DNA from: Desulfovibrionales bacterium
GTDB lineage: Bacteria; Desulfobacterota; Desulfovibrionia; Desulfovibrionales; Desulfonatronaceae
DNA length: 64,000 bases
NCBI GenBank assembly: GCA_007693505.1
Contig: REDL01000056.1
Span: 62,001-126,000, forward strand
Direction of reading: 5' to 3'
In this document: one piece after another, positions 1-64,000 of the stretch
How positions within the stretch are numbered: the first letter of the stretch is position 1
How the letters are laid out: each line of letters begins with the position of its first letter
Translations under genes and position numbers: made by a program
Notes under the pieces: model-generated
Databases searched by the model: none
What the model saw: only the letters and a program-made list of their open reading frames with translations
What the model was told of the DNA's origin: nothing

Positions 1-672
1 GCTTGGCTGACCCGCATGGTCCTGGAAGTCCATCCTCAGGCCCGAATCCAAACCATACCCAACGCCGTACCGGAGACACTGGCTCCCACACCGATCATAA
101 CATCCGAAGAGAAACGGGCCGCCAAGCGGGAAATGGGCATCAATACTATGGGAAAAGTCATGCTTTTCGTGGCCCATGGCGGCAAGCAGTCCATGTACAA
201 GGGCGGGCACTTATGGGAGCAGATCTGGAAACACGTCAAAGCGAGAGAACCCTTGGCCGTGGCTCTGGGCGTGGGTGGAGATGCAATCCTCCGGGACGGG
301 GATTGCATTGAGCTGCCCTATCTGGATCAGGAACATCTTGCCCGCTGTATGCGTGCAGCGGACGTGTTGGTCTATCCCAGCCTGGCAGACAACCACCCCC
401 TGGTTCTCCTCGAGGCCATGTCCCATGGCCTGCCCTGCGCGGCCTTTGCCTGTGGGGGCATTCCTGAGCAAATCGTCCATGAACACAGCGGATTGTTGTC
501 ACCCCCGGGCAACGTTGTCCACTTGGCGGCCTCGGTCATGGAAATCCTGGGTAATGCCCGCCTTGCCAGACAGTTTGCCCAAACCAGTCGGGACCGCTAT
601 GTCCGACTGTTCCAAATGGACCACATGGGTCGTCGTCACCTTCGGCTTTACGCCGAACTGTCGCCATCATGA
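1..672 (+). CDS. Glycosyltransferase family 4, C-terminal part (5' end outside window)
   Basis: The reading frame is open from the first base, so this is the C-terminal ~223 residues of a longer protein. It shows the GT-B donor-binding half typical of GT4 enzymes: an ADVLVYPSLADNHP segment followed by LVLLEAMSHGLP and a GGIPEQIV stretch, which in this family position the nucleotide sugar. It probably transfers a sugar to LPS, capsule or another glycan; the acceptor cannot be told. Its last 25 bases overlap the 3' end of the protease gene on the opposite strand, so the two are convergent. Confidence 0.85.
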   Translation, partial: AWLTRMVLEVHPQARIQTIPNAVPETLAPTPIITSEEKRAAKREMGINTMGKVMLFVAHGGKQSMYKGGHLWEQIWKHVKAREPLAVALGVGGDAILRDGDCIELPYLDQEHLARCMRAADVLVYPSLADNHPLVLLEAMSHGLPCAAFACGGIPEQIVHEHSGLLSPPGNVVHLAASVMEILGNARLARQFAQTSRDRYVRLFQMDHMGRRHLRLYAELSPS

Positions 673-1916
673 ATGGACAACGCCGTCTCGCGTTCCAGCA
701 GTGTGGGGTGGGAGTAGTGAAAGGTGCTGTAGCGGGGGTGGGGGGTCAGATTGGAGAGGTTCTTCTCACTGAGCTTGCGCAGGGCGCTGGTCATTGGGCC
801 GGCACCTGGGCCGTTTTCCCGAGCAAAGCGATCGGCCTGATACTCGTGTTTGCGGGAAAGGCGATTCATCAGTGGGGAAAGCCAGAACGTGAACAGTCCG
901 GCTAGCAGGGCAAACAGCACGAAGGCCGGGCCTGGGCCGCTTTCCGCAAAACGGAATCCAAACGCCTCGATAAATGTCGGGTTTTGCAACAGCCAGGCCA
1001 ACAACGCGAAGGAAACCAGTCCCAAGCCGGCGGACAGGGCCAGCATTTTGGGGATATGCCCGAGTTTGTAGTGGCCGATTTCATGGGCCAGTACGGCTTC
1101 CAGCTCCTGCTCAGACAGTTGTTCGATCAGGGTGTCGAAGAGCACGATCCGTCGGAACCGTCCAAAACCGGTGAAAAAGGCGTTGGAGTGGCCGGAACGC
1201 TTGCTGCCGTCCATAACCTGGATGGTCTTGGCCCTGAACCCGGTTCGATCCGCCAAGGCCATCAGCCGTTGCCGCAGTTCGCCTTCCGGGAGCGGGGTGA
1301 GTTTATTGAACCAGGGCAGGATCAGCATGGGGTACAAGACCATCATCGCCAGTTGAAAGATGAAAAAGACGACAAAGGCCCAGATCCACCACCACGACCC
1401 GATCCAGTCGATCAGGAACAAGATCGCGGCCAGCAACGGCAGGGCAATGCCAACGACCAGGATCAGCCCCTTGATTTTGTCCGAGATCCACAACCGCACG
1501 GTGCTGTTGTTGAATCCAAACCGTTCTTCCAGTCGAAACTGGGCATGGTGGTCCAACGGCAAGCCGGGCAGGGACAGCAGGGTCATCACGACAATCAAGT
1601 ACAGCCCCTCCCGCCAGACCGAAGCTGTTGGTCCGCCGCCGAGCAGGTCGTAGGTCCAGGGTAACAGCCCGGAAAAAAGCACCACGGCCAGAACCAGAGC
1701 TCCATAGACTTCTCCGAACAACCCAAACCGGCTTTTGGCCAGGGTGTATTCCACGGACCTCCTGTAGGTCGGTTCGTCCATCACCTCACGCAAGGCCTTT
1801 GGCGGCGCATTTTGGCGCTGCCTCACTTCGTGCATGTTTAAGACAATCAGCCAGACTTCGGTGATGACCTTGGCGACAAGAGCAGTCAAAACGACGGTGA
1901 GAACAAGAGTTTGCAT
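648..1916 (-). CDS. M48 family Ste24-like membrane zinc metallopeptidase
   Basis: The 422-residue product has the zinc-binding HEIGH motif near residue 280 and the third-ligand region (KHEYQAD) near 355. Several hydrophobic segments surround these, as in Ste24/CAAX protease 1. The length and the N-terminal multi-span part match the Ste24 type rather than the shorter HtpX. Bacterial members are membrane proteases of uncertain substrate, thought to act in envelope protein quality control. It lies 25 bases downstream of the two dynamin-like GTPases on the same strand and may be cotranscribed with them. Family is clear; physiological role is not. Confidence 0.9.
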   Translation of the reverse strand: MQTLVLTVVLTALVAKVITEVWLIVLNMHEVRQRQNAPPKALREVMDEPTYRRSVEYTLAKSRFGLFGEVYGALVLAVVLFSGLLPWTYDLLGGGPTASVWREGLYLIVVMTLLSLPGLPLDHHAQFRLEERFGFNNSTVRLWISDKIKGLILVVGIALPLLAAILFLIDWIGSWWWIWAFVVFFIFQLAMMVLYPMLILPWFNKLTPLPEGELRQRLMALADRTGFRAKTIQVMDGSKRSGHSNAFFTGFGRFRRIVLFDTLIEQLSEQELEAVLAHEIGHYKLGHIPKMLALSAGLGLVSFALLAWLLQNPTFIEAFGFRFAESGPGPAFVLFALLAGLFTFWLSPLMNRLSRKHEYQADRFARENGPGAGPMTSALRKLSEKNLSNLTPHPRYSTFHYSHPTLLERETALSIHDGDSSA

Positions 1917-1941
1917 GGTATAACCCGGGAGTGATGATCGA

Positions 1942-3843
1942 TTATTGTGGTTCTTTGTCGCTTCTGGCCTCTTGAAGCACAGCGCCGAACCGCGAGGAGT
2001 CCAACTCCTGGTGGAGCACCTGGGAACTCACCCGTAGGGCATTTTCCAGATCCCGAACCCGGCTGAGTAAGCCATCGACACCCTGACGCACCCGGCGTAG
2101 CGGTTCGGTCTCAGCCGGGGACAGCAGGGACTGGACCAGTTGGTCCGGGGCGGGAAGGTTTCCGGAGCGGGATAGGGAGGCGGCAACAAGCAGGTAGCCC
2201 GGGACCAGGCTGACCAGGAAAACGGCCACTGCGGTCAAGTAGAAGTCAAGCGGCAGCCAATCCCCGGCCAGCCAGCCGGAAACAAGGCGGACCGTAGCGT
2301 GCCCGAAGACCAGGAGGGGCAGGAGGTTGCCGGCCAGGGTATGTATCAGGTTCACGCGCTGGGACGCCAGTTGGCCGGCACTGACGAGCAGGGCCTGCTC
2401 CAGGCGTTCTTGGAACAATTCCCTGGTGCGCTGATCCTGTTCAGCGTGCTCCGAGGTCCGGGGCAACAGCCCCTGGGAGCGCAACGCGGTCAGGGTTTGG
2501 CCGATCAGCTTGGCTGTCCAGAGGGCCTGTTCGACTTCTGCCTGGGCAGGCCGCGCTGCAGTGGGCGAAGGCGTTCCGCCGTCAAGGCGGTCCAGGCCGA
2601 GATCTTCCAGAGTGCGTTGGGCATCCTGGGTGATTGCGGCCAGATCCCGTTCCTCTGCAGCGGAAAATCCTTGCAATATGGTTCTAATGGGCAAAATCCC
2701 CTGCCAGGCGGCCTTGGCCGCATGCCATCCGGCCCGGAGCATCCGGGTGAGGGAGGGGCCGCCCGTGGACATTCGGGCCAGTTGGTAGGCCAGCCCAGAA
2801 AAAGCCAGCTGCCCGCGCATCCAGACCGGCAAGGCCAGAAAGCCGCCTACCCGGCCTGGCGCGGCCCGCCAAGCCTGTTCCCGAATGATCCGGCGGAGCA
2901 TGTCCTGGGCCTGGGGTGTGGACAAAGCCTTGAGAAAGACTCTGCGCACCCGTCCGTCCAACTCCTCTTCGTGGACCGACAAGATCTGGTGCAGGCGTTC
3001 CAGCTCGTGGCGGACCGGTCCGGAAAAGGCGTGGCGGATCTGATTGAAAATGTCCTCGGTACGCACGGCCTGAACCTGCTCCTTGGCCCGGTGGGCGAAC
3101 AGGGCGGCGCGCAAGCGTTCCAGACGATCGTTCAGACCATTGTCTCCGGTTTGCATCGCCACCGCGCTGACCGCGAAAAAGCCGCCCTGGTCCACGGCAA
3201 AGCCCAGTTCCTGCACCCGGTGGAGAAAGTCAGCACTCACAGCTTCCCGGTCGGGTTCCGGGATCTGGTCCAGTTTGTTCAGGACAAAGAACCAGCGCTT
3301 GCGGGCCGCCCATCGCCGGACCTCCTCCTGGACACTGAAGTTGGCCCGTTTGTCCGGACTGCCGACGTAGACCACGATATCCGCCCGCTCCACCAGCCGA
3401 CGGGTGCGCTCCAGGTGCACGGACTCCGTGCTGTCCACATCCGGAGCGTCGATCAAGGCCGTTCCTGCCAGGCGATGGTCCGTGGCAACCAGATCGGTTT
3501 CGTCAAGAAACCCGAGATGCTGTCTGTCTGCCGGAGCCACGGCAACGTGCGCGTGGGTGGTTTGGGGGCGGATCGTGGCCGAGACGGGGCTGAGTCCGGG
3601 TTTGCCTAGCAGAGCGTTGAACAGTTCGGATTTGCCCACGCCGGTTCCACCTAAGAGTACGATGACCACCGGGCGATCCAGTTCGGCGTCTCCACCGACC
3701 CGGTCATCCAGGACACGCAGAGCCCGCTCCAGACGCAAGGCCATGGTCTGGGCTGCGGGCAGGCGATCAAAGCGTCGCGCCTCCTGGATCAACTCCTCAA
3801 TCCTGGTGGTGATCCGCTGGGAAAAAAGTCGCTGTGCGCTCAT
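1942..3843 (-). CDS. Dynamin-like/large membrane GTPase (second of a pair)
   Basis: A 633-residue protein with a full G domain: P-loop GGTGVGKS at residues 65-72, a G2-like RPQTT at 92-96, a Walker B/G3 region DAPD at 132-135 and NKLD at 189-192. The C-terminal half holds a hydrophobic region of about two membrane spans (around residues 500-560), then a helical tail. This layout resembles bacterial dynamin-like proteins, which remodel or tether membranes, but no biochemical role can be read from the sequence. The ATG overlaps the TGA of the preceding GTPase by 4 bases and has a good ribosome site (GCAGGAG). Translational coupling and a shared complex are likely. Confidence 0.75.
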   Translation of the reverse strand: MSAQRLFSQRITTRIEELIQEARRFDRLPAAQTMALRLERALRVLDDRVGGDAELDRPVVIVLLGGTGVGKSELFNALLGKPGLSPVSATIRPQTTHAHVAVAPADRQHLGFLDETDLVATDHRLAGTALIDAPDVDSTESVHLERTRRLVERADIVVYVGSPDKRANFSVQEEVRRWAARKRWFFVLNKLDQIPEPDREAVSADFLHRVQELGFAVDQGGFFAVSAVAMQTGDNGLNDRLERLRAALFAHRAKEQVQAVRTEDIFNQIRHAFSGPVRHELERLHQILSVHEEELDGRVRRVFLKALSTPQAQDMLRRIIREQAWRAAPGRVGGFLALPVWMRGQLAFSGLAYQLARMSTGGPSLTRMLRAGWHAAKAAWQGILPIRTILQGFSAAEERDLAAITQDAQRTLEDLGLDRLDGGTPSPTAARPAQAEVEQALWTAKLIGQTLTALRSQGLLPRTSEHAEQDQRTRELFQERLEQALLVSAGQLASQRVNLIHTLAGNLLPLLVFGHATVRLVSGWLAGDWLPLDFYLTAVAVFLVSLVPGYLLVAASLSRSGNLPAPDQLVQSLLSPAETEPLRRVRQGVDGLLSRVRDLENALRVSSQVLHQELDSSRFGAVLQEARSDKEPQ

Positions 3844-5705
3844 GGGCGGGCTCCTGCATCCCGTCGCGGCCAGCTTGCCCGAATCGCCTTCACCCCGGTG
3901 AGGCAGGCTTCGGGATCAGCCTCGTCCAGGGACTGAATCCTCTGCTGCCAGTCATTTACGAAAAGGGGCCGTGCGAGGTGCTCGCGCAGGTGTGTTTCCA
4001 GTTCGTCCCTGCGCTGGCTCCGCCATTTCACGTCGGCTTTTTCCAGGATATCCTTCAGCTTGAGTTCCTCGAACATTTTCAGCACCGTTCCCGCGCCAAG
4101 ACTTCCGGCACCCGCTGCTCCGGCCACGCCGAGCTGGCCCACGGCGCCAAAAATGCCTCCGGACACGGCCAGATCCAAAACCAGAGCCGCTCCGCCCAGC
4201 AATACCAGCATCTCCGACAACGTGCCCACCAGCGAACCGTACCAGGGATGACGTCGTGACCAGTCGCGCACGTCGGCTCGCAGGGCCTCTTTCCAATCGT
4301 CGCGCACTGGTGGGGGCGCATACTCCTGAAAACGCCGGGCCGCTTCCCGGCATCGTCCTGTTGAGAACAATGCGGTCTCCGTGGGATTATCCCGTCGCCA
4401 CGCTGAAAGAAGCACGTCCACGGCCTCTTCCAGCCGACGCTGTTCCAGTTCCCGGCGGTCCCGCAGCACCGTCTTGCGCTCGGTTTTGCGAAATTTCGCG
4501 AATAGTCCGCGCAGCGACAACAGCATGCCCGCTGCCCGGGCCACGGGGAGGGTCAGTATCCGCAGCCACCCAGGGCGACTCTCCTTGACAACGTCGATTA
4601 TCAGTTCCACCAGCTCGCCAGCTGGAAACTGGGAACCGGCAATGCGTTCGCTGACCTCGACGATCCTCTGATCCGCGGTTATCAGGTGCTGGCGTAGTTC
4701 CTCCCGAGCCGTCGCGGCTTCTCGAGCCAGCCCTTGGGCCGTTGTCAGTCCCTGATCCAGGACTTCCAGCAGATTGGACCAGTACACCTCCAGAGCATCC
4801 TGACCCGTAACAAGGGACCAGAAATCCGGAGCATCCGGATTAAGGGCCCGGATGTCCTCCAACCGCAGCTCCGGGTCACGTCGGGCGTAGTACACGCCGG
4901 CCTGCTCCACGAACTCACTGATCCGCCGACCATCTCCGCGCATTGTCTGAAATTCCGGAGCCCTGCGGACATGGTATCGGACATCCTCCCAGATGGTCCT
5001 GGCCGCTTTGTCCGCGTCCGGTGCGGATACTTTGGTGATCATGTATATCAGATGCCCGGCCCGGCCGGCTGCGGCCTGAAGTTGTTCCATCACCGCGGCG
5101 TCCTTGTAGGCCTCAGGGTAGACAAGGAAAATCACGGTCTCTGCCCGCCCGAGCATGGCTTCGGCCCGGGTCCGGTTGCTTCGTTCCACGGTATTGAAGT
5201 CCGGAACATCCACCAGAACCAGCCAGGCCTGGCCCGGTAGCCGCTCCGGCTGGTCACGCCGGTAGTACTGAAAAAAGAGGTCTTTGCCCGGTTTCGGCCC
5301 GTCCAAAAGCAGGTTTTGGAGCATGTCCATGTCCCGCAACGGTTGCAGCTGATAACCGGGAAAGAGTTCCGCCAAATTCAGAATGTCCCGCAAGGGTTCC
5401 GGCACGGCCGCAGTGGGGTGGAAGGTCATGGGCCGTCGGGTTTCCCCGGCAGGAACGGGAATCCCGGTCAACAGTCGAAACAAGGTGCTTTTCCCGGCCC
5501 CACTGGGTCCGAATAGCACACAGACAAGACAAACCCGTCCCTCATGGGCGATTATCCGCCCCGGCCTGCCCACCAGCTCGGACCAGCCCGGCAAGTCGCC
5601 GAGATCTGCATCGTTCCGGCCCAAAGCCCGATGCATCCTGGGCACGCATTCCAGAAGATGGTTGAGCTCCCGCTGAAGGGAGAGTGGAAAGTCGGTCTGG
5701 AGCAT
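3840..5705 (-). CDS. Dynamin-like/large membrane GTPase (first of a pair)
   Basis: A 621-residue protein from the ATG at 5705; a TTG at 5738 would add 11 residues. It has the P-loop GPSGAGKS at 66-73 and DVPD at 166-169. At the G4 position it has TKVSAPD (224-230) instead of NKxD, so guanine specificity may be weak. A long helical region follows, then a glycine/alanine-rich hydrophobic stretch near residues 510-560 that could enter the membrane. It is only remotely similar to its neighbour, with which it overlaps by ATGA. Heteromeric action, one active and one degenerate partner as in some bacterial dynamin pairs, is an inference. Confidence 0.7.
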   Translation of the reverse strand: MLQTDFPLSLQRELNHLLECVPRMHRALGRNDADLGDLPGWSELVGRPGRIIAHEGRVCLVCVLFGPSGAGKSTLFRLLTGIPVPAGETRRPMTFHPTAAVPEPLRDILNLAELFPGYQLQPLRDMDMLQNLLLDGPKPGKDLFFQYYRRDQPERLPGQAWLVLVDVPDFNTVERSNRTRAEAMLGRAETVIFLVYPEAYKDAAVMEQLQAAAGRAGHLIYMITKVSAPDADKAARTIWEDVRYHVRRAPEFQTMRGDGRRISEFVEQAGVYYARRDPELRLEDIRALNPDAPDFWSLVTGQDALEVYWSNLLEVLDQGLTTAQGLAREAATAREELRQHLITADQRIVEVSERIAGSQFPAGELVELIIDVVKESRPGWLRILTLPVARAAGMLLSLRGLFAKFRKTERKTVLRDRRELEQRRLEEAVDVLLSAWRRDNPTETALFSTGRCREAARRFQEYAPPPVRDDWKEALRADVRDWSRRHPWYGSLVGTLSEMLVLLGGAALVLDLAVSGGIFGAVGQLGVAGAAGAGSLGAGTVLKMFEELKLKDILEKADVKWRSQRRDELETHLREHLARPLFVNDWQQRIQSLDEADPEACLTGVKAIRASWPRRDAGARP

Positions 5706-6061
5706 GACGAATGACTTTGCAATGTTGGAGCAAAACAAGACAGTTCGGCCCGAAGAACCATTCGTCAGCGACAGTGGAGGACACTGACGCGGAACTGGAT
5801 GGTTTGGGTATGCGCGGGAAGGAGCAATGTCACTGCTTGGAAGGTGTCAGCGAAAGGGATGTTCACCACCAGATCCTTCCTGGAAGGATCTGGGCGGCGT
5901 ATGGAACGTTGCAGTATTGAAGGGTTGCTACAAAGAGAGGATGAGTTTGCATCGAAATCGGCTCTTCCATGCCCTGATGTGTCGCACTCAGGGGGGAGCG
6001 TGTCGGCTTGAAGATCTTTGGGGGACCGCAGGCTTGATGATTTCAGGTGGTTAAAGATAAA
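5706..6061. other. Intergenic region with a 12-bp-arm inverted repeat
   Basis: I find no convincing gene here between tRNA-Ser and the first GTPase. It contains an inverted repeat at 5869-5880 / 5882-5893 (CCAGATCCTTCC with its complement) that could form a hairpin in either strand. No run of T follows, so it is not a classic terminator. The promoter of the GTPase pair should lie here but I cannot assign one. Confidence 0.5.
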
Positions 6062-6154
6062 TGGCGGAGAGGGTGGGATTCGAACCCACGTGCCCCGGTT
6101 AAAGGGCAAGTCGATTTCGAGTCGACCCCGTTACGGCCACTTCGGTACCTCTCC
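6062..6154 (-). tRNA. tRNA-Ser (anticodon CGA)
   Basis: On the minus strand the sequence begins GGAGAGG and ends CCTCTCCG followed by an encoded CCA (6062-6064). This gives a 7-bp acceptor stem, the T arm GGTTCGAATCC, a long variable arm as in class II tRNAs, and an anticodon loop CTCGAAA with anticodon CGA. It reads UCG serine codons. The 5' 24 bases (6131-6154) overlap the 3' end of the tadA reading frame on the same strand. Confidence 0.97.
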
Positions 6155-6670
6155 GGATGATTGCTTGATCAAAGAGCTGTGTGATTGCCCGGCTGAGTGG
6201 TTCTTTCTGCGTTCGGCAAAAAAGGAACTGAGCAGATCGCTGCATTCGTTGGCCAGGACGCCTTCAATGACCCAGAAGCGATGATTCAGCCATTCCAGGT
6301 CATTGACGTTGAGGCGCGAGAGAACGGCGCCGGCTTTGGGGTCCCGTGGACCGAAGACCAGTCCGGCGATGCGGGCCTGGACCAAGGCGCCGAGACACAT
6401 TAGACACGGTTCCAGAGTGACAACCAGGATGCAACCGCTCAGCCGATGGTTTCCCTGGGTCATGGCTGCGTGCCGCAGGGCCAGTATCTCTGCGTGCCCG
6501 GCTGGATCCTGAGTGCTCAGGGTGTGGTTGTGCGCAGCGGACAGGATGGTTCCGTCCTGGTCCAGCACCACCGCGCCCACAGGAACCTCGTTCAGGTCGC
6601 GGGCAGCATGGGCCTCGTTCAGGGCCCGACGCATGGAATCTTCCCAGGAGGACTTGGCTCCGCGCATCAT
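6131..6670 (-). CDS. tadA: tRNA-specific adenosine(34) deaminase
   Basis: Deaminates A34 to inosine in tRNA-Arg(ACG). The cytidine-deaminase fold signature is visible: HAE at residues 59-61 (zinc ligand and proton-shuttle Glu) and PCLMC with cysteines at 89 and 92. The ATG at 6670 (179 residues) is preferred because AAAGG lies 8 bases upstream; a GTG at 6691 would add 7 residues. The tail beyond about residue 150 is not conserved in the family. It runs into the tRNA-Ser gene, so the last 7 codons and the stop are encoded by tRNA sequence. Start and RBS are independent of purQ upstream. Confidence 0.93.
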   Translation of the reverse strand: MMRGAKSSWEDSMRRALNEAHAARDLNEVPVGAVVLDQDGTILSAAHNHTLSTQDPAGHAEILALRHAAMTQGNHRLSGCILVVTLEPCLMCLGALVQARIAGLVFGPRDPKAGAVLSRLNVNDLEWLNHRFWVIEGVLANECSDLLSSFFAERRKNHSAGQSHSSLIKQSSGEVPKWP

Positions 6671-6778
6671 GAACGACCTTTCACGGATCACCTAAAGATC
6701 ACTTGTGATCACGTGGAATGAGGTCTACGAGATGGTTGCATGGCTGTCAAGAATGGCCAGATCCACTGTCTGGGGCGA

Positions 6779-7591
6779 TCATTTCCGAGCCCGCAAGGCG
6801 GCGATCCCGTTGGCCAGAAGGGTAACGCCCAGTGGGGCCTTTTCTCCACGTGTCCAGCCGGGGTGGTTGGTGAGGTGGTTGTAGGCTTCGGGGTGAGGCA
6901 TCAGCCCGAGAATTCGCCCTGACGGGTCGGTTAGGCCGGCGATGCCTCCGGGTGAGCCATTGGGGTTGGCGGGGTAGGTCATGGTCGGCTGGCCTGTTTT
7001 GCGGTCGACGTACCGCAGGGCAACCAGGTCTTGGTCCTCCAGGGCCTGCAGAGTTGCGTCATCCTTGGGGACGAGTTTGCCCTCCCCGTGGCGGACCGGC
7101 AGATACAAGGCCTCCAGCCCGGCGGTGAAGACGCAGGGGCTTTTCGGATTGGCCCGCAAGTGAACCCAGCGGTCCTCGAACCGGGCAGAGTCGTTGTGGC
7201 TCAGGCTGACCTGGCGTTCCAGCGTGCCGGTGCCGGTGCCGGGGAGCATGCCCAGTTTGACCAGCAGTTGGAAGCCGTTACAAATACCCAGGATAAGCCC
7301 ACCGCCATCGAAAAAACGCTGCAGTTCCTCTACCAACGGCGTGCCGGAAACGGTTTTGGCATACCGCCAACGTAACGCCGCGGCCTGGGCAGCTCCCAGG
7401 TCATCGCCGTCCAGAAATCCTCCGGGGAAAATCAGGAACTGAAAACCTCCCAGGCGGACATCACCAGCCACCAGTTCAGAAAAATGGGCCACCACAACCT
7501 CATCCGCACCGGCCAATGTTGCCGCATGGGCGGTTTCCCGCTGACAATTGGTCCCATATCCCGCGAGAACCAGCACTTTGACATTGTTCAT
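6779..7591 (-). CDS. purQ: Phosphoribosylformylglycinamidine synthase subunit PurQ
   Basis: Glutaminase subunit of FGAM synthase in de novo purine synthesis; it supplies ammonia to PurL. The 270-residue product begins VKVLVLAGYGTNCQRE, the usual PurQ N-terminus. It carries the class I amidotransferase nucleophile region LILGICNGFQLL and the C-terminal LMPHPEAY with the His/Glu pair. The ATG at 7591 has GGAG ten bases upstream and is chosen over longer frames that begin at 7642 or 7606. Neither purL nor purS is adjacent. It is divergent from pyrG. Confidence 0.92.
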   Translation of the reverse strand: MNNVKVLVLAGYGTNCQRETAHAATLAGADEVVVAHFSELVAGDVRLGGFQFLIFPGGFLDGDDLGAAQAAALRWRYAKTVSGTPLVEELQRFFDGGGLILGICNGFQLLVKLGMLPGTGTGTLERQVSLSHNDSARFEDRWVHLRANPKSPCVFTAGLEALYLPVRHGEGKLVPKDDATLQALEDQDLVALRYVDRKTGQPTMTYPANPNGSPGGIAGLTDPSGRILGLMPHPEAYNHLTNHPGWTRGEKAPLGVTLLANGIAALRARK

Positions 7592-7661
7592 TTCAATGGA
7601 TCTCCACATCACGTTGACGTCCTTGCCGTGCCCCACAACCACCGTAAAATTGCACAGATAG

Positions 7662-10283
<2,622 letters not shown>

Positions 10284-10294
<11 letters not shown>

Positions 10295-10811
10295 AGAACT
10301 GGCCCGTCGGATTGGGTTGCTGATCCTGGACGTGGACGGCGTGCTCACGGATGGCGGGCTGTATTATGACGATCGGGGCAGGGTGACCAAGCGGTTCAAT
10401 GTCCAGGACGGGTTGGGGATCAAGATGGCCCAGACCGTGGGCCTGGAATTCGCCATCATCACCGGCCTGGATGCTCCGGCAGTGGAGGCCAGGGCCAGGG
10501 AACTGGGCATCCGGGAATACCATCCCGGCCATATTCGGAAGGCTCCAGTCATCCGGGATATCTGTTCCCGGAAGCAATTGGACCTGGTTCAGGTGGCCTA
10601 TCTTGGTGACGACTGGGTGGACGCGACGGCACTCAAAATGGTCGGCCTGCCCATGGCCGTGGCCAATGCCCAGCCGGAAATCAAGGAGCTTGCGGCCTGG
10701 ACGAGTGCGGCCCGCGGCGGACACGGCGCTGCCCGGGAGGCCATCCGATTCATTCTTTCCGCCCAGGGTTCCTACGAGTCGTTGTGGCAGCAGTGGCTCG
10801 CCGACGAGTAA
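10284..10811 (+). CDS. kdsC: Kdo-8-phosphate phosphatase, HAD family
   Basis: Hydrolyses Kdo 8-phosphate to Kdo. The 175-residue length is typical for KdsC. The HAD motif I is DVDGVLTDGGL near residues 12-22 (nucleophile and acid Asp), motif II is in IITGLDAPAVE, and the motif IV region is VAYLGDDWVD. It starts 11 bases inside kdsA and ends one base before the next ATG, giving a continuous Kdo biosynthesis unit. Confidence 0.95.
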
Positions 10812-11885
10812 ATGTCTGCATTGCCTGCGCCCGCGCTCACTGACCGGCATGGTACACGGGTGCTTCTGGTCGGCCCGTCCTGGGTCGGCGACATGGTCAT
10901 GGCGCAGAGCCTGGTGCAGGTGCTTTTGCAGCACGGCCCGGAACGGACTATCGACATCCTGGCCCCAGCCTGGAGCGCTGCCCTGTTGGCCCGCATGCCC
11001 GGGGTGCGCGGGGCCGTGACCATTGCCACGGGGCACGGCCGTCTGGGCCTGCGAGAGCGCTTGAGCCTAGGACGGCGACTCCACGGATGTTATGAACAGG
11101 CCATTGTGCTGCCCAACTCCCTGAAGTCCACCCTGGTCCCTTTTTTTGCTCGGATTCCCCGGCGCACCGGATATGTTGGCGAGTGTCGCTATGGTCTGCT
11201 GAACGATTGGCGCAGACTGGACAAGGCCAAGCTGCCCATGACCATACAACGCTTTGTCGCACTGGGTCTGCCTGATACGGCCTCCCTGCCGCGGGATGTT
11301 CCCGTTCCGCGACTGACCGTGCAGCCGGCAAATGTTCGCGCTGCATTGCATCAGCTGGGATTGAACCTAGAAGATGATGTTCTGGTTTTGTGTCCCGGCG
11401 CGGAGTACGGGGCGGCCAAGCAATGGCCGGCGGAGCATTTCGCCGTGGTGGGCACTAACCTGGCTGACCGAGGCTGGAGTGTCTGGGTTTTGGGCTCAGT
11501 GAAGGACCAGGAGGCATCCCAGGCGGTATGCGATCGTATCGGCCCGGCTGCCGTGAATCTGGCCGGGCGGACGTCATTGGCCCAGGCCGTGGACCTGATC
11601 TCTCAGGCCAGGGCCGTGGTCAGCAATGACTCCGGCTTGATGCACGTTGCCGCGGCCCTGGGTCGTCCCCTGGTTGCGATCTACGGTTCCTCGGATCCGG
11701 GGTTCACGCCGCCCCTGAGTCCCGCCTCGCGAATCGTCACCCTGGGACTGACCTGCAGTCCCTGTTTTCAGCGGATCTGCCCCCAGGGCCATCTGGACTG
11801 TCTGCGAAGAATTGAACCGGAGCTGGTTTTGCAGAAGTTAGCCGAGTTGCTGCCGAATCAGCTTTCCGAATCCGCGACGTCTTGA
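10812..11885 (+). CDS. waaF: ADP-heptose:LPS heptosyltransferase (WaaF/WaaC-type, GT9)
   Basis: A 357-residue GT9 enzyme that transfers heptose to the LPS inner core at the cytoplasmic face of the inner membrane. Family signatures include VLLVGPSWVGDMVMAQSL at the N-terminus, a CPGAEYGAAKQWP donor-binding segment, VSNDSGLMHVAAALGRP and IYGSSDPGFTPP. The pattern fits heptosyltransferase II (WaaF) better than I, but the acceptor is not provable from sequence alone. The start codon follows the kdsC stop directly. Confidence 0.88.
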   Translation: MSALPAPALTDRHGTRVLLVGPSWVGDMVMAQSLVQVLLQHGPERTIDILAPAWSAALLARMPGVRGAVTIATGHGRLGLRERLSLGRRLHGCYEQAIVLPNSLKSTLVPFFARIPRRTGYVGECRYGLLNDWRRLDKAKLPMTIQRFVALGLPDTASLPRDVPVPRLTVQPANVRAALHQLGLNLEDDVLVLCPGAEYGAAKQWPAEHFAVVGTNLADRGWSVWVLGSVKDQEASQAVCDRIGPAAVNLAGRTSLAQAVDLISQARAVVSNDSGLMHVAAALGRPLVAIYGSSDPGFTPPLSPASRIVTLGLTCSPCFQRICPQGHLDCLRRIEPELVLQKLAELLPNQLSESATS

Positions 11886-11913
11886 CCAGCCCCCTCGTCG
11901 ACAGCACACACTC

Positions 11914-13035
11914 ATGTCCGGCCCAGAGCACCGCATTGCCTACATTGTCCGCCGCCAATCCTCGGGCGGCGGGGCTGAAATGGCCGCGGGTCGCCTGGCT
12001 GCCTGCCTTGCCCCACAATGGATGGTTCACCGGCTTAGCGGAGGAGGACGGTTTTTCGACCGGGTGCTTCCTGGTGCCAGAGGGCCGGGCTGGTGGCGGG
12101 CGTTGCGCTTTGCCGCTGGTGTGGACGCGGCCCTGGCCGGTCAGCCTGGGGTGATTCTCAGCCTGGAACGGGGGCCGGATTGCCATATCTATCGCGCTGG
12201 AGACGGCGTGCATCTGCGCTGGCGTTCCCTGCGCCATGGCCGCTCCCCGTTGTGGATGGCCAATCCCCTGCACTGGCTCTATCCACGCCTTGAGGCCAAG
12301 ACCGTGGCCTCCGCCCGCTTGGTGGTCACCAATTCGGAGATGGTTCGCCGAGAAATGGAGCGTTTCCACCCCGGGACAGCCGCCAAACTGCGGGTTGTGC
12401 TCAATGGCTATGACCCCGGAATCTACTTTCCCGCTCCCCAGCTGACCAGACAGGAGCTCCTTGCAGAAGTTTCGGTGGGAGCCTCCCTGCCTGAGCCATG
12501 CCGGCTGTTCCTGTTTGTGGGCAGCGGTTGGCGGCGCAAGGGGTTGGCGCAAGCCCTGGCCCTATTGGCGGCCCATAACCGGACCGTGGGCCCAGGCGAA
12601 CCACAGGGGGTGTTGTTTGTGGTCGGCAAGGGCAGACCGGAGGCATTCAAGGCCTTGATCCGTGAGCTGCGCCTGGACGCGGCGGTGCACTTTTTGGGGC
12701 TTCGGTCGGATCTCTGTCCGTTGTACCAAGCCGCGGACGTCTTTATCCTCCCGACCCGCTATGACCCCTTTGCCAATGCCTGTCTGGAGGCCATGGCCTG
12801 CGACTGTCCGGTCATCACCACCGCGGACAACGGGGCAGCCGAAGTGATCTCCCATGGGCGAACAGGGTATGTGCTTTCCGAAAACCAGTCGAACAATCTG
12901 GTTGAAGCGGCCCATTGGTTGCGCTCCGTTTCGAACAGGCCTGGCGAAGTGGCCGCCAGCGTGGCCGATCTGACCGTGGACCGGGAGACGCGGTCCTTTT
13001 CCGCCCTGATGGAGGAGGTTTTGCAGCGGGGCTAA
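11914..13035 (+). CDS. LPS-core-type glycosyltransferase family 4 (WaaG-like)
   Basis: A 373-residue GT-B glycosyltransferase. The N-terminal acceptor domain includes SGGGAEMAAGRLAA, and the donor domain shows FVGSGWRRKGL, VVGKGRPEAF, ADVFILPTRYDPFANACLEAM and a GAAEVISHG stretch. The long EAMA region resembles WaaG, which adds glucose to heptose II. It sits 28 bases after the heptosyltransferase at the end of the pyrG-kds cluster, which fits an LPS core role. The sugar is not determined. It is convergent with the hybrid kinase. Confidence 0.85.
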   Translation: MSGPEHRIAYIVRRQSSGGGAEMAAGRLAACLAPQWMVHRLSGGGRFFDRVLPGARGPGWWRALRFAAGVDAALAGQPGVILSLERGPDCHIYRAGDGVHLRWRSLRHGRSPLWMANPLHWLYPRLEAKTVASARLVVTNSEMVRREMERFHPGTAAKLRVVLNGYDPGIYFPAPQLTRQELLAEVSVGASLPEPCRLFLFVGSGWRRKGLAQALALLAAHNRTVGPGEPQGVLFVVGKGRPEAFKALIRELRLDAAVHFLGLRSDLCPLYQAADVFILPTRYDPFANACLEAMACDCPVITTADNGAAEVISHGRTGYVLSENQSNNLVEAAHWLRSVSNRPGEVAASVADLTVDRETRSFSALMEEVLQRG

Positions 13036-13071
13036 AACATGGGTCCGTTTTCCATTCCGATTTTCGGGGTA

Positions 13072-16000
13072 TCAGGACATCAGTCGTTCCACGGTTGCCA
13101 GCGCATCCGTGAATTTCATCGCTTCCAGGAAATTGTCCAGGTCAACGACCTGCTCCGCAAAACCGTGGGTGACCAGCTCCTGGCGAATTGCGGAAAATGC
13201 AGCACGGGCCTGGAGATTGTTGGTGCGCAAATACCCCCGGAGCTCGTCCAGATGACCGCGAAGCTGCTCGGGTAACCTGGGTTCCGCAGTGTCAACCGGT
13301 CCGTCTTTCAGTTCTTCCGTCTGCCCCCCTCTCAACCCCTTTGTCGCGGCATGCGCTGGAGTATCCGGCGAGTCAGGTGACTGTTTTGGGGCAATGCTGC
13401 GCACCGCCTCCAGGGCCGGATGGAGAGCGGCCTCCACGGCTTGAAGCCGCGCCTCCAGGTCAGCGGTGTGTCTGTTTTGCAGGTCTTTTTCCAAAGCCAT
13501 GGCCGCCAGCTTGAGGTCCTTGGCCTCCAAGGTCGCGGCAACACCTTTCAAGGAGTGGGCCATGATCCGGGCCTGCTCCATCTCCGTGCTCTGGATATGC
13601 TCACGTAACCGCAGGTCAACCTGCGCATATTCGCGTTCAAATGAGTTCAGCAATTGACGCAGCAATGGCCGACTGTTGTTGCAACGTTGCAGGGCTCGAG
13701 CCAGGTCAAACGGCGGAAGTGATGCGGGGATATCGAGAGCCATATCTGTTGCGAGGTGTGCATGGCGTTCGGAGGGCCTCAAGGCCTGAGCGAGCTTCGG
13801 GCCTTGACCGGCGTTACCGGGCATCCAGCGGCGCAGGGTCTCCAGCAGCGAGTCTGGGTCAATGGGTTTGGTCAAGTGATCGTTCATGCCCGCTTCCAGG
13901 CTTTTTTCCCGGTCCCCGGCCATGGCGTGGGCGGTCATGGCGATGATGGGAATTTTGGAATGTGCTCCAGCACGTCGCCTGATTTCCCGGGTAGCGGCAT
14001 ATCCGTCCATTTCCGGCATTTGAATGTCCATCAGGATCAGGTCGAAGGATTCGGTTATGGCCCGGTGCACCCCTTCCCGACCGTTCACCGCGATTTCCAC
14101 GGTGATGCCCAGCTCAGACAACAGTTCACAGGTCAGCTCGCGGTTCAGGGCATTGTCCTCCACCAGGAGGATTCGTCGTCCGGCTAGGCATGCGGCGGAA
14201 GGCAGAGTTTCTCGATGCGCCCGGAGCCGGGTTGCACTGCAGGAAGCGATGGCGACCTCGACTTCGATGTGAAAGGCCTGCAAAATTGCCTCCAGCAGCA
14301 TGGATTCGTTGATCGGCTTGAGCAGCAGGCCGATACCTTGTTGCTCGGCTTCCTTGAAGACCTCCTCGCGCCCAAAGGCCGTGACCAGGATGAATTCCGG
14401 ATGGGGGGGCAGGTAGGTATCCCTCCGGATACGGCGAATGGCTTCGATCCCGCTCATATCCGGCAAGCGCCAGTCCATGAGGATCACGTCAAAAGGGGTG
14501 CCGCTTGGCGGTGCTTTCCGGATCATGTCCACAGCCTGGTTCGCCGTGGCGGCCGAGGCGACGGAAAACCCAAACCCTTCCAGCATGGTAGTCAGGACTT
14601 CCCGGGTGCTGGCGTTGTCGTCCACAATGAGAACGCGCTTGCCGATCAACTGCGATAAGCGGGATTCAGAGACAGGTTTCTGACCCAGGTCCGCGAGAGG
14701 CTCCAAAGCAACCGTAAAGGTGAAGGTGCTGCCCTTACCGGGTTCACTCCGCACCTGGATGTTGCCGCCCATCATCTCCACGAGCTGCTTGCTGATGGCC
14801 AAGCCCAGTCCGGTGCCGCCATGCTTGCGGGTAATGGAGGCATCCGCCTGGGAGAAGGCCTGGAACATGCGGGAAACCTGGTCCGTGCTCATGCCCTGGC
14901 CCGTGTCCTGGATGGAAAACAATAGGCGGATGTGACCGGCGGCCACGGGGGCAGCCGTATTGGCTGGAGGAGCCGGGGCGACGGAGACCATGACCTTGCC
15001 GCGGGTGGTGAACTTCACGGCGTTGTTGACCAGGTTGGTCAATATCTGGCCAAGACGCAGGGGGTCGCCTTTGAAGCACCGCGGGGTTTCCGGGGCCGTG
15101 AAAAAGACCAGTTCCAGTTTTTTTTCTTCGGCCTTGAAACCGACAATGGAGGCAAGATTGGCAAAGACATCCGCAAGATTGAACGACACGTGTTCCAACT
15201 CCAGCTTGCCGGCCTCGATCTTGGAGAAGTCCAGAATGTCGTTGATGATCCCCAACAGGGATTTGGCCGCTCCGTCGATGGTGTTCAGATAGTTCCGTTG
15301 CTTGGGGTTCAGGTCCGTGCGCAGGGCCAAATGGGACATGCCGATGATGGCGTTCATTGGGGTACGGATCTCGTGGCTCATGTTGGCCAGAAATTCGCTT
15401 TTGGTCTGGGTAGCGGTCTCGGCCTGCTCCTTGGCCTGCAGCAGGTCTTGTTCGAACTGCTTCTTGATCAGGGCATCGCCCAGGATAACTCCCAAGATTT
15501 GGAGCAACTGCACCTGTTCTTCGTCCATGACCCGTTTGGACCGGACGGCATCAAAACCGAAAAATCCCAGGATCTGGTCGTTGCGATAAATTGGCAGGCA
15601 GAGCACGGACAAGACCTTTTGTGACGTCAGCAAGTGCTTTTCCGGACTGTCCGGCAGCGCATCAACGTCCGGGACATAGTACATTTTACGCTGACGAAAA
15701 ATTTCCGCGTTCGCCGGGAGCTCCTCCAGGGGAACATTCTGCATGGCCACGTTGACGGCCTCGATGTCCGGAGCGCACCATTCATGGGTATTGGACATGT
15801 ATTGGCCGTCACGGGAAAATGTGAAGACAAAGGTGCGGTCCACGTCCAGAAATTCCCCGCAACGCCGCAGCATCCTGTTGATCTTGGCGTCGATATTGGC
15901 CATCGTGGTGTGAATGAAGTCCGTGGAAACCTCGGCCACCAACGCTTGGAGGTCGTTTTTGAACTGGACCTGTTCTTCCAGCTCTTTGCGCCCGGTGATA

Positions 16001-17322
16001 TCCTCCACCGTGGCAATGACCTCGGAGGGAGACGTTCCAGGGAGTACCGGGTTAAAAATCATTCGCAGGTAGGACGTCTTGCCCCCGGTGATGGAGGTAT
16101 AGCGGCCCTCATACACGGACTGTTCCCCGCCAAGGGCTTTTTGCGTCATTTTTTGGACGCTTGGTGTTGATTGGTGCGCGGTTGAGAACCCAATCAACTT
16201 CTCTCGAGATGAACCCATATGCTGAACGAATTTGTCGTTGCACTCCATGATGGTTCCTGATGCGTCCAGGTAGAACATACCCAAGGGAGAATTTTCAAAA
16301 ATGATCCGGTGGATGCGCTCGCTTTCCGCGGCTTTCTGCATGGCCTGGCGCAGTTCCTCATTGGATCTGGTCAGGGAATTGCGCAGCTTTCTGAGGCGGT
16401 AATTCCAGAGCACAATCCCGAGGAGTACCAGGAGCGCGACCGTGATGATGCGATACAAGCGCGCCATGTCAAAAGGCGTTTCCACGACGATGTTCACATG
16501 CTTGTTGACAATGCTTTCCCGCTCCCGGGGCGTGATGGTCATGATGGCCTTGTTCAGGATGTCGCGCAGTTCGGGCATGTCCTTGAGCACCCCCATGCGC
16601 AACCGGTTCATGTAGTGGTCCTGTGAGGGTTGGCCGGCAATTTTCAGGTTGAACCATCCGTCTCTGCGGATGGTGTAGGCGGCGATGGTCAGGGAGCGCA
16701 GGGTCATGTCCGCCTCCTTGGCAGACACCATTCTGTAGACCTCATGCTCATCGTCCACGGTGATGATCTCCAGGTTGGGGAAATCTCGCCGCAGATGTTC
16801 TTCCATGGATGTGCCATGGGGGAGAACCAATGTCCGGTCCACCAGTTCCACGGGGTCGGCAACGTAATCATGTTCGTTGCGGGTGATGAGCACGTTGGGA
16901 TTGGTGAACAACGCTTCGGTGAAGATCAGCCACTCTTCCCGTTGCGGCGTCTGGTTCAAAAAGGGGATGAGCATGCAGTCGCCCTGCCTGGAGACTTCCA
17001 GGGTCTCGGGCCAGTCGGCGGTGGGCACGATGGCGAAGGGAATGTTCAGCCGTTGCGAAACGATACTCACCAAGTCCGCCGCAATCCCGGTAAAATTCCC
17101 CTGGGCATCCATGCGCTCGTAAGGTTCCCAGTCCGGGTCCACGCACATGGTGATTTCACCCAGGTCGTCGAGAAAGACTTGTTCCGCGGCAGTCAGGTTG
17201 ACCTCGGCGTATACGGAGGGGGGCGACAGCAACAGACTGAAGACGACCAGACACAGAAATCCCAACCAGAAGGTGAGCGGCCGGAAGGCTCCATAGTGCG
17301 GCTGAGAAATGCCGTTGGTCAT
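13072..17322 (-). CDS. Hybrid sensor histidine kinase with periplasmic SBP domain, PAS, GAF, two receivers and Hpt
   Basis: A 1416-residue membrane kinase. In order: an N-terminal hydrophobic segment (about 14-38); a periplasmic solute-binding (SBP_bac_3-like) domain to ~285; a membrane span near 288-310; a PAS domain starting around 335; a GAF-like domain around 465-630; HisKA with [12 protein letters not shown] (His ~648); and an HATPase_c with [10 protein letters not shown]. These are followed by receiver 1 ([10 protein letters not shown], Asp ~947), receiver 2 ([10 protein letters not shown], Asp ~1099) and an Hpt domain (HSLKG, His ~1256). The architecture is BvgS/EvgS-like and permits an internal multi-step phosphorelay. 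A diguanylate cyclase with its own receiver is 138 bases downstream and is a plausible target. The ligand is unknown. Confidence 0.92.
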
Positions 17323-17460
17323 GAATTATTCTGTTTGGTTGATGTCCGCTCTCTCGTCAGCCCTGGTTTTGACGGCAAGAATATGACGCAGGAGGGCAAT
17401 ACGGACAACCTGAAAGAGCGGAAGCGGTATTGTTGGCATCAGGTCACCTTTCAGCGGATG

Positions 17461-18402
17461 TCAGCTTGAGGCTTTTGGTGCATCATTCATGGCCACAGTG
17501 AAGCAAATACGATTCCGCCCCTGGGATTTGGCCAGGTAGAGCTGTTCATCGGCCCGGTTGACGATCCCGGAAGGGGTGGTGGTCTGGTCGCAGCGGGTGA
17601 TGACCACACCAAGACTCACGGTGACATGGTCGGCTGTGGGTGAGTTGCCGTGGGCAATTTTCAGGTCAGCCACTCCCTGGCGGATTCGTTCGGCTACGGC
17701 CTGGGCCCCTTTTTCCGAATGGGTGTTCGGAAGGATGCAGGCGAATTCTTCTCCTCCGTACCGGCCCGCCAGGTCTGTGGCCCGGTGCAAGGAGGTCTGA
17801 ACCACTCCGGCCACGCTCCGCAGGCAGTCATCGCCCCGGACATGGCCGTAGGTATCGTTGAACAATTTGAAGTGGTCGATGTCCAGCATGATCAGGGTCA
17901 ATATTTCCTTGGAGCGAATGTGTCGTGCGTGTTCCTGGCTGAGCATCTCGTCAAAACGGCGACGGTTGGCCAGCCCAGTCAAACCGTCGGTGGAGGCCAG
18001 CTGGGCCAATTTGTCACGGGCACGTTTCAGTTCGATCTGGTTGTCCACGCGCATTCGCACCACCGGAGGGTTGATGGGTTTGGCGATATAGTCCATGGCC
18101 CCCAGTTTCAGCCCTTTGGTTTCGGCCGCGATATCCCCGAGCCCGGTGATAAAGATCACCGGAATGTCCTGGGTCAGTGGATCGGCCTTCAGCCGGGAAC
18201 AGAGCTCAAACCCGTCCATTCCGGGCAACACCACGTCCAGAAGAATGACATCCGGCGCCGTGGTGACGGCCAACTGCAAAGCTTGTTCACCGTTGACCGC
18301 GAAGAGGACGTCATGCTTGTTCTTAAAAATATCCGCGATCAACTCGATATTCACGGGCTCGTCGTCAACAACCAGGATTCTCGCAGGCTGATCATCGGAC
18401 AT
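17461..18402 (-). CDS. Response regulator diguanylate cyclase (REC-GGDEF)
   Basis: A 313-residue protein. The N-terminal receiver has the phospho-acceptor Asp at 56 in LLDVVLPGMDG. The C-terminal GGDEF domain carries the active GGEEF signature at 216-220 and an intact inhibitory I-site RATD at 207-210, five residues upstream. It should make cyclic di-GMP when phosphorylated, with product inhibition. It is transcribed before the large hybrid kinase and its start overlaps the alr 3' end by 11 bases, so alr, cyclase and kinase form one unit. Whether the kinase phosphorylates it is inferred from position. Confidence 0.93.
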   Translation of the reverse strand: MSDDQPARILVVDDEPVNIELIADIFKNKHDVLFAVNGEQALQLAVTTAPDVILLDVVLPGMDGFELCSRLKADPLTQDIPVIFITGLGDIAAETKGLKLGAMDYIAKPINPPVVRMRVDNQIELKRARDKLAQLASTDGLTGLANRRRFDEMLSQEHARHIRSKEILTLIMLDIDHFKLFNDTYGHVRGDDCLRSVAGVVQTSLHRATDLAGRYGGEEFACILPNTHSEKGAQAVAERIRQGVADLKIAHGNSPTADHVTVSLGVVITRCDQTTTPSGIVNRADEQLYLAKSQGRNRICFTVAMNDAPKASS

Positions 18403-19555
18403 GGCATTGGTCTCCTTGAGTCGAAGATGGCAAGGCAGGTATGTATTCCCGCGGATTCATGCCCAAAAGGCAGAAGACCTCATAGGGGATAGTCCCCCAC
18501 CAGGCGGCCAGTTCCTCAGGGGTGACTGCCACGGCTGCACAGCCGCCTAACAGGTCGACCTTATCGTCGGGGGTGACGTCGGGAATGTGGGTCACGTCCA
18601 CGGCGGTCAACTGCATGCAGACGCGCCCGAGAATTTTGGCCCGCTGACCGTTGACCACCACCCAGCCCTTGTTGGACAGACCACGGGCATAGTTGTCCGC
18701 ATATCCGGCGGCAACAACGGCGACGATTCTGTCCTGGTCTGCCACGTAGGCTCGACCATAGGAGATGGAAGCACCCTTGGGCAGGGGGTGGACGGCCAGA
18801 ACCGGGGCTTGGACGTGCATGGCCGGCCGCAGACCCGTGCCCAGCCCCTCCAGGGTGCTGTCGTGGAAAGGGTTGGCCCCGTAAAGTGCGATCCCTGGAC
18901 GTTGCCGGTCCCAGGCCAGTTCCGGGTAGGCCAGCATGCCGGCGGAATTGACCAGGGAGCATCGCGGTTGCAACCCGGCGGCAACAAGGCGGTCATGGAT
19001 ATGTTGGAATCGGGTGGCCTGGTCCCGAACATAATCCGCCTGGTCCGGATCATCCGCTGTTGCCAGGTGGCTGAACAGCCATTGGGGGATTACACGAGGA
19101 CACTTTGCCAGCGTCTCCATCACACGGTCTGTATCGGTTTCGTTGAATCCCAACCTGGCCATGCCCGTATCGTATTTCAAGGCCACAGGAACCAGGTTGC
19201 CCCGACGGTTGGCTGCCTGTTGCAACAGTGGCAGCTGGTCCAGTCGGGAAACCACGGAAGTGATGTTTTCATTAATCGCAATCTCCGCATCATGGGCAGA
19301 TTGGGGACCGAGAAGAGCAAAAATCTCTCCCCGGACTGCTGGGCGTAATCGGACCGCTTCAGCCATCGTGCCCACGGCGAAGCTCTCCGCCCCACACGCT
19401 TCCAGGCTGCGGGCAACCGGAAGCAGGCCATGGCCGTAGGCATCGGATTTGACGACCGCGATCAATGCCGACCCAAGGGAACGCAACAGGCGAAAATTGT
19501 CCTGAATCGCTCCGAGATCCACGGTGACCCGCAAGAGATTATAATCAATGGTCAT
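18392..19555 (-). CDS. alr: Alanine racemase
   Basis: PLP enzyme making D-alanine for peptidoglycan. The 387-residue product has the PLP-lysine motif AVVKSDAYGHG near residue 36 and the catalytic tyrosine in the ISYGRAYVADQ segment of the C-terminal domain. It also has GRVCMQLTAVDVT, close to the usual CMDQ motif, where the order is altered to CMQL. Length is normal. It overlaps the diguanylate cyclase gene by 11 bases, an unusual partner for a cell-wall gene. Confidence 0.95.
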   Translation of the reverse strand: MTIDYNLLRVTVDLGAIQDNFRLLRSLGSALIAVVKSDAYGHGLLPVARSLEACGAESFAVGTMAEAVRLRPAVRGEIFALLGPQSAHDAEIAINENITSVVSRLDQLPLLQQAANRRGNLVPVALKYDTGMARLGFNETDTDRVMETLAKCPRVIPQWLFSHLATADDPDQADYVRDQATRFQHIHDRLVAAGLQPRCSLVNSAGMLAYPELAWDRQRPGIALYGANPFHDSTLEGLGTGLRPAMHVQAPVLAVHPLPKGASISYGRAYVADQDRIVAVVAAGYADNYARGLSNKGWVVVNGQRAKILGRVCMQLTAVDVTHIPDVTPDDKVDLLGGCAAVAVTPEELAAWWGTIPYEVFCLLGMNPREYIPALPSSTQGDQCHVR

Positions 19556-19654
19556 GGCGATGTTCTCCCGTGGTTCCCTTTTGTCGATCGCGACTGAGTC
19601 GTGCGGGTGGAAACAGTTCAGCAGCTCGCCAAGAGGGCATTCCAGGTCTGGATG

Positions 19655-20230
19655 TCATTGGACCAAGACATCCCCCAGGGCCTTTTCCGCCATGTCGATA
19701 TTCACGGCAAGCCAGATCAGTTCGTTGTCTCTGGCAAAAAAGTAGTGGGCCTGGCCTTGGCCCAGGGCCATGTAAAAAACCATGTCGTTTTTCGTCCTGC
19801 GCATCAGGTGGGAAAAACCATGGTCCTCCCTGGCCATGATCTCGGCCATTTCCTCCTTGTCCAGCAGAGCCTGTTGCGGGTTGTCGTACAGGGAGACGTA
19901 ATACGTGGCGGATGCGTCCAGTCCCTGGTACATGGCGATAAAATTGGCCTGGGTGGCAACATTGCCGCGATGCATTCGATCAATGATCGTGGCCGCCTCG
20001 TCACCATCAATCAGGTTGATCAAGGTCATTCCGGCGATACTTTGGGGAATGAAGGCAGGTATTGGCGAAGTGTCACCGACCTGTTCAGCCCGTGCTCCCT
20101 GGTTGAGGCCCGGAAGGGCCATGAAGATCGAGGCCATGGTGAAAAGCAGGGTGACGGCCGCAAGTGAAAAAAAAGGTCGGAATGCGATCCGACGCCATGA
20201 TTCTAAAGAAGTGAATGAGAGCAGACACAT
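19655..20230 (-). CDS. Exported or membrane-anchored protein of unknown function
   Basis: A 191-residue protein with an N-terminal hydrophobic segment (about residues 19-42, FFSLAAVTLLFTMASIFMAL) followed by a mostly soluble domain. It has a strong ribosome site (AAGGAAGG) before the ATG. The mature part has IPAFIPQSIAGMTL, ATIIDRMHRG and a C-terminal YFFARDNELIWLAVN. I do not recognise the family. It sits between a small unknown gene upstream and alr downstream, separated from the former by a strong hairpin. Confidence 0.7.
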   Translation of the reverse strand: MCLLSFTSLESWRRIAFRPFFSLAAVTLLFTMASIFMALPGLNQGARAEQVGDTSPIPAFIPQSIAGMTLINLIDGDEAATIIDRMHRGNVATQANFIAMYQGLDASATYYVSLYDNPQQALLDKEEMAEIMAREDHGFSHLMRRTKNDMVFYMALGQGQAHYFFARDNELIWLAVNIDMAEKALGDVLVQ

Positions 20231-20266
20231 ATCGGCCTTCCTTGCAGGCTGGGGGATCGGGTACGA

Positions 20267-20299
20267 GCGCCGAGGCTCTGGGGCTTCGAGCCTCGGCGC
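20267..20299 (-). repeat. Intercistronic hairpin, 12-bp perfect stem
   Basis: GCGCCGAGGCTC (20267-20278) and its exact complement (20288-20299) enclose a 9-base loop. It lies just after the stop of the 123-residue unknown gene and before the start of the exported protein, both on the minus strand. No T-run follows on that strand, so it could be a Rho-assisted terminator, an attenuator or an RNA-stability element. Confidence 0.7.
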
Positions 20300-20306
20300 G
20301 GCGGTT

Positions 20307-20678
20307 TCAATTCTTGACGGTCACATCCACGGCGTTTTGGCGAGCGATACTGATTTCCTGGCCGCTCTCCTGTTTCACGAAGACGTGCATGAAGCCCATG
20401 ACTTCGTATTCTCCGTCGTCCAGGGCGGTGGTATCCCAACGAACCGGAAAAAACGTGTCCTGATCCTCGGATTCTCCGATCTTGATCCAGGTGCTTTGAC
20501 CTTTCTTCCGGAAATACCAGGGATTGGTGATCCGGATGACTGGCCCCTTGATGTTCAGCTCCGCAAGCTGCTTGGTTAACAGGTCGCGATCCAGATCTTC
20601 CCGGAGCAGGATTGTTCCGGAGTAGACCTGGGAAACTTCCGTGGGCACGATGAACAGCGGTCCCCAGTTGTAGGGCAT
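20307..20678 (-). CDS. Conserved-looking hypothetical protein, 123 residues
   Basis: The ATG at 20678 is fixed by AAGGAGG seven bases upstream; a longer frame from 20729 has no such support. The product is hydrophilic, without signal peptide or membrane span. It includes YNWGPLFIVPTEVSQVYSG, RITNPWYFRKKGQSTW and a beta-rich C-terminus ending AVDVTVKN. I do not recognise the family. It is flanked by two strong hairpins (20267-20299 and 20782-20822), so it may be expressed as its own small unit. Confidence 0.7.
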   Translation of the reverse strand: MPYNWGPLFIVPTEVSQVYSGTILLREDLDRDLLTKQLAELNIKGPVIRITNPWYFRKKGQSTWIKIGESEDQDTFFPVRWDTTALDDGEYEVMGFMHVFVKQESGQEISIARQNAVDVTVKN

Positions 20679-20781
20679 GGTGCACCTCCTTTTTCTGCAT
20701 GATGAGGGCGATCGACGCTTGGCGATCAATTTCTCGAGAATTCGGAAACAATCCCCCGATATCCAACAAAATCAAGCAACG

Positions 20782-20822
20782 CAACCAGCATGGAGAGGAA
20801 CGATTGTTCTCCATGCTGGTTG
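20782..20822 (-). repeat. Intercistronic hairpin, 15-bp perfect stem
   Basis: CAACCAGCATGGAGA (20782-20796) pairs exactly with 20808-20822 across an 11-base loop. It is 14 bases downstream of the permease stop codon and 100 bases before the next start on the minus strand. There is only a weak T-rich stretch after it. Probably a terminator or transcript-end stabiliser for the permease gene. Confidence 0.7.
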
Positions 20823-20836
20823 GCAACATTGCCAGG

Positions 20837-23215
20837 CTAAACAGGAAAGAGAATGGGCAGCAACCAGACGCAGAGCAGCATGGAGAGCAGGGTCAGGGGG
20901 ACGCCAAGCTTCATGTAGTCCACGAATCGGTACCCCCCCGGACTCATGACCAGCAGGTGGGCCGGGTGGGAGAGCGGGCTGGCAAAGCTGGAGGAAGCGG
21001 ACATGGCCACGGTCATCATCAGCAGTTGGGGGGAAATGGCCATTGTCTCGGCGGTGGTCAAGGCCACAGGGGCCATCAGGACCACCAGTGCCGCGGTGGG
21101 AATGACCTGGGTGCCGAGCACGGTGACCAAGAACAGGGCCGCGACCACCCATCGCGGACCCAGGTCGCCGATCACCGCGATCAGGGCTTCGGCCCCCTTC
21201 TGGGCCGCTCCGGTGTTTTCCACGGCTACGCCCAAGGGCAGCATGCAGGCGATCAAAAAAATGACCTTCCATTCAATGGCCTGGTAGGCCTCGTCCATGC
21301 TCAGGCATTTCAAGAGGACCATCAGGGTCGATCCCACCAGTGCGGCAATGGCTATGGGCAACAGGCCGAATATGGCGCTGAGCACCACGGAAAGCATGAT
21401 CACCGCGGCCAGGGGGGCTTTTTCCAGCCGGGGGGCCTGGGCAGCGGCCTGATCCAGGACCAGAAAGTCCGGGTTGCGGGCGATGGCTTCCAGGCTGCTC
21501 CTCGGGCCGTAAACCAGCAGGGCGTCACCGAACTGAAGGGGCAGTTCCTGCAACCCGGTGCGGTATGCTCTTCCCTTGCGCCAGACAGCCAGGACATTGA
21601 CCCCATATTGGTCGCGAAACATCAACTCGGCCAGGGTTTTTCCGGCCAAGGTGGTCCTGGGCGACAGCAGGACTTCGGTCACGGTCACCTGTTGGGATTC
21701 CAGTTCGCGGGACAATTCCGGGTTTTGCTCGGCAATGGTCAACTCCTGCAGCCCGCTCAGCAGCTCCAGATCCCTGTCGGTCCCTTGCAGCACAAGCAGG
21801 TCGCCGGCCTGCACAACCTCTTTGGAAGCGGGCATGCAGACCATGGTGTCGTCTCGCAGAATGCTGACCACAGTCAGGCCAAAGGCGTTGCCCAAACGAC
21901 TTTCCATCAGATCCCGCCCCGCAAGCGCGGAACCTTCCGGAACCCGCACAGCCAGAAAGTGGACGTCGCTGTCCGGATCATCTCCCTGGCCGATGGTGGA
22001 ATTCTCCCGCAGATCCTTCAGAGGGGCGGCTTGTAGCGGGGCAATGTTCATGACGATGCCCTGATCGACCAGCGTATTCAGGGCATCTTGCTCCCCTTGG
22101 AGCAAAAGCCGATCTCCCGGGATAAAGGAATGATGGTTGGGATGTTGGACGGTTTTGCCCTCAATAGTGCGCATGCGCAACACCTGGACGCGGTGTTCCC
22201 GGCGCAGACCGCTCTGGCTCAACGTTTTGCCCACGAGCGGGGAGTTCTTTGCGATTTCGCCCTCGGCAACGACCACTCGCTCGCAAAACAGCGTGTCCAA
22301 GTGATGCAATGGCTCCACCCGCAGATGGTGCCTGCCGTGGAAGCGTTGCAATTGTTCCGGCTGGCCGTGGACAATGACCGTGTCACCAGCCTGGAGGACG
22401 TCCGTAGCCCGTGGCGCCAGCATCAAGGTCCCCTTACGCTGCAGGGCCACCACGGTCAGATAGAGTGCGGAGCCGATACGGCTATCGGCCAGGGTCCGAC
22501 CATCCAGGGGGGAGTCCGGAGGAATGCGGATGGAAAAGATGTGGGTTTCCATTTCGTAGGATGCGCCAGGGGAGCTTCCTTGCGGAGCGGTGGACGATTT
22601 TCCGGGTTGGTGACGTGGCAGCATGTGTCGACCGAGAAGCACCACAAAGACAATACCGGCGGCGACAATGGCCCCGGTAACGGGCGTGAAGTCAAGCAGG
22701 GCGAAGGGTGCGAGGCCGGCGTTGCGCAAGGCGTCGGTGGCCAGGATATTCGGCGGAGTGGAAATGCCGGTAAACGGGCCACCCAGGAGGCATCCCAGAG
22801 CCATGGGCATCAGAAGCCTTGATGGCGGACGACCGCTGCGTCGCGCCAGTTCCATGGTCGCGGGCAACAAAATCGCGGCCACGGTAACCGTGTTGATCAA
22901 GGCGGAAAGAAGGCTTGCGGCGGCCATCAGGGCAATGATCAGCACCGCCTCACTGCTTTTGGCAAAACGCTGCAGTGGTCGACCCAGTTGGTCGGCGACA
23001 CCGGTACGGGTCAGACCGGCGGAGAGAATGAACATGGCCCAGACCGTGACCACTGCCGGACTGCTGAATCCAGCCAGGGCATCTTGCGGGGAAACGAGGC
23101 CGGTCAGGGCCAGGGCGGAGAGAACCATGAGCCCTACCAGGTCCACCCGCAGCCATCCGGCTATGAACACCACCAGGGCCGCTGCAATGATGGTCGTCAG
23201 GATAAGGAGGTCCAT
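20837..23215 (-). CDS. SLC13/DASS-type permease with four RCK_C (TrkA_C) domains
   Basis: A 792-residue integral membrane protein. An N-terminal membrane half includes GFSSPAVVTVWAMFILSAGL, INTVTVAAILLP and GGPFTGISTPPNI. About 370 residues of cytoplasmic insert follow, then a second membrane half with IFLIACMLPLGVA. The insert contains four repeats of the TrkA_C/RCK_C pattern (SPLDGRTL, SPLVGKTL, SALAGRDL, TTLAGKTL, each followed by a GD-x-LLVxG element). Proteins of this layout transport anions such as sulfate, citrate or related solutes, with RCK_C domains as ligand sensors. Substrate is not determinable. An RluA-family gene lies 28 bases upstream. Confidence 0.85.
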   Translation of the reverse strand: MDLLILTTIIAAALVVFIAGWLRVDLVGLMVLSALALTGLVSPQDALAGFSSPAVVTVWAMFILSAGLTRTGVADQLGRPLQRFAKSSEAVLIIALMAAASLLSALINTVTVAAILLPATMELARRSGRPPSRLLMPMALGCLLGGPFTGISTPPNILATDALRNAGLAPFALLDFTPVTGAIVAAGIVFVVLLGRHMLPRHQPGKSSTAPQGSSPGASYEMETHIFSIRIPPDSPLDGRTLADSRIGSALYLTVVALQRKGTLMLAPRATDVLQAGDTVIVHGQPEQLQRFHGRHHLRVEPLHHLDTLFCERVVVAEGEIAKNSPLVGKTLSQSGLRREHRVQVLRMRTIEGKTVQHPNHHSFIPGDRLLLQGEQDALNTLVDQGIVMNIAPLQAAPLKDLRENSTIGQGDDPDSDVHFLAVRVPEGSALAGRDLMESRLGNAFGLTVVSILRDDTMVCMPASKEVVQAGDLLVLQGTDRDLELLSGLQELTIAEQNPELSRELESQQVTVTEVLLSPRTTLAGKTLAELMFRDQYGVNVLAVWRKGRAYRTGLQELPLQFGDALLVYGPRSSLEAIARNPDFLVLDQAAAQAPRLEKAPLAAVIMLSVVLSAIFGLLPIAIAALVGSTLMVLLKCLSMDEAYQAIEWKVIFLIACMLPLGVAVENTGAAQKGAEALIAVIGDLGPRWVVAALFLVTVLGTQVIPTAALVVLMAPVALTTAETMAISPQLLMMTVAMSASSSFASPLSHPAHLLVMSPGGYRFVDYMKLGVPLTLLSMLLCVWLLPILFPV

Positions 23216-23243
23216 GGTTGATTGTGATCCTCGATAATGTGGT

Positions 23244-24206
23244 TCAGAGAGCGAGAGTGTTGTCGACTGGCGGATTCGCAGTCAGTTTGCGGGTTGCCTT
23301 AACCAGTTCCTGCTGGTGGAGGCCCGGTGGCATGGACCAAGGGGGCGGCCAGTTCGGCAGCAGGAGGAATTCCCGACCCGGCCAGGTCAGGTGCCAGGCA
23401 TGGAGCAGCATGCCGTCCGGCCGGCGCGGGCCGCCATACTTGACGTCCCCGATCAGAGGATGTCCGCGCGAAGCCAGTTGGACGCGAATTTGGTGGGTCC
23501 TCCCGGTCAGGGGGGCGACAAGAACCAGGGCGGTATCCTTGGCTTGGTACAGCGTTTGGAGCACGGTGCGACAGGCCTTGCCTGCTCCGGGACACATTTT
23601 TTCACCGCGATCCGTGCGGATTTTGGCTGTTGCGTCTCGAAGGAGTGTGGGTTCGTGCCACCCAGGGCAGCCTTGGACCCAGGTCAGGTAGGTTTTTACG
23701 ACCTTGCCGGTGCGCCACAAGTCCTGCAAAGCGGAGAGTTGGGCGTAGGTTTTGGCTACGATCAGCAGCCCGGAGGTGTCCCGGTCCAGGCGATGGACCA
23801 GGGTGGGCTTCCAGGTGTGCTCCGCGAGACCGGCCTGCAGGCGATCCACGATGCTGTCCTGGTGGCCGGTCCCGGCGTGGACCGGAAGGCCCTTGGGTTT
23901 GGCCAGGACAAGCAGTTCGGCGTCTTCGTGCACAACATTCAGCGGAGGAAGGGAGGGAGTCTCCTGATGCGGCCTGGAGGGAGCAGCCTTTTCAGTCAGG
24001 TCATGGGGCGGAACGCGAACATGCTGATCCATTAGCAGACGGGTCCCGGGCTTGACCCGAGACCCGTTGACACGGACCTGTCCGGTACGGATCCAGCGGT
24101 GCAGGGCCGGAACCGGGACCGCTCCGTCCAGGCGACGCTGGAGAAATTGCAGCAGTTTTTGGCCAGCTTCGGGCTTGCTCACCGTCCAGACCTGCACCCC
24201 AGGCAT
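23244..24206 (-). CDS. RluA-family pseudouridine synthase (RluC/RluD-like)
   Basis: Isomerises uridine to pseudouridine in RNA. The 320-residue protein has an N-terminal S4-like RNA-binding domain (WIRTGQVRVNGSRVKPGTRL, about 41-60). The catalytic domain has VHRLDRDTSGLLIVAKT, containing the catalytic Asp, and a C-terminal GRTHQIRVQLASRGHPLIGD. The S4 domain favours RluC or RluD activity on 23S rRNA; the exact site cannot be read from sequence. It precedes the permease gene by 28 bases and follows the FG-GAP protein gene by 11. Confidence 0.92.
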   Translation of the reverse strand: MPGVQVWTVSKPEAGQKLLQFLQRRLDGAVPVPALHRWIRTGQVRVNGSRVKPGTRLLMDQHVRVPPHDLTEKAAPSRPHQETPSLPPLNVVHEDAELLVLAKPKGLPVHAGTGHQDSIVDRLQAGLAEHTWKPTLVHRLDRDTSGLLIVAKTYAQLSALQDLWRTGKVVKTYLTWVQGCPGWHEPTLLRDATAKIRTDRGEKMCPGAGKACRTVLQTLYQAKDTALVLVAPLTGRTHQIRVQLASRGHPLIGDVKYGGPRRPDGMLLHAWHLTWPGREFLLLPNWPPPWSMPPGLHQQELVKATRKLTANPPVDNTLAL

Positions 24207-24217
24207 GGTGACCAGAG

Positions 24218-25897
24218 CTATTCCAAGCCGATATCCAAGGTCGTCCCTTCATCAGGCAGACTGTCCAGGTCCAGGGCGTAGGTCAGCACCACGGTGCGTC
24301 GCTGGGTAAAGCCGGTCACGCCGGGGTGTGTGTTCACCAGCACGAAGAGTTGGGTGCGTCCATCGTTCATGACATCCGCAAGACCATAGTCAATGACCGT
24401 TCCGCGAATACGACGGGTTTTCCAGTTGATGTTCAAGTTGATGCCGTCCCAGAACAGCGCATGGATTTCGCCCTGGGGGAAGTACCGATATCGGGCGAAA
24501 AACTGGGCCGACAGGGAGATGTTTCGATTGACCAGCAGATTCCAGGGCTGATTCCGGTTCAGTCTCACAGGGATCAGCCGGGAGGGGATGTAATAGTAGC
24601 TGGTCAACTCGTCGTCATGGACCTGGCTCAGGCCGGGCAGGGTTTCGTCCACCTCCAGGCCGAGCGCAGAGCCGGCATAGGACTCCTCGGTAACCGCCTG
24701 AAAGGTGTTATTCGCGGAAAAGACCCGTAAATTGTCCCGATGGTCGGCGACAACTACCTTGAAGTCGTTTTCCTGGGGCAAAAAGGTAAAATTGAAAACG
24801 TTTGCTTCCCGTGGCAGATTGAGGGGCGTCCCCAACTCCAGGTTGCCGTCCATGCGCAACACTTCGTGCACTCCGGCATCGAAAAGCCGGTTGCGGCCCT
24901 TGCGCTGACCGATCAGGGTGGGCCGAAAATCCGGGGGGATGCGGACCACGTTGAGATAGAGGGGAATGCGGTCCTCAAGCAGGACGAAGCGCCGGTCAAT
25001 GAAGTTCAGGATAAATGAACGCGGCGTCTCTTCTAGGATCGCCGAGACAATGATTTCCTTGAATCCATCGCCATTGATGTCCATCAGGTTGATGTTCAGG
25101 CATTGTATTCGGGCCGGGGCGGCATATTCCCCCAAAGGCATCAGTCTGTTGTCTTGCACATGAAAAGCCAAGACCTTGTTGTCCGTCAGAATAAAGATCT
25201 CATTGGAGCCGTTGCCATCAGCATCACCAACAACCATTCCCAGAGATGAAAAAGGGAGAGCCTGGCTACGCCAGCGCCCAGGAGCGTCAGCAGAGCCGGC
25301 GTAGAGAATCTCCGGATTCAGGTAGTAGGGCGCACCGCCAAGCCCATGCTCGTTGACGATCAGGTCAGGGTGGGCCGGCCCAGTGGCCCGGGGCGGTTGC
25401 GCCTGTGCCTGGGTCACCTGGTCCTGTTGCCTGCCAAATACCTGGGCATTGATCGAGCGGGCCACGCCCTCCAGGGCCGGTATCAGGTCATTCAGGGGCA
25501 CCTGGGTCGAGTGGGGAAAATCGTTGCCCAGAGCGTCCAAAACATTGGCGTCAAGGCTGGCCTGGTCTCCAAGAATGGTCACGCTACCGTAAATGAGGAA
25601 GTCCACATCCAGGGCGGTCAGGGCTGCCTGGGCCTTTTCAGGGGTGTCCGGAGTGGTGGGCACGACCTGGGAAATGACCGGGCGGTCTACGTCTTCAAAG
25701 CGGCCCGCCCATTTCAGGCGGGAGGTGAGCATGGTTTGCACGCCTTGGCCCAGGTAGGCGTATTGATCCGGGCCGTATACGGCAAAGGGCAGTACGGCAA
25801 ACCGTTTCAGCGTTTCTTCCGCCTTGGCGGCTTGAGGCAGGGCCGCGCAAGTGAAGAAAACAACGGCCATGAGCACATACGAAAAGAAATGACGCAT
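24218..25897 (-). CDS. Exported FG-GAP/VCBS-repeat protein with TolB/CsgG-like N-terminus
   Basis: A 559-residue protein with a clear signal peptide (residues 1-26, ending QAAKAEE) and a strong ribosome site (AAGGAG). Residues ~30-150 (FAVLPFAVYGPDQYAYLGQG, later DFLIYGSV) resemble the TolB-N/CsgG/FlgO type of envelope domain. The rest has calcium-loop-like repeats DADGNGSNEIFI, DINGDGFKEIIV and DVMNDGRTQLFV, characteristic of FG-GAP/VCBS beta-propellers. It is likely periplasmic or outer-membrane associated. The combination suggests an envelope scaffold; function unknown. Confidence 0.8.
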   Translation of the reverse strand: MRHFFSYVLMAVVFFTCAALPQAAKAEETLKRFAVLPFAVYGPDQYAYLGQGVQTMLTSRLKWAGRFEDVDRPVISQVVPTTPDTPEKAQAALTALDVDFLIYGSVTILGDQASLDANVLDALGNDFPHSTQVPLNDLIPALEGVARSINAQVFGRQQDQVTQAQAQPPRATGPAHPDLIVNEHGLGGAPYYLNPEILYAGSADAPGRWRSQALPFSSLGMVVGDADGNGSNEIFILTDNKVLAFHVQDNRLMPLGEYAAPARIQCLNINLMDINGDGFKEIIVSAILEETPRSFILNFIDRRFVLLEDRIPLYLNVVRIPPDFRPTLIGQRKGRNRLFDAGVHEVLRMDGNLELGTPLNLPREANVFNFTFLPQENDFKVVVADHRDNLRVFSANNTFQAVTEESYAGSALGLEVDETLPGLSQVHDDELTSYYYIPSRLIPVRLNRNQPWNLLVNRNISLSAQFFARYRYFPQGEIHALFWDGINLNINWKTRRIRGTVIDYGLADVMNDGRTQLFVLVNTHPGVTGFTQRRTVVLTYALDLDSLPDEGTTLDIGLE

Positions 25898-25950
25898 GAA
25901 GGAGTCTCCTTAGATATTGGCGAAAAGCAAAAGCAGTAACGTATGGTGAG

Positions 25951-26523
25951 TTATCTGGGACAGGCTTCATCCTCCAGCACCGCGACGAGCTGTTGGGGGC
26001 CGGTCGGGTGCAATGCCACCCGTGTGGAATCGCGAACGCTGCGAGCCAGAATTTCCAGGTTCTCCTGCAGATCGGCAAGGGTCTGCGCTGGTTCTGCACC
26101 AGCTGCCTGGAGCCCGTGAATCCGCAAGTGAGGTTTACTGAGGGCTTCGGCGGCGTCGCTGAAAAGGTCCGGACCAATCCATATCTCCAGGCTGTCCTGG
26201 CCGTGAAAGCGCATTGTGAGATACAGCAACCACAGCCCCTGGATCGTGTCCTGCTCGGAGCATGCGGGGGCCAGCAACAAAGCAAATTTTTCGTGCAGGC
26301 CGTGAACCACCTGGCCAAGCCGTGACTCCAGGGGAGCAAGCACTGTGGCGTGATGCTTTTCAGGGCAGTGCGCCAGAGCCCGGAACAGGGCGGCGAACAT
26401 GGACGCGGTCAAGTGGTCTGCGGAAGGAGCATCACGCGGCGGTGTCGACGCGGTGGAAGTGCTGCTGGGGGCGCCATGGAAACGAGTTCCCGATTCGCTG
26501 GATACGGTTGAGGGGACGTTCAA
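25951..26523 (-). CDS. Hypothetical protein, 190 residues
   Basis: The frame starts at a TTG (26523); an ATG at 26400 would give 149 residues and may be the true start because the first 40 residues are serine/proline/threonine-rich and look unstructured. The remainder is helical with SMFAALFRALAHCPE, LWLLYLTMRFHGQDSLEIWIGPD and a long ALSKPH..LEILARSV stretch. No signal peptide or known motif. It is upstream of, and on the same strand as, the exported FG-GAP protein, 53 bases apart. I do not recognise it. Confidence 0.55.
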   Translation of the reverse strand: MNVPSTVSSESGTRFHGAPSSTSTASTPPRDAPSADHLTASMFAALFRALAHCPEKHHATVLAPLESRLGQVVHGLHEKFALLLAPACSEQDTIQGLWLLYLTMRFHGQDSLEIWIGPDLFSDAAEALSKPHLRIHGLQAAGAEPAQTLADLQENLEILARSVRDSTRVALHPTGPQQLVAVLEDEACPR

Positions 26524-26682
26524 CGGAAAATACCGCCCTGTTGCGGGGTAAAAAAAACTATTTTAGACACTTTCCATCACCAACGCAAATTGTTTTCCCG
26601 CAATGTTTCCCGAGACCTGACTCCTGCCCGGCTTTGGCCTTCGGAAGGAAGATTGCAAGGCTTGCGCGGAATGGAGCGCCAT

Positions 26683-28119
26683 ATGCCCAGAAGTTTTCGT
26701 CTTGTATGTGGGCCAGAACATGTCGGTCTGGTGGAAGCCCTGCTCCGGGCCGAAGGCCATGTTTTCACGCCCGAACCGTTTCATCCGCTGGCCCGGCAAG
26801 TGCTGGAGGAACCCACGCCGCTGGGTGCCTCCATGGCCGCGGCCTTTGGCTTGATCTACATTCAGGACCGTTCCTCCATGCTGGCCCCCTTGCTGTTACA
26901 ACCGCCGCGCGGCGGGGTGGTACTGGACATGTGCGCGAGTCCGGGCAGCAAGACAGGGCTGCTGGCCCAACTCGTGGGATCGACGGGCATGGTCCTGGCC
27001 AATGAGCCTAATCCTCGCAGATTGGCGACCTTGCGGCAAAATTTGGCTGTCCTGAACCTGGCCCAGGTGGTCACCTGCGGACATCCAGGACAGGAATTAC
27101 CTCTGTCTGAAGAGCGGTTTTCCCATATCCAGCTGGATCCGCCATGCAGCGGCTGGGGAACCGTGGAACGCAACCCGCGTGTTCGGGAGATGTGGCCGGA
27201 GCACAAGCTGGGACCGTTGATCGCGCTGCAACGGGATCTGATGCGCAAGGCAGCCACACTTTTAGCCCCAGGGGGGCGCCTGCTTTATTCCACCTGCACC
27301 ACAAATCCAGGAGAGAACAGGGAGCAAGTGCAATGGGCGACTGAAGTCCTTGGCCTGGTGCCCGCTCCGCTTCCCTCCCTTCCCGGTTTCGAGCAGTCCT
27401 GGACTGAAGATAAAACCAGTGGCGCATCCAGCTGCGGATGGCTGCAGATCCGGACCGAGACCGGTGAAGGGCAAGGTTTTTTTTACGCCGCCCTGACATT
27501 TTCGAAACCATCAGGGTCGACGTCTGTGGAAACCGGCCAGGTCGGGCCTGGTCAGTTTGTCGCTGCACGGCATGAACAGTCCGGTTCGAATCAGCATCCG
27601 TCCGCAAGAAGTAGACGAAAACGTCGCGGTGAAAACGCCGGGGAACGTGGCAATGCCCCCGGTATCGTCATTGATCCACAAGCATGTTCTGGCTTGCTGA
27701 ATGTCGCCTGGGAGCGTCTTCCGCCGGGTGAAGCCAGGGATTTTGGCGGACGGGTGATCTTCCTGCCGGAACTTGCCCTTTCTCCTGGTCGCGGCCTAGC
27801 CCTTCCGTCGCGACTGGGCTGGCGAGGGATTGAGCTTGGGCGAATGGGGGGCGGGGTCCTGCGGCTCCATCCCAGGATGCGGCTGCTGCTGCCGGAGTAT
27901 GCTCCGGGACGCGGCGTGAATCTGGATGATGTGTCCGATCTGCAAAAATTGTTGCAAGGACAGAGCTTGGCCCTGCCTTCCGGCGCGATTGCAGACTTGA
28001 AGCGAGCCAAGGGGGCAACCGGAGCAGGTGTCGGCGGGCGGATTGGGCTGTACTGGCGGAGTTTGCCCCTGGGTTGGGTCACACTCAAGGGTGGGCGATA
28101 TTTATGGTCCGCAAAGTGA
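26683..28119 (+). CDS. RsmB/RsmF-type rRNA (cytosine-5) methyltransferase
   Basis: SAM-dependent RNA m5C methyltransferase. The 478-residue protein has SAM-binding VLDMCASPGSKTGLLAQL, the catalytic-pair motifs DPPCSGWG (release Cys) and YSTCTTNPGEN (nucleophile Cys), and a C-terminal extension of ~180 residues. The PRMRLLLPEYAPGRGVNL and GLYWRSLPLGWVTLKGGRYLW parts of that extension resemble the PUA-like tail of RsmF. The ATG at 26683 is chosen for GGAG six bases upstream and because MPRSFRLVC is the family-like beginning; longer frames reach 26590. The basic linker at about 310-330 is Arg/Lys-rich. Confidence 0.88.
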   Translation: MPRSFRLVCGPEHVGLVEALLRAEGHVFTPEPFHPLARQVLEEPTPLGASMAAAFGLIYIQDRSSMLAPLLLQPPRGGVVLDMCASPGSKTGLLAQLVGSTGMVLANEPNPRRLATLRQNLAVLNLAQVVTCGHPGQELPLSEERFSHIQLDPPCSGWGTVERNPRVREMWPEHKLGPLIALQRDLMRKAATLLAPGGRLLYSTCTTNPGENREQVQWATEVLGLVPAPLPSLPGFEQSWTEDKTSGASSCGWLQIRTETGEGQGFFYAALTFSKPSGSTSVETGQVGPGQFVAARHEQSGSNQHPSARSRRKRRGENAGERGNAPGIVIDPQACSGLLNVAWERLPPGEARDFGGRVIFLPELALSPGRGLALPSRLGWRGIELGRMGGGVLRLHPRMRLLLPEYAPGRGVNLDDVSDLQKLLQGQSLALPSGAIADLKRAKGATGAGVGGRIGLYWRSLPLGWVTLKGGRYLWSAK

Positions 28120-28165
28120 GATCAAGCCTTGGGAGGACATGAATTCACGGCTTCGTGAAGGGATT

Positions 28166-29128
28166 TCAGACACACTGCCGGGCTTCGACAAGATGCGCTT
28201 CCGACGAGCCAAGGATGCGTCGGGCAAGAAGAATGTCTTCGTGGATCCGGGCGATCAGGGCGTCCAGTCCGGAAAACTTTTGCTCGCTTCGCAGGCGTTG
28301 CACAAAATGGATACGGACATGACGTCCATATATATCCTGGTTGAAATCCAGGATATGCACTTCCACGGAGAGCACGTCGTTGCCAAAGGTGGGATTAAAG
28401 CCAATATTGGCCACGGCCGGATAGGTCCGCGCTTCGGACTCGGCCCAGACCGCATAGACCCCGGTCTTGGGAAACAGTTCGTCTTGCAGGCATAAATTGG
28501 CCGTGGGAAAGCCCAGCAAGCGACCGCCGCGGTTGCGCCCGGAAACCACTTGCCCTTCTACACGGTAGAATCGCCCCAGTAGCGGCCGAACCTCCCATAC
28601 CAGACCAGCCTGGACCATGTCCCGGATTCGTGACGAACTGACCACCGCGTCATCGATGAGCACCGGTCCGATCTGCTCCACATTGAAGCCGTCGTGCTCA
28701 CCGAGTTCTCGGAGCATGGCGTAATCGCCCTTTCGGTTGCGGCCAAAGGCATAATCGTACCCAATGACCATCTCCCGCATGCCCAAACCCTGCAACAGAT
28801 AGGTCCGCACGAACGCATCGGGCTCCAGCTTGGCTAAACTCTTGGTAAAAGTTACGCAAAAGGTATAGTCGAGCCGTAGGGAGGCGATAGCTTCCAGTTT
28901 CTGGTGCGGCAAGGTGATAAACGGAGGGGTTCGTGAACCTGTCAGGACTCGCAGCGGGTGTGGCTCAAATGTCACCGCGACGCTGGCAAGACCAAGGGAA
29001 GCGGCCTTTCGGCGCGTCCGGCACAACAATTGTTGATGGCCCATGTGGACACCGTCGAAATTGCCGATGGTGACACAGGATTGAGAAACGGCGTGGCGGG
29101 CTTCGTCCAGGGTGCGCAAGACCTGCAT
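28166..29128 (-). CDS. ribF: Bifunctional riboflavin kinase/FAD synthetase
   Basis: Phosphorylates riboflavin to FMN and adenylates it to FAD. The 320-residue protein has the nucleotidyltransferase motif IGNFDGVHMGHQQLL near residues 22-36 and the SSSRIRDMVQAGLV segment of the FAD synthetase domain. Its riboflavin kinase domain contains GRNRGGRLLGFPTANL and ILDFNQDIYGRHV. Length and order are normal. No FMN riboswitch is visible upstream. It is convergent with the methyltransferase gene. Confidence 0.95.
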   Translation of the reverse strand: MQVLRTLDEARHAVSQSCVTIGNFDGVHMGHQQLLCRTRRKAASLGLASVAVTFEPHPLRVLTGSRTPPFITLPHQKLEAIASLRLDYTFCVTFTKSLAKLEPDAFVRTYLLQGLGMREMVIGYDYAFGRNRKGDYAMLRELGEHDGFNVEQIGPVLIDDAVVSSSRIRDMVQAGLVWEVRPLLGRFYRVEGQVVSGRNRGGRLLGFPTANLCLQDELFPKTGVYAVWAESEARTYPAVANIGFNPTFGNDVLSVEVHILDFNQDIYGRHVRIHFVQRLRSEQKFSGLDALIARIHEDILLARRILGSSEAHLVEARQCV

Positions 29129-29363
29129 GAGGGTGGGATTCTCCTACCGGATAAATATGTCGCTCGCCGTCTTCCGAGGGCGGAAAGCAACCCGAAATGG
29201 CGAAACCGTTATCCGTACCGGAAACCCTCACGCCCTTCAACCATATGATGTCCGAGTCAAGCCGAGCTGATGGCCGGCACTGGCGGCCTGGAGAGAAAAT
29301 TTTTTTTTCCTGCATTGACCCCTTGCCAACAGAAGCCGATGTGAGTAGACACCTCTTCTTCGG

Positions 29364-29450
29364 GCCGAAGTGGTGGAATTGGTAGACACGCTAGGTTCAG
29401 GGTCTAGTGGGGGTTCCCCCGTGGGAGTTCGACTCTCCCCTTCGGCACCA
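29364..29450 (+). tRNA. tRNA-Leu (anticodon CAG)
   Basis: Begins GCCGAAG and ends CTTCGGC plus discriminator A and an encoded CCA (29448-29450). The D arm, the anticodon loop TTCAGGG with CAG, the long variable arm (GTGGGGGTTCCCCCGT) and the T arm GAGTTCGACTC are all present. It reads CUG. A weak -35-like TTGACC at 29315-29320 is the only promoter hint. Confidence 0.97.
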
Positions 29451-29460
29451 CGAATTCTAT

Positions 29461-29498
29461 AGGGATTCAAGCTGTAATGGCTTGAATCCCTTTTTTTA
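29461..29498 (+). terminator. Rho-independent terminator of tRNA-Leu
   Basis: AGGGATTCAAGC and its complement GCTTGAATCCCT enclose a short loop, and the right arm runs into a T7 tract. Eleven bases after the tRNA CCA, this is a textbook intrinsic terminator. Confidence 0.93.
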
Positions 29499-29573
29499 TT
29501 GGAAATCCCTGGGTTGCCGTCGGACCTGGCCTGTGTGCCCGTCCTTGTCGGCAAGTTTATGGTCCAAGTAAAT

Positions 29574-30242
29574 TCAATGCATTGCCACCCATCGCCGCAG
29601 GCCGAGGATCACCTCGGAAAGAGGGCGGCCCAGGATGAAGGTGATGTGGTTGGCAGGGACCCCGGCTTTTTTCTGGAGCAGGTCGCGCAGCGCGGCATCA
29701 TAGGCTGTTGCTTGGCGCATGTGCTCAACGGACTCCGGGTTGGGAGTTTGGATGTGGCGGAGCAGGTCAGCGACGGAGCAGCGGGTTTCATGGTCACGGA
29801 TCAGTTCGAACAAGGGGTTGTCTTTGCCCAGGATTTCCAGTCTGGACAGGCGGGGTGTGGCCGAGATGAGGGCTAGGTCGGCGATGTCCCAGCACTTCAG
29901 AGCCGCACATTCGGCCGGCTTGTTTTCGTGGATGGCGCAGTGGCCACTCGGGTGAGAGGTCGCCCCGCTGGCTATGGCTTGGAGGGCAGGAACTGGTTGG
30001 TGAAAGCAACAGCCCGTGTGGTCTCGGGAACGTATCTTGATACATTCAAAGTCCAGGGGGATGATCCGGCCCTTGAACTGATCATGAACCATTTCACCCA
30101 CTCTCAGGGTGACCAGATCTTCCCTGCGGATGGTCTTGTCGCGCAGTAGCGCAAAGTCCGCCTGGTGCAGGGCCGGACCACCCTTGCGGCAGCAGGTTCC
30201 GCACCTTCGACAGTGGTTAGGCGGGTTCGGGCGGTGGGGCAT
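29574..30242 (-). CDS. YkgJ-family cysteine-cluster protein (putative zinc- or iron-binding)
   Basis: A 222-residue soluble protein with the family's cysteine pattern. NHCRRCGTCCRKGG near residues 10-23 gives CxxCxxxC-type spacing, and GCCFHQP and AECAALKCWD follow. YkgJ/CxxCxxCC proteins bind a metal or Fe-S cluster and have no assigned general function. It stands alone between tRNA-Leu and the M16 protease. The N-terminus is the usual cluster-first arrangement, so the ATG at 30242 is credible. Confidence 0.82.
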   Translation of the reverse strand: MPHRPNPPNHCRRCGTCCRKGGPALHQADFALLRDKTIRREDLVTLRVGEMVHDQFKGRIIPLDFECIKIRSRDHTGCCFHQPVPALQAIASGATSHPSGHCAIHENKPAECAALKCWDIADLALISATPRLSRLEILGKDNPLFELIRDHETRCSVADLLRHIQTPNPESVEHMRQATAYDAALRDLLQKKAGVPANHITFILGRPLSEVILGLRRWVAMH

Positions 30243-30383
30243 GATCGTATGCAGTCAGCCTGGTGTTGGAGTCGAAAACGAGATTGCTGTTTGCGGATAC
30301 TTTACGTCAAGTCGATCCTTTCGATTTTGGGCATGCCAATGTTGCGTTGTCTTGTTGGGCGCAGAGCGCGGTAACGGGTCGGG

Positions 30384-33056
30384 TTATGGCCGGACCTTGA
30401 TCAGGTAGGCTTTGTCCCAGTGGAGATGCTCCTGGATCAGGGTGCTGAGCTGGTTTGCAGGAGTGTTTTTGGCCTGCCCGATAAGCCGCATGGAGTGGTC
30501 CAGTGTGAAGCCACGGGTCAGATTTTCGGATGCTTCGTGGGCTCTGGCAATCAAGCGTTGCCGTCCACGTTGGTAGTCTCCCCAGAGCAGGTTTTGGGCC
30601 CGATGCAATGCCGTTTCCGGAACGCCGTGGTCCGCGAGATTCCAAATCACATCCTGGAACCCCTGGATCGCGGCTTCTTCCTTGTCCGGAGATGTTCCGA
30701 TGTAGAAAGCCAGAAAACCGGTAAGGGTTTCCTGCCAGAGCAAAGCGGTCACGGAATATGCCAGGCCGCGAACATCGCGCAGCTCCCGAAAAAGCAGCCC
30801 GGATTGCCCCGCCAGAACCTCCCGAAGCAGATTCAAGCCGGGTGTCTGATCACTGCCCACTCCGGGTAACGGAAAGACCACAAGAATATGGGACTGGTTG
30901 CGATCCTGAAGCTGAAGCAGCAGTTCCCGCTCCACGCCCCACTGGGGCTTTCGCGGTGCTGGAGCGGCGATGACGTCTTGTCCGGCCAGGTTCATGGCCA
31001 TGTCCAGGAGGGCTTCCCGGTCCAGATCTCCACACGCAGCCATGACCCATGGTCGAGACTGCTGTCTCTCCCAGAAGGAGACGATTTGCTTCCGGGTGAA
31101 GGACGTGACTGCATCCGGTGTGCCGGAACGCTGGTATCCGTATGGATGCAGGGGAAACAGGAACGGGAAGGTACTGCGCAGGGCCAGGCTGACAGGGCTG
31201 TCTTCGGCCCGGACGATGGCCGCGCACTGTTCCTGTTTGGCCCGGTCCACTTCTTCGGAAGCCCAGGCCGGTTCCAGAAGCAGCTCTTGAAAAAAGCCCA
31301 GGAGTTCGGGGCTGAATCGAGCCGGAAAATGGACGCTCAGGTGGAACTGTTCCAGGCCGGCGCCCGCGGCCACCCGAGCCGCCCTGTCCGCGAGAAAGTC
31401 CTGAACAGCCACGGCATTTTTGGTGCGCGTCCCCTTGGTCCAGACCCGTGCAGTCAGTTCGGACAGACCCTGATCCGGGGGGGGAAGCAGCAGGTCCCCA
31501 CCATTCCAGCAGATGGTCAGCGCCGTGTAGGGCAGGGAGCGGTCCGGCAACAGGACCAGAGTCCGGCCTGGGGCCAGATGGAGAATTTCCGGCTGGCCCG
31601 GAGGTGTCTGGCGGCTGACCGGGAATGAACTTGGGGTCGCATCGGGCCATATTTTTGTCAGGGTGGCATGCAGGCTTTCCACCGTGGTTGTTTCGGGGGT
31701 GGGAGTGAAGATGGAACAAACCAGCCTCTCGGGGCGAATATGGGTCTGGATGATTTCTTGTAACTGGCCCGCATCCATTGTTCTGATCATGTGCAAGTAC
31801 AGTTGTTCGGCCTCGAAATTCTGCTCATGGAATTGGAAATAGCCGAGCTTCGAAGCCATCCCGGAAAGGGTCTCCTTGGCTTGAAACAGGCTGTCCTCAA
31901 TATTCAGCTTCGCTCGGTTCAGGGCTTCCGGGCTAAAGATCTCCGGAGTCAGGCCTGCCAGGACGCGAATCACCCCGGACCAGAGCGCCTCGATGTTGGT
32001 GGCGTCCAGCTGGGCCTGAATGGACAGCATGCCGACCTGGTCCAGGGTCGTGGCTGAAACGGAAATGGTGTCCACCAATCCCAGTTCGTACTTGAATCTG
32101 CGATAGAGCAACGAGGTCCGATCCCCGCCAAGCATATGGGCCAGGACGTCCAGCCCCACGCTGTGCACGTCGCGCAGGCCGGGAATGGGCAGGGCCAGGA
32201 AAAAGTGCGCCTTCTGCCAGGGGCCCTGTTCAACGGCAATCCGGGGAGCCAACGGGAATTCTTCGGAACTGGCGGGATTGAAGAACACCCCAGGGACGGA
32301 ATTTGAGCCTTGAGCGTTGATCAGATGGCGCTCTCCGTTATTGGTCAGGTGGCCGAAGAGCAGCTCGGCCTGTTTCAGGACATCCTCACTTCGGACATCA
32401 CCACAGAGGACCAGGGTCATGTTTGCTGGTTGATAGCGGGAACGGACATAGGCCGAAAGATCGTCCCGAGAGATGGAACATACCGTGTCAGGGTAACCGA
32501 TAATGGGTCGCGCATAGGCTGTTCCGGCCCAGAGGCGTTTCTGAACGGATTTGAAAATCCGTCGATGCGGGTCGTCATTGCCCTGATCCATTTCCGCGAG
32601 GATCACTTGCCGTTCTGATTCCAACTCTTCCGGGGCAAAAGATGCATTGAAGATCATGTCCTGGATGACGTCCAGACCCGTGACCCAGTGTTCTGCGGGA
32701 AGATCCACGATATACATGGTGGCGTCGAACCCCGTGGCCGCGTTCAGCTCCCCGCCGAACGACTCAATGTCCGCGGCGGCTTGTCCTTGCGACCGGCGAG
32801 GGGTGCCTTTGAAGACCATGTGTTCCAGCAGGTGGCTGATCCCGGCTTGCTCCGGAGTCTCATGAACCGAACCGGCACGGACGAATAGCCGCATCGAAGC
32901 CAGTGGGAAGCGGTTGTCCTCGTGAACGAGGACGGTCAGCCCGTTGGCCAGGATGTGCAGTTGGGTGCCTATTGCCGCCGGCGTCGTGGAATCAGGTAAA
33001 GGAGTGGATATCAGGGAGTGAGGGGGACAGTGGGCGGGATTGGGGTTGTGGGCCAT
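30384..33056 (-). CDS. M16 family zinc metalloprotease (insulinase-like)
   Basis: An 890-residue protein with two related halves. The N-terminal half holds the inverted zinc motif HLLEH at residues 75-79, with a downstream glutamate-rich region starting ESERQVILAEMDQ. The C-terminal half has lost the motif, as in most full-length M16 proteins. I chose the ATG at 33056 because earlier in-frame codons up to 33254 would run into the neighbouring 89-residue gene and its terminator. Ribosome-site support is poor. No clear signal peptide is visible, so location is uncertain. Confidence 0.88.
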   Translation of the reverse strand: MAHNPNPAHCPPHSLISTPLPDSTTPAAIGTQLHILANGLTVLVHEDNRFPLASMRLFVRAGSVHETPEQAGISHLLEHMVFKGTPRRSQGQAAADIESFGGELNAATGFDATMYIVDLPAEHWVTGLDVIQDMIFNASFAPEELESERQVILAEMDQGNDDPHRRIFKSVQKRLWAGTAYARPIIGYPDTVCSISRDDLSAYVRSRYQPANMTLVLCGDVRSEDVLKQAELLFGHLTNNGERHLINAQGSNSVPGVFFNPASSEEFPLAPRIAVEQGPWQKAHFFLALPIPGLRDVHSVGLDVLAHMLGGDRTSLLYRRFKYELGLVDTISVSATTLDQVGMLSIQAQLDATNIEALWSGVIRVLAGLTPEIFSPEALNRAKLNIEDSLFQAKETLSGMASKLGYFQFHEQNFEAEQLYLHMIRTMDAGQLQEIIQTHIRPERLVCSIFTPTPETTTVESLHATLTKIWPDATPSSFPVSRQTPPGQPEILHLAPGRTLVLLPDRSLPYTALTICWNGGDLLLPPPDQGLSELTARVWTKGTRTKNAVAVQDFLADRAARVAAGAGLEQFHLSVHFPARFSPELLGFFQELLLEPAWASEEVDRAKQEQCAAIVRAEDSPVSLALRSTFPFLFPLHPYGYQRSGTPDAVTSFTRKQIVSFWERQQSRPWVMAACGDLDREALLDMAMNLAGQDVIAAPAPRKPQWGVERELLLQLQDRNQSHILVVFPLPGVGSDQTPGLNLLREVLAGQSGLLFRELRDVRGLAYSVTALLWQETLTGFLAFYIGTSPDKEEAAIQGFQDVIWNLADHGVPETALHRAQNLLWGDYQRGRQRLIARAHEASENLTRGFTLDHSMRLIGQAKNTPANQLSTLIQEHLHWDKAYLIKVRP

Positions 33057-33104
33057 GTGGGACTCGATGCATAGTGGAGGTGAAAAATGGAACCGATTGA
33101 ATCG

Positions 33105-33138
33105 AAAAGAGGCACGAACGATGTTACGTCCGTACCTC
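33105..33138 (-). terminator. Probable intrinsic terminator of the small upstream gene
   Basis: On the minus strand the 12-base arms (33109-33120 and 33127-33138) pair completely if two G-U wobbles are allowed, with a 6-base loop, followed by TTTT (33105-33108). It lies 60 bases past the stop of the 89-residue gene and before the M16 protease start. Confidence 0.65.
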
Positions 33139-33198
33139 TGTTTGCGACGATTTGCTTGACCAGCACCCTTTGAAGGCGCGGTGTGCCAGGAATGGTGT

Positions 33199-33468
33199 TC
33201 AGGTATTGCAGGCTTCGCCACCTTGGCAATAGACGCGAATAAAGTCCGCGACATGCACGCCCAAGTGGATACACTCGACCCCTTGAAGGCATTTTTCGGC
33301 GTCTTCCTGCTCGATATGTGTCTTCTGCTCGCTGCCGTCCTTTTTCAGGGTGACGACCCAGGCCTTCTTGGCCTCGTCAAATGTTGTGGACATGGTGACG
33401 CCGTATTTTTCCAGTTCAGGATAAAAACCAGAAAATTTGGCCAACAAATCATTGGAATCTACACTCAT
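33199..33468 (-). CDS. Small hypothetical protein, 89 residues
   Basis: The start at 33468 is set by AAGGAGG a few bases upstream; the open frame to 33597 is not needed. The product begins MSVDSNDLLAKFSGFYPEL and is acidic-basic mixed and soluble. It has a KKDGSEQKTHIEQEDAEKCL stretch and ends HLGVHVADFIRVYCQGGEACNT, with three cysteines in the last third. It has its own terminator. I do not recognise a family; similar short proteins occur in relatives as unannotated conserved genes, as far as I can recall. Confidence 0.68.
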   Translation of the reverse strand: MSVDSNDLLAKFSGFYPELEKYGVTMSTTFDEAKKAWVVTLKKDGSEQKTHIEQEDAEKCLQGVECIHLGVHVADFIRVYCQGGEACNT

Positions 33469-33671
33469 AAGGCCTCCTTGCTGATCGGGGTTCAAAGTCC
33501 GTGCACGATGCAAATAGTTCTCCCAATAGTTCTCCCTGATAGTTCTATGCCGAGCAACATTCAAATTTCGGAAACGTAGCATGGGTGACCGTTTCAAGCA
33601 AGGTGAGGCCGTTGCGGCAATTCATCCACCACGAAGCAACCGTAATTCCGCGCTCGTCGCAGACATGCGAC

Positions 33672-34142
33672 TCAGGGTTTGGATTGCCCGAGGGAAGGCT
33701 GTTTGCGAGAGTTTTCACTGAGGCTCGCGAAGGCCGGCTGATGGACGATCATGAACAGGTAGATCGGTGAGATTTCGACATATGCCTCCCGGGAAAGACC
33801 TTCTTCCAGCACCTGCATCCAGATGTCCAGCTGAGCCGGCCAGTAGGTCAGCTGGAAGCCGTGGGCCCGGTATGCCTGGAAGACCCAGAGGGCGGTGTCC
33901 ACGAGGATTTGCGGATCGTAGAGCCAGAGCAGGGACGTCATGAACCGGGCATGATTGCGATGGTTGTCTTCCATCATGGCCGTGTTGTTCGGACCGATCA
34001 GGGCGGTCAGATCCGGTCTGGCGGCCATAATCCGGTTTAATTCCGCGGCCAAAACCGGTGCGGCGGCTTCAAACTCCCGTGCGGTTTCCGGGCTGGGGGC
34101 CGTGATCCGGCCCGCCCGTGTGATAAGCTCCAGGCGAGTCAT
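33672..34142 (-). CDS. Hypothetical protein, 156 residues, all-helical
   Basis: A soluble, apparently all-alpha protein with IMAARPDLTALIGPNN, ARFMTSLLWLYDPQILVDTALWVFQ and YWPAQLDIWMQVLEEGLSREAY. No signal peptide, span or cofactor motif is evident. Its start overlaps the EVE-domain gene stop by ATGA on the same strand, so the two are probably cotranscribed and coupled. Family not recognised. Confidence 0.7.
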   Translation of the reverse strand: MTRLELITRAGRITAPSPETAREFEAAAPVLAAELNRIMAARPDLTALIGPNNTAMMEDNHRNHARFMTSLLWLYDPQILVDTALWVFQAYRAHGFQLTYWPAQLDIWMQVLEEGLSREAYVEISPIYLFMIVHQPAFASLSENSRKQPSLGQSKP

Positions 34143-34645
34143 GGTTTTGCCTCCTCGGCCAGTCTGAGGATGGTTGTGAACTGGGCCTCGGTGACAGGCT
34201 GGACCGAGAGTCTGCTGCCTTTACGGAGCAGTTCCATGCCGGCCAGGTCGGCCACCGTGCGGAGCATGGGCAGGGGCAACGCCTGGGGAAACTTGCGGAT
34301 CAGGCGAATGTCCACCATGTCCCAAAGCGGTTTGTCCGGAGTGGACCTGGAATCGAAGTGGTCATTTTGCGGGTCCCAGGCTGTGTGATCCGGGTAGGCC
34401 TCACGAACGATTTCGACCAAACCGACCACCGAAGGGTTGGTCTGACTGTGATAATACAGGGCCTGGTCCCCGACGCGCATCTTACGCATCAAATTTCGAG
34501 CCTGGTAGTTGCGCACTCCGTCCCAGAAGGTGGTCTGATCCGGGGCCGCGGCCAAGTCCTCGATGGAAAAGCAGTTGGGTTCGCTTTTCAGGAGCCAATG
34601 CCTGGGGATGTTTCCGGGCGAGTTGTCTGGCTTGTTTCCGGTCAT
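34139..34645 (-). CDS. EVE domain protein (thymocyte nuclear protein 1-like)
   Basis: A 168-residue single-domain protein with the EVE signature: WLLKSEPNCFSIEDL at the N-terminus, FWDGVRNYQARNLMRKM and GDQALYYHSQ. EVE/PUA-like domains bind modified bases in RNA or DNA. In bacteria the stand-alone forms are of unknown role. The ATG overlaps no upstream gene; its stop overlaps the next start by 4 bases. The DUF4139 protein upstream is separate. Confidence 0.9.
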   Translation of the reverse strand: MTGNKPDNSPGNIPRHWLLKSEPNCFSIEDLAAAPDQTTFWDGVRNYQARNLMRKMRVGDQALYYHSQTNPSVVGLVEIVREAYPDHTAWDPQNDHFDSRSTPDKPLWDMVDIRLIRKFPQALPLPMLRTVADLAGMELLRKGSRLSVQPVTEAQFTTILRLAEEAKP

Positions 34646-34663
34646 CGTTGTCTCGAAGACGAA

Positions 34664-36061
34664 TCAGGTTCGGGATTCCACGGTATAGGTCAATAGCAGT
34701 TGGTCTTGCTCGCTGGAAGGCGGGACGTCCAGGGTGAAGCGGATCCGGCGGGCATCCAACTGATCGTAGGCGTGGCTGGAGGTGATGATCCGCCAGTCAC
34801 CGAACAAGGTGTCCTCCAGTAAGAGTTGCTGCGTCTCGTCCTTGCTGTTCCGGATCCGGATCTCCCAGGTGGAGCGGACCATGTTGCGGCCAAGCTGTTC
34901 ATGGGCGGTCAAGGTCCGTTCCACGTTCACATCAAAGGCCCGGCCCATGCGCAGTTCCACATCCGCGTCCCTGGGCGTATGGTCGATGCGATCCTCGCCG
35001 ATGAACAGGGTGCTGCCGTCCCGGCTTTCCTGATACGCCCGGACAATGCCCCGGGGCAGGGGCAGGCCCAGCCCTTCGGCTTCGGCATTTTTGAAGGTCA
35101 AGAATACGTCCACGCCCTGCCTGATGGTCCCCTGGCCTGGGCTGGGGTAACCGCCGAAGCGGGCGACCAGTTTTTTGCTCAGGCGCATTTCCGGGGCTTG
35201 CAGCAGGCTGACCTGCTTGGTCTGCCGGTTCGCGATGTCCACGGGACGGGGCAGGCTGTAAAGGTGGTATTCGAAGAATTCCTCCTGCTGCATTTGTTCC
35301 GCGGCCATGGGCGCGGTCAGGAGCATGTCCCGGCGCATCCGCACCGGTTCAGGGCGGACTATGTTCACTTCGCCGGCCACCAGCTTCAAGGCGGCCTGTT
35401 CAAAGGCCATACCCGACTGGTTGTCCAGGGTCACCCAACCGGACAATGCGGCCCGCTCATTGTCGCGGTCCACCTTGAGCACATAGTCGGCTTGCCAGGT
35501 CATACCTCCGGCCAAATAGGAGACGTCGAGGTGCTGCCGGGTCGGTCCGTCGTTCTGTACCAGCCAGACCAGGGTCGGTCGAGGGCGCAGCCCAGCGGGC
35601 ATTTCGGCCAAGTAAACAGCGTCATGGTTGCCAACAAAGATCTGGTCGTCCACCTGGAAGATGGGCCGGTCGTTATTGGCCAGGAGCAGAGCTTCCCGGA
35701 GTACCGTGGACGTGCGGTCATGCGGGTCGGGCAGCACGACTTTCAGGGGTTTGCCCACGTAACGGTCCAGCAGGCTCTGCACGCTGATCAGGTCGTACTC
35801 ATAGTTCATGTCCAGAACCATGAAGGCTTCCGGTGCGCTCAGGGAGCGGACCTGTAGGGTAGGAGCCTCAATGGTTTCAGCCACTCCGCTGAACTCCACC
35901 AACCCGGAGCCCGAGGGCAGCTCCACCTCCCGGACTTCGTTGATCAGGGCCTGTCCGTGGTTGTAGACGGTTACGGTCACGGACGACATTTCCTCGGCCC
36001 AGGACGTCCGGCCGAGGAAAATGCAGCAGAAGAAGAGGGAAAGTGTGATCAGGACTTTCAT
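34664..36061 (-). CDS. DUF4139 domain protein, exported
   Basis: A 465-residue protein with a signal peptide (MKVLITLSLFFCCIFLG, cleavage near residue 20). The mature part has a short N-terminal segment TVYNHGQALINEVREVELP and a beta-rich body with SYLAGGMTWQADYVLKV, characteristic of DUF4139, then the C-terminal YTVES. The ATG at 36061 is chosen since the signal peptide starts there; 11 extra residues are possible. The function of the family is unknown. It has no obvious operon partner. Confidence 0.8.
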   Translation of the reverse strand: MKVLITLSLFFCCIFLGRTSWAEEMSSVTVTVYNHGQALINEVREVELPSGSGLVEFSGVAETIEAPTLQVRSLSAPEAFMVLDMNYEYDLISVQSLLDRYVGKPLKVVLPDPHDRTSTVLREALLLANNDRPIFQVDDQIFVGNHDAVYLAEMPAGLRPRPTLVWLVQNDGPTRQHLDVSYLAGGMTWQADYVLKVDRDNERAALSGWVTLDNQSGMAFEQAALKLVAGEVNIVRPEPVRMRRDMLLTAPMAAEQMQQEEFFEYHLYSLPRPVDIANRQTKQVSLLQAPEMRLSKKLVARFGGYPSPGQGTIRQGVDVFLTFKNAEAEGLGLPLPRGIVRAYQESRDGSTLFIGEDRIDHTPRDADVELRMGRAFDVNVERTLTAHEQLGRNMVRSTWEIRIRNSKDETQQLLLEDTLFGDWRIITSSHAYDQLDARRIRFTLDVPPSSEQDQLLLTYTVESRT

Positions 36062-36154
36062 GGCTGGCCTCGTTGTTGGAAATTGACTGTGCACGTTTGC
36101 GTCTATTCTTTCTTCTGTTTTATGGCCATAGCGGCATCAGCGGATCAGCCAAGT

Positions 36155-36200
36155 GTCGAAATGGAGATCGGCATCGAAATCAAAATCGAGGTGAAAATTG
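36155..36200. repeat. Degenerate GAAATC-type hexamer repeat
   Basis: In the gap between gapA and the DUF4139 gene the + strand reads GTCGAAATGGAGATCGGCAT and continues as about seven imperfect copies of a GARATC unit. It has simple-sequence character. I see no coding or regulatory role. Confidence 0.55.
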
Positions 36201-36272
36201 CGCCCATTGTCGTTTGAGCAAACTTCTTGGGTTTTTTGGCTTTGATTGCCGAAGCAGGTCGAGTTCTTCAGG

Positions 36273-37292
36273 TTACAGGCCTTTTTCGGCCATGTACGTC
36301 ACCAAATCCCCGACCCGGCAGGAATAGCCCCACTCGTTGTCGTACCAGGAATAGATTTTGGCCATGTTGCCGGATTGGACCATGGTGAAGTCGGCCTCAA
36401 CAATGGATGAGCGGGGATCGCCGATAAAGTCCGACGAAACCAACGGAGACTCGGAGTAGCCGAGGATGCCCTTCAAGGAGCCTTCAGCCGCGGCCTTGAG
36501 CAGAGCTCGCAAATCATCGGTGGTGGCGTCCTTTTCCAACTCGCAGACAAAGTCCACGAGGGAGACCGTAGGGGTGGGCACGCGGACCGAGTAGCCGGAG
36601 AACTTGCCGGCCATTTCCGGGATAACCAGGGCCACGGCCTTGGCCGCTCCGGTAGATGTGGGAATCATGTTGCAGGCCGCAGCCCGGGCTCGACGCAGAT
36701 CAGAGTGTGGCAGGTCCAGAATGCGCTGGTCGTTGGTGTAGGCGTGGATGGTGGTCATCACCCCTTTCTTGATGCCATAGCGTTCGTGGACCACCTTGAC
36801 TACGGGAGCCAGGCAGTTGGTAGTGCAGGATGCGTTGGAGATGATGTGGTGCTTGGCCGGATCGTAGGCAGCTTCGTTCACGCCCATGACAATGGTGATG
36901 TCCTCTTCCTTGGCTGGTGCGGAAATGATCACCTTCTTGGCTCCGGCCTCGATATGCATGGCGGCCTTGGGTCCGGTACGAAAGATGCCCGTGCACTCCA
37001 CCACCACGTCCACGTTCTGGGAGGCCCAGGGGATCTGCCGGGGATCACGCTCGGCAAAGTTGGTCACCTGGAAGTCGTCGCCCACGAGCATGGTGTCACC
37101 GTCCACGCGAATTTCGGGTTCGAAGCGTCCATAGCTGGTGTCGTGGGCCACGAGGTGGGCGTTGGTCTTGATGTCGAAGAGGTCGTTCACCGCCACGACC
37201 TCAATGACGTCGCGGTGGTACTTCCATATTGATTTGAGGACCTGCCGCCCGATGCGGCCAAAACCGTTGATACCAACACGTATTTTATTCAT
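36273..37292 (-). CDS. gapA: Glyceraldehyde-3-phosphate dehydrogenase, type I
   Basis: Central glycolytic/gluconeogenic enzyme, NAD-dependent, tetrameric. The 339-residue protein has the Rossmann start [16 protein letters not shown], the active-site [13 protein letters not shown] with catalytic Cys, and the Arg-rich [14 protein letters not shown] and [12 protein letters not shown] segments. The ribosome site GGAGGAACGC is good. It is transcribed alone, with the GAF-domain gene 76 bases upstream on the same strand. Confidence 0.97.
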
Positions 37293-37368
37293 GCGTTCCT
37301 CCGAACGGATGTCGAATTGCTGGGTTGGGGGAAAGTCGGAACCTGGATGTTTCAGTCAGGAGTGGCCG

Positions 37369-37929
37369 CTAATCCTCGAAAACCTGATAGATGTAGTCGT
37401 TGGCAAGCTCGCTGGCCCGTTTGAGAGCGTGGAACATCCGGGCGTTTTCCAGGGCAATGCCGCAGAGATTGGCGATGCAGCTCAGGAATTCCAGTTCTTC
37501 GTCGGAGAATTGACGTGTTTCCCCAGCGTAGACCCGAAGAACGCCGATAACCTTGTCGCTTTGGGCCGTGAGCGGGACCACCACGATGGAGACCAGCCCC
37601 TCCTCTGAGGCCTGTTGGGGATACTGAAAACGGGGGTCGGTCCGGACATCGGCGATGTACACGGGGTTACCGGCCAGGGCTTCCTGGTCCAGCTTGCTTT
37701 TGGCCACTTCCACGGGACCTTTCTTGGCGTAGCGCTCGCTCAGTCCGTAATAGGCGTCCGGCTTGAGGATCTCACCGGACCTGTTGAGCAAGCGGATGAA
37801 GCATCCCTTGGCGTTCATGGCCGTGGCGACTTGCTCCACAATCTGGCTGAGGACCACCTTGGGCTCCAACGACGAGTTGACGACCTTGGCGATCTTGTAA
37901 ATAGTCTTGTAAAGCGCTTGCGGTTCCAT
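37369..37929 (-). CDS. GAF-domain protein
   Basis: A 186-residue protein that is essentially one GAF domain after a short helix (residues ~20-165: ATAMNAKGCFIRLLNRSGEI, PVYIADVRTDPRF, VSIVVVPLTAQSDKVIGVLRVY). There is no output domain, so it likely senses a small molecule or redox state and acts through a partner. It lies directly upstream of gapA on the same strand; a regulatory link to glycolysis is only suggested by position. Confidence 0.85.
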   Translation of the reverse strand: MEPQALYKTIYKIAKVVNSSLEPKVVLSQIVEQVATAMNAKGCFIRLLNRSGEILKPDAYYGLSERYAKKGPVEVAKSKLDQEALAGNPVYIADVRTDPRFQYPQQASEEGLVSIVVVPLTAQSDKVIGVLRVYAGETRQFSDEELEFLSCIANLCGIALENARMFHALKRASELANDYIYQVFED

Positions 37930-38297
37930 TGCTGTTCCTGCCTTTGCTTAATTGTCCACGTGCATGCGACCGGGCCGCCTAGGCGCTGTCATCCCGTTCG
38001 CGGTATCCTCATCACTCATCATGTCTGGCCTGGCTTGGTCTGGCCTGGCTTGGTCTGGCCTGGCTTGGCCACATCAGGCGTCCCGTTCACGAACAACGGG
38101 TTTTTCATGCGTTTTTTCAGGGACGATCCCCTAGCCCTAGTCCAGGCGTATTTGCATTGCAAGGGGCAGGGAATTGCGCGACTTCAAGGTAAAAGTCCAA
38201 CCAGGGCGTGGCCCTCAACGAGGGCTCATTGCCGGATGATCCCGTATTTTGTAGATGCTTCGCACTACGGATAACAACCTGCTTCACGGAGTGAGCC
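37930..38297. other. Divergent intergenic region with tandem repeat and an orphan terminator-like hairpin
   Basis: No gene is visible between the GAF and Sel1-repeat genes. It holds a three-copy 15-bp tandem repeat at 38023-38067 and, on the + strand, a small hairpin followed by five T (CCCGTT at 38082-38087, AACGGG at 38095-38100, T at 38101-38105). The hairpin resembles an intrinsic terminator but no gene precedes it on that strand. Confidence 0.5.
38023..38067. repeat. Three exact tandem copies of a 15-bp unit
   Basis: GTCTGGCCTGGCTTG occurs three times in a row with no mismatch, and the array is followed by GCC. It is in the divergent promoter region of the GAF and Sel1 genes. Such short arrays often vary in copy number; whether it affects expression is unknown. 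Confidence 0.9.
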
Positions 38298-39209
38298 ATG
38301 TTCACGCGTTCGATTGCGTCCCCATCCCCGATTCCTTGCCTGCCCCTGGCATGCTGTTTTTTTCTTTTCCTCCTTGGTCCTCTCTTTGCGGCTGAACGGA
38401 GTCCGTTTCAAGACCTGGGACGGATTCAAGAGCAGGCCCTGGCCGGAAACGCGGAATACCAGTATCGTCTGGGTTTGATTTACGGGGAAGGCAAGGGGGG
38501 CCCTCGAGACCCGGAATCAGCATTTTACTGGTTCAGTAAAGCCGCTGAGCAGGGACATCTTGAGTCTCAGGTGAACCTGGGGGCCATGTATGCCATGGGG
38601 GTTGGGGTGGAGCGCAATTTCATGCACGCGGCCCACTGGTATCGGGTGGCTGCGGAACGTGGCCATCCGGAGGCCCAGAACAATCTGGCCATTCTCTTCG
38701 AGGAGGGACTGGGCTTTGCCATGGACAGAGAACAAGCCGTGCTGTGGTATTATCGGGCCGCGAAACAAGGGTACCCGGAAGCCCAATACAATCTGGCCCA
38801 GTTGTACCTGGAGGGCAATGGCGGGGATCCTGATCCCCAGGCAGCTCTGGACCTGCTCGTGGCCGCGGCGGAAAGCGGTTATGTCCCGGCCCAGTATCTT
38901 GCCGGATACCTCCTGGAGCAGGGTCACGGCATTGACCAAAATCTGCGTCGTGCCGCGGCGTTTTACATGATGGCCGCGGAGCAGGGTTCACCCCCGGCCC
39001 AGCTGAACCTGGGCCTGATGTACCTCACCGGTCAGGGAGTCTCCCAGGAGAATGTCCTGGCCTACAAATGGTTCGTGCTGGCTTTGTATCAGGGGGTTGA
39101 ACAGGCCGCCGAGGCCATGCATCTGGCTGAACTGCAAATGACTCCCGGTCAGATTGCTGAAGCCCGTCGTCTGGCGGAGCGGTGGGTGCTTCAGAAACAG
39201 GCCGAGTGA
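38298..39209 (+). CDS. Sel1-repeat (TPR-like) exported protein
   Basis: A 303-residue protein with a signal peptide (hydrophobic PCLPLACCFFLFLLGPLFA, about 13-31) and six or so Sel1-like repeats of ~36 residues. Examples are GNAEYQYRLGLIYGEGKGG, AAKQGYPEAQYNLAQLYLEG and AAEQGSPPAQLNLGLMYLTG. Sel1 proteins act as scaffolds for envelope or signalling complexes. Sel1 repeats have no enzymatic motif. It is followed by trmL after 7 bases, so it may be read through. Confidence 0.9.
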   Translation: MFTRSIASPSPIPCLPLACCFFLFLLGPLFAAERSPFQDLGRIQEQALAGNAEYQYRLGLIYGEGKGGPRDPESAFYWFSKAAEQGHLESQVNLGAMYAMGVGVERNFMHAAHWYRVAAERGHPEAQNNLAILFEEGLGFAMDREQAVLWYYRAAKQGYPEAQYNLAQLYLEGNGGDPDPQAALDLLVAAAESGYVPAQYLAGYLLEQGHGIDQNLRRAAAFYMMAAEQGSPPAQLNLGLMYLTGQGVSQENVLAYKWFVLALYQGVEQAAEAMHLAELQMTPGQIAEARRLAERWVLQKQAE

Positions 39210-39216
39210 GACGGCC

Positions 39217-39681
39217 ATGCGCGTTGTCCTGTATCAACCGGAAATTCCCCCGAACACCGGGAACATCGCCCGGCTTTGCGCGGCGACGCAAGTCCCGCTC
39301 CACCTTATCGAACCCTTGGGATTCTCCATTGAGGACAAGTATCTCCGTCGCGCCGGCTTGGACTATTGGGAGCACGTTCAGGTTCAAACATGGCCGGAGT
39401 GGACCGCTTTCCTACAGCGCAAGAAGCCCGGGCGACTGGTGTTTACCAGTGCCCGTAACGGCACGGCACATCATCTTTTCGCATTTCAGCCGGACGATTT
39501 TCTGGTTTTTGGCCCGGAAACCAGAGGTCTGCCGGATGAACTGCTGCCTGTCGGCGCCTTGTGCGTGCGTGTACCCATCTGGGGACAGGTGCGCAGCCTG
39601 AACCTCTCCACCTGCGCTGGCATCGTTCTCTACGAGGCACTTCGGCAAACCGGGATGCTGCCGGAAGCCGCGAACCAGTGA
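39217..39681 (+). CDS. trmL: tRNA (cytidine/uridine-34-2'-O)-methyltransferase
   Basis: A 154-residue SPOUT-fold enzyme that methylates the wobble ribose of tRNA-Leu. Starts MRVVLYQPEIPPNTGNIARLC, the TrmL N-terminus. The knot-forming motifs FLVFGPETRGLPDELL and VRVPIWGQVRSLNLSTCAGIVLYEALRQ hold the SAM site. The ATG at 39217 begins 8 bases after the Sel1 gene stop. A perfect 50-bp palindrome follows within 25 bases. Confidence 0.95.
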   Translation: MRVVLYQPEIPPNTGNIARLCAATQVPLHLIEPLGFSIEDKYLRRAGLDYWEHVQVQTWPEWTAFLQRKKPGRLVFTSARNGTAHHLFAFQPDDFLVFGPETRGLPDELLPVGALCVRVPIWGQVRSLNLSTCAGIVLYEALRQTGMLPEAANQ

Positions 39682-39703
39682 GGCACATTTCAGCAGTCGG
39701 AAC

Positions 39704-39753
39704 CCACGTCAAACGGCCCCGGAGGCAATTGCCTCCGGGGCCGTTTGACGTGG
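39704..39753. terminator. Perfect 50-bp palindrome, likely bidirectional terminator
   Basis: The sequence from 39704 to 39753 is an exact palindrome centred on AATT, giving a 23-bp stem with a 4-base loop on either strand. It separates convergent trmL and the TRAP permease. Neither side has a T-tract, so it would be a bidirectional hairpin rather than a classic intrinsic terminator. Confidence 0.8.
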
Positions 39754-39784
39754 CATGAAGCGACGGATTTTGCCGTCAGGGGCT

Positions 39785-41821
39785 TCAGGCCTTTTCGTTG
39801 GCCATGGCCGATCCAGTGGAGGGGAAGGGGCAGGTCGCCTCCATGGTTTGTTTGAGAGCTTCTTCCTGTTTGTTCTTGCGATGCTGCCAAAGCCCCAGGA
39901 GGACGACGATGCCGATGCCCAGGGCATCGCTGAGCAGATTGGGCTGGAAGCAAAGGAAGGTGGCTCCGCCGAAAATGACCCATTCCAGAATCGTGGTTCG
40001 GCGGATCAGGTAGAACATGGACCAGGCCGAGAAGGCCACGGTACCCACGGCAGCGGCGAAATAGACCGCAGCGATTTCAGTCCACCCGGAGTCGCCCACC
40101 ACTGCCTGGTCCCAACCGATGAACAAGGTCATGGCCGGTTCGTAGGCAAAGAGAAACGGCATGACGTAGAGAAGCTTGGAAAACTTGAAGGCTGTCCAGC
40201 CCGTCTTCCAGGGGTCGGCCCCGGCAATGGCCGCACCGGCATAGGCAGCAACACAGACCGGCGGGGTGATGTTGGAATTCTGGCTGAACCAATAGACGAT
40301 CATGTGTCCGGCGATCAGGCCGACGCCCATCTCATGCAGGGCCGGCACGGCCAGCACGGCAACGATCAGGTAGGAAGCCGTAACCGGGACGCCCATGCCC
40401 AGGATCAACGAGGCCAGAGCGATGAGCACCATTGCCGGTAACAGGTGGCCGCCGGAGAGCGAAATAATGATGTCCGAGAATTTCAGACCGATGCCGCTCA
40501 GGGCGATGGTGCCCACGATGATCCCGATCACGCCCACGGTGGCTCCGATGACCAGTGTGCTCTGCGCGCCGGCAACCAGGGCTTCCCAGATCTGTTTCGG
40601 CCCCATCCGGAATTCCGGGTCGAACCAGCTAATGACGATGCAGGACAGCGTGGCCCAGAATGCGGCGTTGCCCGGAGAGTAGCCGTAGAGCATCATGGCT
40701 ATGATGACCACCAGGGGCAGGCATTTGTACCAGTGCTTCTTGAAAATGGCCGAAGCCGAGGGCATGTCGTCCAGTTCCAGCCCCTTGATATTCAGCTTCT
40801 TGGCTTCAAAGTGGATCATGGTGAACACGGCCAAAAAGTACAAAATGGCCGGAAAGATGGAGATGAGCATGATCTGCACGTATGGCGTATTTGTCAGTTC
40901 GGCCATGATGAATCCACCGGCACCCATGATCGGGGGCATGAACATCCCACCGATTGAGGCCGCAGGTTCGATGGCTCCGGCCACGTGGGGCCGGAATCCG
41001 GCTCGTTTCATCAAGGGGATGGTGAAGGCCCCGGTGGTCACGGTGTTGGCGATGGCCGACCCGGAGACCGAGCCGAAAAAGGCCGAGGCAATGACGCAGA
41101 CTTTGGCCGGACCGCCAACGGCTCGACCGGCCAGGGCCAGTGGCCAGTCGATGAAAAAACGGCCTACACCGGATTTTTGCAAAAACGCACCGAAGAAAAT
41201 GAATAAGATCACGTAGGTGACCAGAACGCTGGCCATGACACCGAACACGCCATCCTGGGTCAGATAGATATAGGGGGCGAGCCGGTCGATGCCGAAACCT
41301 CGGTGAGCGATGGCAGAGGGAAAGTAGGGGCCGAAATAACCATAGGCCAGGAACAACAACCCGCCCAAGGTGATGGACCAGCCCAGAACCCGGCGACAGA
41401 CCTCCAGGGAGATGATGATCCCTACGATGGAAACCCAGATATCCATCTGGGTTTCCATCCCGGCGCGGTAGTTCAGGTTTTCAAACTCAAAAATCCAGTA
41501 GCCCACCACCCCGGCGGAAACCAACGCCAGCAGGACATCCACCACTGTGGGCCGGGTCTGGTTAGACCGTCTCCAGAATGGAAAGGTCAGAAAAATCATG
41601 ATGTACGTCAGGAAAACATAGATTCCGCGGTGGTACTGGTCACTCACGGGTTGCACGCCGGCGGCGTAAAAATAGAACACGACCATGCACAGTCCCATGA
41701 TGGAGACCAGCCATTTCCAAAAACCGGTCAGCTTGCGACCGGTTTTGGCGTCCTTGGACTGGATCCGTTTCAATTCTTCCTTACGGGCAGTGGACATTTC
41801 CTGGAGCTGTGGCTCGGTCAT
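39785..41821 (-). CDS. TRAP transporter fused permease subunit (small plus large membrane components)
   Basis: A 678-residue protein combining the 4-span small and 12-span large membrane subunits of a tripartite ATP-independent transporter, as is usual for the TAXI subtype. Visible segments include SIMGLCMVVFYFYAAGVQP near the start, FFGSVSGSAIANTVTTGAFTIPL (a conserved DctM-like loop), GGFIMAELTNTPYVQIMLIS and GMGVPVTASYLIVAVLAVP. It works with the periplasmic receptor encoded upstream. A long hairpin lies between the two genes. Substrate unknown. Confidence 0.93.
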   Translation of the reverse strand: MTEPQLQEMSTARKEELKRIQSKDAKTGRKLTGFWKWLVSIMGLCMVVFYFYAAGVQPVSDQYHRGIYVFLTYIMIFLTFPFWRRSNQTRPTVVDVLLALVSAGVVGYWIFEFENLNYRAGMETQMDIWVSIVGIIISLEVCRRVLGWSITLGGLLFLAYGYFGPYFPSAIAHRGFGIDRLAPYIYLTQDGVFGVMASVLVTYVILFIFFGAFLQKSGVGRFFIDWPLALAGRAVGGPAKVCVIASAFFGSVSGSAIANTVTTGAFTIPLMKRAGFRPHVAGAIEPAASIGGMFMPPIMGAGGFIMAELTNTPYVQIMLISIFPAILYFLAVFTMIHFEAKKLNIKGLELDDMPSASAIFKKHWYKCLPLVVIIAMMLYGYSPGNAAFWATLSCIVISWFDPEFRMGPKQIWEALVAGAQSTLVIGATVGVIGIIVGTIALSGIGLKFSDIIISLSGGHLLPAMVLIALASLILGMGVPVTASYLIVAVLAVPALHEMGVGLIAGHMIVYWFSQNSNITPPVCVAAYAGAAIAGADPWKTGWTAFKFSKLLYVMPFLFAYEPAMTLFIGWDQAVVGDSGWTEIAAVYFAAAVGTVAFSAWSMFYLIRRTTILEWVIFGGATFLCFQPNLLSDALGIGIVVLLGLWQHRKNKQEEALKQTMEATCPFPSTGSAMANEKA

Positions 41822-41869
41822 TCATGCGTCTCCGGGTTGGGATGATGGCTAGGAGGGGGAAAGAGGATG

Positions 41870-41911
41870 TGACGGTCCCCGCCACGCCTGGAGGCGTGGC
41901 GGGGACCGTCA
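41870..41911 (-). repeat. Intercistronic hairpin between receptor and permease genes, 19-bp perfect stem
   Basis: TGACGGTCCCCGCCACGCC (41870-41888) pairs exactly with 41893-41911, leaving a 4-base TGGA loop. It lies after the receptor stop and before the permease start on the same strand, with no T-tract. Such a structure could stabilise the receptor mRNA or reduce read-through, as known for other binding-protein operons. Confidence 0.85.
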
Positions 41912-41930
41912 GCGGCAAGTTATACGGAGA

Positions 41931-42920
41931 TTAGGGCTTTAGTTCGTCGGGGATGGTCAGGCCCTGCTCGGTCCAGAATTTGTACGCCCCGGGATGCAGG
42001 GGGATGGAGGCTCCAGTCAATCCGTTTTCGATGGACATTTCCCGGGCCGCGGCATGGGCCGTGACCATGTGCCGTAAGCCTTCCGGAGAGTAGATGATCT
42101 TCAGGGACTCGTAGACAATGTCGTCGCTGAGATTGGCGTGGGTCATCCAGAAGGTGGAATCCTGAAAGGTGGTCACGGGCTCACTCTGGCCGCGATAGGT
42201 ATCCGCTGGAATCTCGACCCTGGCGTAGAAGGGGAAGGCGTCGTAAAAACCGCTCTCCTCGGCATCGTAATGCAGGTTCACAAGAGCAATGTTGGTCTGG
42301 GTGGCGGCCTCAATAATAGAGGCGTTGGGATATCCGACCAGGACCCAGAATGCATCGATTTGGCCGTCCCTGAACGCCGAGGCTGCGGGGGAGTAGCCCA
42401 GAAACTGTGGCCTGATCTCATCCCAGAGTTCCATGTGACGGAAGAAGCGCTCCGCGGCCAGGGCCGCACCGGAACCGGCGTTGCCGACGGCAACGCGCCT
42501 TCCGGCCAGGTCCTTTGCTGAAGTGATTCCGGCGTCAGCGCGGACGACTAATTGGGCCGGAGCGCCGTACAGGTACCCCATGGTCCGCACGTTGGTGTAC
42601 TGTCGGTCGTCGTTGGGCAACTGCCCGGCGCGGCCGAGATAGGCGTCTCCGGCGTAGACGATGCCAAAATCCACCTGGGCGGCATGCAAGCGACGCAGAT
42701 TTTCTCCGGAACCGCCGGAGCCCTCGGAGGAAATTTCCACATTGGGCAGTGCCCTGGAGAGATAAATGGCGATGCCATTGGCGAAGTAGTTGAACGTGCC
42801 TCCGGTGGGGCCGCCGCCAAAGGCCAGAAAGGTGCTCCGCTGGGCTGACGCAGGTGATGCTCCGATGCACAGGGCCAACAGCGCCAGTCCCGTCAGGACG
42901 ATCTTCAGTTTCGACTTCAT
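41931..42920 (-). CDS. TAXI family TRAP transporter solute-binding protein
   Basis: A 329-residue periplasmic receptor with a signal peptide (KIVLTGLALLALCIGASPASA). The mature N-terminus LAFGGGPTGGTFNYFANGIA is typical of TAXI/TRAP receptors, as are GVVYAGDAY-like and YGAPAQLVVRAD stretches and an AVGNAGSGAALAAERFF segment. The ATG at 42920 is best spaced from AAGGAG; another ATG sits one codon earlier. It pairs with the fused permease. Substrates of TAXI receptors include glutamate, but no specificity is readable here. Confidence 0.93.
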   Translation of the reverse strand: MKSKLKIVLTGLALLALCIGASPASAQRSTFLAFGGGPTGGTFNYFANGIAIYLSRALPNVEISSEGSGGSGENLRRLHAAQVDFGIVYAGDAYLGRAGQLPNDDRQYTNVRTMGYLYGAPAQLVVRADAGITSAKDLAGRRVAVGNAGSGAALAAERFFRHMELWDEIRPQFLGYSPAASAFRDGQIDAFWVLVGYPNASIIEAATQTNIALVNLHYDAEESGFYDAFPFYARVEIPADTYRGQSEPVTTFQDSTFWMTHANLSDDIVYESLKIIYSPEGLRHMVTAHAAAREMSIENGLTGASIPLHPGAYKFWTEQGLTIPDELKP

Positions 42921-43255
42921 CATGCTCTCCTTGGCTGGAAGGTTTTGGGAGGAGGTCCTCGCAGATTGCCATTGGAGACTTTTGCATGGAGTCACAAGTT
43001 GACGTCAAGGCTCTCCCATGAAAGGGAGGTAATGGTCGGTAAACGAACACCACATGCGGTTGGAAATGCAGCGGTGCTCGTGAAATTACGAACAAGAGGC
43101 GAGGGGTAATCGTGGCAGTCAGGTGCCGGATAGGTGATGCCGGCGCGGACAACCAAGGCGGGCACATCCTTGCTTGGGTGGAGATTCCCGTCGTGGATAC
43201 AGCCTTTAAGACTGAGCGCGATGGAACGGAGTAAGGGGCAGGGCGGACTGTATCG
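42921..43255. other. Intergenic region upstream of the TAXI receptor gene
   Basis: No gene or strong structure is visible. It presumably holds the transporter promoter and the 3' end of the M23 gene transcript, but I cannot assign either. Confidence 0.4.
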
Positions 43256-44161
43256 TCAGTTGAGTATGTAGCGCATGGGGTCCACGGGGATGCCGTTCAG
43301 GCGGACCTCATAGTGCAGGTGTGGCCCGGTGGTTCGACCGGTATTTCCCATATAGCCGATCAATTCCCCACGACTGACTTCCTGGTCCACCGTGACGATG
43401 ATCCGGTGCATATGGGCGTACAGGGTGACAATCCCCCCGCCATGGTCAATGGTCACTACCTTGCCATATGCGCCCTCCTTGCCCGCTGAAAGCACCGTGC
43501 CTGTGGCCGTGGAATAGATCGGTGTTCCAATGGGACCGGCGATGTCCAGCCCCCGATGCATCTCCCGGCGATCCGTGAATGGTGAGCGCCGGTAGCCGAA
43601 TTCGGAGGTGACCCAACCTTCAGCAGGCCAAATGGATGGAGTGGAGGCAAAAAAGCCCCGGTTGTCCCGCAATGCGGCCAACAGTTCCTCCTGGCGGACC
43701 TCCTCAAGCTTGGCTTCAGTATGGAGCTGTTCGAGAAAACTGTGCATTTTTCTAACCAGCAGTTCCTGGCGATGTGCTGTAGGATACTGATCGGAAAAGC
43801 CTCCACGTTCCGTTCCTCCCAAGGAGGACTCGCGATGGACATGTCCAGGGTCCAGGTTCGCCATAACCCTTATCTTGGCATTGAAATCCACGACACGGTG
43901 GACCTGGTCCTCCAGGGCCTCAAGTTTCTCCGTCAGGACCAAAAACTGTTGTTGCTGACGCTCCAGAGAGTTTTGGGCGGTTTGCAGTTTGGCCTCAGCG
44001 GCGTTGACGTTCCTGGAAGAGGTGTAAAAGTGGGCGTTCAAGGCCAGTGAGGATAAAAAAATGCCGACGACCAGGAGGCAGACCCAAACGCGGAGTGTAA
44101 AGGTGCTGCAGGTACCGACATTATCTTTCAGGAGCAGGATTTGGTATTTTTTATGGATCAT
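43256..44161 (-). CDS. M23 family (LytM-like) peptidoglycan endopeptidase
   Basis: A 301-residue protein with an N-terminal membrane anchor (about 22-44, FTLRVWVCLLVVGIFLSSLAL), a coiled-coil-like helical region (AKLQTAQNSLERQQQQFLVL and on to ~80), and a C-terminal M23 domain. The zinc motifs are HRGLDIAGP (HxxxD) and PHLHYEV (HxH). The coiled coil plus M23 layout fits a murein hydrolase or regulator acting in the periplasm. It is 119 bases downstream of the TtcA-like gene. Confidence 0.93.
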   Translation of the reverse strand: MIHKKYQILLLKDNVGTCSTFTLRVWVCLLVVGIFLSSLALNAHFYTSSRNVNAAEAKLQTAQNSLERQQQQFLVLTEKLEALEDQVHRVVDFNAKIRVMANLDPGHVHRESSLGGTERGGFSDQYPTAHRQELLVRKMHSFLEQLHTEAKLEEVRQEELLAALRDNRGFFASTPSIWPAEGWVTSEFGYRRSPFTDRREMHRGLDIAGPIGTPIYSTATGTVLSAGKEGAYGKVVTIDHGGGIVTLYAHMHRIIVTVDQEVSRGELIGYMGNTGRTTGPHLHYEVRLNGIPVDPMRYILN

Positions 44162-44280
44162 TTTGCTCTCAGATGTTTTTTGGGTGCATTATTGCGCGAC
44201 GAGATGGAAAGATGCGCTTTGGACCGCAAATGTCATGACGTGGAGCTGTGAATTGAAGAAAATATACTGCACCAGGAAAT

Positions 44281-45030
44281 TTATGAGCTTCTGTGGAGGA
44301 CGTCAAGCTGCCAACGCTTCAATGCGCCATAGACGCTGCCATGCATGGCGCCGTTGTGGGTAAGGAGGGATTGCAGCCATTTCTCGGTTCGAGATCGTTC
44401 GCTACAGGTAGCCGACGGGCAGGGATTGTTCCAAACAGGCAGGTTCCACTGTGCGGCGGCGCGGCGGATCATCGGCTTTTCCAGAAGGAGCAGCGGCCGC
44501 ATCAGCACCAGTTCTCCGCCAAAGTAGTCTTCCTTGGGCGAAAGTCCCTCCACCCGGCCGTTGCGAAACAAGTTCATGAAGAACGTTTGCACCAGGTCAT
44601 CGGCGTTATGACCCAAAGCCAAGTGTGTCAACCCATAGTGCTTGCAAAGCTCGAAGAGACGTTTGCGACGGTGCCAGCTGCACAAAAAGCATGGTGATTT
44701 TTTTTTGTTTTCCGGACCATGGGCCTTGGGGCCGTAATCCGTGGTTTCCGCATGCAGGGCGACGCCATGTACCGCGGCCCACGGTGCCAGTGGGGCATGG
44801 CTGGTAACGTCAAAGCCCGGATTGAGGTGAATGGCCAGCAACTCAAAAGGAAACGGAACGATGCGTTGGCGCAGTAACAGCACCTGAAGCATGATCCAGC
44901 TGTCGACCCCTCCGGAGACGGCCACACCGATACGGGCCCCGGGCCAGATCATGGCGGTGCGCTGCATCAGCAAGCCGGTGGGGCCGAGGCACTTTTTCTG
45001 GGCAAAGGACAACTTGCCAAGACGACTCAT
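44281..45030 (-). CDS. TtcA-like PP-loop ATPase (tRNA 2-thiocytidine-type)
   Basis: A 249-residue protein with the PP-loop IGVAVSGGVDSWIML near residues 34-48, the CFLCSWHRRKRL segment with a CxxC pair, HLALGHNADDLVQTFFMN, and a C-terminal NNPCPSATCSERSRTEKWL with further cysteines. TtcA enzymes bind an Fe-S cluster at such cysteines and make s2C32 in tRNA. The start at 45030 has AAGGAG seven bases upstream. The exact target nucleotide is uncertain because this family also includes other thiolases. Confidence 0.82.
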   Translation of the reverse strand: MSRLGKLSFAQKKCLGPTGLLMQRTAMIWPGARIGVAVSGGVDSWIMLQVLLLRQRIVPFPFELLAIHLNPGFDVTSHAPLAPWAAVHGVALHAETTDYGPKAHGPENKKKSPCFLCSWHRRKRLFELCKHYGLTHLALGHNADDLVQTFFMNLFRNGRVEGLSPKEDYFGGELVLMRPLLLLEKPMIRRAAAQWNLPVWNNPCPSATCSERSRTEKWLQSLLTHNGAMHGSVYGALKRWQLDVLHRSS

Positions 45031-45559
45031 GGGGGCTCCTTGGGCAATTGGCTTGGAGAGATTATATCGCTCCAAAGAAATCGGCGGCGGTGTGGGGTTG
45101 CAAAGAGGCTTGCATCCCGCAGGGGTGGTACCTATTTTCAGAAAAGTCGGCAACCGAATACGATCAGGCGTTCGAGTGATTGTCGAGATGACACTTTTGT
45201 CAACGAGAAAAGGGCTGTTGTCCAGGGCAGAAGGAGACCTGTCGTAGCGAAGCTGCTTGGCAGGGATTCTGGTTTACACCTTGTATCTTGAAAAACGTGT
45301 TGTTGATAAACTGTTACTGTTTCTGGCAAGAGGCGACCGTTGGGTAAGTGGTGGGAACATGTAATGTTATGCTCTTGGGAAAGGAGGCTCAATTGTTGCT
45401 GGCCTTCTCGCACCAGATCCGAATGTATTGTGTTGAATTTATTTTGATTGTTGCGCTGATGGTGGTACATTAAATTGCTTGGTCACAGCTGTTGACCTGA
45501 GGTTTGCATGTTGGTAAAAAATAAAGTTTTTCGAATTCAAAGTTGTTTTGGGAGGGCGT
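45031..45559. other. Divergent intergenic region upstream of rpoZ
   Basis: Between the divergent TtcA-like gene and rpoZ. I see no gene and no recognisable riboswitch or small RNA. A promoter candidate for rpoZ is listed separately. Confidence 0.45.
45492..45520 (+). promoter_or_regulatory. Candidate sigma-70 promoter for rpoZ-dnaJ-moaC
   Basis: TTGACC at 45492-45497 is followed after 17 bases by TAAAAA (45515-45520), 40 bases before the rpoZ start. A ribosome site GGAGGG follows. The -10 element is imperfect. Confidence 0.4.
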
Positions 45560-45781
45560 ATGGCCAGAATTACTGTTGAAGACTGTTTGCAGCAGGTGGA
45601 TAATCGATTCATGGTGGTGCAGATGGCCATCAAGCGGGTGCAGCAATATCGGAAAGGGTATAAGCCTTTGGTGGAGAGCGACAATAAGGACATCGTTACC
45701 GCATTGCGCGAAATTGCCGCTGGCAAGGTGTTGCCCGCTGAAGACATCCAGGAAGCCGGCATTGTCGGCCAGACGAAGTAA
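45560..45781 (+). CDS. rpoZ: RNA polymerase omega subunit
   Basis: A 73-residue protein starting [20 protein letters not shown], the omega signature, with the [11 protein letters not shown] and [15 protein letters not shown] segments. Omega helps assemble and stabilise beta-prime. ATG at 45560 has GGAGGG 3-9 bases upstream; the earlier frame at 45548 is unnecessary. dnaJ starts 2 bases after its stop, so they share a transcript. Confidence 0.97.
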
Positions 45782-45783
45782 TC

Positions 45784-46890
45784 ATGGCTGGTCGCAAGGA
45801 TTTCTACGATATCCTCGGTGTAGCTCGAGATGCCTCGGATGAGGAGATCAAAAAAGCCTATCGCCGTTTAGCCATGAAGTACCATCCGGACCGCAACCCG
45901 GATGATCCCCAGGCTGAAGTTCGCTTCAAGGAGGCAGCTGAGGCCTATGAAGTGTTACGGGATCAGCAAAAGCGTGCCCACTATGACCGCTTTGGGCACG
46001 AGGGGTTGAATAATTCCGGGTTTCAGGGCTTTCGAAGCAACGAGGACATCTTTTCCACATTCAGTGATATTTTTGGTGAGTTTTTCGGTTTTGGCGCCCG
46101 AGGTCCGCGACCGCAGGCCGGAGCCGATCTTCGCTATAATTTAACTCTGGCCTTCCGCGATGCAGCCAAGGGAACGGAAGTGGAACTCCAAATCCCACGC
46201 AACGAGGTCTGCGGGGATTGCGAGGGATCCGGTGCGGCCCCGGGCACGCAACCCGAAACCTGCCAGCACTGCGGTGGTCAGGGTCAGATGTTTCAGAACC
46301 AGGGTTTTTTCCGTCTTGCTGTCACCTGTCCGGTTTGTCAGGGGCAGGGAGAAATCATTACCTCGCCTTGTCGGGAGTGCCGTGGTCGGGGGATTGTCCG
46401 CAAAACACGAGAACTGAAGGTCCGGATTCCCGCGGGAGTGGACAACGGTAGCCGTCTGCGACTCCGCGGAGAAGGCGAGCCGGGTCTGCATGGCGGGCCG
46501 CCCGGCGATCTGTATGTTGTTGTCCATGTTGAGGAAGATGAGATTTTTCGGCGTCAAGGTCAAAATCTCGTGGTCAAAAAAGAGATCAGTTTTGTGGACG
46601 CTTCTCTGGGAGCGCGCATTGACGTGCCGACTCTGGAAGAGCCTGTGCCCATGGATATCCCCCGAGGGACCCAGAGCGGGCATGTGTTTCAGATTTCCGG
46701 CATGGGCTTGCCGCACCTGGGCAGTACCCACCGCGGCGATCTGTTGGTCGAGGTTCAGGTCAAGATCCCCACAAAGCTGACCGGGAGACAGGAGGAGCTG
46801 CTCAAGGAGTTCGCCCGACTGGAAGAGGAGCGGCCCATGAAGAAAGTGAAACGTTTTTTCGAAAAGGCCAAGGGAGCGGTCAAAGGATAG
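45784..46890 (+). CDS. dnaJ: DnaJ chaperone (Hsp40), type I
   Basis: A 368-residue co-chaperone of DnaK. Contains the J-domain ([20 protein letters not shown] and YHPDRNP with HPD), a short Gly/Phe region (GFGARGPR) and four zinc-binding CxxCxGxG units ([32 protein letters not shown]). A C-terminal substrate-binding domain follows. Length is normal. rpoZ is upstream and moaC follows within 6 bases. No CIRCE element is visible. Confidence 0.97.
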
Positions 46891-46896
46891 CCTGTG

Positions 46897-47394
46897 ATGA
46901 ACGAGACATTTTCGCATCTGACCGAGGACGGGGAACTGACCATGGTCGACGTGGGCGCCAAAGAGCAGACGCAGCGCCTCGCCATGGCCAAGGGTGAAGT
47001 CATCCTCTCAGCCAAGACCCTGGACCTGCTCATGGCCAAGGCTCTGCCCAAGGGAGACGTGCTGGCCACGGCCAAGATTGCCGGGATCATGGCGGCCAAA
47101 CGGACCTCGGACTTGATACCTCTCTGTCACAGCTTGAATTTGGCCTATGTAGACCTGCGTTTCAATGTGGATGTGCAACGGCAGCGGATCGTGATTGAAT
47201 CGGAAATACGCTGCCTGGATCGCACCGGGGCGGAAATGGAGGCCCTGACGGCCGTCCAAATAGCCGCTTTGACCATCTACGACATGTGCAAGGCCGTGCA
47301 GAAGGATATCGTTATCGGTCCCTGCCGTCTTATGCATAAATCCGGGGGACGCGGCGGGACGTATGACGCTGTCCCGGATGAGGATCTTGAGTAA
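46897..47394 (+). CDS. moaC: Cyclic pyranopterin monophosphate synthase
   Basis: Second step of molybdenum cofactor biosynthesis. The 165-residue protein has the MoaC signature: [25 protein letters not shown] with catalytic residues, and [20 protein letters not shown]. The ATG at 46897 is preferred over an adjacent GTG at 46894. It follows dnaJ by 6 bases, so it lies in the rpoZ-dnaJ transcript. moaA and other Mo-cofactor genes are not in the window. Confidence 0.95.
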
Positions 47395-47400
47395 CCCGGC

Positions 47401-48180
47401 TCACCACACCTCACGAACCTTGACTCCCCGCTGGGCAAGAATCGTCTTGATTTCCCTGATCGTGTACTCCCCGTAATGCACGATGGACGCAATCAGCGCG
47501 GCGGAGGCCAGACCTTGTGTCACGGCGTCCGCCATATGCTCCGGCCGCCCCGCCCCGCCGGAGGCGATGACCGGTATGGACACGGACTCGGCGATCAGCC
47601 GGGTCAGTGTCAATTCATACCCTTCCTTGGTTCCATCCGCGTCGATGGAATTGAGGCAGATTTCTCCGGCGCCCAATTCCTGAACCTTTTGGGCCCAGGC
47701 CAACGCGTCCATTCCAGTGGGTGTCCGCCCGCCGTGAATGACCACCTCGTAGCCTGAAGGGATCTCCGGTGTGCTCACCACCTTGAGCACGTCCATGCCC
47801 ACGACCACGCATTGCGAGCCGAAGGCCGTAGCGCCTTGGGAGATGATCTCCGGCGCGCGCACTGCCGCGGAATTGACGGAAATTTTCTCCGCACCGGCCA
47901 GCAGGACGGCCCGCATGTCTGCAACGTTGCGGATGCCGCCTCCTACCGAAAAGGGAATAAATGTTTTGGAGGCCACTTCCTCCACCACCCGAAGCATGAT
48001 CCCCCGGCCCTCACTGGAGGCCGTAATGTCATAGAAAACCAGTTCATCTGCTCCTTCGTCGGAATAGAACTTGGCCATGTCCACGGGGTCGCCGATATCC
48101 ACGTTGCCTTTGAATTTTATTCCCTTGGTCAGACGTCCATCCCGAACATCCAGACAAGGGATGATCCGTTTACTGAGCAT
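47401..48180 (-). CDS. hisF: Imidazole glycerol phosphate synthase, cyclase subunit
   Basis: A 259-residue TIM-barrel enzyme that forms imidazole glycerol phosphate and AICAR in histidine synthesis. Its start is [19 protein letters not shown], with catalytic Asp 11 in CLDVRDG and the second Asp in VVVGMDVLK. The start at 48180 overlaps hisH by 11 bases. Convergent with moaC, six bases apart. Confidence 0.97.
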
Positions 48181-48811
48181 GAGCCACCTCCTTGCAGTAG
48201 GCATGAAAATTGGAAAGCAAGGTCAATCCGGGGCGACCGCTTTTTTCCGGGTGGAATTGGGTGGCCCACAAGCCCGGGCGCCCAAATAGCGAAGCAAACT
48301 CTTGACCGTATTCAGTGGTTGCCAGCACCAGCTCCGGAGACGGCATCGGAAAGTAGCTGTGGACAAAATAGAATTCAGCCTCCAAGGGGACATTGTCCAG
48401 CAGGACACACTCTTGCTTGCGATGCAGCCCGTTCCAGCCCATGTGCGGGATGATCAGGTTTCGCCCGTCTTCATCCGTCCAGGCTGGGTCGAAGCGCCGG
48501 CACTCACCGGGGAGGATGCCCAGTGTTCGGGTATCGTTTTCCGCGCTGTAGTCCAGCAGAATCTGGCAGCCGACACAAATGCCCAATAGGGGCTTTCCCG
48601 AACGGACTACCTCGCTGAGGACGGCATCGAGTCCCTTGCTGCTGAGTTCGGCCATGGCCTGGCCGGCTGCCCCAACCCCGGGAAAGATCACCCCGTCCGC
48701 GTGCAGCAAGGCATTTGGTTCCGCGGTGATCGCACACGGGATATTCAGGAAGTCCAGTGCCCGACGAACACTGGTCTGGTTCCCCGCCTCATAATCCAAA
48801 ATGGCCAGCAT
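48170..48811 (-). CDS. hisH: Imidazole glycerol phosphate synthase, glutaminase subunit
   Basis: A 213-residue class I glutamine amidotransferase that feeds ammonia to HisF. It has [19 protein letters not shown] at the start, [13 protein letters not shown] with the nucleophile Cys near residue 78, and [10 protein letters not shown] with the His/Glu. The ATG at 48811 has AAAGGAG upstream. It overlaps hisF by 11 bases. Other his genes are elsewhere. Confidence 0.97.
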
Positions 48812-49315
48812 GCATGCTCCTTTCCTTCTCCGGTTCCCGGTACCAATGGCAGAGCCCAATGCCCTGCCACGTGTGCCCCACGGTGACCGGCACTGTTCCA
48901 ATCACAAATCACTGTATTTGTCACCTGGACCGGTCGCTCGGCAAGCCCTGTTCCTTTGTGGAGCAGGGCATTTTTGTTTTCACCAGTTTTTTTGCCAAGA
49001 CGGCTGGCTTGCCCTGTTTGGAACGGCTCGAAACTCCTTCACCGGTCTCGTAACATCAAGCCGTTGCGCCATAAAAACAGGAAGTTGTGCTCTTGGCGCC
49101 CGGCAACGGCTTGATGAACGATTCCTGGTTCAGTCAAACAGGCGAAGCCGGTCGATCCGTTCCAAGCAGGACAAGCCAGCCTTAAAAATTTCATGTAGTT
49201 ACGTTAGAACAAAAATGCCCTGATTTGTGGAGCCACCAGGGATCTTGTTGCATCTTCACCAAAGGATAGTCCAGGTATGACGTCATGTGACGAAAACGTG
49301 GAGGAATGAAATTGA
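48812..49315. other. Intergenic region occupied mostly by a palindromic element
   Basis: No reading frame here looks like a protein. The central ~260 bp form the inverted-repeat element described separately. The short parts on each side show no other feature. Confidence 0.6.
48955..49232. mobile_element. MITE-like long imperfect palindrome with terminal inverted and flanking direct repeats
   Basis: The two halves are complementary along their length. Outer arms CAGGGCATTTTTGTT (48964-48978) and 49208-49222 match 15/15. A middle block, 49002-49026 versus 49157-49181, matches 23/25. The inner arms CATCAAGCCGTTGC (49054-49067) versus 49103-49116 match 14/14. TTTGTGGAG flanks the element directly on both sides (48955-48963 and 49224-49232), like an 8-9 bp target duplication. 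It has no transposase frame, so it fits a non-autonomous miniature element. It lies between hisH and the patatin gene. Confidence 0.72.
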
Positions 49316-50281
49316 TCAGGAGTTCTGATTGTTCCCGGAATTGTTCCGCAGGTGTTCACGCAGGGCGGATTTCAGCTCCTCGGCCGCGGATGCGGACTGG
49401 GAGAAGATTTCTCCAGCTTTGTAAAAGTGCAGCAGGCGAATACCGGATGTTTCGGGTTGAACCAGTATACCCGGAGTGATGTGTTTCATCTTTTCCCTGG
49501 TGATGGCTTGTTGCATGATTTCAAATGTGTTGAACAGGGCGTCCAGAACATCCGGGCTTTCTTCTTCCTGCTCAACCTTGCCGCCGGAGACGTCCACAGC
49601 CACGGTCAGGTCGCAATCCGCATCGATGAGATCAAACGGGAGAGGGTTCACCGTGCCGCCGTCCACCAGCAGGTGCCCGTCCAGCGGTACTGGGGCGAAC
49701 AGTCCTGGGACAGCCATGCTGGCCTTGATCGCCGGAATCAGCGGTCCTTTGTCCATGACGACCTGCTCCCGCTTCCAAAAGTCCGCGGCCACGAGTTTCA
49801 GGGGGATTGTCAGGTCCTCGAAGGTGGAGCCGTTGAGTTTCGTCTCGAGGAACTCAAGAAAACCGTCGCTGTCCAGCAGGCCGCCGTGGTCCAGGTCGAA
49901 TCTGATCAGGTCCACCAAGCTCAGACCGGCACTGCCCTGGATCAGGTTGCGCATGAAATGTTTGTCTTCAGGTGCGAAATCGGAGGCCAACTGCCGCAAA
50001 TCGGCACCAGAAAGACCGGACGCATAGAGCGCTCCGATGATGGCGCCGATACTGGAGCCGGCGATGACTTTGGGGACAATGCCCAGCTCGTCAAAAACTT
50101 CAAGCATGGGGATGTGGGACAAACCATTGGCCCCCCCGGAGCCCAGGGCCAGGCCTACGGTGGGAACGTCGGATTTTTTCGCCTTCGCCAGAGATGTGAG
50201 CGATGCAAGGGGCACTGAGGCGGTGAGCGCTCCGGACGCGATCAGGAATGTTCGGCGGGAAAACGTGGTTAGTTTCCGCAT
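49316..50281 (-). CDS. Tat-exported patatin-like phospholipase
   Basis: A 321-residue protein with a twin-arginine signal peptide (SRRTFLIASGALTA, residues 8-21). A patatin fold follows: GSGGANGLSH as oxyanion loop, GSSIG at 75-79 with the catalytic Ser, and DGG at 207-209 with the catalytic Asp. It would hydrolyse acyl lipids on the outside of the cytoplasmic membrane. The start is 13 bases inside the HDOD gene, so the two are coupled. No lipoprotein box is seen. Confidence 0.9.
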   Translation of the reverse strand: MRKLTTFSRRTFLIASGALTASVPLASLTSLAKAKKSDVPTVGLALGSGGANGLSHIPMLEVFDELGIVPKVIAGSSIGAIIGALYASGLSGADLRQLASDFAPEDKHFMRNLIQGSAGLSLVDLIRFDLDHGGLLDSDGFLEFLETKLNGSTFEDLTIPLKLVAADFWKREQVVMDKGPLIPAIKASMAVPGLFAPVPLDGHLLVDGGTVNPLPFDLIDADCDLTVAVDVSGGKVEQEEESPDVLDALFNTFEIMQQAITREKMKHITPGILVQPETSGIRLLHFYKAGEIFSQSASAAEELKSALREHLRNNSGNNQNS

Positions 50282-51123
50282 TTCGGCAAGACCTCCTTGA
50301 TTTTTTCGACATGATCCACAAGCTTGACCATGACGTTCTGGACCATGGATTCGTCCAGCCCGAGACGCAGGACAACGGCTTCAGAGATACGGTACTGCAT
50401 GCCATCAACCCCTTGGCCGATTCCGGTCATGCAAGCCACGACGGAACCCACGTGGACAAGATCCAAGGTGAGATCCTGCTCTGGACTGTTCTCCGGATCA
50501 CGAAAATGACGAACAACCCGAACGAGGTCTTCCGGAAGGTTCCAGAAGGCCAGGAGTTCGGCTCCGATTTCCGGGTGGTCGACACCCAGCACGTTCCGTT
50601 CGGCGGCTTCGAAGGACAAGTTTTCTTGTTCCACCTGGGTATTGACCTGTTCGTACTCGCCATGCAGAAATTGGTTGATTACGATTTTACCAATATTGGC
50701 CAGTAAGCCGGCGGTAAAGGTATGGGGAGGGGCGGTGATGCAGAGTTCGGCGGCAGTCAGTTCGGCGGCCACGGCAATGGACAGGGATTGTTCCAGCAGG
50801 GTGCAAGGAGCCTGGTCGTAACCTGCCAATTCGCCACTGATTCGGGGAGTCACGGCAACGGTAAGCAGCAAATGGGAGATACGTTTCGCGCCCAGCCGAA
50901 CGACAGCGTCGCGGAGGTTGTTCACCCGATTCACGGAACCGAAGTATGGGGTGTTGACCAGGCGGAGGATATTGGCGGTGATTCCTGGGTCATGCTGGAG
51001 GGCCTGGGCCAGGCTGCCCATGTCCACCTGGGGGTCCTGCAACAGGCGCAGCCCTTCCTGAACGGTGCCGGACAGCATGGGCACGCGTCGGACCTGGGAA
51101 AGAATGAGTTTGCGCTTGATCAC
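50269..51123 (-). CDS. HDOD-domain protein
   Basis: A 284-residue protein built of one HDOD domain (about residues 20-220: QHDPGITANILRLVNTPYFG, AVVRLGAKRISHLLL, AGLLANIGKIVINQFL, VDHPEIGAELLAFWNLP). HDOD proteins regulate signalling or motility without the HD catalytic residues. The start is a GTG at 51123 with GGAG upstream, overlapping the CheD stop by GTGA. It precedes the patatin gene by overlap and follows cheD, suggesting a signalling operon. Confidence 0.88.
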   Translation of the reverse strand: MIKRKLILSQVRRVPMLSGTVQEGLRLLQDPQVDMGSLAQALQHDPGITANILRLVNTPYFGSVNRVNNLRDAVVRLGAKRISHLLLTVAVTPRISGELAGYDQAPCTLLEQSLSIAVAAELTAAELCITAPPHTFTAGLLANIGKIVINQFLHGEYEQVNTQVEQENLSFEAAERNVLGVDHPEIGAELLAFWNLPEDLVRVVRHFRDPENSPEQDLTLDLVHVGSVVACMTGIGQGVDGMQYRISEAVVLRLGLDESMVQNVMVKLVDHVEKIKEVLPKCGN

Positions 51124-51593
51124 AACTCCCGCTCCTTCCGTTTCGAACGGATCAGGACCAGCCCGGTATCCACGTGGAGATACATGGTTCTGGGAACGTT
51201 GCCGCCCAGCTCACCCGCGGCCAGCTGCAGGCCGTTGTGCTCCAGCAGGGCCAGGAGTATTTCCTGATTGCGCAGTCCAGTGTTGAACTGGTTGAGTACG
51301 TTGACCATTCGGCTGCACCCGGCAGCCTTTAGAACAAGATTGCGACGCTGGGCACCAAGGGTGAACATTTCTCGGATCATTGCCGGAACACCGGTGCTGA
51401 CGCACATGGCCGGGTTTTCAGCGGCTTTTTTGTTGCCGGAGGGTTTGGGCAGGAGGCAATGAACCAAGCCGGCTACCTTGTTCAGCGGATCATACGCCGC
51501 CAGTCCCAGGCAGGACCCCAGGGAATGGGTGACCAGGATCACTCCGGATTGTTTGGTCACCCGCATATCGGAAATGCCGACGCTAATTCTCAA
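51120..51593 (-). CDS. cheD: Chemoreceptor glutamine deamidase CheD
   Basis: A 157-residue protein that deamidates glutamines of chemoreceptors. The canonical N-terminus VGISDMRVTKQ begins two residues into the frame from the TTG at 51593. The catalytic motif is HSLGSCLGLAAYD (Cys), with a GLVHCLLP His region following. I prefer this TTG start because the length and N-terminus match CheD. The frame is open back to 51794, but that would overlap the nagZ 3' end by 167 bases. The TTG lies 35 bases after the nagZ stop. Confidence 0.8.
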   Translation of the reverse strand: MRISVGISDMRVTKQSGVILVTHSLGSCLGLAAYDPLNKVAGLVHCLLPKPSGNKKAAENPAMCVSTGVPAMIREMFTLGAQRRNLVLKAAGCSRMVNVLNQFNTGLRNQEILLALLEHNGLQLAAGELGGNVPRTMYLHVDTGLVLIRSKRKEREL

Positions 51594-51627
51594 GTTTTTT
51601 CCGCTCTGGTTTGGTCGATACGGGGTT

Positions 51628-52818
51628 TCAGTACTGGTCGCACAAGCGACATTCCAGATCGCCCCTGGCGGCAAGTCGTGATTTGAGATGCATGATTCGG
51701 GCGTGGGATTCATGGATACGACTCGCTGGGATGCGACCCTGGCGAACCAGCTCCAGGATGATCTGGCCGGCTTTTTGGGCGATGGCTGCGTCATAAACCA
51801 GGTTGTTGCCGAAGATGATCACGTCCGTTCCAGCCAGTATGGTCTGTTCCAGGGCGGTTTCCAGGTCGTAGTGGTCGGTGATGGACTGCATCTGCATATC
51901 ATCGGAAATGATCACGCCCTGGTAGCCCAGCTTGTCGCGAAGCAAACCCTGTAGCGTCGGCGCGGAGAGGGTTGCCGGCCATTTTGGGTCGAGTCGGGCG
52001 TTGAACACATGGGCGGTCATGATCATGTCTACACCCACAGTCCCCAGGATTTGTCGGTACGGCTCCAGTTCCATCTCAGACCAGGTCTTGGTCACATCGG
52101 TGAAGCCCAAGTGGGAATCCTGGGTGGAACTGCCGTGCCCTGGAAAATGTTTCAGTGCGGTGAGCACCCCGGCGACCTGGTGAGAGCTGATCACCGCCTC
52201 GGCATGAGCGGCCACTTTGAGCGGATCCGAGGAAAAGCTGCGCTCCAGCTTACCGATGACCGGATTATCCGGGTTGACGTTGACATCCACCACTGGAGCG
52301 AGGTTTACGTTGATATCCAGTGTGGAAAGCGTATTCGCTGTCCGGTAGGCGAAATCCGCTGTCAGGCGCGGATCATCCTGCCGGCCCAGCCAGCCTTGCG
52401 AGACCGAAGGGGGGAAACCGTAGCGTTCCTTGAGCCTGTTGACCCGACCACCTTCTTGGTCGATGGCCACGAAGAGGGGCATATCTGGGCTTGCGGCGTG
52501 CAGATCGGCCACCAGAGCGGCAAGTTGCTCCGGTGCGGCGATGTTCCGTTCCGGATTGCGCAGTGCCACATCGTAATCAAAGAGAATAACGCCGCCGACA
52601 CGTCCGCTACGAATATCCTGGACAACAGGGCTGTCTTGGCCCACTTCCAGGCCACGGAAGCCGATCATCAGCATCTGACCAATCTGAGCCTCCAGATATG
52701 CATCCGTGTCCGCACTCCAGGAACCCCTGACTGGTAGCACCAAGGTCATCAAACAGGCGACCAGAAGCAGGCGCCGGGCATTGACCTGGAACGGAAGTCG
52801 CGGCAGTTTTTTGGTCAT
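51628..52818 (-). CDS. nagZ: Beta-N-acetylhexosaminidase, GH3 family
   Basis: Cleaves terminal GlcNAc from anhydromuropeptides in peptidoglycan recycling, or from other glycans. The 396-residue protein has a hydrophobic leader (residues 12-34, LLLVACLMTLVLPVRGSWS), so it is probably exported or membrane-anchored, unlike cytoplasmic NagZ. It has the GH3 motif KHFPGHGSSTQDSHLG with the catalytic His/Asp, and the nucleophile Asp in VIISDDMQMQSI. It precedes cheD, HDOD and patatin on the same strand. Confidence 0.88.
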   Translation of the reverse strand: MTKKLPRLPFQVNARRLLLVACLMTLVLPVRGSWSADTDAYLEAQIGQMLMIGFRGLEVGQDSPVVQDIRSGRVGGVILFDYDVALRNPERNIAAPEQLAALVADLHAASPDMPLFVAIDQEGGRVNRLKERYGFPPSVSQGWLGRQDDPRLTADFAYRTANTLSTLDINVNLAPVVDVNVNPDNPVIGKLERSFSSDPLKVAAHAEAVISSHQVAGVLTALKHFPGHGSSTQDSHLGFTDVTKTWSEMELEPYRQILGTVGVDMIMTAHVFNARLDPKWPATLSAPTLQGLLRDKLGYQGVIISDDMQMQSITDHYDLETALEQTILAGTDVIIFGNNLVYDAAIAQKAGQIILELVRQGRIPASRIHESHARIMHLKSRLAARGDLECRLCDQY

Positions 52819-53028
52819 ACAGTCCTCTCAGATCATTGGTCGGGTACAGGGAAAATGGTCCGTCGCGGACCGCCACACCAAGATGACGATGGATTTCTCT
52901 CTAATGATGAAAAGACACAAGAATATGGTTTACACGACTTGCCGGAAACACGATTGATAAGGCCCCCAATAGTCACGTGCCCGTTTCGGCGAGCAAAAAC
53001 ACATACCCACCAAGCCTTTTCAGAGTTT

Positions 53029-54096
53029 TCAAAGAATCCGGCATCCATCCTCGGTGACCAGGACCATATACTCCCAGCGGATTCCCCCCCAGTCCGGGGA
53101 ATACAGGCCGGGCTCTACCGTGACCACCATGCCCGGAGCCAGGATGGTTTTATCGTTGGGGCTCAGGCTCGGCCCCTCATGGGTTTCCAGGCCAATGCCG
53201 TGCCCCAGGCCATGGGTGAAGCGTTTTTCCACAAGATGGTCCCGGAAGAAATCCTGGACCAGTTGGTAGGCTTGATGAACCGGAAGTCCCGGACGGATGG
53301 CGGCGATGGCCCGGTCCTGGGCCTCGCGGACCAGATCCATGGTCCGTTGGAAGATGTCCGGGGGGTGCTCACCGACCCAGAACGTCCTGGTCTGGTCTGA
53401 GCAGTACTGGTTCAGCCGGGCTCCGGCATCCACCAGGACAAGGCAGTTTTCACGAACCGGAGTGTGATTGGGAACAGCATGCGGCTGGGCGGCATTGGCG
53501 TCCACGCCCACAATGGTTGGAAAGGCCAATTCCTCGGATCCACGCTCCCGGAACAGTTTTTCCATATCCCAGGCAATCTCTCGCTCCGTGCGCCCGGGAC
53601 GCAAGAGTTCCGGAACCAGGGCAAAAATTTCGTGGTTGAGTCGACACGAAGCTTCCAAAAGGGCGATTTCCTGGGCGTCCTTGACCAGCCGGAGGGCCTC
53701 AACCATGCTTCTGGTCGGCTTCAGAGTCACCTGCTCCGCCAGGTCGCTGTAGAGTTCCACGCTCACGGCCCGGGCCTCAAAACCCAGGGGGCGATGGCCC
53801 AGGTCACCGAGGAAATCGCGGATTTGTTGCATCTTCGGACTCCTGTAGATGAACAGGCGCTCCTCCGGCCAGACTTTTTGGGCCGTAATTTCGAATCGCG
53901 GATCCGTGAGCAGCCAGTCTTCACCGTTGGCCGCGATCACCAGCATGCCGGCACTTTCGTTGCACTGAGGATCGTGCAGTTCAAAACCACTGAGGTAGAA
54001 TCGATTGGCCGGGCTGGAGACCAGCAGAGCCGAGAGTCCGGAAGACTCGAGACGTGCGCGCAGTTTTTCACGGCGCTGGGCGTGGATTTCGGGCAT
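53029..54096 (-). CDS. M24 family aminopeptidase P/prolidase-like
   Basis: A 355-residue Xaa-Pro peptidase. The N-terminal creatinase domain begins MPEIHAQRREKLRARLESSG. The C-terminal pita-bread domain has metal ligands in VLVDAGARLNQYCSDQTR, GLGHGIGLETHEG and TVEPGLYSPDWGG with a final Glu in IRWEYMVLVTEDG. The ATG at 54096 is chosen since it starts the usual domain; a longer frame to 54189 has no support. It is divergent from gmd. Confidence 0.9.
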   Translation of the reverse strand: MPEIHAQRREKLRARLESSGLSALLVSSPANRFYLSGFELHDPQCNESAGMLVIAANGEDWLLTDPRFEITAQKVWPEERLFIYRSPKMQQIRDFLGDLGHRPLGFEARAVSVELYSDLAEQVTLKPTRSMVEALRLVKDAQEIALLEASCRLNHEIFALVPELLRPGRTEREIAWDMEKLFRERGSEELAFPTIVGVDANAAQPHAVPNHTPVRENCLVLVDAGARLNQYCSDQTRTFWVGEHPPDIFQRTMDLVREAQDRAIAAIRPGLPVHQAYQLVQDFFRDHLVEKRFTHGLGHGIGLETHEGPSLSPNDKTILAPGMVVTVEPGLYSPDWGGIRWEYMVLVTEDGCRIL

Positions 54097-54470
54097 GGGT
54101 GTATTATGGGTTGCGGTGTTTCGGTTGTGAGGCCATGGATTGCGGATACCCCGAAAAGTTGGTTGAAAAATCCCCAATTGTTGCGACACTGCAAAAAGTT
54201 CAAAATCTTACGTATGGATAAATACACTTCGACCTTGAACTTTTCCTGCTCCTTGCACTTGGGATTTATGAACAAACTGTGGATATGGACTTTTCACCAC
54301 TCAGCGAAGGGTTTCTGTTTTCCTAGTCCATTCAAAGTTGCCCTGCAATCCTCAATCCGTTATGGACCGAGCGGCCCCCGAGTACGCCTGGGTATCTGAG
54401 GTGTTTGCGGTCAAAAATTTGGATTTTGGCATTTGGGCGCCGGCTTTACGATAAAGGAGAACGCAGTACA
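54097..54470. other. Divergent intergenic region with a 10-bp inverted repeat
   Basis: Between the M24 peptidase and gmd. It contains AAAAGTTCAA (54194-54203) and its complement TTGAACTTTT (54235-54244), 31 bases apart. No gene is visible. A promoter is expected for gmd but none is clear. Confidence 0.5.
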
Positions 54471-55628
54471 ATGAAAAAGGCATTGATTACCGGCATAACC
54501 GGTCAGGACGGGGCCTATTTGGCCGAATTCTTGCTCGAAAAAGGCTACGAGGTCCACGGTATCAAACGTCGGTCCTCACTGTTCAACACCCAGCGGGTGG
54601 ACCATCTCTATCAGGACCCCCACGAAGAAAACGTCCGGTTCTTCATGCACTACGGGGACCTCACCGACGCCACCAACCTGACCCGGATCATCCAGGAAAC
54701 CCAGCCCGACGAGGTCTACAACCTGGCGGCCCAGAGTCATGTCAAGGTTTCTTTCGAGAGCCCGGAATACACGGCCAATGCCGATGCTTTGGGCACCCTG
54801 CGCATGTTGGAGGCCATCCGCCTCCTGGGCCTGACGGACAAGACCCGCTTTTACCAGGCCTCAACATCGGAACTCTACGGCAAGGTCCAGGAAGTGCCCC
54901 AGCGGGAGACCACGCCATTTTATCCCCGCTCTCCGTATGCCGCTGCCAAGCTCTATGCCTTCTGGATCACGGTGAACTACCGGGAGGCCTACAATATTTT
55001 CGGCTGCAACGGGATCCTCTTCAACCACGAATCCCCGGTACGCGGCGAAACTTTCGTGACCCGCAAGATCACCCGGGCTGCGGCCCGGATTGCCCTGGGC
55101 CTGGAAAAGGACCTTTATCTCGGCAATCTCGGGGCACTGCGCGACTGGGGCCATGCCAAGGACTTTGTCCGCGCCCAGTGGCTGATCCTCCAGCAGAACC
55201 AGCCCGAAGATTTTGTGATCGCCACGGGCGAACAGCATTCGGTGCGTGAATTCTGTCAGTTGGCTTTCCAGGAAGTGGGCATTGAGCTGCGTTGGGAAGG
55301 AGAAGGCATGGAAGAAAAAGGCATTGTCGCCAAATACGCTCCCTCTCCCATAATCCAGCCCTGCCTGGAACGCATTGGCAAGGAAGTTTCCTTTGCCGAG
55401 GGCGATGTCCTGGTATCCGTGGATCCCCGCTATTTTCGGCCCACAGAAGTGGAAAGCCTCCTCGGCGACCCGACCAAGGCCCGCGAGAAACTGGGCTGGA
55501 CCCCGGAGATCAGTTTTGCGCAAATGGTCACGGAAATGGTCACCTACGACATCCGGGAAGCCTCCCGCGAATCCATCTGCCTGCACAGCGGCTTCCCTTT
55601 GCCCGGCAGTTGCGAGGCGTTTATGTAG
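54471..55628 (+). CDS. gmd: GDP-mannose 4,6-dehydratase
   Basis: Makes GDP-4-dehydro-6-deoxymannose, the precursor of fucose, rhamnose or perosamine sugars for surface glycans. The 385-residue SDR protein starts [20 protein letters not shown] with the nucleotide-binding GxxGxxG. It has the [20 protein letters not shown], catalytic [10 protein letters not shown] (YxxxK) and [17 protein letters not shown] segments. The ATG at 54471 follows AAAGGAGA. It stands alone with its own terminator, away from the other surface-glycan genes. Confidence 0.95.
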
Positions 55629-55656
55629 CGGCTTTCGAGCGCTATGCAGACTGAAG

Positions 55657-55696
55657 AGCCCGACGTCCGCTTTTTTTCGCGGATGTCGGGCCCTTT
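55657..55696 (+). terminator. Rho-independent terminator after gmd
   Basis: The arms GCCCGACGTCCGC and its near-complement GCGGATGTCGGGC enclose a T-rich loop and end in a run of six T. It lies about 30 bases after the gmd stop. Confidence 0.85.
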
Positions 55697-55803
55697 TTTG
55701 GTGCGCCAGTGTGAAAAGCAAGCATGCCAGCTGATGACGCGGAGCCGTACTTTCGTAAGAAGGCCTGGGTTGAGTCAGTTCATCCCGGCCCTTCTTGGAC
55801 TGC

Positions 55804-57642
55804 CTAACGCTCTTCCTTCATGTCCTTGACCAGGTTGTTCAGCATCTGGACCTGGTCAAGCAGTTCCTGAATGGCTTGGTCGGAGCGGTTCATGGCTTCA
55901 GCCGTATCCGAGGATAACCGGCTGATTTCCTCCAGGCTGACCTTGATCTGGTCGCTGGCCGCGGACTGTTCTTCCGTGGCCGTGGCAATGGAGTGGACAT
56001 CATTGGCCGCGGCACTGACCAGCGTGACGATCTGCTCCAGGGCTTGCCCGGATTTCTTGGCCAGATCGGTGGCGTCGTGCACGACGGCTACGGCGTTTTC
56101 CATGGCTTCGATGTTGGCCTTGGTGCCGTTTTGAATCGAGGCGATGGCCTGACCGACCTCCTTGGTGGCGTGCATGGTCTTTTCGGCCAACTTGCGCACT
56201 TCGTCCGCTACAACGGCGAATCCGCGACCCGCGTCTCCGGCTCTGGCTGCCTCGATGGCTGCGTTCAGAGCCAGGAGATTGGTCTGGTCCGCAATATCCT
56301 CGATGACGTTCATGATATTGCTGATGCCTTCCGCCTCTTTGCCCAGTCCGCCCAGGTTGTCCCGGAGCGATTCGGCTTGGCGCTGGACCTTCATGATGGA
56401 GGCAACGGCTTTCTGGACGATTTCCGAGCCCAGGAGAGCCTGTTTGTGGGACTCGTCGGCGCGACCAGCCACGTTGGAGGCATTTCTGGAGACTTCCAGA
56501 ACCGTGGCGTTCATTTCCTCCATGGCCGTGGAACTTTCCGTGACCCGTTGGTTTTGGGCCTGGGCGCTTTCAGCGGAGTGGCTGACCTGGGAGGAAAGCT
56601 CACGCAGTGAGCCATTCAGACGGTCCACGATGGTGTCCACGCTGGAAGCCGCTTGATGCATGCCTTCGCTTTTGGCCTGCTCGGCTCGCTGCCTGGCTTC
56701 AAAAGCCTCTTGCGCCGCTTCCTTGGCTCGCAGGGATTCAGCCTCTGCTTCCCGGGACTTGTCTTCGGCTTCCAGGATTTTCTCCTTGAGTTTGCTCACC
56801 ATCCCTTGGACGGAATTTTTCAGTGAGGCCAGCTCGCCACGGAAGGTGCCGCTGATCTCCTTGTCAAGATTTCCCTGTTCCACGGCCAGCGAATACGTCT
56901 GCAGGCGGCCCAGGGGCGTGCTGATCAGCCGGGAAAAAAGCAGATACACGGCGAGAATAATGGCCACCAGGCCCGCGGCCCCCATGGCCAGAAAGATTTG
57001 GTTGGCGCTGTTGATGGTGGCGTAGATCGAGGACATGGGGATAAAGGTGATTTCCGCAGTCTCGACACGGTTTTCCAGTCGGGCAGGTACGTCAAACGTA
57101 TAGCGCTGCTGCATGGAAAGGGGAGCGTTTTCCGGCGCGGAGTGGCAGGGAATGCAACTGGCGGCGTTGACCGCCCCCTGGGCAATGATGAAGTGGTCAA
57201 TCCCGTCAACCTGACGGACTCCGCGCCATTCCAGATCCGTTTCCCCGGCAAGGTGCATTTGATCCAGGAGTCGAATGAGTTCCGCTTCCACCGGAGTGGC
57301 CATATTTTTGGGATTCATGGGCTTTGTGGACGGTGTCCGAAACTGGATCTCATACCTGCGATCCGTGGGAATGTTGTCAAAAACCCGGTTGGCGGCGTAG
57401 GATGTGGACTGGAGTTCCACAACGAATTCGTCGGGGCCAAGCATGCGCGTTGCCGCCGGGCGGACAACCGAACCGATGTGGCTGCGCACGGCCTTCATGC
57501 TGAACAGAAGCATGTCCGCTTTTTGTTCATACTGGGTGGTGATATCCCGTTCCATGATTCTGTTGATGCTCAGAATCAGGGCGGCCACCGCCAGGAAACA
57601 AAATCCGGCGGACAACAAGATAAAAATTCTACTCAACTTCAT
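55804..57642 (-). CDS. Methyl-accepting chemotaxis protein with heme-c motif in the periplasmic domain
   Basis: A 612-residue receptor. Membrane spans are at about 7-27 and 216-236. The periplasmic domain between them (DUF3365/Tll0287-like) contains CIPCH at 163-167, a c-type heme attachment motif. A HAMP region (about 237-292) follows. The signalling domain has the conserved tip [20 protein letters not shown] and QTNLLALN-type flanking, with Q/E sites around. It likely senses redox or a ligand of heme such as oxygen, NO or CO. It ends KDMKEER with no CheR-docking pentapeptide, so methylation may depend on other receptors. Confidence 0.9.
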
Positions 57643-57949
57643 ACTGATCCCCTTGAGTTATGACGTTTGCAAGATACCAACGGAGGCCGTGTTTGGAATC
57701 CATAGAAAAATACAGCATTGCATGCTTGTTTTGTACCAATGAACTTCCCGAATATGCAACTAAAAAAGATATCGTACTCGGAGAGCTGATTCTGAATTCG
57801 GAAATGCCGGGTCGATGAAACCACTCGATGGATTCCATGTGCTTCCGGCAGAGAGTGGTGTGCCGTTTTGTGAAAGAACCTGGTGATCAAGCGGTAATCC
57901 AGAATTTTGTCAAAAAATTGGCACCCATCCCAGATCCATACGTCATTTT
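57643..57949. other. Intergenic region upstream of the chemoreceptor
   Basis: No gene is visible. The ribosome site for the receptor, AAGGGG, is here. I find neither a sigma-28 nor a sigma-54 motif of convincing quality. Confidence 0.4.
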
Positions 57950-59257
57950 TCAGGTTCTGTCAGGTTCTGGGAAGGGACTCAAATCCTCGCCGGTAAAGGC
58001 CATGGCCCGGAGAGAATGCAGGATTTTCAAATCAGTTTGGGCAGTGTCGAGCAAGGCCGTGGAAACCTGGAGGTATTCCAGGCTGTTGGTATTCTTGATC
58101 CGCGCCATGCGCAGCTTGTTTGGCGCAATTGCTCCCAGAGTGTGGAGGGTCGCGGCCAGGGCCAGACGATCCGTGGGCAGGTGCAACGGCAAAGCCGCTT
58201 TTTCCGGGCTCAGGCCGGTCAGGGCATTGATTGCGGTCTTGGCATAATCCTGTTTGCGGATCACCCGGTCCGTGGTCACGTCCGCGAATCCGATGCCCAG
58301 GGCGTTGCCCGCGGTCCCGGGGCTCAGGTCCCGGACGAAAATGCGTTTGATCCGGGGCGTGGCCGTGAAGTCGCCCAGGATGTCCCGGTTGCGGCCGGTG
58401 ACGTTGGTGTCCATGCCCGTACCGCTGATGTCCTTGCCGATTTCGTCCACCACGAGGACATCCAGTTCATCAAATGGCAGTTTGGGTGCCAGGCGCTTGG
58501 CCAGGGTCAAGAGCAGCGGTTCGTGCTCCAGAATATCTCCCGGCAACAGCAGGCGCAGGGTATGCAGTCGGCCCAGACCGTTCTCCACCAATCCCACCCC
58601 ACAGAGCAGGTTGCCGCGCTCCAGGATCACCCGGCTGGCGGCGTTGATCAGCGCGAACATCCCATGCGATGGGGCCAGTTTATGCACGAGCCGGGCACTT
58701 TGGTCGTTGCCCAAGCCCACGGCCAACATTTTCATCAGCCCGCTTTCCACTCGGGCTTTGAACTTGGTATGGGCCTTGATGCGATTGACGACAATGAGGT
58801 GATCCGCCTTGGCGGCGAGGCTGTCCAGGAGTACGGGCATGCCCAGATCCGAGGTGCCAAGGCGGGTTGTTGCCATGCCGATGCGCAACGGTGCGCCCAT
58901 GGCCTGTTCCGTCACACCCAGGCCGGCCAGGACCTGAGACTGGCCTTCTGGCGTGGCCCCGCCATGGCTGCCCATGGCCGAGAGGATGAAGGGCCGCGCC
59001 CCAAGACCATGCAACAGGTCACACAGGCTCCGGATCACCTGGGCCAAGCGGTCGATGCCCCGGCTGCCCACGGCAATCGCCACGCTCTGGCCGGGTTGCA
59101 CGCGACTGTTGAGTCCGACACGCGCGGCTTCCTCGGCCACTGTCAAAGGAATGTCTTGCAAAAACGACCTCTCCAGCCGTTGCCGGACCAGGGCCATGTC
59201 CGGAAAGGCAATGCCGGAAAGCAGGGCGTGTACGGTGGGATTATCCAGATGGATCAT
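57950..59257 (-). CDS. LarA-like (DUF2088) protein, putative nickel-pincer or related enzyme
   Basis: A 435-residue protein with ILSAMGSHGGATPEGQ near residue 92, a strongly conserved-looking DHLIVVNRIKAHTKFKARVESGLMKML region near 150-180, and a DVLVVDEIGKDISGTGMDTNVTG segment around 270. The fold and motif pattern suggest the LarA N-domain superfamily, which includes lactate racemase and related enzymes. His residues at equivalent positions are present but the exact active-site set cannot be confirmed by eye. No larB, larC or larE is adjacent, so lactate racemase activity is not claimed. Confidence 0.6.
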   Translation of the reverse strand: MIHLDNPTVHALLSGIAFPDMALVRQRLERSFLQDIPLTVAEEAARVGLNSRVQPGQSVAIAVGSRGIDRLAQVIRSLCDLLHGLGARPFILSAMGSHGGATPEGQSQVLAGLGVTEQAMGAPLRIGMATTRLGTSDLGMPVLLDSLAAKADHLIVVNRIKAHTKFKARVESGLMKMLAVGLGNDQSARLVHKLAPSHGMFALINAASRVILERGNLLCGVGLVENGLGRLHTLRLLLPGDILEHEPLLLTLAKRLAPKLPFDELDVLVVDEIGKDISGTGMDTNVTGRNRDILGDFTATPRIKRIFVRDLSPGTAGNALGIGFADVTTDRVIRKQDYAKTAINALTGLSPEKAALPLHLPTDRLALAATLHTLGAIAPNKLRMARIKNTNSLEYLQVSTALLDTAQTDLKILHSLRAMAFTGEDLSPFPEPDRT

Positions 59258-59300
59258 CTCGGGGGATCATCATGGGGAATAATTTCGGACTCGTCGGGAA

Positions 59301-60209
59301 TCACTTTTCGTCGTCGGCGACCATGGCCTTGATCCTGCAGACGCCGCAACGCTCTGCGGAAGTGGGATAGCCGCATTCGGTGCAGGGGGTGGGAAGCTGG
59401 CCCTGCTGGTCGCTCCAGGCGGCAAAGACCGGACGACCCTCGCGGAGAAAATTCTCGTAAAACTGGACTTTGGCCCCAGGCATGCGCTCTTCCAGGCCGG
59501 ACCAGAGCCCTTTGTAGATTGGAAAGCTGGCCTTGCCACTGTAAGGGCAACCGGCAATGACGTGGTCGATGCCGCGCAGGAAGCTGAAGTTGGCGATTTC
59601 GAACTCGGTCAGCCGGTACATCGGCTTGATTTTGCGGGCAAAGCCGCTCTCGGCAGGCAAAAGTGGTCCCTGGTCGCTGAGATAGGCATGATCCCAGCGG
59701 ATGGTGTTGGCGAAAAGGCGGCTGACCTCATCGTCCAGGTTGTGCCCCGTGGCCAGCACAGGGTAGTCGTTTTCCAAGGCAAACTTGTTGAAGTAGTAGC
59801 GCTTGAGCTTGCCGCAGACTGAGCAGATCGGCCGTTTGATCCGGGATTTGACCAGGGGAATGGCCAGACCTTCTCGGCGCAGTTCGATGACTGTCAGCGG
59901 CAGACCCAGCTTGGCGAAGAAGCCTTCGCAAGCCGCGCGGGCGTCCGTGGAAGAATTGGGGATGTCCAAATCCACATGCAGACCATGGACGTCATGCCCA
60001 AGTTCATGCAGAAGCAGGGTCAAGGCCAGAGAATCCTTGCCTCCGCTGACAGCGACCAGCACCCGGTCACCGGGGGCAATCATCTTGTGACGATGGATGG
60101 CCCGTTCAACCTGGGAGCGCACAAAGACAGGGTAACAGTCGGGACAAAAGGCCGTGTTGTGACTGGGCAGTGCCACAGCGGCCACGGCCTTGCATTTTCG
60201 GCATTTCAT
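59301..60209 (-). CDS. TtuA/Ncs6-like tRNA 2-thiolation protein (PP-loop, two zinc fingers)
   Basis: A 302-residue PP-loop ATPase. N-terminal zinc finger MKCRKCK..FCPDCY (residues 1-25); PP-loop VLVAVSGGKDSLAL; a CxxC pair in RPICSVCGKLKRYYF; TGHNLDDEVSRLF; a third cysteine in AGCPYSGKASFP; and a C-terminal zinc finger PCTECGYPTSAERCGVC. This is the TtuA type that holds a 4Fe-4S cluster and thiolates U54 (or U34) using a ubiquitin-like sulfur carrier. The start at 60209 is 5 bases after the stop of the small carrier-like gene, which supports a partnership. Confidence 0.85.
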   Translation of the reverse strand: MKCRKCKAVAAVALPSHNTAFCPDCYPVFVRSQVERAIHRHKMIAPGDRVLVAVSGGKDSLALTLLLHELGHDVHGLHVDLDIPNSSTDARAACEGFFAKLGLPLTVIELRREGLAIPLVKSRIKRPICSVCGKLKRYYFNKFALENDYPVLATGHNLDDEVSRLFANTIRWDHAYLSDQGPLLPAESGFARKIKPMYRLTEFEIANFSFLRGIDHVIAGCPYSGKASFPIYKGLWSGLEERMPGAKVQFYENFLREGRPVFAAWSDQQGQLPTPCTECGYPTSAERCGVCRIKAMVADDEK

Positions 60210-60213
60210 GGCA

Positions 60214-60411
60214 TCATCCTCGTGACGTGACCGTGCGGACGACAACCTCGTCGCCGGCATGCAGGCGGCGATCCGGTGTGAGCAATTCTCCGTCGCGGAT
60301 GATCAGCGCGGCGTTGTTGCCAAGACCCAATTTTCGCAATAGTTGCAGGACCGTGCCCAGTCTGGGAAAGTGCATCGTTCGGCCTTCGGGTTCCAATCGG
60401 ATATAAATCAT
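60214..60411 (-). CDS. Small ubiquitin-fold (ThiS/MoaD/TtuB-like) protein
   Basis: A 65-residue protein beginning MIYIRLEPEGRTMHFPRLGT, with a beta-grasp pattern: strand, LLRKLGLGNNAALII, DGELLTPDRRLHAGDEVVV. ThiS/MoaD/TtuB carriers end in GG and donate sulfur as a thiocarboxylate. This one ends TVTSRG, so the penultimate Gly is replaced by Arg. The ribosome site GAGGTGAAG fits. It is 4 bases upstream of the TtuA-like gene, so it is the obvious candidate donor. Confidence 0.75.
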   Translation of the reverse strand: MIYIRLEPEGRTMHFPRLGTVLQLLRKLGLGNNAALIIRDGELLTPDRRLHAGDEVVVRTVTSRG

Positions 60412-60713
60412 TCGGCTTCACCTCGACAAAGCATTTGCTGTTGTTTATCCAGGTTGGCATGGTAATTCAACCGGAAATAGCCGGTGATTCCTTGCTCGTT
60501 CCGCTTTATGGAGGCCACAGGGAAACAGTTGGTTGAGACTCATGGTGAATCTGTGTAAGCTTTCTGAAATTCATGAGCGGATCATATTCTCATTGAAGTG
60601 CATGAGTTCTTTTCGGGACTTGTTTCCAACTGCTTGCCCCGGATAATATCCCAGCCTCGATTCATTTTTCGCAGCCAAGGAATGCCGCGTCGTTCCACCT
60701 CAAGGAGGAGAGT
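60412..60713. other. Divergent intergenic region before the response regulator
   Basis: No gene. The ribosome site AAGGAGGAG of the response regulator is at its end. Nothing else is supported. Confidence 0.4.
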
Positions 60714-61127
60714 ATGGCCAAAGGAAAAATTCTTGTCGTCGATGACGAACATCACATTCGACTCTTGTACCAGGAAGAACTTCAGATGGAGAATTACGAC
60801 GTCGTCACTTCGGACGGGTCGGAGAACATTCTGGAAGTCCTGTCCCGGGAAAAGCCCCAGGTGGTTGTCCTGGACATCAAGCTGGAGGGGAATCGTTCCG
60901 GGCTGGATCTGCTTCAGGAAATTCGCAGTCAGGACCAGTCCATTCCGGTCATCCTCTGCACGGCATACGACAGTTTTCAACATGATCTGAAATCCATTGC
61001 CGCGGATTTTTACGTGGTCAAGTCCGTGGACCTGACGGAGCTGAAAAGTAAAGTGGATCAAGCCCTGAAAAAGGCCGAAAAACAGGCTGCTCCTCCTTCT
61101 GGAGAGAGTCAGCCTTCCTACTTTTGA
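60714..61127 (+). CDS. Stand-alone response regulator (CheY-like receiver)
   Basis: A 137-residue protein with one receiver domain: acidic pair in ILVVDDEHH, phospho-acceptor Asp in VVLDIKLEGNRSG, Thr in LCTAYDS and Lys in YVVKSVDL. The C-terminal tail KKAEKQAAPPSGESQPSYF is disordered. With no output domain it acts by protein contact. No cognate kinase is adjacent. It has its own terminator, so it is monocistronic. Confidence 0.93.
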   Translation: MAKGKILVVDDEHHIRLLYQEELQMENYDVVTSDGSENILEVLSREKPQVVVLDIKLEGNRSGLDLLQEIRSQDQSIPVILCTAYDSFQHDLKSIAADFYVVKSVDLTELKSKVDQALKKAEKQAAPPSGESQPSYF

Positions 61128-61154
61128 ATCGTGACGGATTGCAGGTACCCAAGA

Positions 61155-61184
61155 AAGCCGGGCCTTGAGGCCCGGCTTTTTTTT
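61155..61184 (+). terminator. Rho-independent terminator after the response regulator
   Basis: AAGCCGGGCC and GGCCCGGCTT enclose a TTGA loop and run into T8. It is 28 bases past the stop codon. Confidence 0.95.
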
Positions 61185-61198
61185 GGTACGCCGTGCAA

Positions 61199-62308
61199 CT
61201 AACGCCCTTGGGTCCGGCGGAATTGGCGAACAGCCCGGTTGTGCTCCTCCAGCGTCCGGCTGAAGGTGTGCGAACCGTCGCCGCTGGAGACGAAATAGAA
61301 CAGGTTGTGCTCTTCGGGGTGCAAAACGGCCCGGAGCGAAGCCAGTCCGGGTGAGGCAATGGGCCCCGGAGGCAGGCCTGCGTGCATGTAGGTGTTGTAA
61401 GGGTTTGAGGGATCGTCCAGGTGTCTGCGGAGCAGCGGTCCGGAAAAGTCGGGTCCAAGGCCATAGATGGTTGTCGGATCGCACTGAAGGCGCATGCCGA
61501 TGCGCAGTCGATTGGAAAAAACCCCAGCGACCCGTTGCCGTTCTTCGGCCAGTCCGGTTTCTTTTTCCACCAATGAGGCCAGAATAACCGTCTCGCGAAC
61601 CGTTTCCACGGGAGGACGGTCCTCGGGCCAGAGCTGTTCATCGGCAACCCGCCAGAACATGTTCAGCATCATTTCGACGATGGGCCGGGCGTCGTTGTTG
61701 CGTGGCCGGGGCAGGTAATAGGTCTCCGGAAACAGGAAACCCTCGGCGTTTTCCTGGGGGATGTTGAACCGCCGAAGCAGGGCCGGGTCGTGCACTGCCT
61801 TGGCGAAACTTTCGAAACTGGCCAAACCGGAAGCTGCCACGACGCGTCCGGTTTGCCACCATGTCAGGCCTTCAGGGATTTGCAGGCGGTGGAGATAGAC
61901 CCGGCCCGAGGTCAAAACATCCAGAACCCTGTCCGGCGTCCAACCGGTGTGCAAGGCAAATTCACCGGCCTGCACCGACGCCCCTCGTCCCAAGGCCTGG
62001 GCATACAACCGAAACCGCATGCCGCTGGAAACCAGGTCTTCACTCTCCAGAAGCTGGCTGATCCGAATCAGGGACATACCCGGAACGATCTCCACCAAAC
62101 GTGTTTCTCCCGGCTGTTGTGGAGGAACGTGCAGAAACCGATGGATGTCCCAGGCAAGTCCGGCGCTGCCGGCCAGGAGGATAACAAGGCAGAGCATCAA
62201 TGCCTTGCGCATCCTGCCGCTGCGCTTCGGGGGAGGCGAGTTGACAGGAATACTTCCTCCTGAAGCCGACTCTGCTCGCATTTCAGATTGCCGATGTTCA
62301 GCTGACAT
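61199..62308 (-). CDS. mltG: Endolytic murein transglycosylase MltG
   Basis: Cleaves nascent glycan strands and so terminates peptidoglycan chain growth. The 369-residue protein has a short cytoplasmic N-terminus, a membrane span (about 33-52, [20 protein letters not shown]), a LysM-like region, and the YceG domain. The catalytic Glu is in [15 protein letters not shown]. It ends [16 protein letters not shown]. The start overlaps the AroA' gene by 11 bases. Confidence 0.95.
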
Positions 62309-63101
62309 GTCCCAGCGTCTCCATGGCCTGGTCCACGCTCACATCGTCATGGACGATGCCATGCATGGCCTTGAGCAGAGCCTGGGGATTCTCGGCCTGG
62401 AAGATGTTTCGGCCCATGGACAGCCCCGCCCCTCCGGCGTTGATGGAATCGGAGACCATCTGGAGTACCGCGCGGACACTGTCCATTTTCGGCCCTCCGG
62501 CGATAACTACCGGTACGCAGCAGGCATCAACCACGCGCTGGAAACTGTCCATGTCTCCAGTGTAGGGCACCTTGACCACGTCCGCCCCCAGTTCCACGCC
62601 CACCCTGGCGCAATGGGCCACGACATCCGGGTCGTACTCATTGGGAACCTTCGGTCCGCGGGCGTACATCATGGCCAGCATAGGCACTCCCCAGGAGGCC
62701 GCCGTGGCACTGACTTGACCCATGTCCTCCAGCATCATTCGCTCGTTCTCGTCGCCCAGGTTGACATGCACGGAAACACCGTCAGCCCCCAGGCGCAGCG
62801 CCTCCTCCACCGAGGCCACCAGGGTTTTGGCATTGGGAAAAGGCGACAGGGCGGTGCTGGCTGAAAGATGGATGATCAGTCCGATGTCCGGTCCGCTGCC
62901 ACGGTGTCCGCAACGGACCAGTCCCTTGTGCATGACCACGGCATTGGCTCCGCCGTTGGCAATCCGGCTCAAGGTTTGGCGCATATCGGTCAAGCCGGAA
63001 AGCGGCCCCACACTCACGCCGTGATCCAGCGGGACAATGAGTGCTCGCAGGGTGTCACGGTTCAGAATCCGTTCCAGTCTGATTTGTTTTCCAAGATGCA
63101 T
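62298..63101 (-). CDS. 2-amino-3,7-dideoxy-D-threo-hept-6-ulosonate synthase (AroA'/class I aldolase family)
   Basis: A 267-residue class I aldolase-fold enzyme with [28 protein letters not shown] and the catalytic-lysine region [16 protein letters not shown]. It also has PVVIAGGPK and [12 protein letters not shown]. The family includes the archaeal-type ADH synthase that replaces DAHP synthase in several sulfate reducers, and DeoC/FbaB-like aldolases. I favour ADH synthase from the length and motifs, but the aromatic pathway partner (AroB') is not in the window. The ribosome site ACAGGAG is good. It overlaps mltG. Confidence 0.78.
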
Positions 63102-63459
63102 GGCTCTAACTCCTGTGGGGCGGTTGAAGGGGCGAATTCCGGAAGACCGTGAATCCGTCTGTTGGATGATCTAGCCAAGAATAAATCCAAAAATCAAGAA
63201 GGAAAGGGAGGCAGGTTTTGCAGGTCGCTTGCCAATGCATGCTCCTGAAGGAGCATTGCCCGCCATTGGCAATGCGCGCCGGGATAGTGGCACGTTTTTC
63301 TGTTTCCCACCGCAAAACCCGCAGGACCTTCGATTCCCTGCCTTGACTTGTCCATGGAGAATGGTACATCTCCTTTATTTTCTTCGCCTTTCTCCGTTCG
63401 CCGCGGGACTGCTTTTTTGGGGGAAGCGGCATAGAAAATCAACCAGAAGGTTTTTCCTT
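63102..63459. other. Intergenic region upstream of purK with nested inverted repeats
   Basis: No gene. It contains ATGCTCCT/AGGAGCAT (63239-63256) nested in GCCAATG/CATTGGC (63231-63237 and 63264-63270). I do not recognise a purine riboswitch. Confidence 0.45.
63343..63370 (+). promoter_or_regulatory. Candidate promoter for purK
   Basis: TTGACT at 63343-63348 is followed after 16 bases by TACATC (63365-63370). It is 90 bases before the purK start. The match is modest. Confidence 0.3.
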
Positions 63460-64000
63460 ATGAAACAGGCGTGGTGGGATCCTGTCCGTGACCGTATACC
63501 TTGCCCTCCCCTGCGTTTGGGGATCATCGGTGGCGGGCAGCTGGGAAAAATGCTGGCCATTGAGGCCAAGAAACTTGGCTGTGTCGTGCGAGTCCTTGAT
63601 CCGACGCCGGCAGCACCGGCCGGGCAGGTCAGTGACCATCAGATCATCGGCGGTTTTTTTGATCGTGACAAGCTTCGTGTGTTGGCGGAAGCCTCGGATG
63701 TACTCACCTATGATCTGGAGCACATTGACACGTCGTCCCTGCACGCCCTTGAAGCCGCGGGGACAGTCATCCATCCTTCGCCGGGTCTCCTGGAAGTTCT
63801 TCAGGATAAATTGCACCAGAAGGAACGATTGGCTGCGGCTGGATTGCCGCAGCCTGACTTCATTCCGCTGGATACGTGGGATGAACACGTTGTGCGCGAT
63901 TTTGGTTTTCCCCTGGTGCAGAAAAGCCGACGGGGAGGGTACGATGGTCGCGGTGTCGTGATCCTGCGTGATGCGGCTGACCTGGGACGCGCCTTGGAAG
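63460..64000 (+). CDS. purK: 5-(carboxyamino)imidazole ribonucleotide synthase, N-terminal part (3' end outside window)
   Basis: The first 180 residues of an ATP-grasp enzyme in purine synthesis, cut by the window end. It starts MKQAWWDPVRDR, then LGIIGGGQLGKMLAIEAKKLG (nucleotide/substrate binding), LTYDLEHIDTSSLHALE and QDKLHQKERLAAAGLPQP, the pattern of PurK. The YDGRGVVIL loop of the ATP-grasp domain is present. ATG at 63460 has AGAAGG upstream. purE should follow but is not visible. Confidence 0.93.
   Translation, partial: MKQAWWDPVRDRIPCPPLRLGIIGGGQLGKMLAIEAKKLGCVVRVLDPTPAAPAGQVSDHQIIGGFFDRDKLRVLAEASDVLTYDLEHIDTSSLHALEAAGTVIHPSPGLLEVLQDKLHQKERLAAAGLPQPDFIPLDTWDEHVVRDFGFPLVQKSRRGGYDGRGVVILRDAADLGRALE

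Follow-up and report, generated by a model that had tools for sequence, protein, structure and literature searches.

The element between the patatin and hisH genes

A 259-bp element occupies positions 48964–49222 of the window (the whole 64,000-nucleotide stretch analyzed), between a patatin-like phospholipase gene and a class-I glutamine amidotransferase gene (hisH). hisH adjoins a His_biosynth gene, and all three genes are on the minus strand, with the patatin gene upstream and hisH downstream of the element. A target duplication directly bounds the element on both sides. The features of the locus are as follows.

48964–49222, plus strand: whole element, an ISAs1-type MITE of 259 bp (copies at other sites, empty sites)
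48954–48963, unstranded: left copy of the target duplication, CTTTGTGGAG (9 of 10 positions identical to the right copy; length of 10 from 29 copies)
49223–49232, unstranded: right copy of the target duplication, ATTTGTGGAG (length from 29 copies)
48964–48982, plus strand: left terminal inverted repeat, CAGGGCATTTTTGTTTTCA (common to the copies and to the ends of an ISAs1 transposase locus)
49204–49222, minus strand: right terminal inverted repeat (same evidence)
49002–49181, minus strand (folded sense): conserved structured core (covariation, strand bias of mispairs, model match with E = 4.5e-24)
49002–49031, minus strand: one side of stem P1, pairing with 49152–49181 (complementarity, covariation)
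49152–49181, minus strand: other side of P1 (complementarity, covariation)
49030–49052, minus strand: internal-loop/P2 strand, plus-strand sequence GAAACTCCTTCACCGGTCTCGTA (near-invariant columns in alignments A1 and A2)
49117–49140, minus strand: internal-loop/P2 strand, plus-strand sequence AACGATTCCTGGTTCAGTCAAACA (near-invariant in both alignments)
49054–49116, minus strand: inner hairpin P3, stem 49054–49067/49103–49116 (14 of 14 complementary; compensatory changes in relatives)

The initial annotation described a full-length palindrome with three matched blocks and a flanking direct repeat, and these are present. The terminal block of the element, CAGGGCATTTTTGTT, is complementary to AACAAAAATGCCCTG at all 15 positions, GGCTGGCTTGCCCTGTTTGGAACGGCTCGA and TCGATCCGTTCCAAGCAGGACAAGCCAGCC are 90% complementary over 30 positions, and CATCAAGCCGTTGC and GCAACGGCTTGATG are complementary at 14 of 14. 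The direct repeat is 10 bp long with one mismatch, not 8 bp as first suggested, and the palindrome is not uniform but contains an asymmetric internal loop (49030–49052/49117–49140). Inspection of the open reading frames in the element confirmed that none resembles a transposase. The folding energy of the region was −137.5 kcal/mol versus −91.2 kcal/mol (S.D. 4.9) for 100 dinucleotide shuffles (z = −9.4), showing that the fold is not due to chance. A small P1 insertion at 49141–49151, GGCGAAGCCGG, is found in some family copies and missing from others, and serves as a within-genome marker of copy type.

Mobility and terminal repeats

A BLAST-type search of the host genome, a Desulfonatronum, found ∼15 full or near-full copies of 76–93% identity together with fragments, and congeners of the host carry dozens of copies, all counts being derived from genome searches. 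Flank identity over 29 copies peaked at a length of 10 (0.80), with values of 0.22–0.35 at other lengths and 0.25–0.29 in controls. The empty site of another host copy (L010) was found in a related genome (G002), where the two flanks overlap by exactly 10 bp at a single target. The window copy is also missing from the hisH-patatin junction of G002; the flanks there are collinear and the junction itself has diverged. The duplications and the L010 empty site demonstrate, more than imply, past movement of the family. The proposal that the element is a MITE is thus borne out: it is short, lacks a transposase gene, and has terminal inverted repeats, multiple copies with differing flanks, target duplications, and an empty site in a relative. 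As a MITE the element is real and ordinary; its unusual part is the cargo.

Comparison of the terminal repeats with known IS ends gave a match to those around an ISAs1-family transposase locus (L321) in a third Desulfonatronum (G007), which is bounded by CAGGACGATTTTATTCTC and, inverted, CAGGGCAAATTTGTTCTC. The proteins of this locus match PF14236, PF13808, PF01609, and NF033564, and its right end is identical at 18 of 19 positions to the end of a MITE copy in G006. ISAs1 has been reported to have CAGGG ends and a 10-bp repeat (PMC11946415). The element resembles ISAs1-family insertion sequences and MITEs in both respects and differs from them in that it lacks a transposase gene and its conserved structured core also occurs on elements with other tips. 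The suggestion in the initial annotation of an ISAs1 group with an 8-bp duplication is therefore upheld by the tips but not by the duplication length. An ISAs1-type transposase is the likely parent of the MITE, judging from the sequence of the tips. Parentage is nonetheless unproven because the L321 transposase is split into two frames and no duplication was detected around the locus, which may be a relative of the parent instead of the parent itself.

The ISAs1 transposases of the host genome and G002 (L323 and L322) have no such tips within the flanking stretch examined. A candidate full-length insertion sequence sought by CAGGGC tip pairs, with its ends spaced 2,960 bp apart in G006, was rejected because its open reading frames, judged by eye, do not look like a transposase. 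The ISAs1-type transposases of Desulfonatronum at L321 (841–2636) and L323 (826–2163) have an N-terminal domain matching PF14236 (Druantia protein DruA).

Other short elements with CAGGGC...TTTGTTCTC tips are present in the host genome at L111 (G000:C131:8682-8884), L101, and L102 (G000:C50:9478-9666 and 20604-20803), and further tip pairs ∼180–220 bp apart were found in G006. The core of the three host elements is unrelated to that of the window family and rich in ATCGAAATCG, so two or more different cores are found on ISAs1-type tips. Another MITE family (GTAACTGCTCAATAACT...TTGAGAAGTTAC, with GGATTCCGGCTTTCGCCGGAATGAC in its core) has inserted into members of the window family at L105 (G000:C7:28371-28816), L103 (G000:C125:33507-33933), L110 (G000:C109:11004-11562), and near L008. 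UYCCGG words occur in the core of this inserted family, which may be the MRSC-65-2 motif of PMC11109978.

A conserved structured core

The core consists of a variable outer stem, a conserved asymmetric internal loop, and a variable inner hairpin, the internal loop being the best-conserved part across relatives. Its helices are P1 (22 modeled pairs), a two-pair helix, P2, and P3, with a strongly conserved loop between them in which GA lies opposite GA; we infer that this GA/GA loop is kink-turn-like. The two-pair helix changes type between families, from CU/AG to GC/GC in the RNA sense, and reads by eye as GU/AC in the most distant forms. Changes on both sides were found for 35 of the 38 pairs in alignment A1. 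Alignment A2 also includes the distant forms; 85% of its cells pair, and its covariation score was 0.644 compared with 0.177 for shuffled and at most 0.222 for slid controls, all of these tests being on sequences related to each other. The first loop pairing given by RNAalifold (columns 36–39 with 124–127) was replaced by P2 (GGC.UCGU/ACGA.GCC, alignment sense) because distant relatives show compensation there.

Mispairs in P1 are strongly biased. In alignment orientation there are 62 A-C and 1 G-T mispairs on the Desulfomicrobium side and 26 A-C and 5 G-T on the Desulfonatronum side. In these elements the tips have 7 A-C and 19 G-T (ISAs1-type) or 29 and 19 (GTAACT tips, below), and the inner hairpin shows a weak bias (18 A-C, 10 G-T). 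These counts come from related sequences and are not independent; it is the consistency over 18 columns to 0 that carries the argument. Read on the opposite strand the P1 mispairs are G-U pairs, placing the G-U type on the window minus strand. As P1 is biased and the tips are not, it is the core whose folding is constrained, and on a single strand, the minus strand of the window; this strand most likely folds as RNA, the usual reading of such a signature. No terminator or convincing promoter was found bounding the core. Read-through transcription would include it, since its folded sense agrees with both patatin and hisH.

The core is much more widespread than its tips. In G003, G005, G006, and other genomes it lies between GTAACT...AGTTAC tips flanked by 8-bp duplications (for example CCGAATTG, GTGTCTTC, CTTCTGTA, GCTGAATT, and GCGTGTTT). 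IS66 was rejected as the parent of these tips because PF03050 is absent from two carrier genomes, G003 and G006. Covariance-model searches scored 15 copies in the host genome, 17 in G002, 73 in G003, 7 in G006, 42 in G043, 51 in G031, 13 in G602, and 4 in G492; among the genomes of Desulfonatronum and Desulfomicrobium scored, the range is 7–73, and the 42 and 51 copies in two Desulfomicrobium genomes have unrelated stems. The core is present in 28 of 247 genomes of the order and, with strict filters, in 6 of 395 genomes sampled over the phylum. The distant forms extend to further families of sulfate-reducing bacteria, some within the order and three elsewhere in the phylum. When contigs from 84,980 species were scanned for an exact pattern, all records with the near form bore the name Desulfonatronum, Desulfomicrobium, or Desulfovibrionales, apart from one Proteobacteria bin, which matches a Desulfomicrobium genome. 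The core was not found in viral contigs or in phage or plasmid records.

At least four core copies stand head-to-tail with a period of ∼226 bp at L253/L257 (G012:C1:527429-528283), and close pairs or triplets also occur in G031, G035, G043, and G057. AT-rich copies from another family of the phylum (L305–L320, in G584, G602, and G317) have an outer hairpin that ends GCTTCA...TGAAGC, possibly a third tip type.

No Rfam family matches the core when covariance models are used at gathering or relaxed thresholds. The initial annotation had held that coverage by a conserved structured RNA family would count against a MITE; the element does in a sense carry such a family, but an uncatalogued one, and its identity as a MITE stands.

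Interpretation of the cargo

The core can be compared with several known systems. ERIC and Correia/NEMIS are, like the element, dispersed intergenic palindromic hairpins that are possibly co-transcribed; they have another sequence and are not known to have an internal-loop motif of this kind. Tn3-derived TIMEs (PMC4133298) likewise have non-autonomous tips able to carry different passenger modules, but they have Tn3 tips and 5–6-bp duplications, and their passengers are genes or replication modules rather than an RNA-like motif. MRSC-65-2 and other mobile or repeat structured motifs (PMC11109978) are also multicopy, covarying, and inconsistently oriented to genes. MRSC-65-2 is described there as one long stem bearing a UYCCGG repeat. 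The core has instead a conserved asymmetric loop, and only 8 of 66 core copies contain two or more UYCCGG words, so the core does not fit MRSC-65-2. A literature search of partial coverage found no prior description of the core. Its newness holds against Rfam and the literature searched; the list of 250 mobile or repeat candidates in PMC11109978, of which the comparison covered MRSC-65-2, may bear on it.

We consider it probable that the element is an ISAs1-type MITE carrying a conserved structured core, likely a selfish RNA, on at least two transposon chassis. An ISAs1-family transposase, the enzyme to which the tips point, would recognize the CAGGGC...TTTGTTCTC ends in trans and move the 259-bp unit, leaving the 10-bp target duplication; the movement itself is recorded in the empty site and the duplications. 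The passenger would be the core of ∼150–180 nt, transcribed from the window minus strand, perhaps mostly by read-through from neighboring genes. The RNA would fold into one long hairpin with the conserved asymmetric internal loop and its apposed GA/GA. Such an RNA might bind a protein or affect transposition or the processing of host transcripts. The core is the part kept over long times: the GTAACT-tipped copies with 8-bp duplications carry it too, and several families of the phylum share its fold. The change of chassis would occur by exchange of tips, which the shared P1 sequence suggests rather than records. More tentatively, the core may be a new structured RNA class of the Desulfobacterota (Thermodesulfobacteriota) that spreads selfishly by such exchange, riding ISAs1-type tips (10-bp duplication), GTAACT tips (8-bp duplication), and perhaps others, with a kink-turn-like GA/GA loop that would bind a protein to the benefit of the element.

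Any single strand that folds would account for the strand bias and covariation, and the core might instead work as single-stranded DNA, one strand folding during replication, transfer, or transposition so that a recombinase, a Y1-type enzyme, or a transposase reads the conserved loop, as with integron attC sites or REP hairpins. We regard this as unlikely: tandem core arrays in some genomes agree with it, and PMC11109978 notes that such repeat motifs could function as DNA, but the 10- and 8-bp duplications point to DDE-type movement of double-stranded ends, and no recurrent recombinase or Y1 gene was seen beside the copies in open reading frame clusters judged from their sequences. That the element is an ordinary ISAs1 MITE with a functionless interior, its arms kept complementary by inter-arm copying and its conservation reflecting recent spread, is improbable. 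Inverted repeats can convert each other, and the Desulfonatronum copies are young, being up to 90% or more identical. However, the strands of the invariant loop do not form a palindrome with each other and are kept from one family to the next as the stems change, and the core is also retained on other tips. Inter-arm copying would yield no excess of a single mispair, whereas P1 has a ratio of 62:1, a skew absent from the tips of those elements.

A cis-acting RNA with a role in regulating or processing the transcripts of its neighbors, patatin and hisH at this locus, would suit the position of the element between these genes and its folded sense, and a long hairpin, once transcribed, is a typical substrate of RNase III. 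We hold this to be very improbable as the role of the core, because its orientation to flanking genes, approximated by long open reading frames, is mixed (32 co-directional, 26 antisense, 21 convergent, 15 divergent), no linked neighbor gene recurs beside the copies in clusters of neighboring open reading frames judged from their sequences, and the copy at the hisH-patatin locus is missing in G002. The effect on hisH raised in the initial annotation is possible, but the mixed orientation and non-recurring neighbors give no general pattern that indicates one.

Returning to the selfish RNA that we favor, bacterial MITEs are usually seen as empty shells defined by their tips, and in this element it is the interior that is conserved: a single fold is kept over several bacterial families, at up to ∼70 copies per genome, between unrelated transposon ends. 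If it acts as RNA, it would be a multicopy structured RNA class absent from Rfam and would provide a clear example of apparent selection on what non-autonomous transposons carry. The core offers a direct route to asking why such RNAs persist, and the covariance models and copy list make it testable in culturable Desulfomicrobium species.
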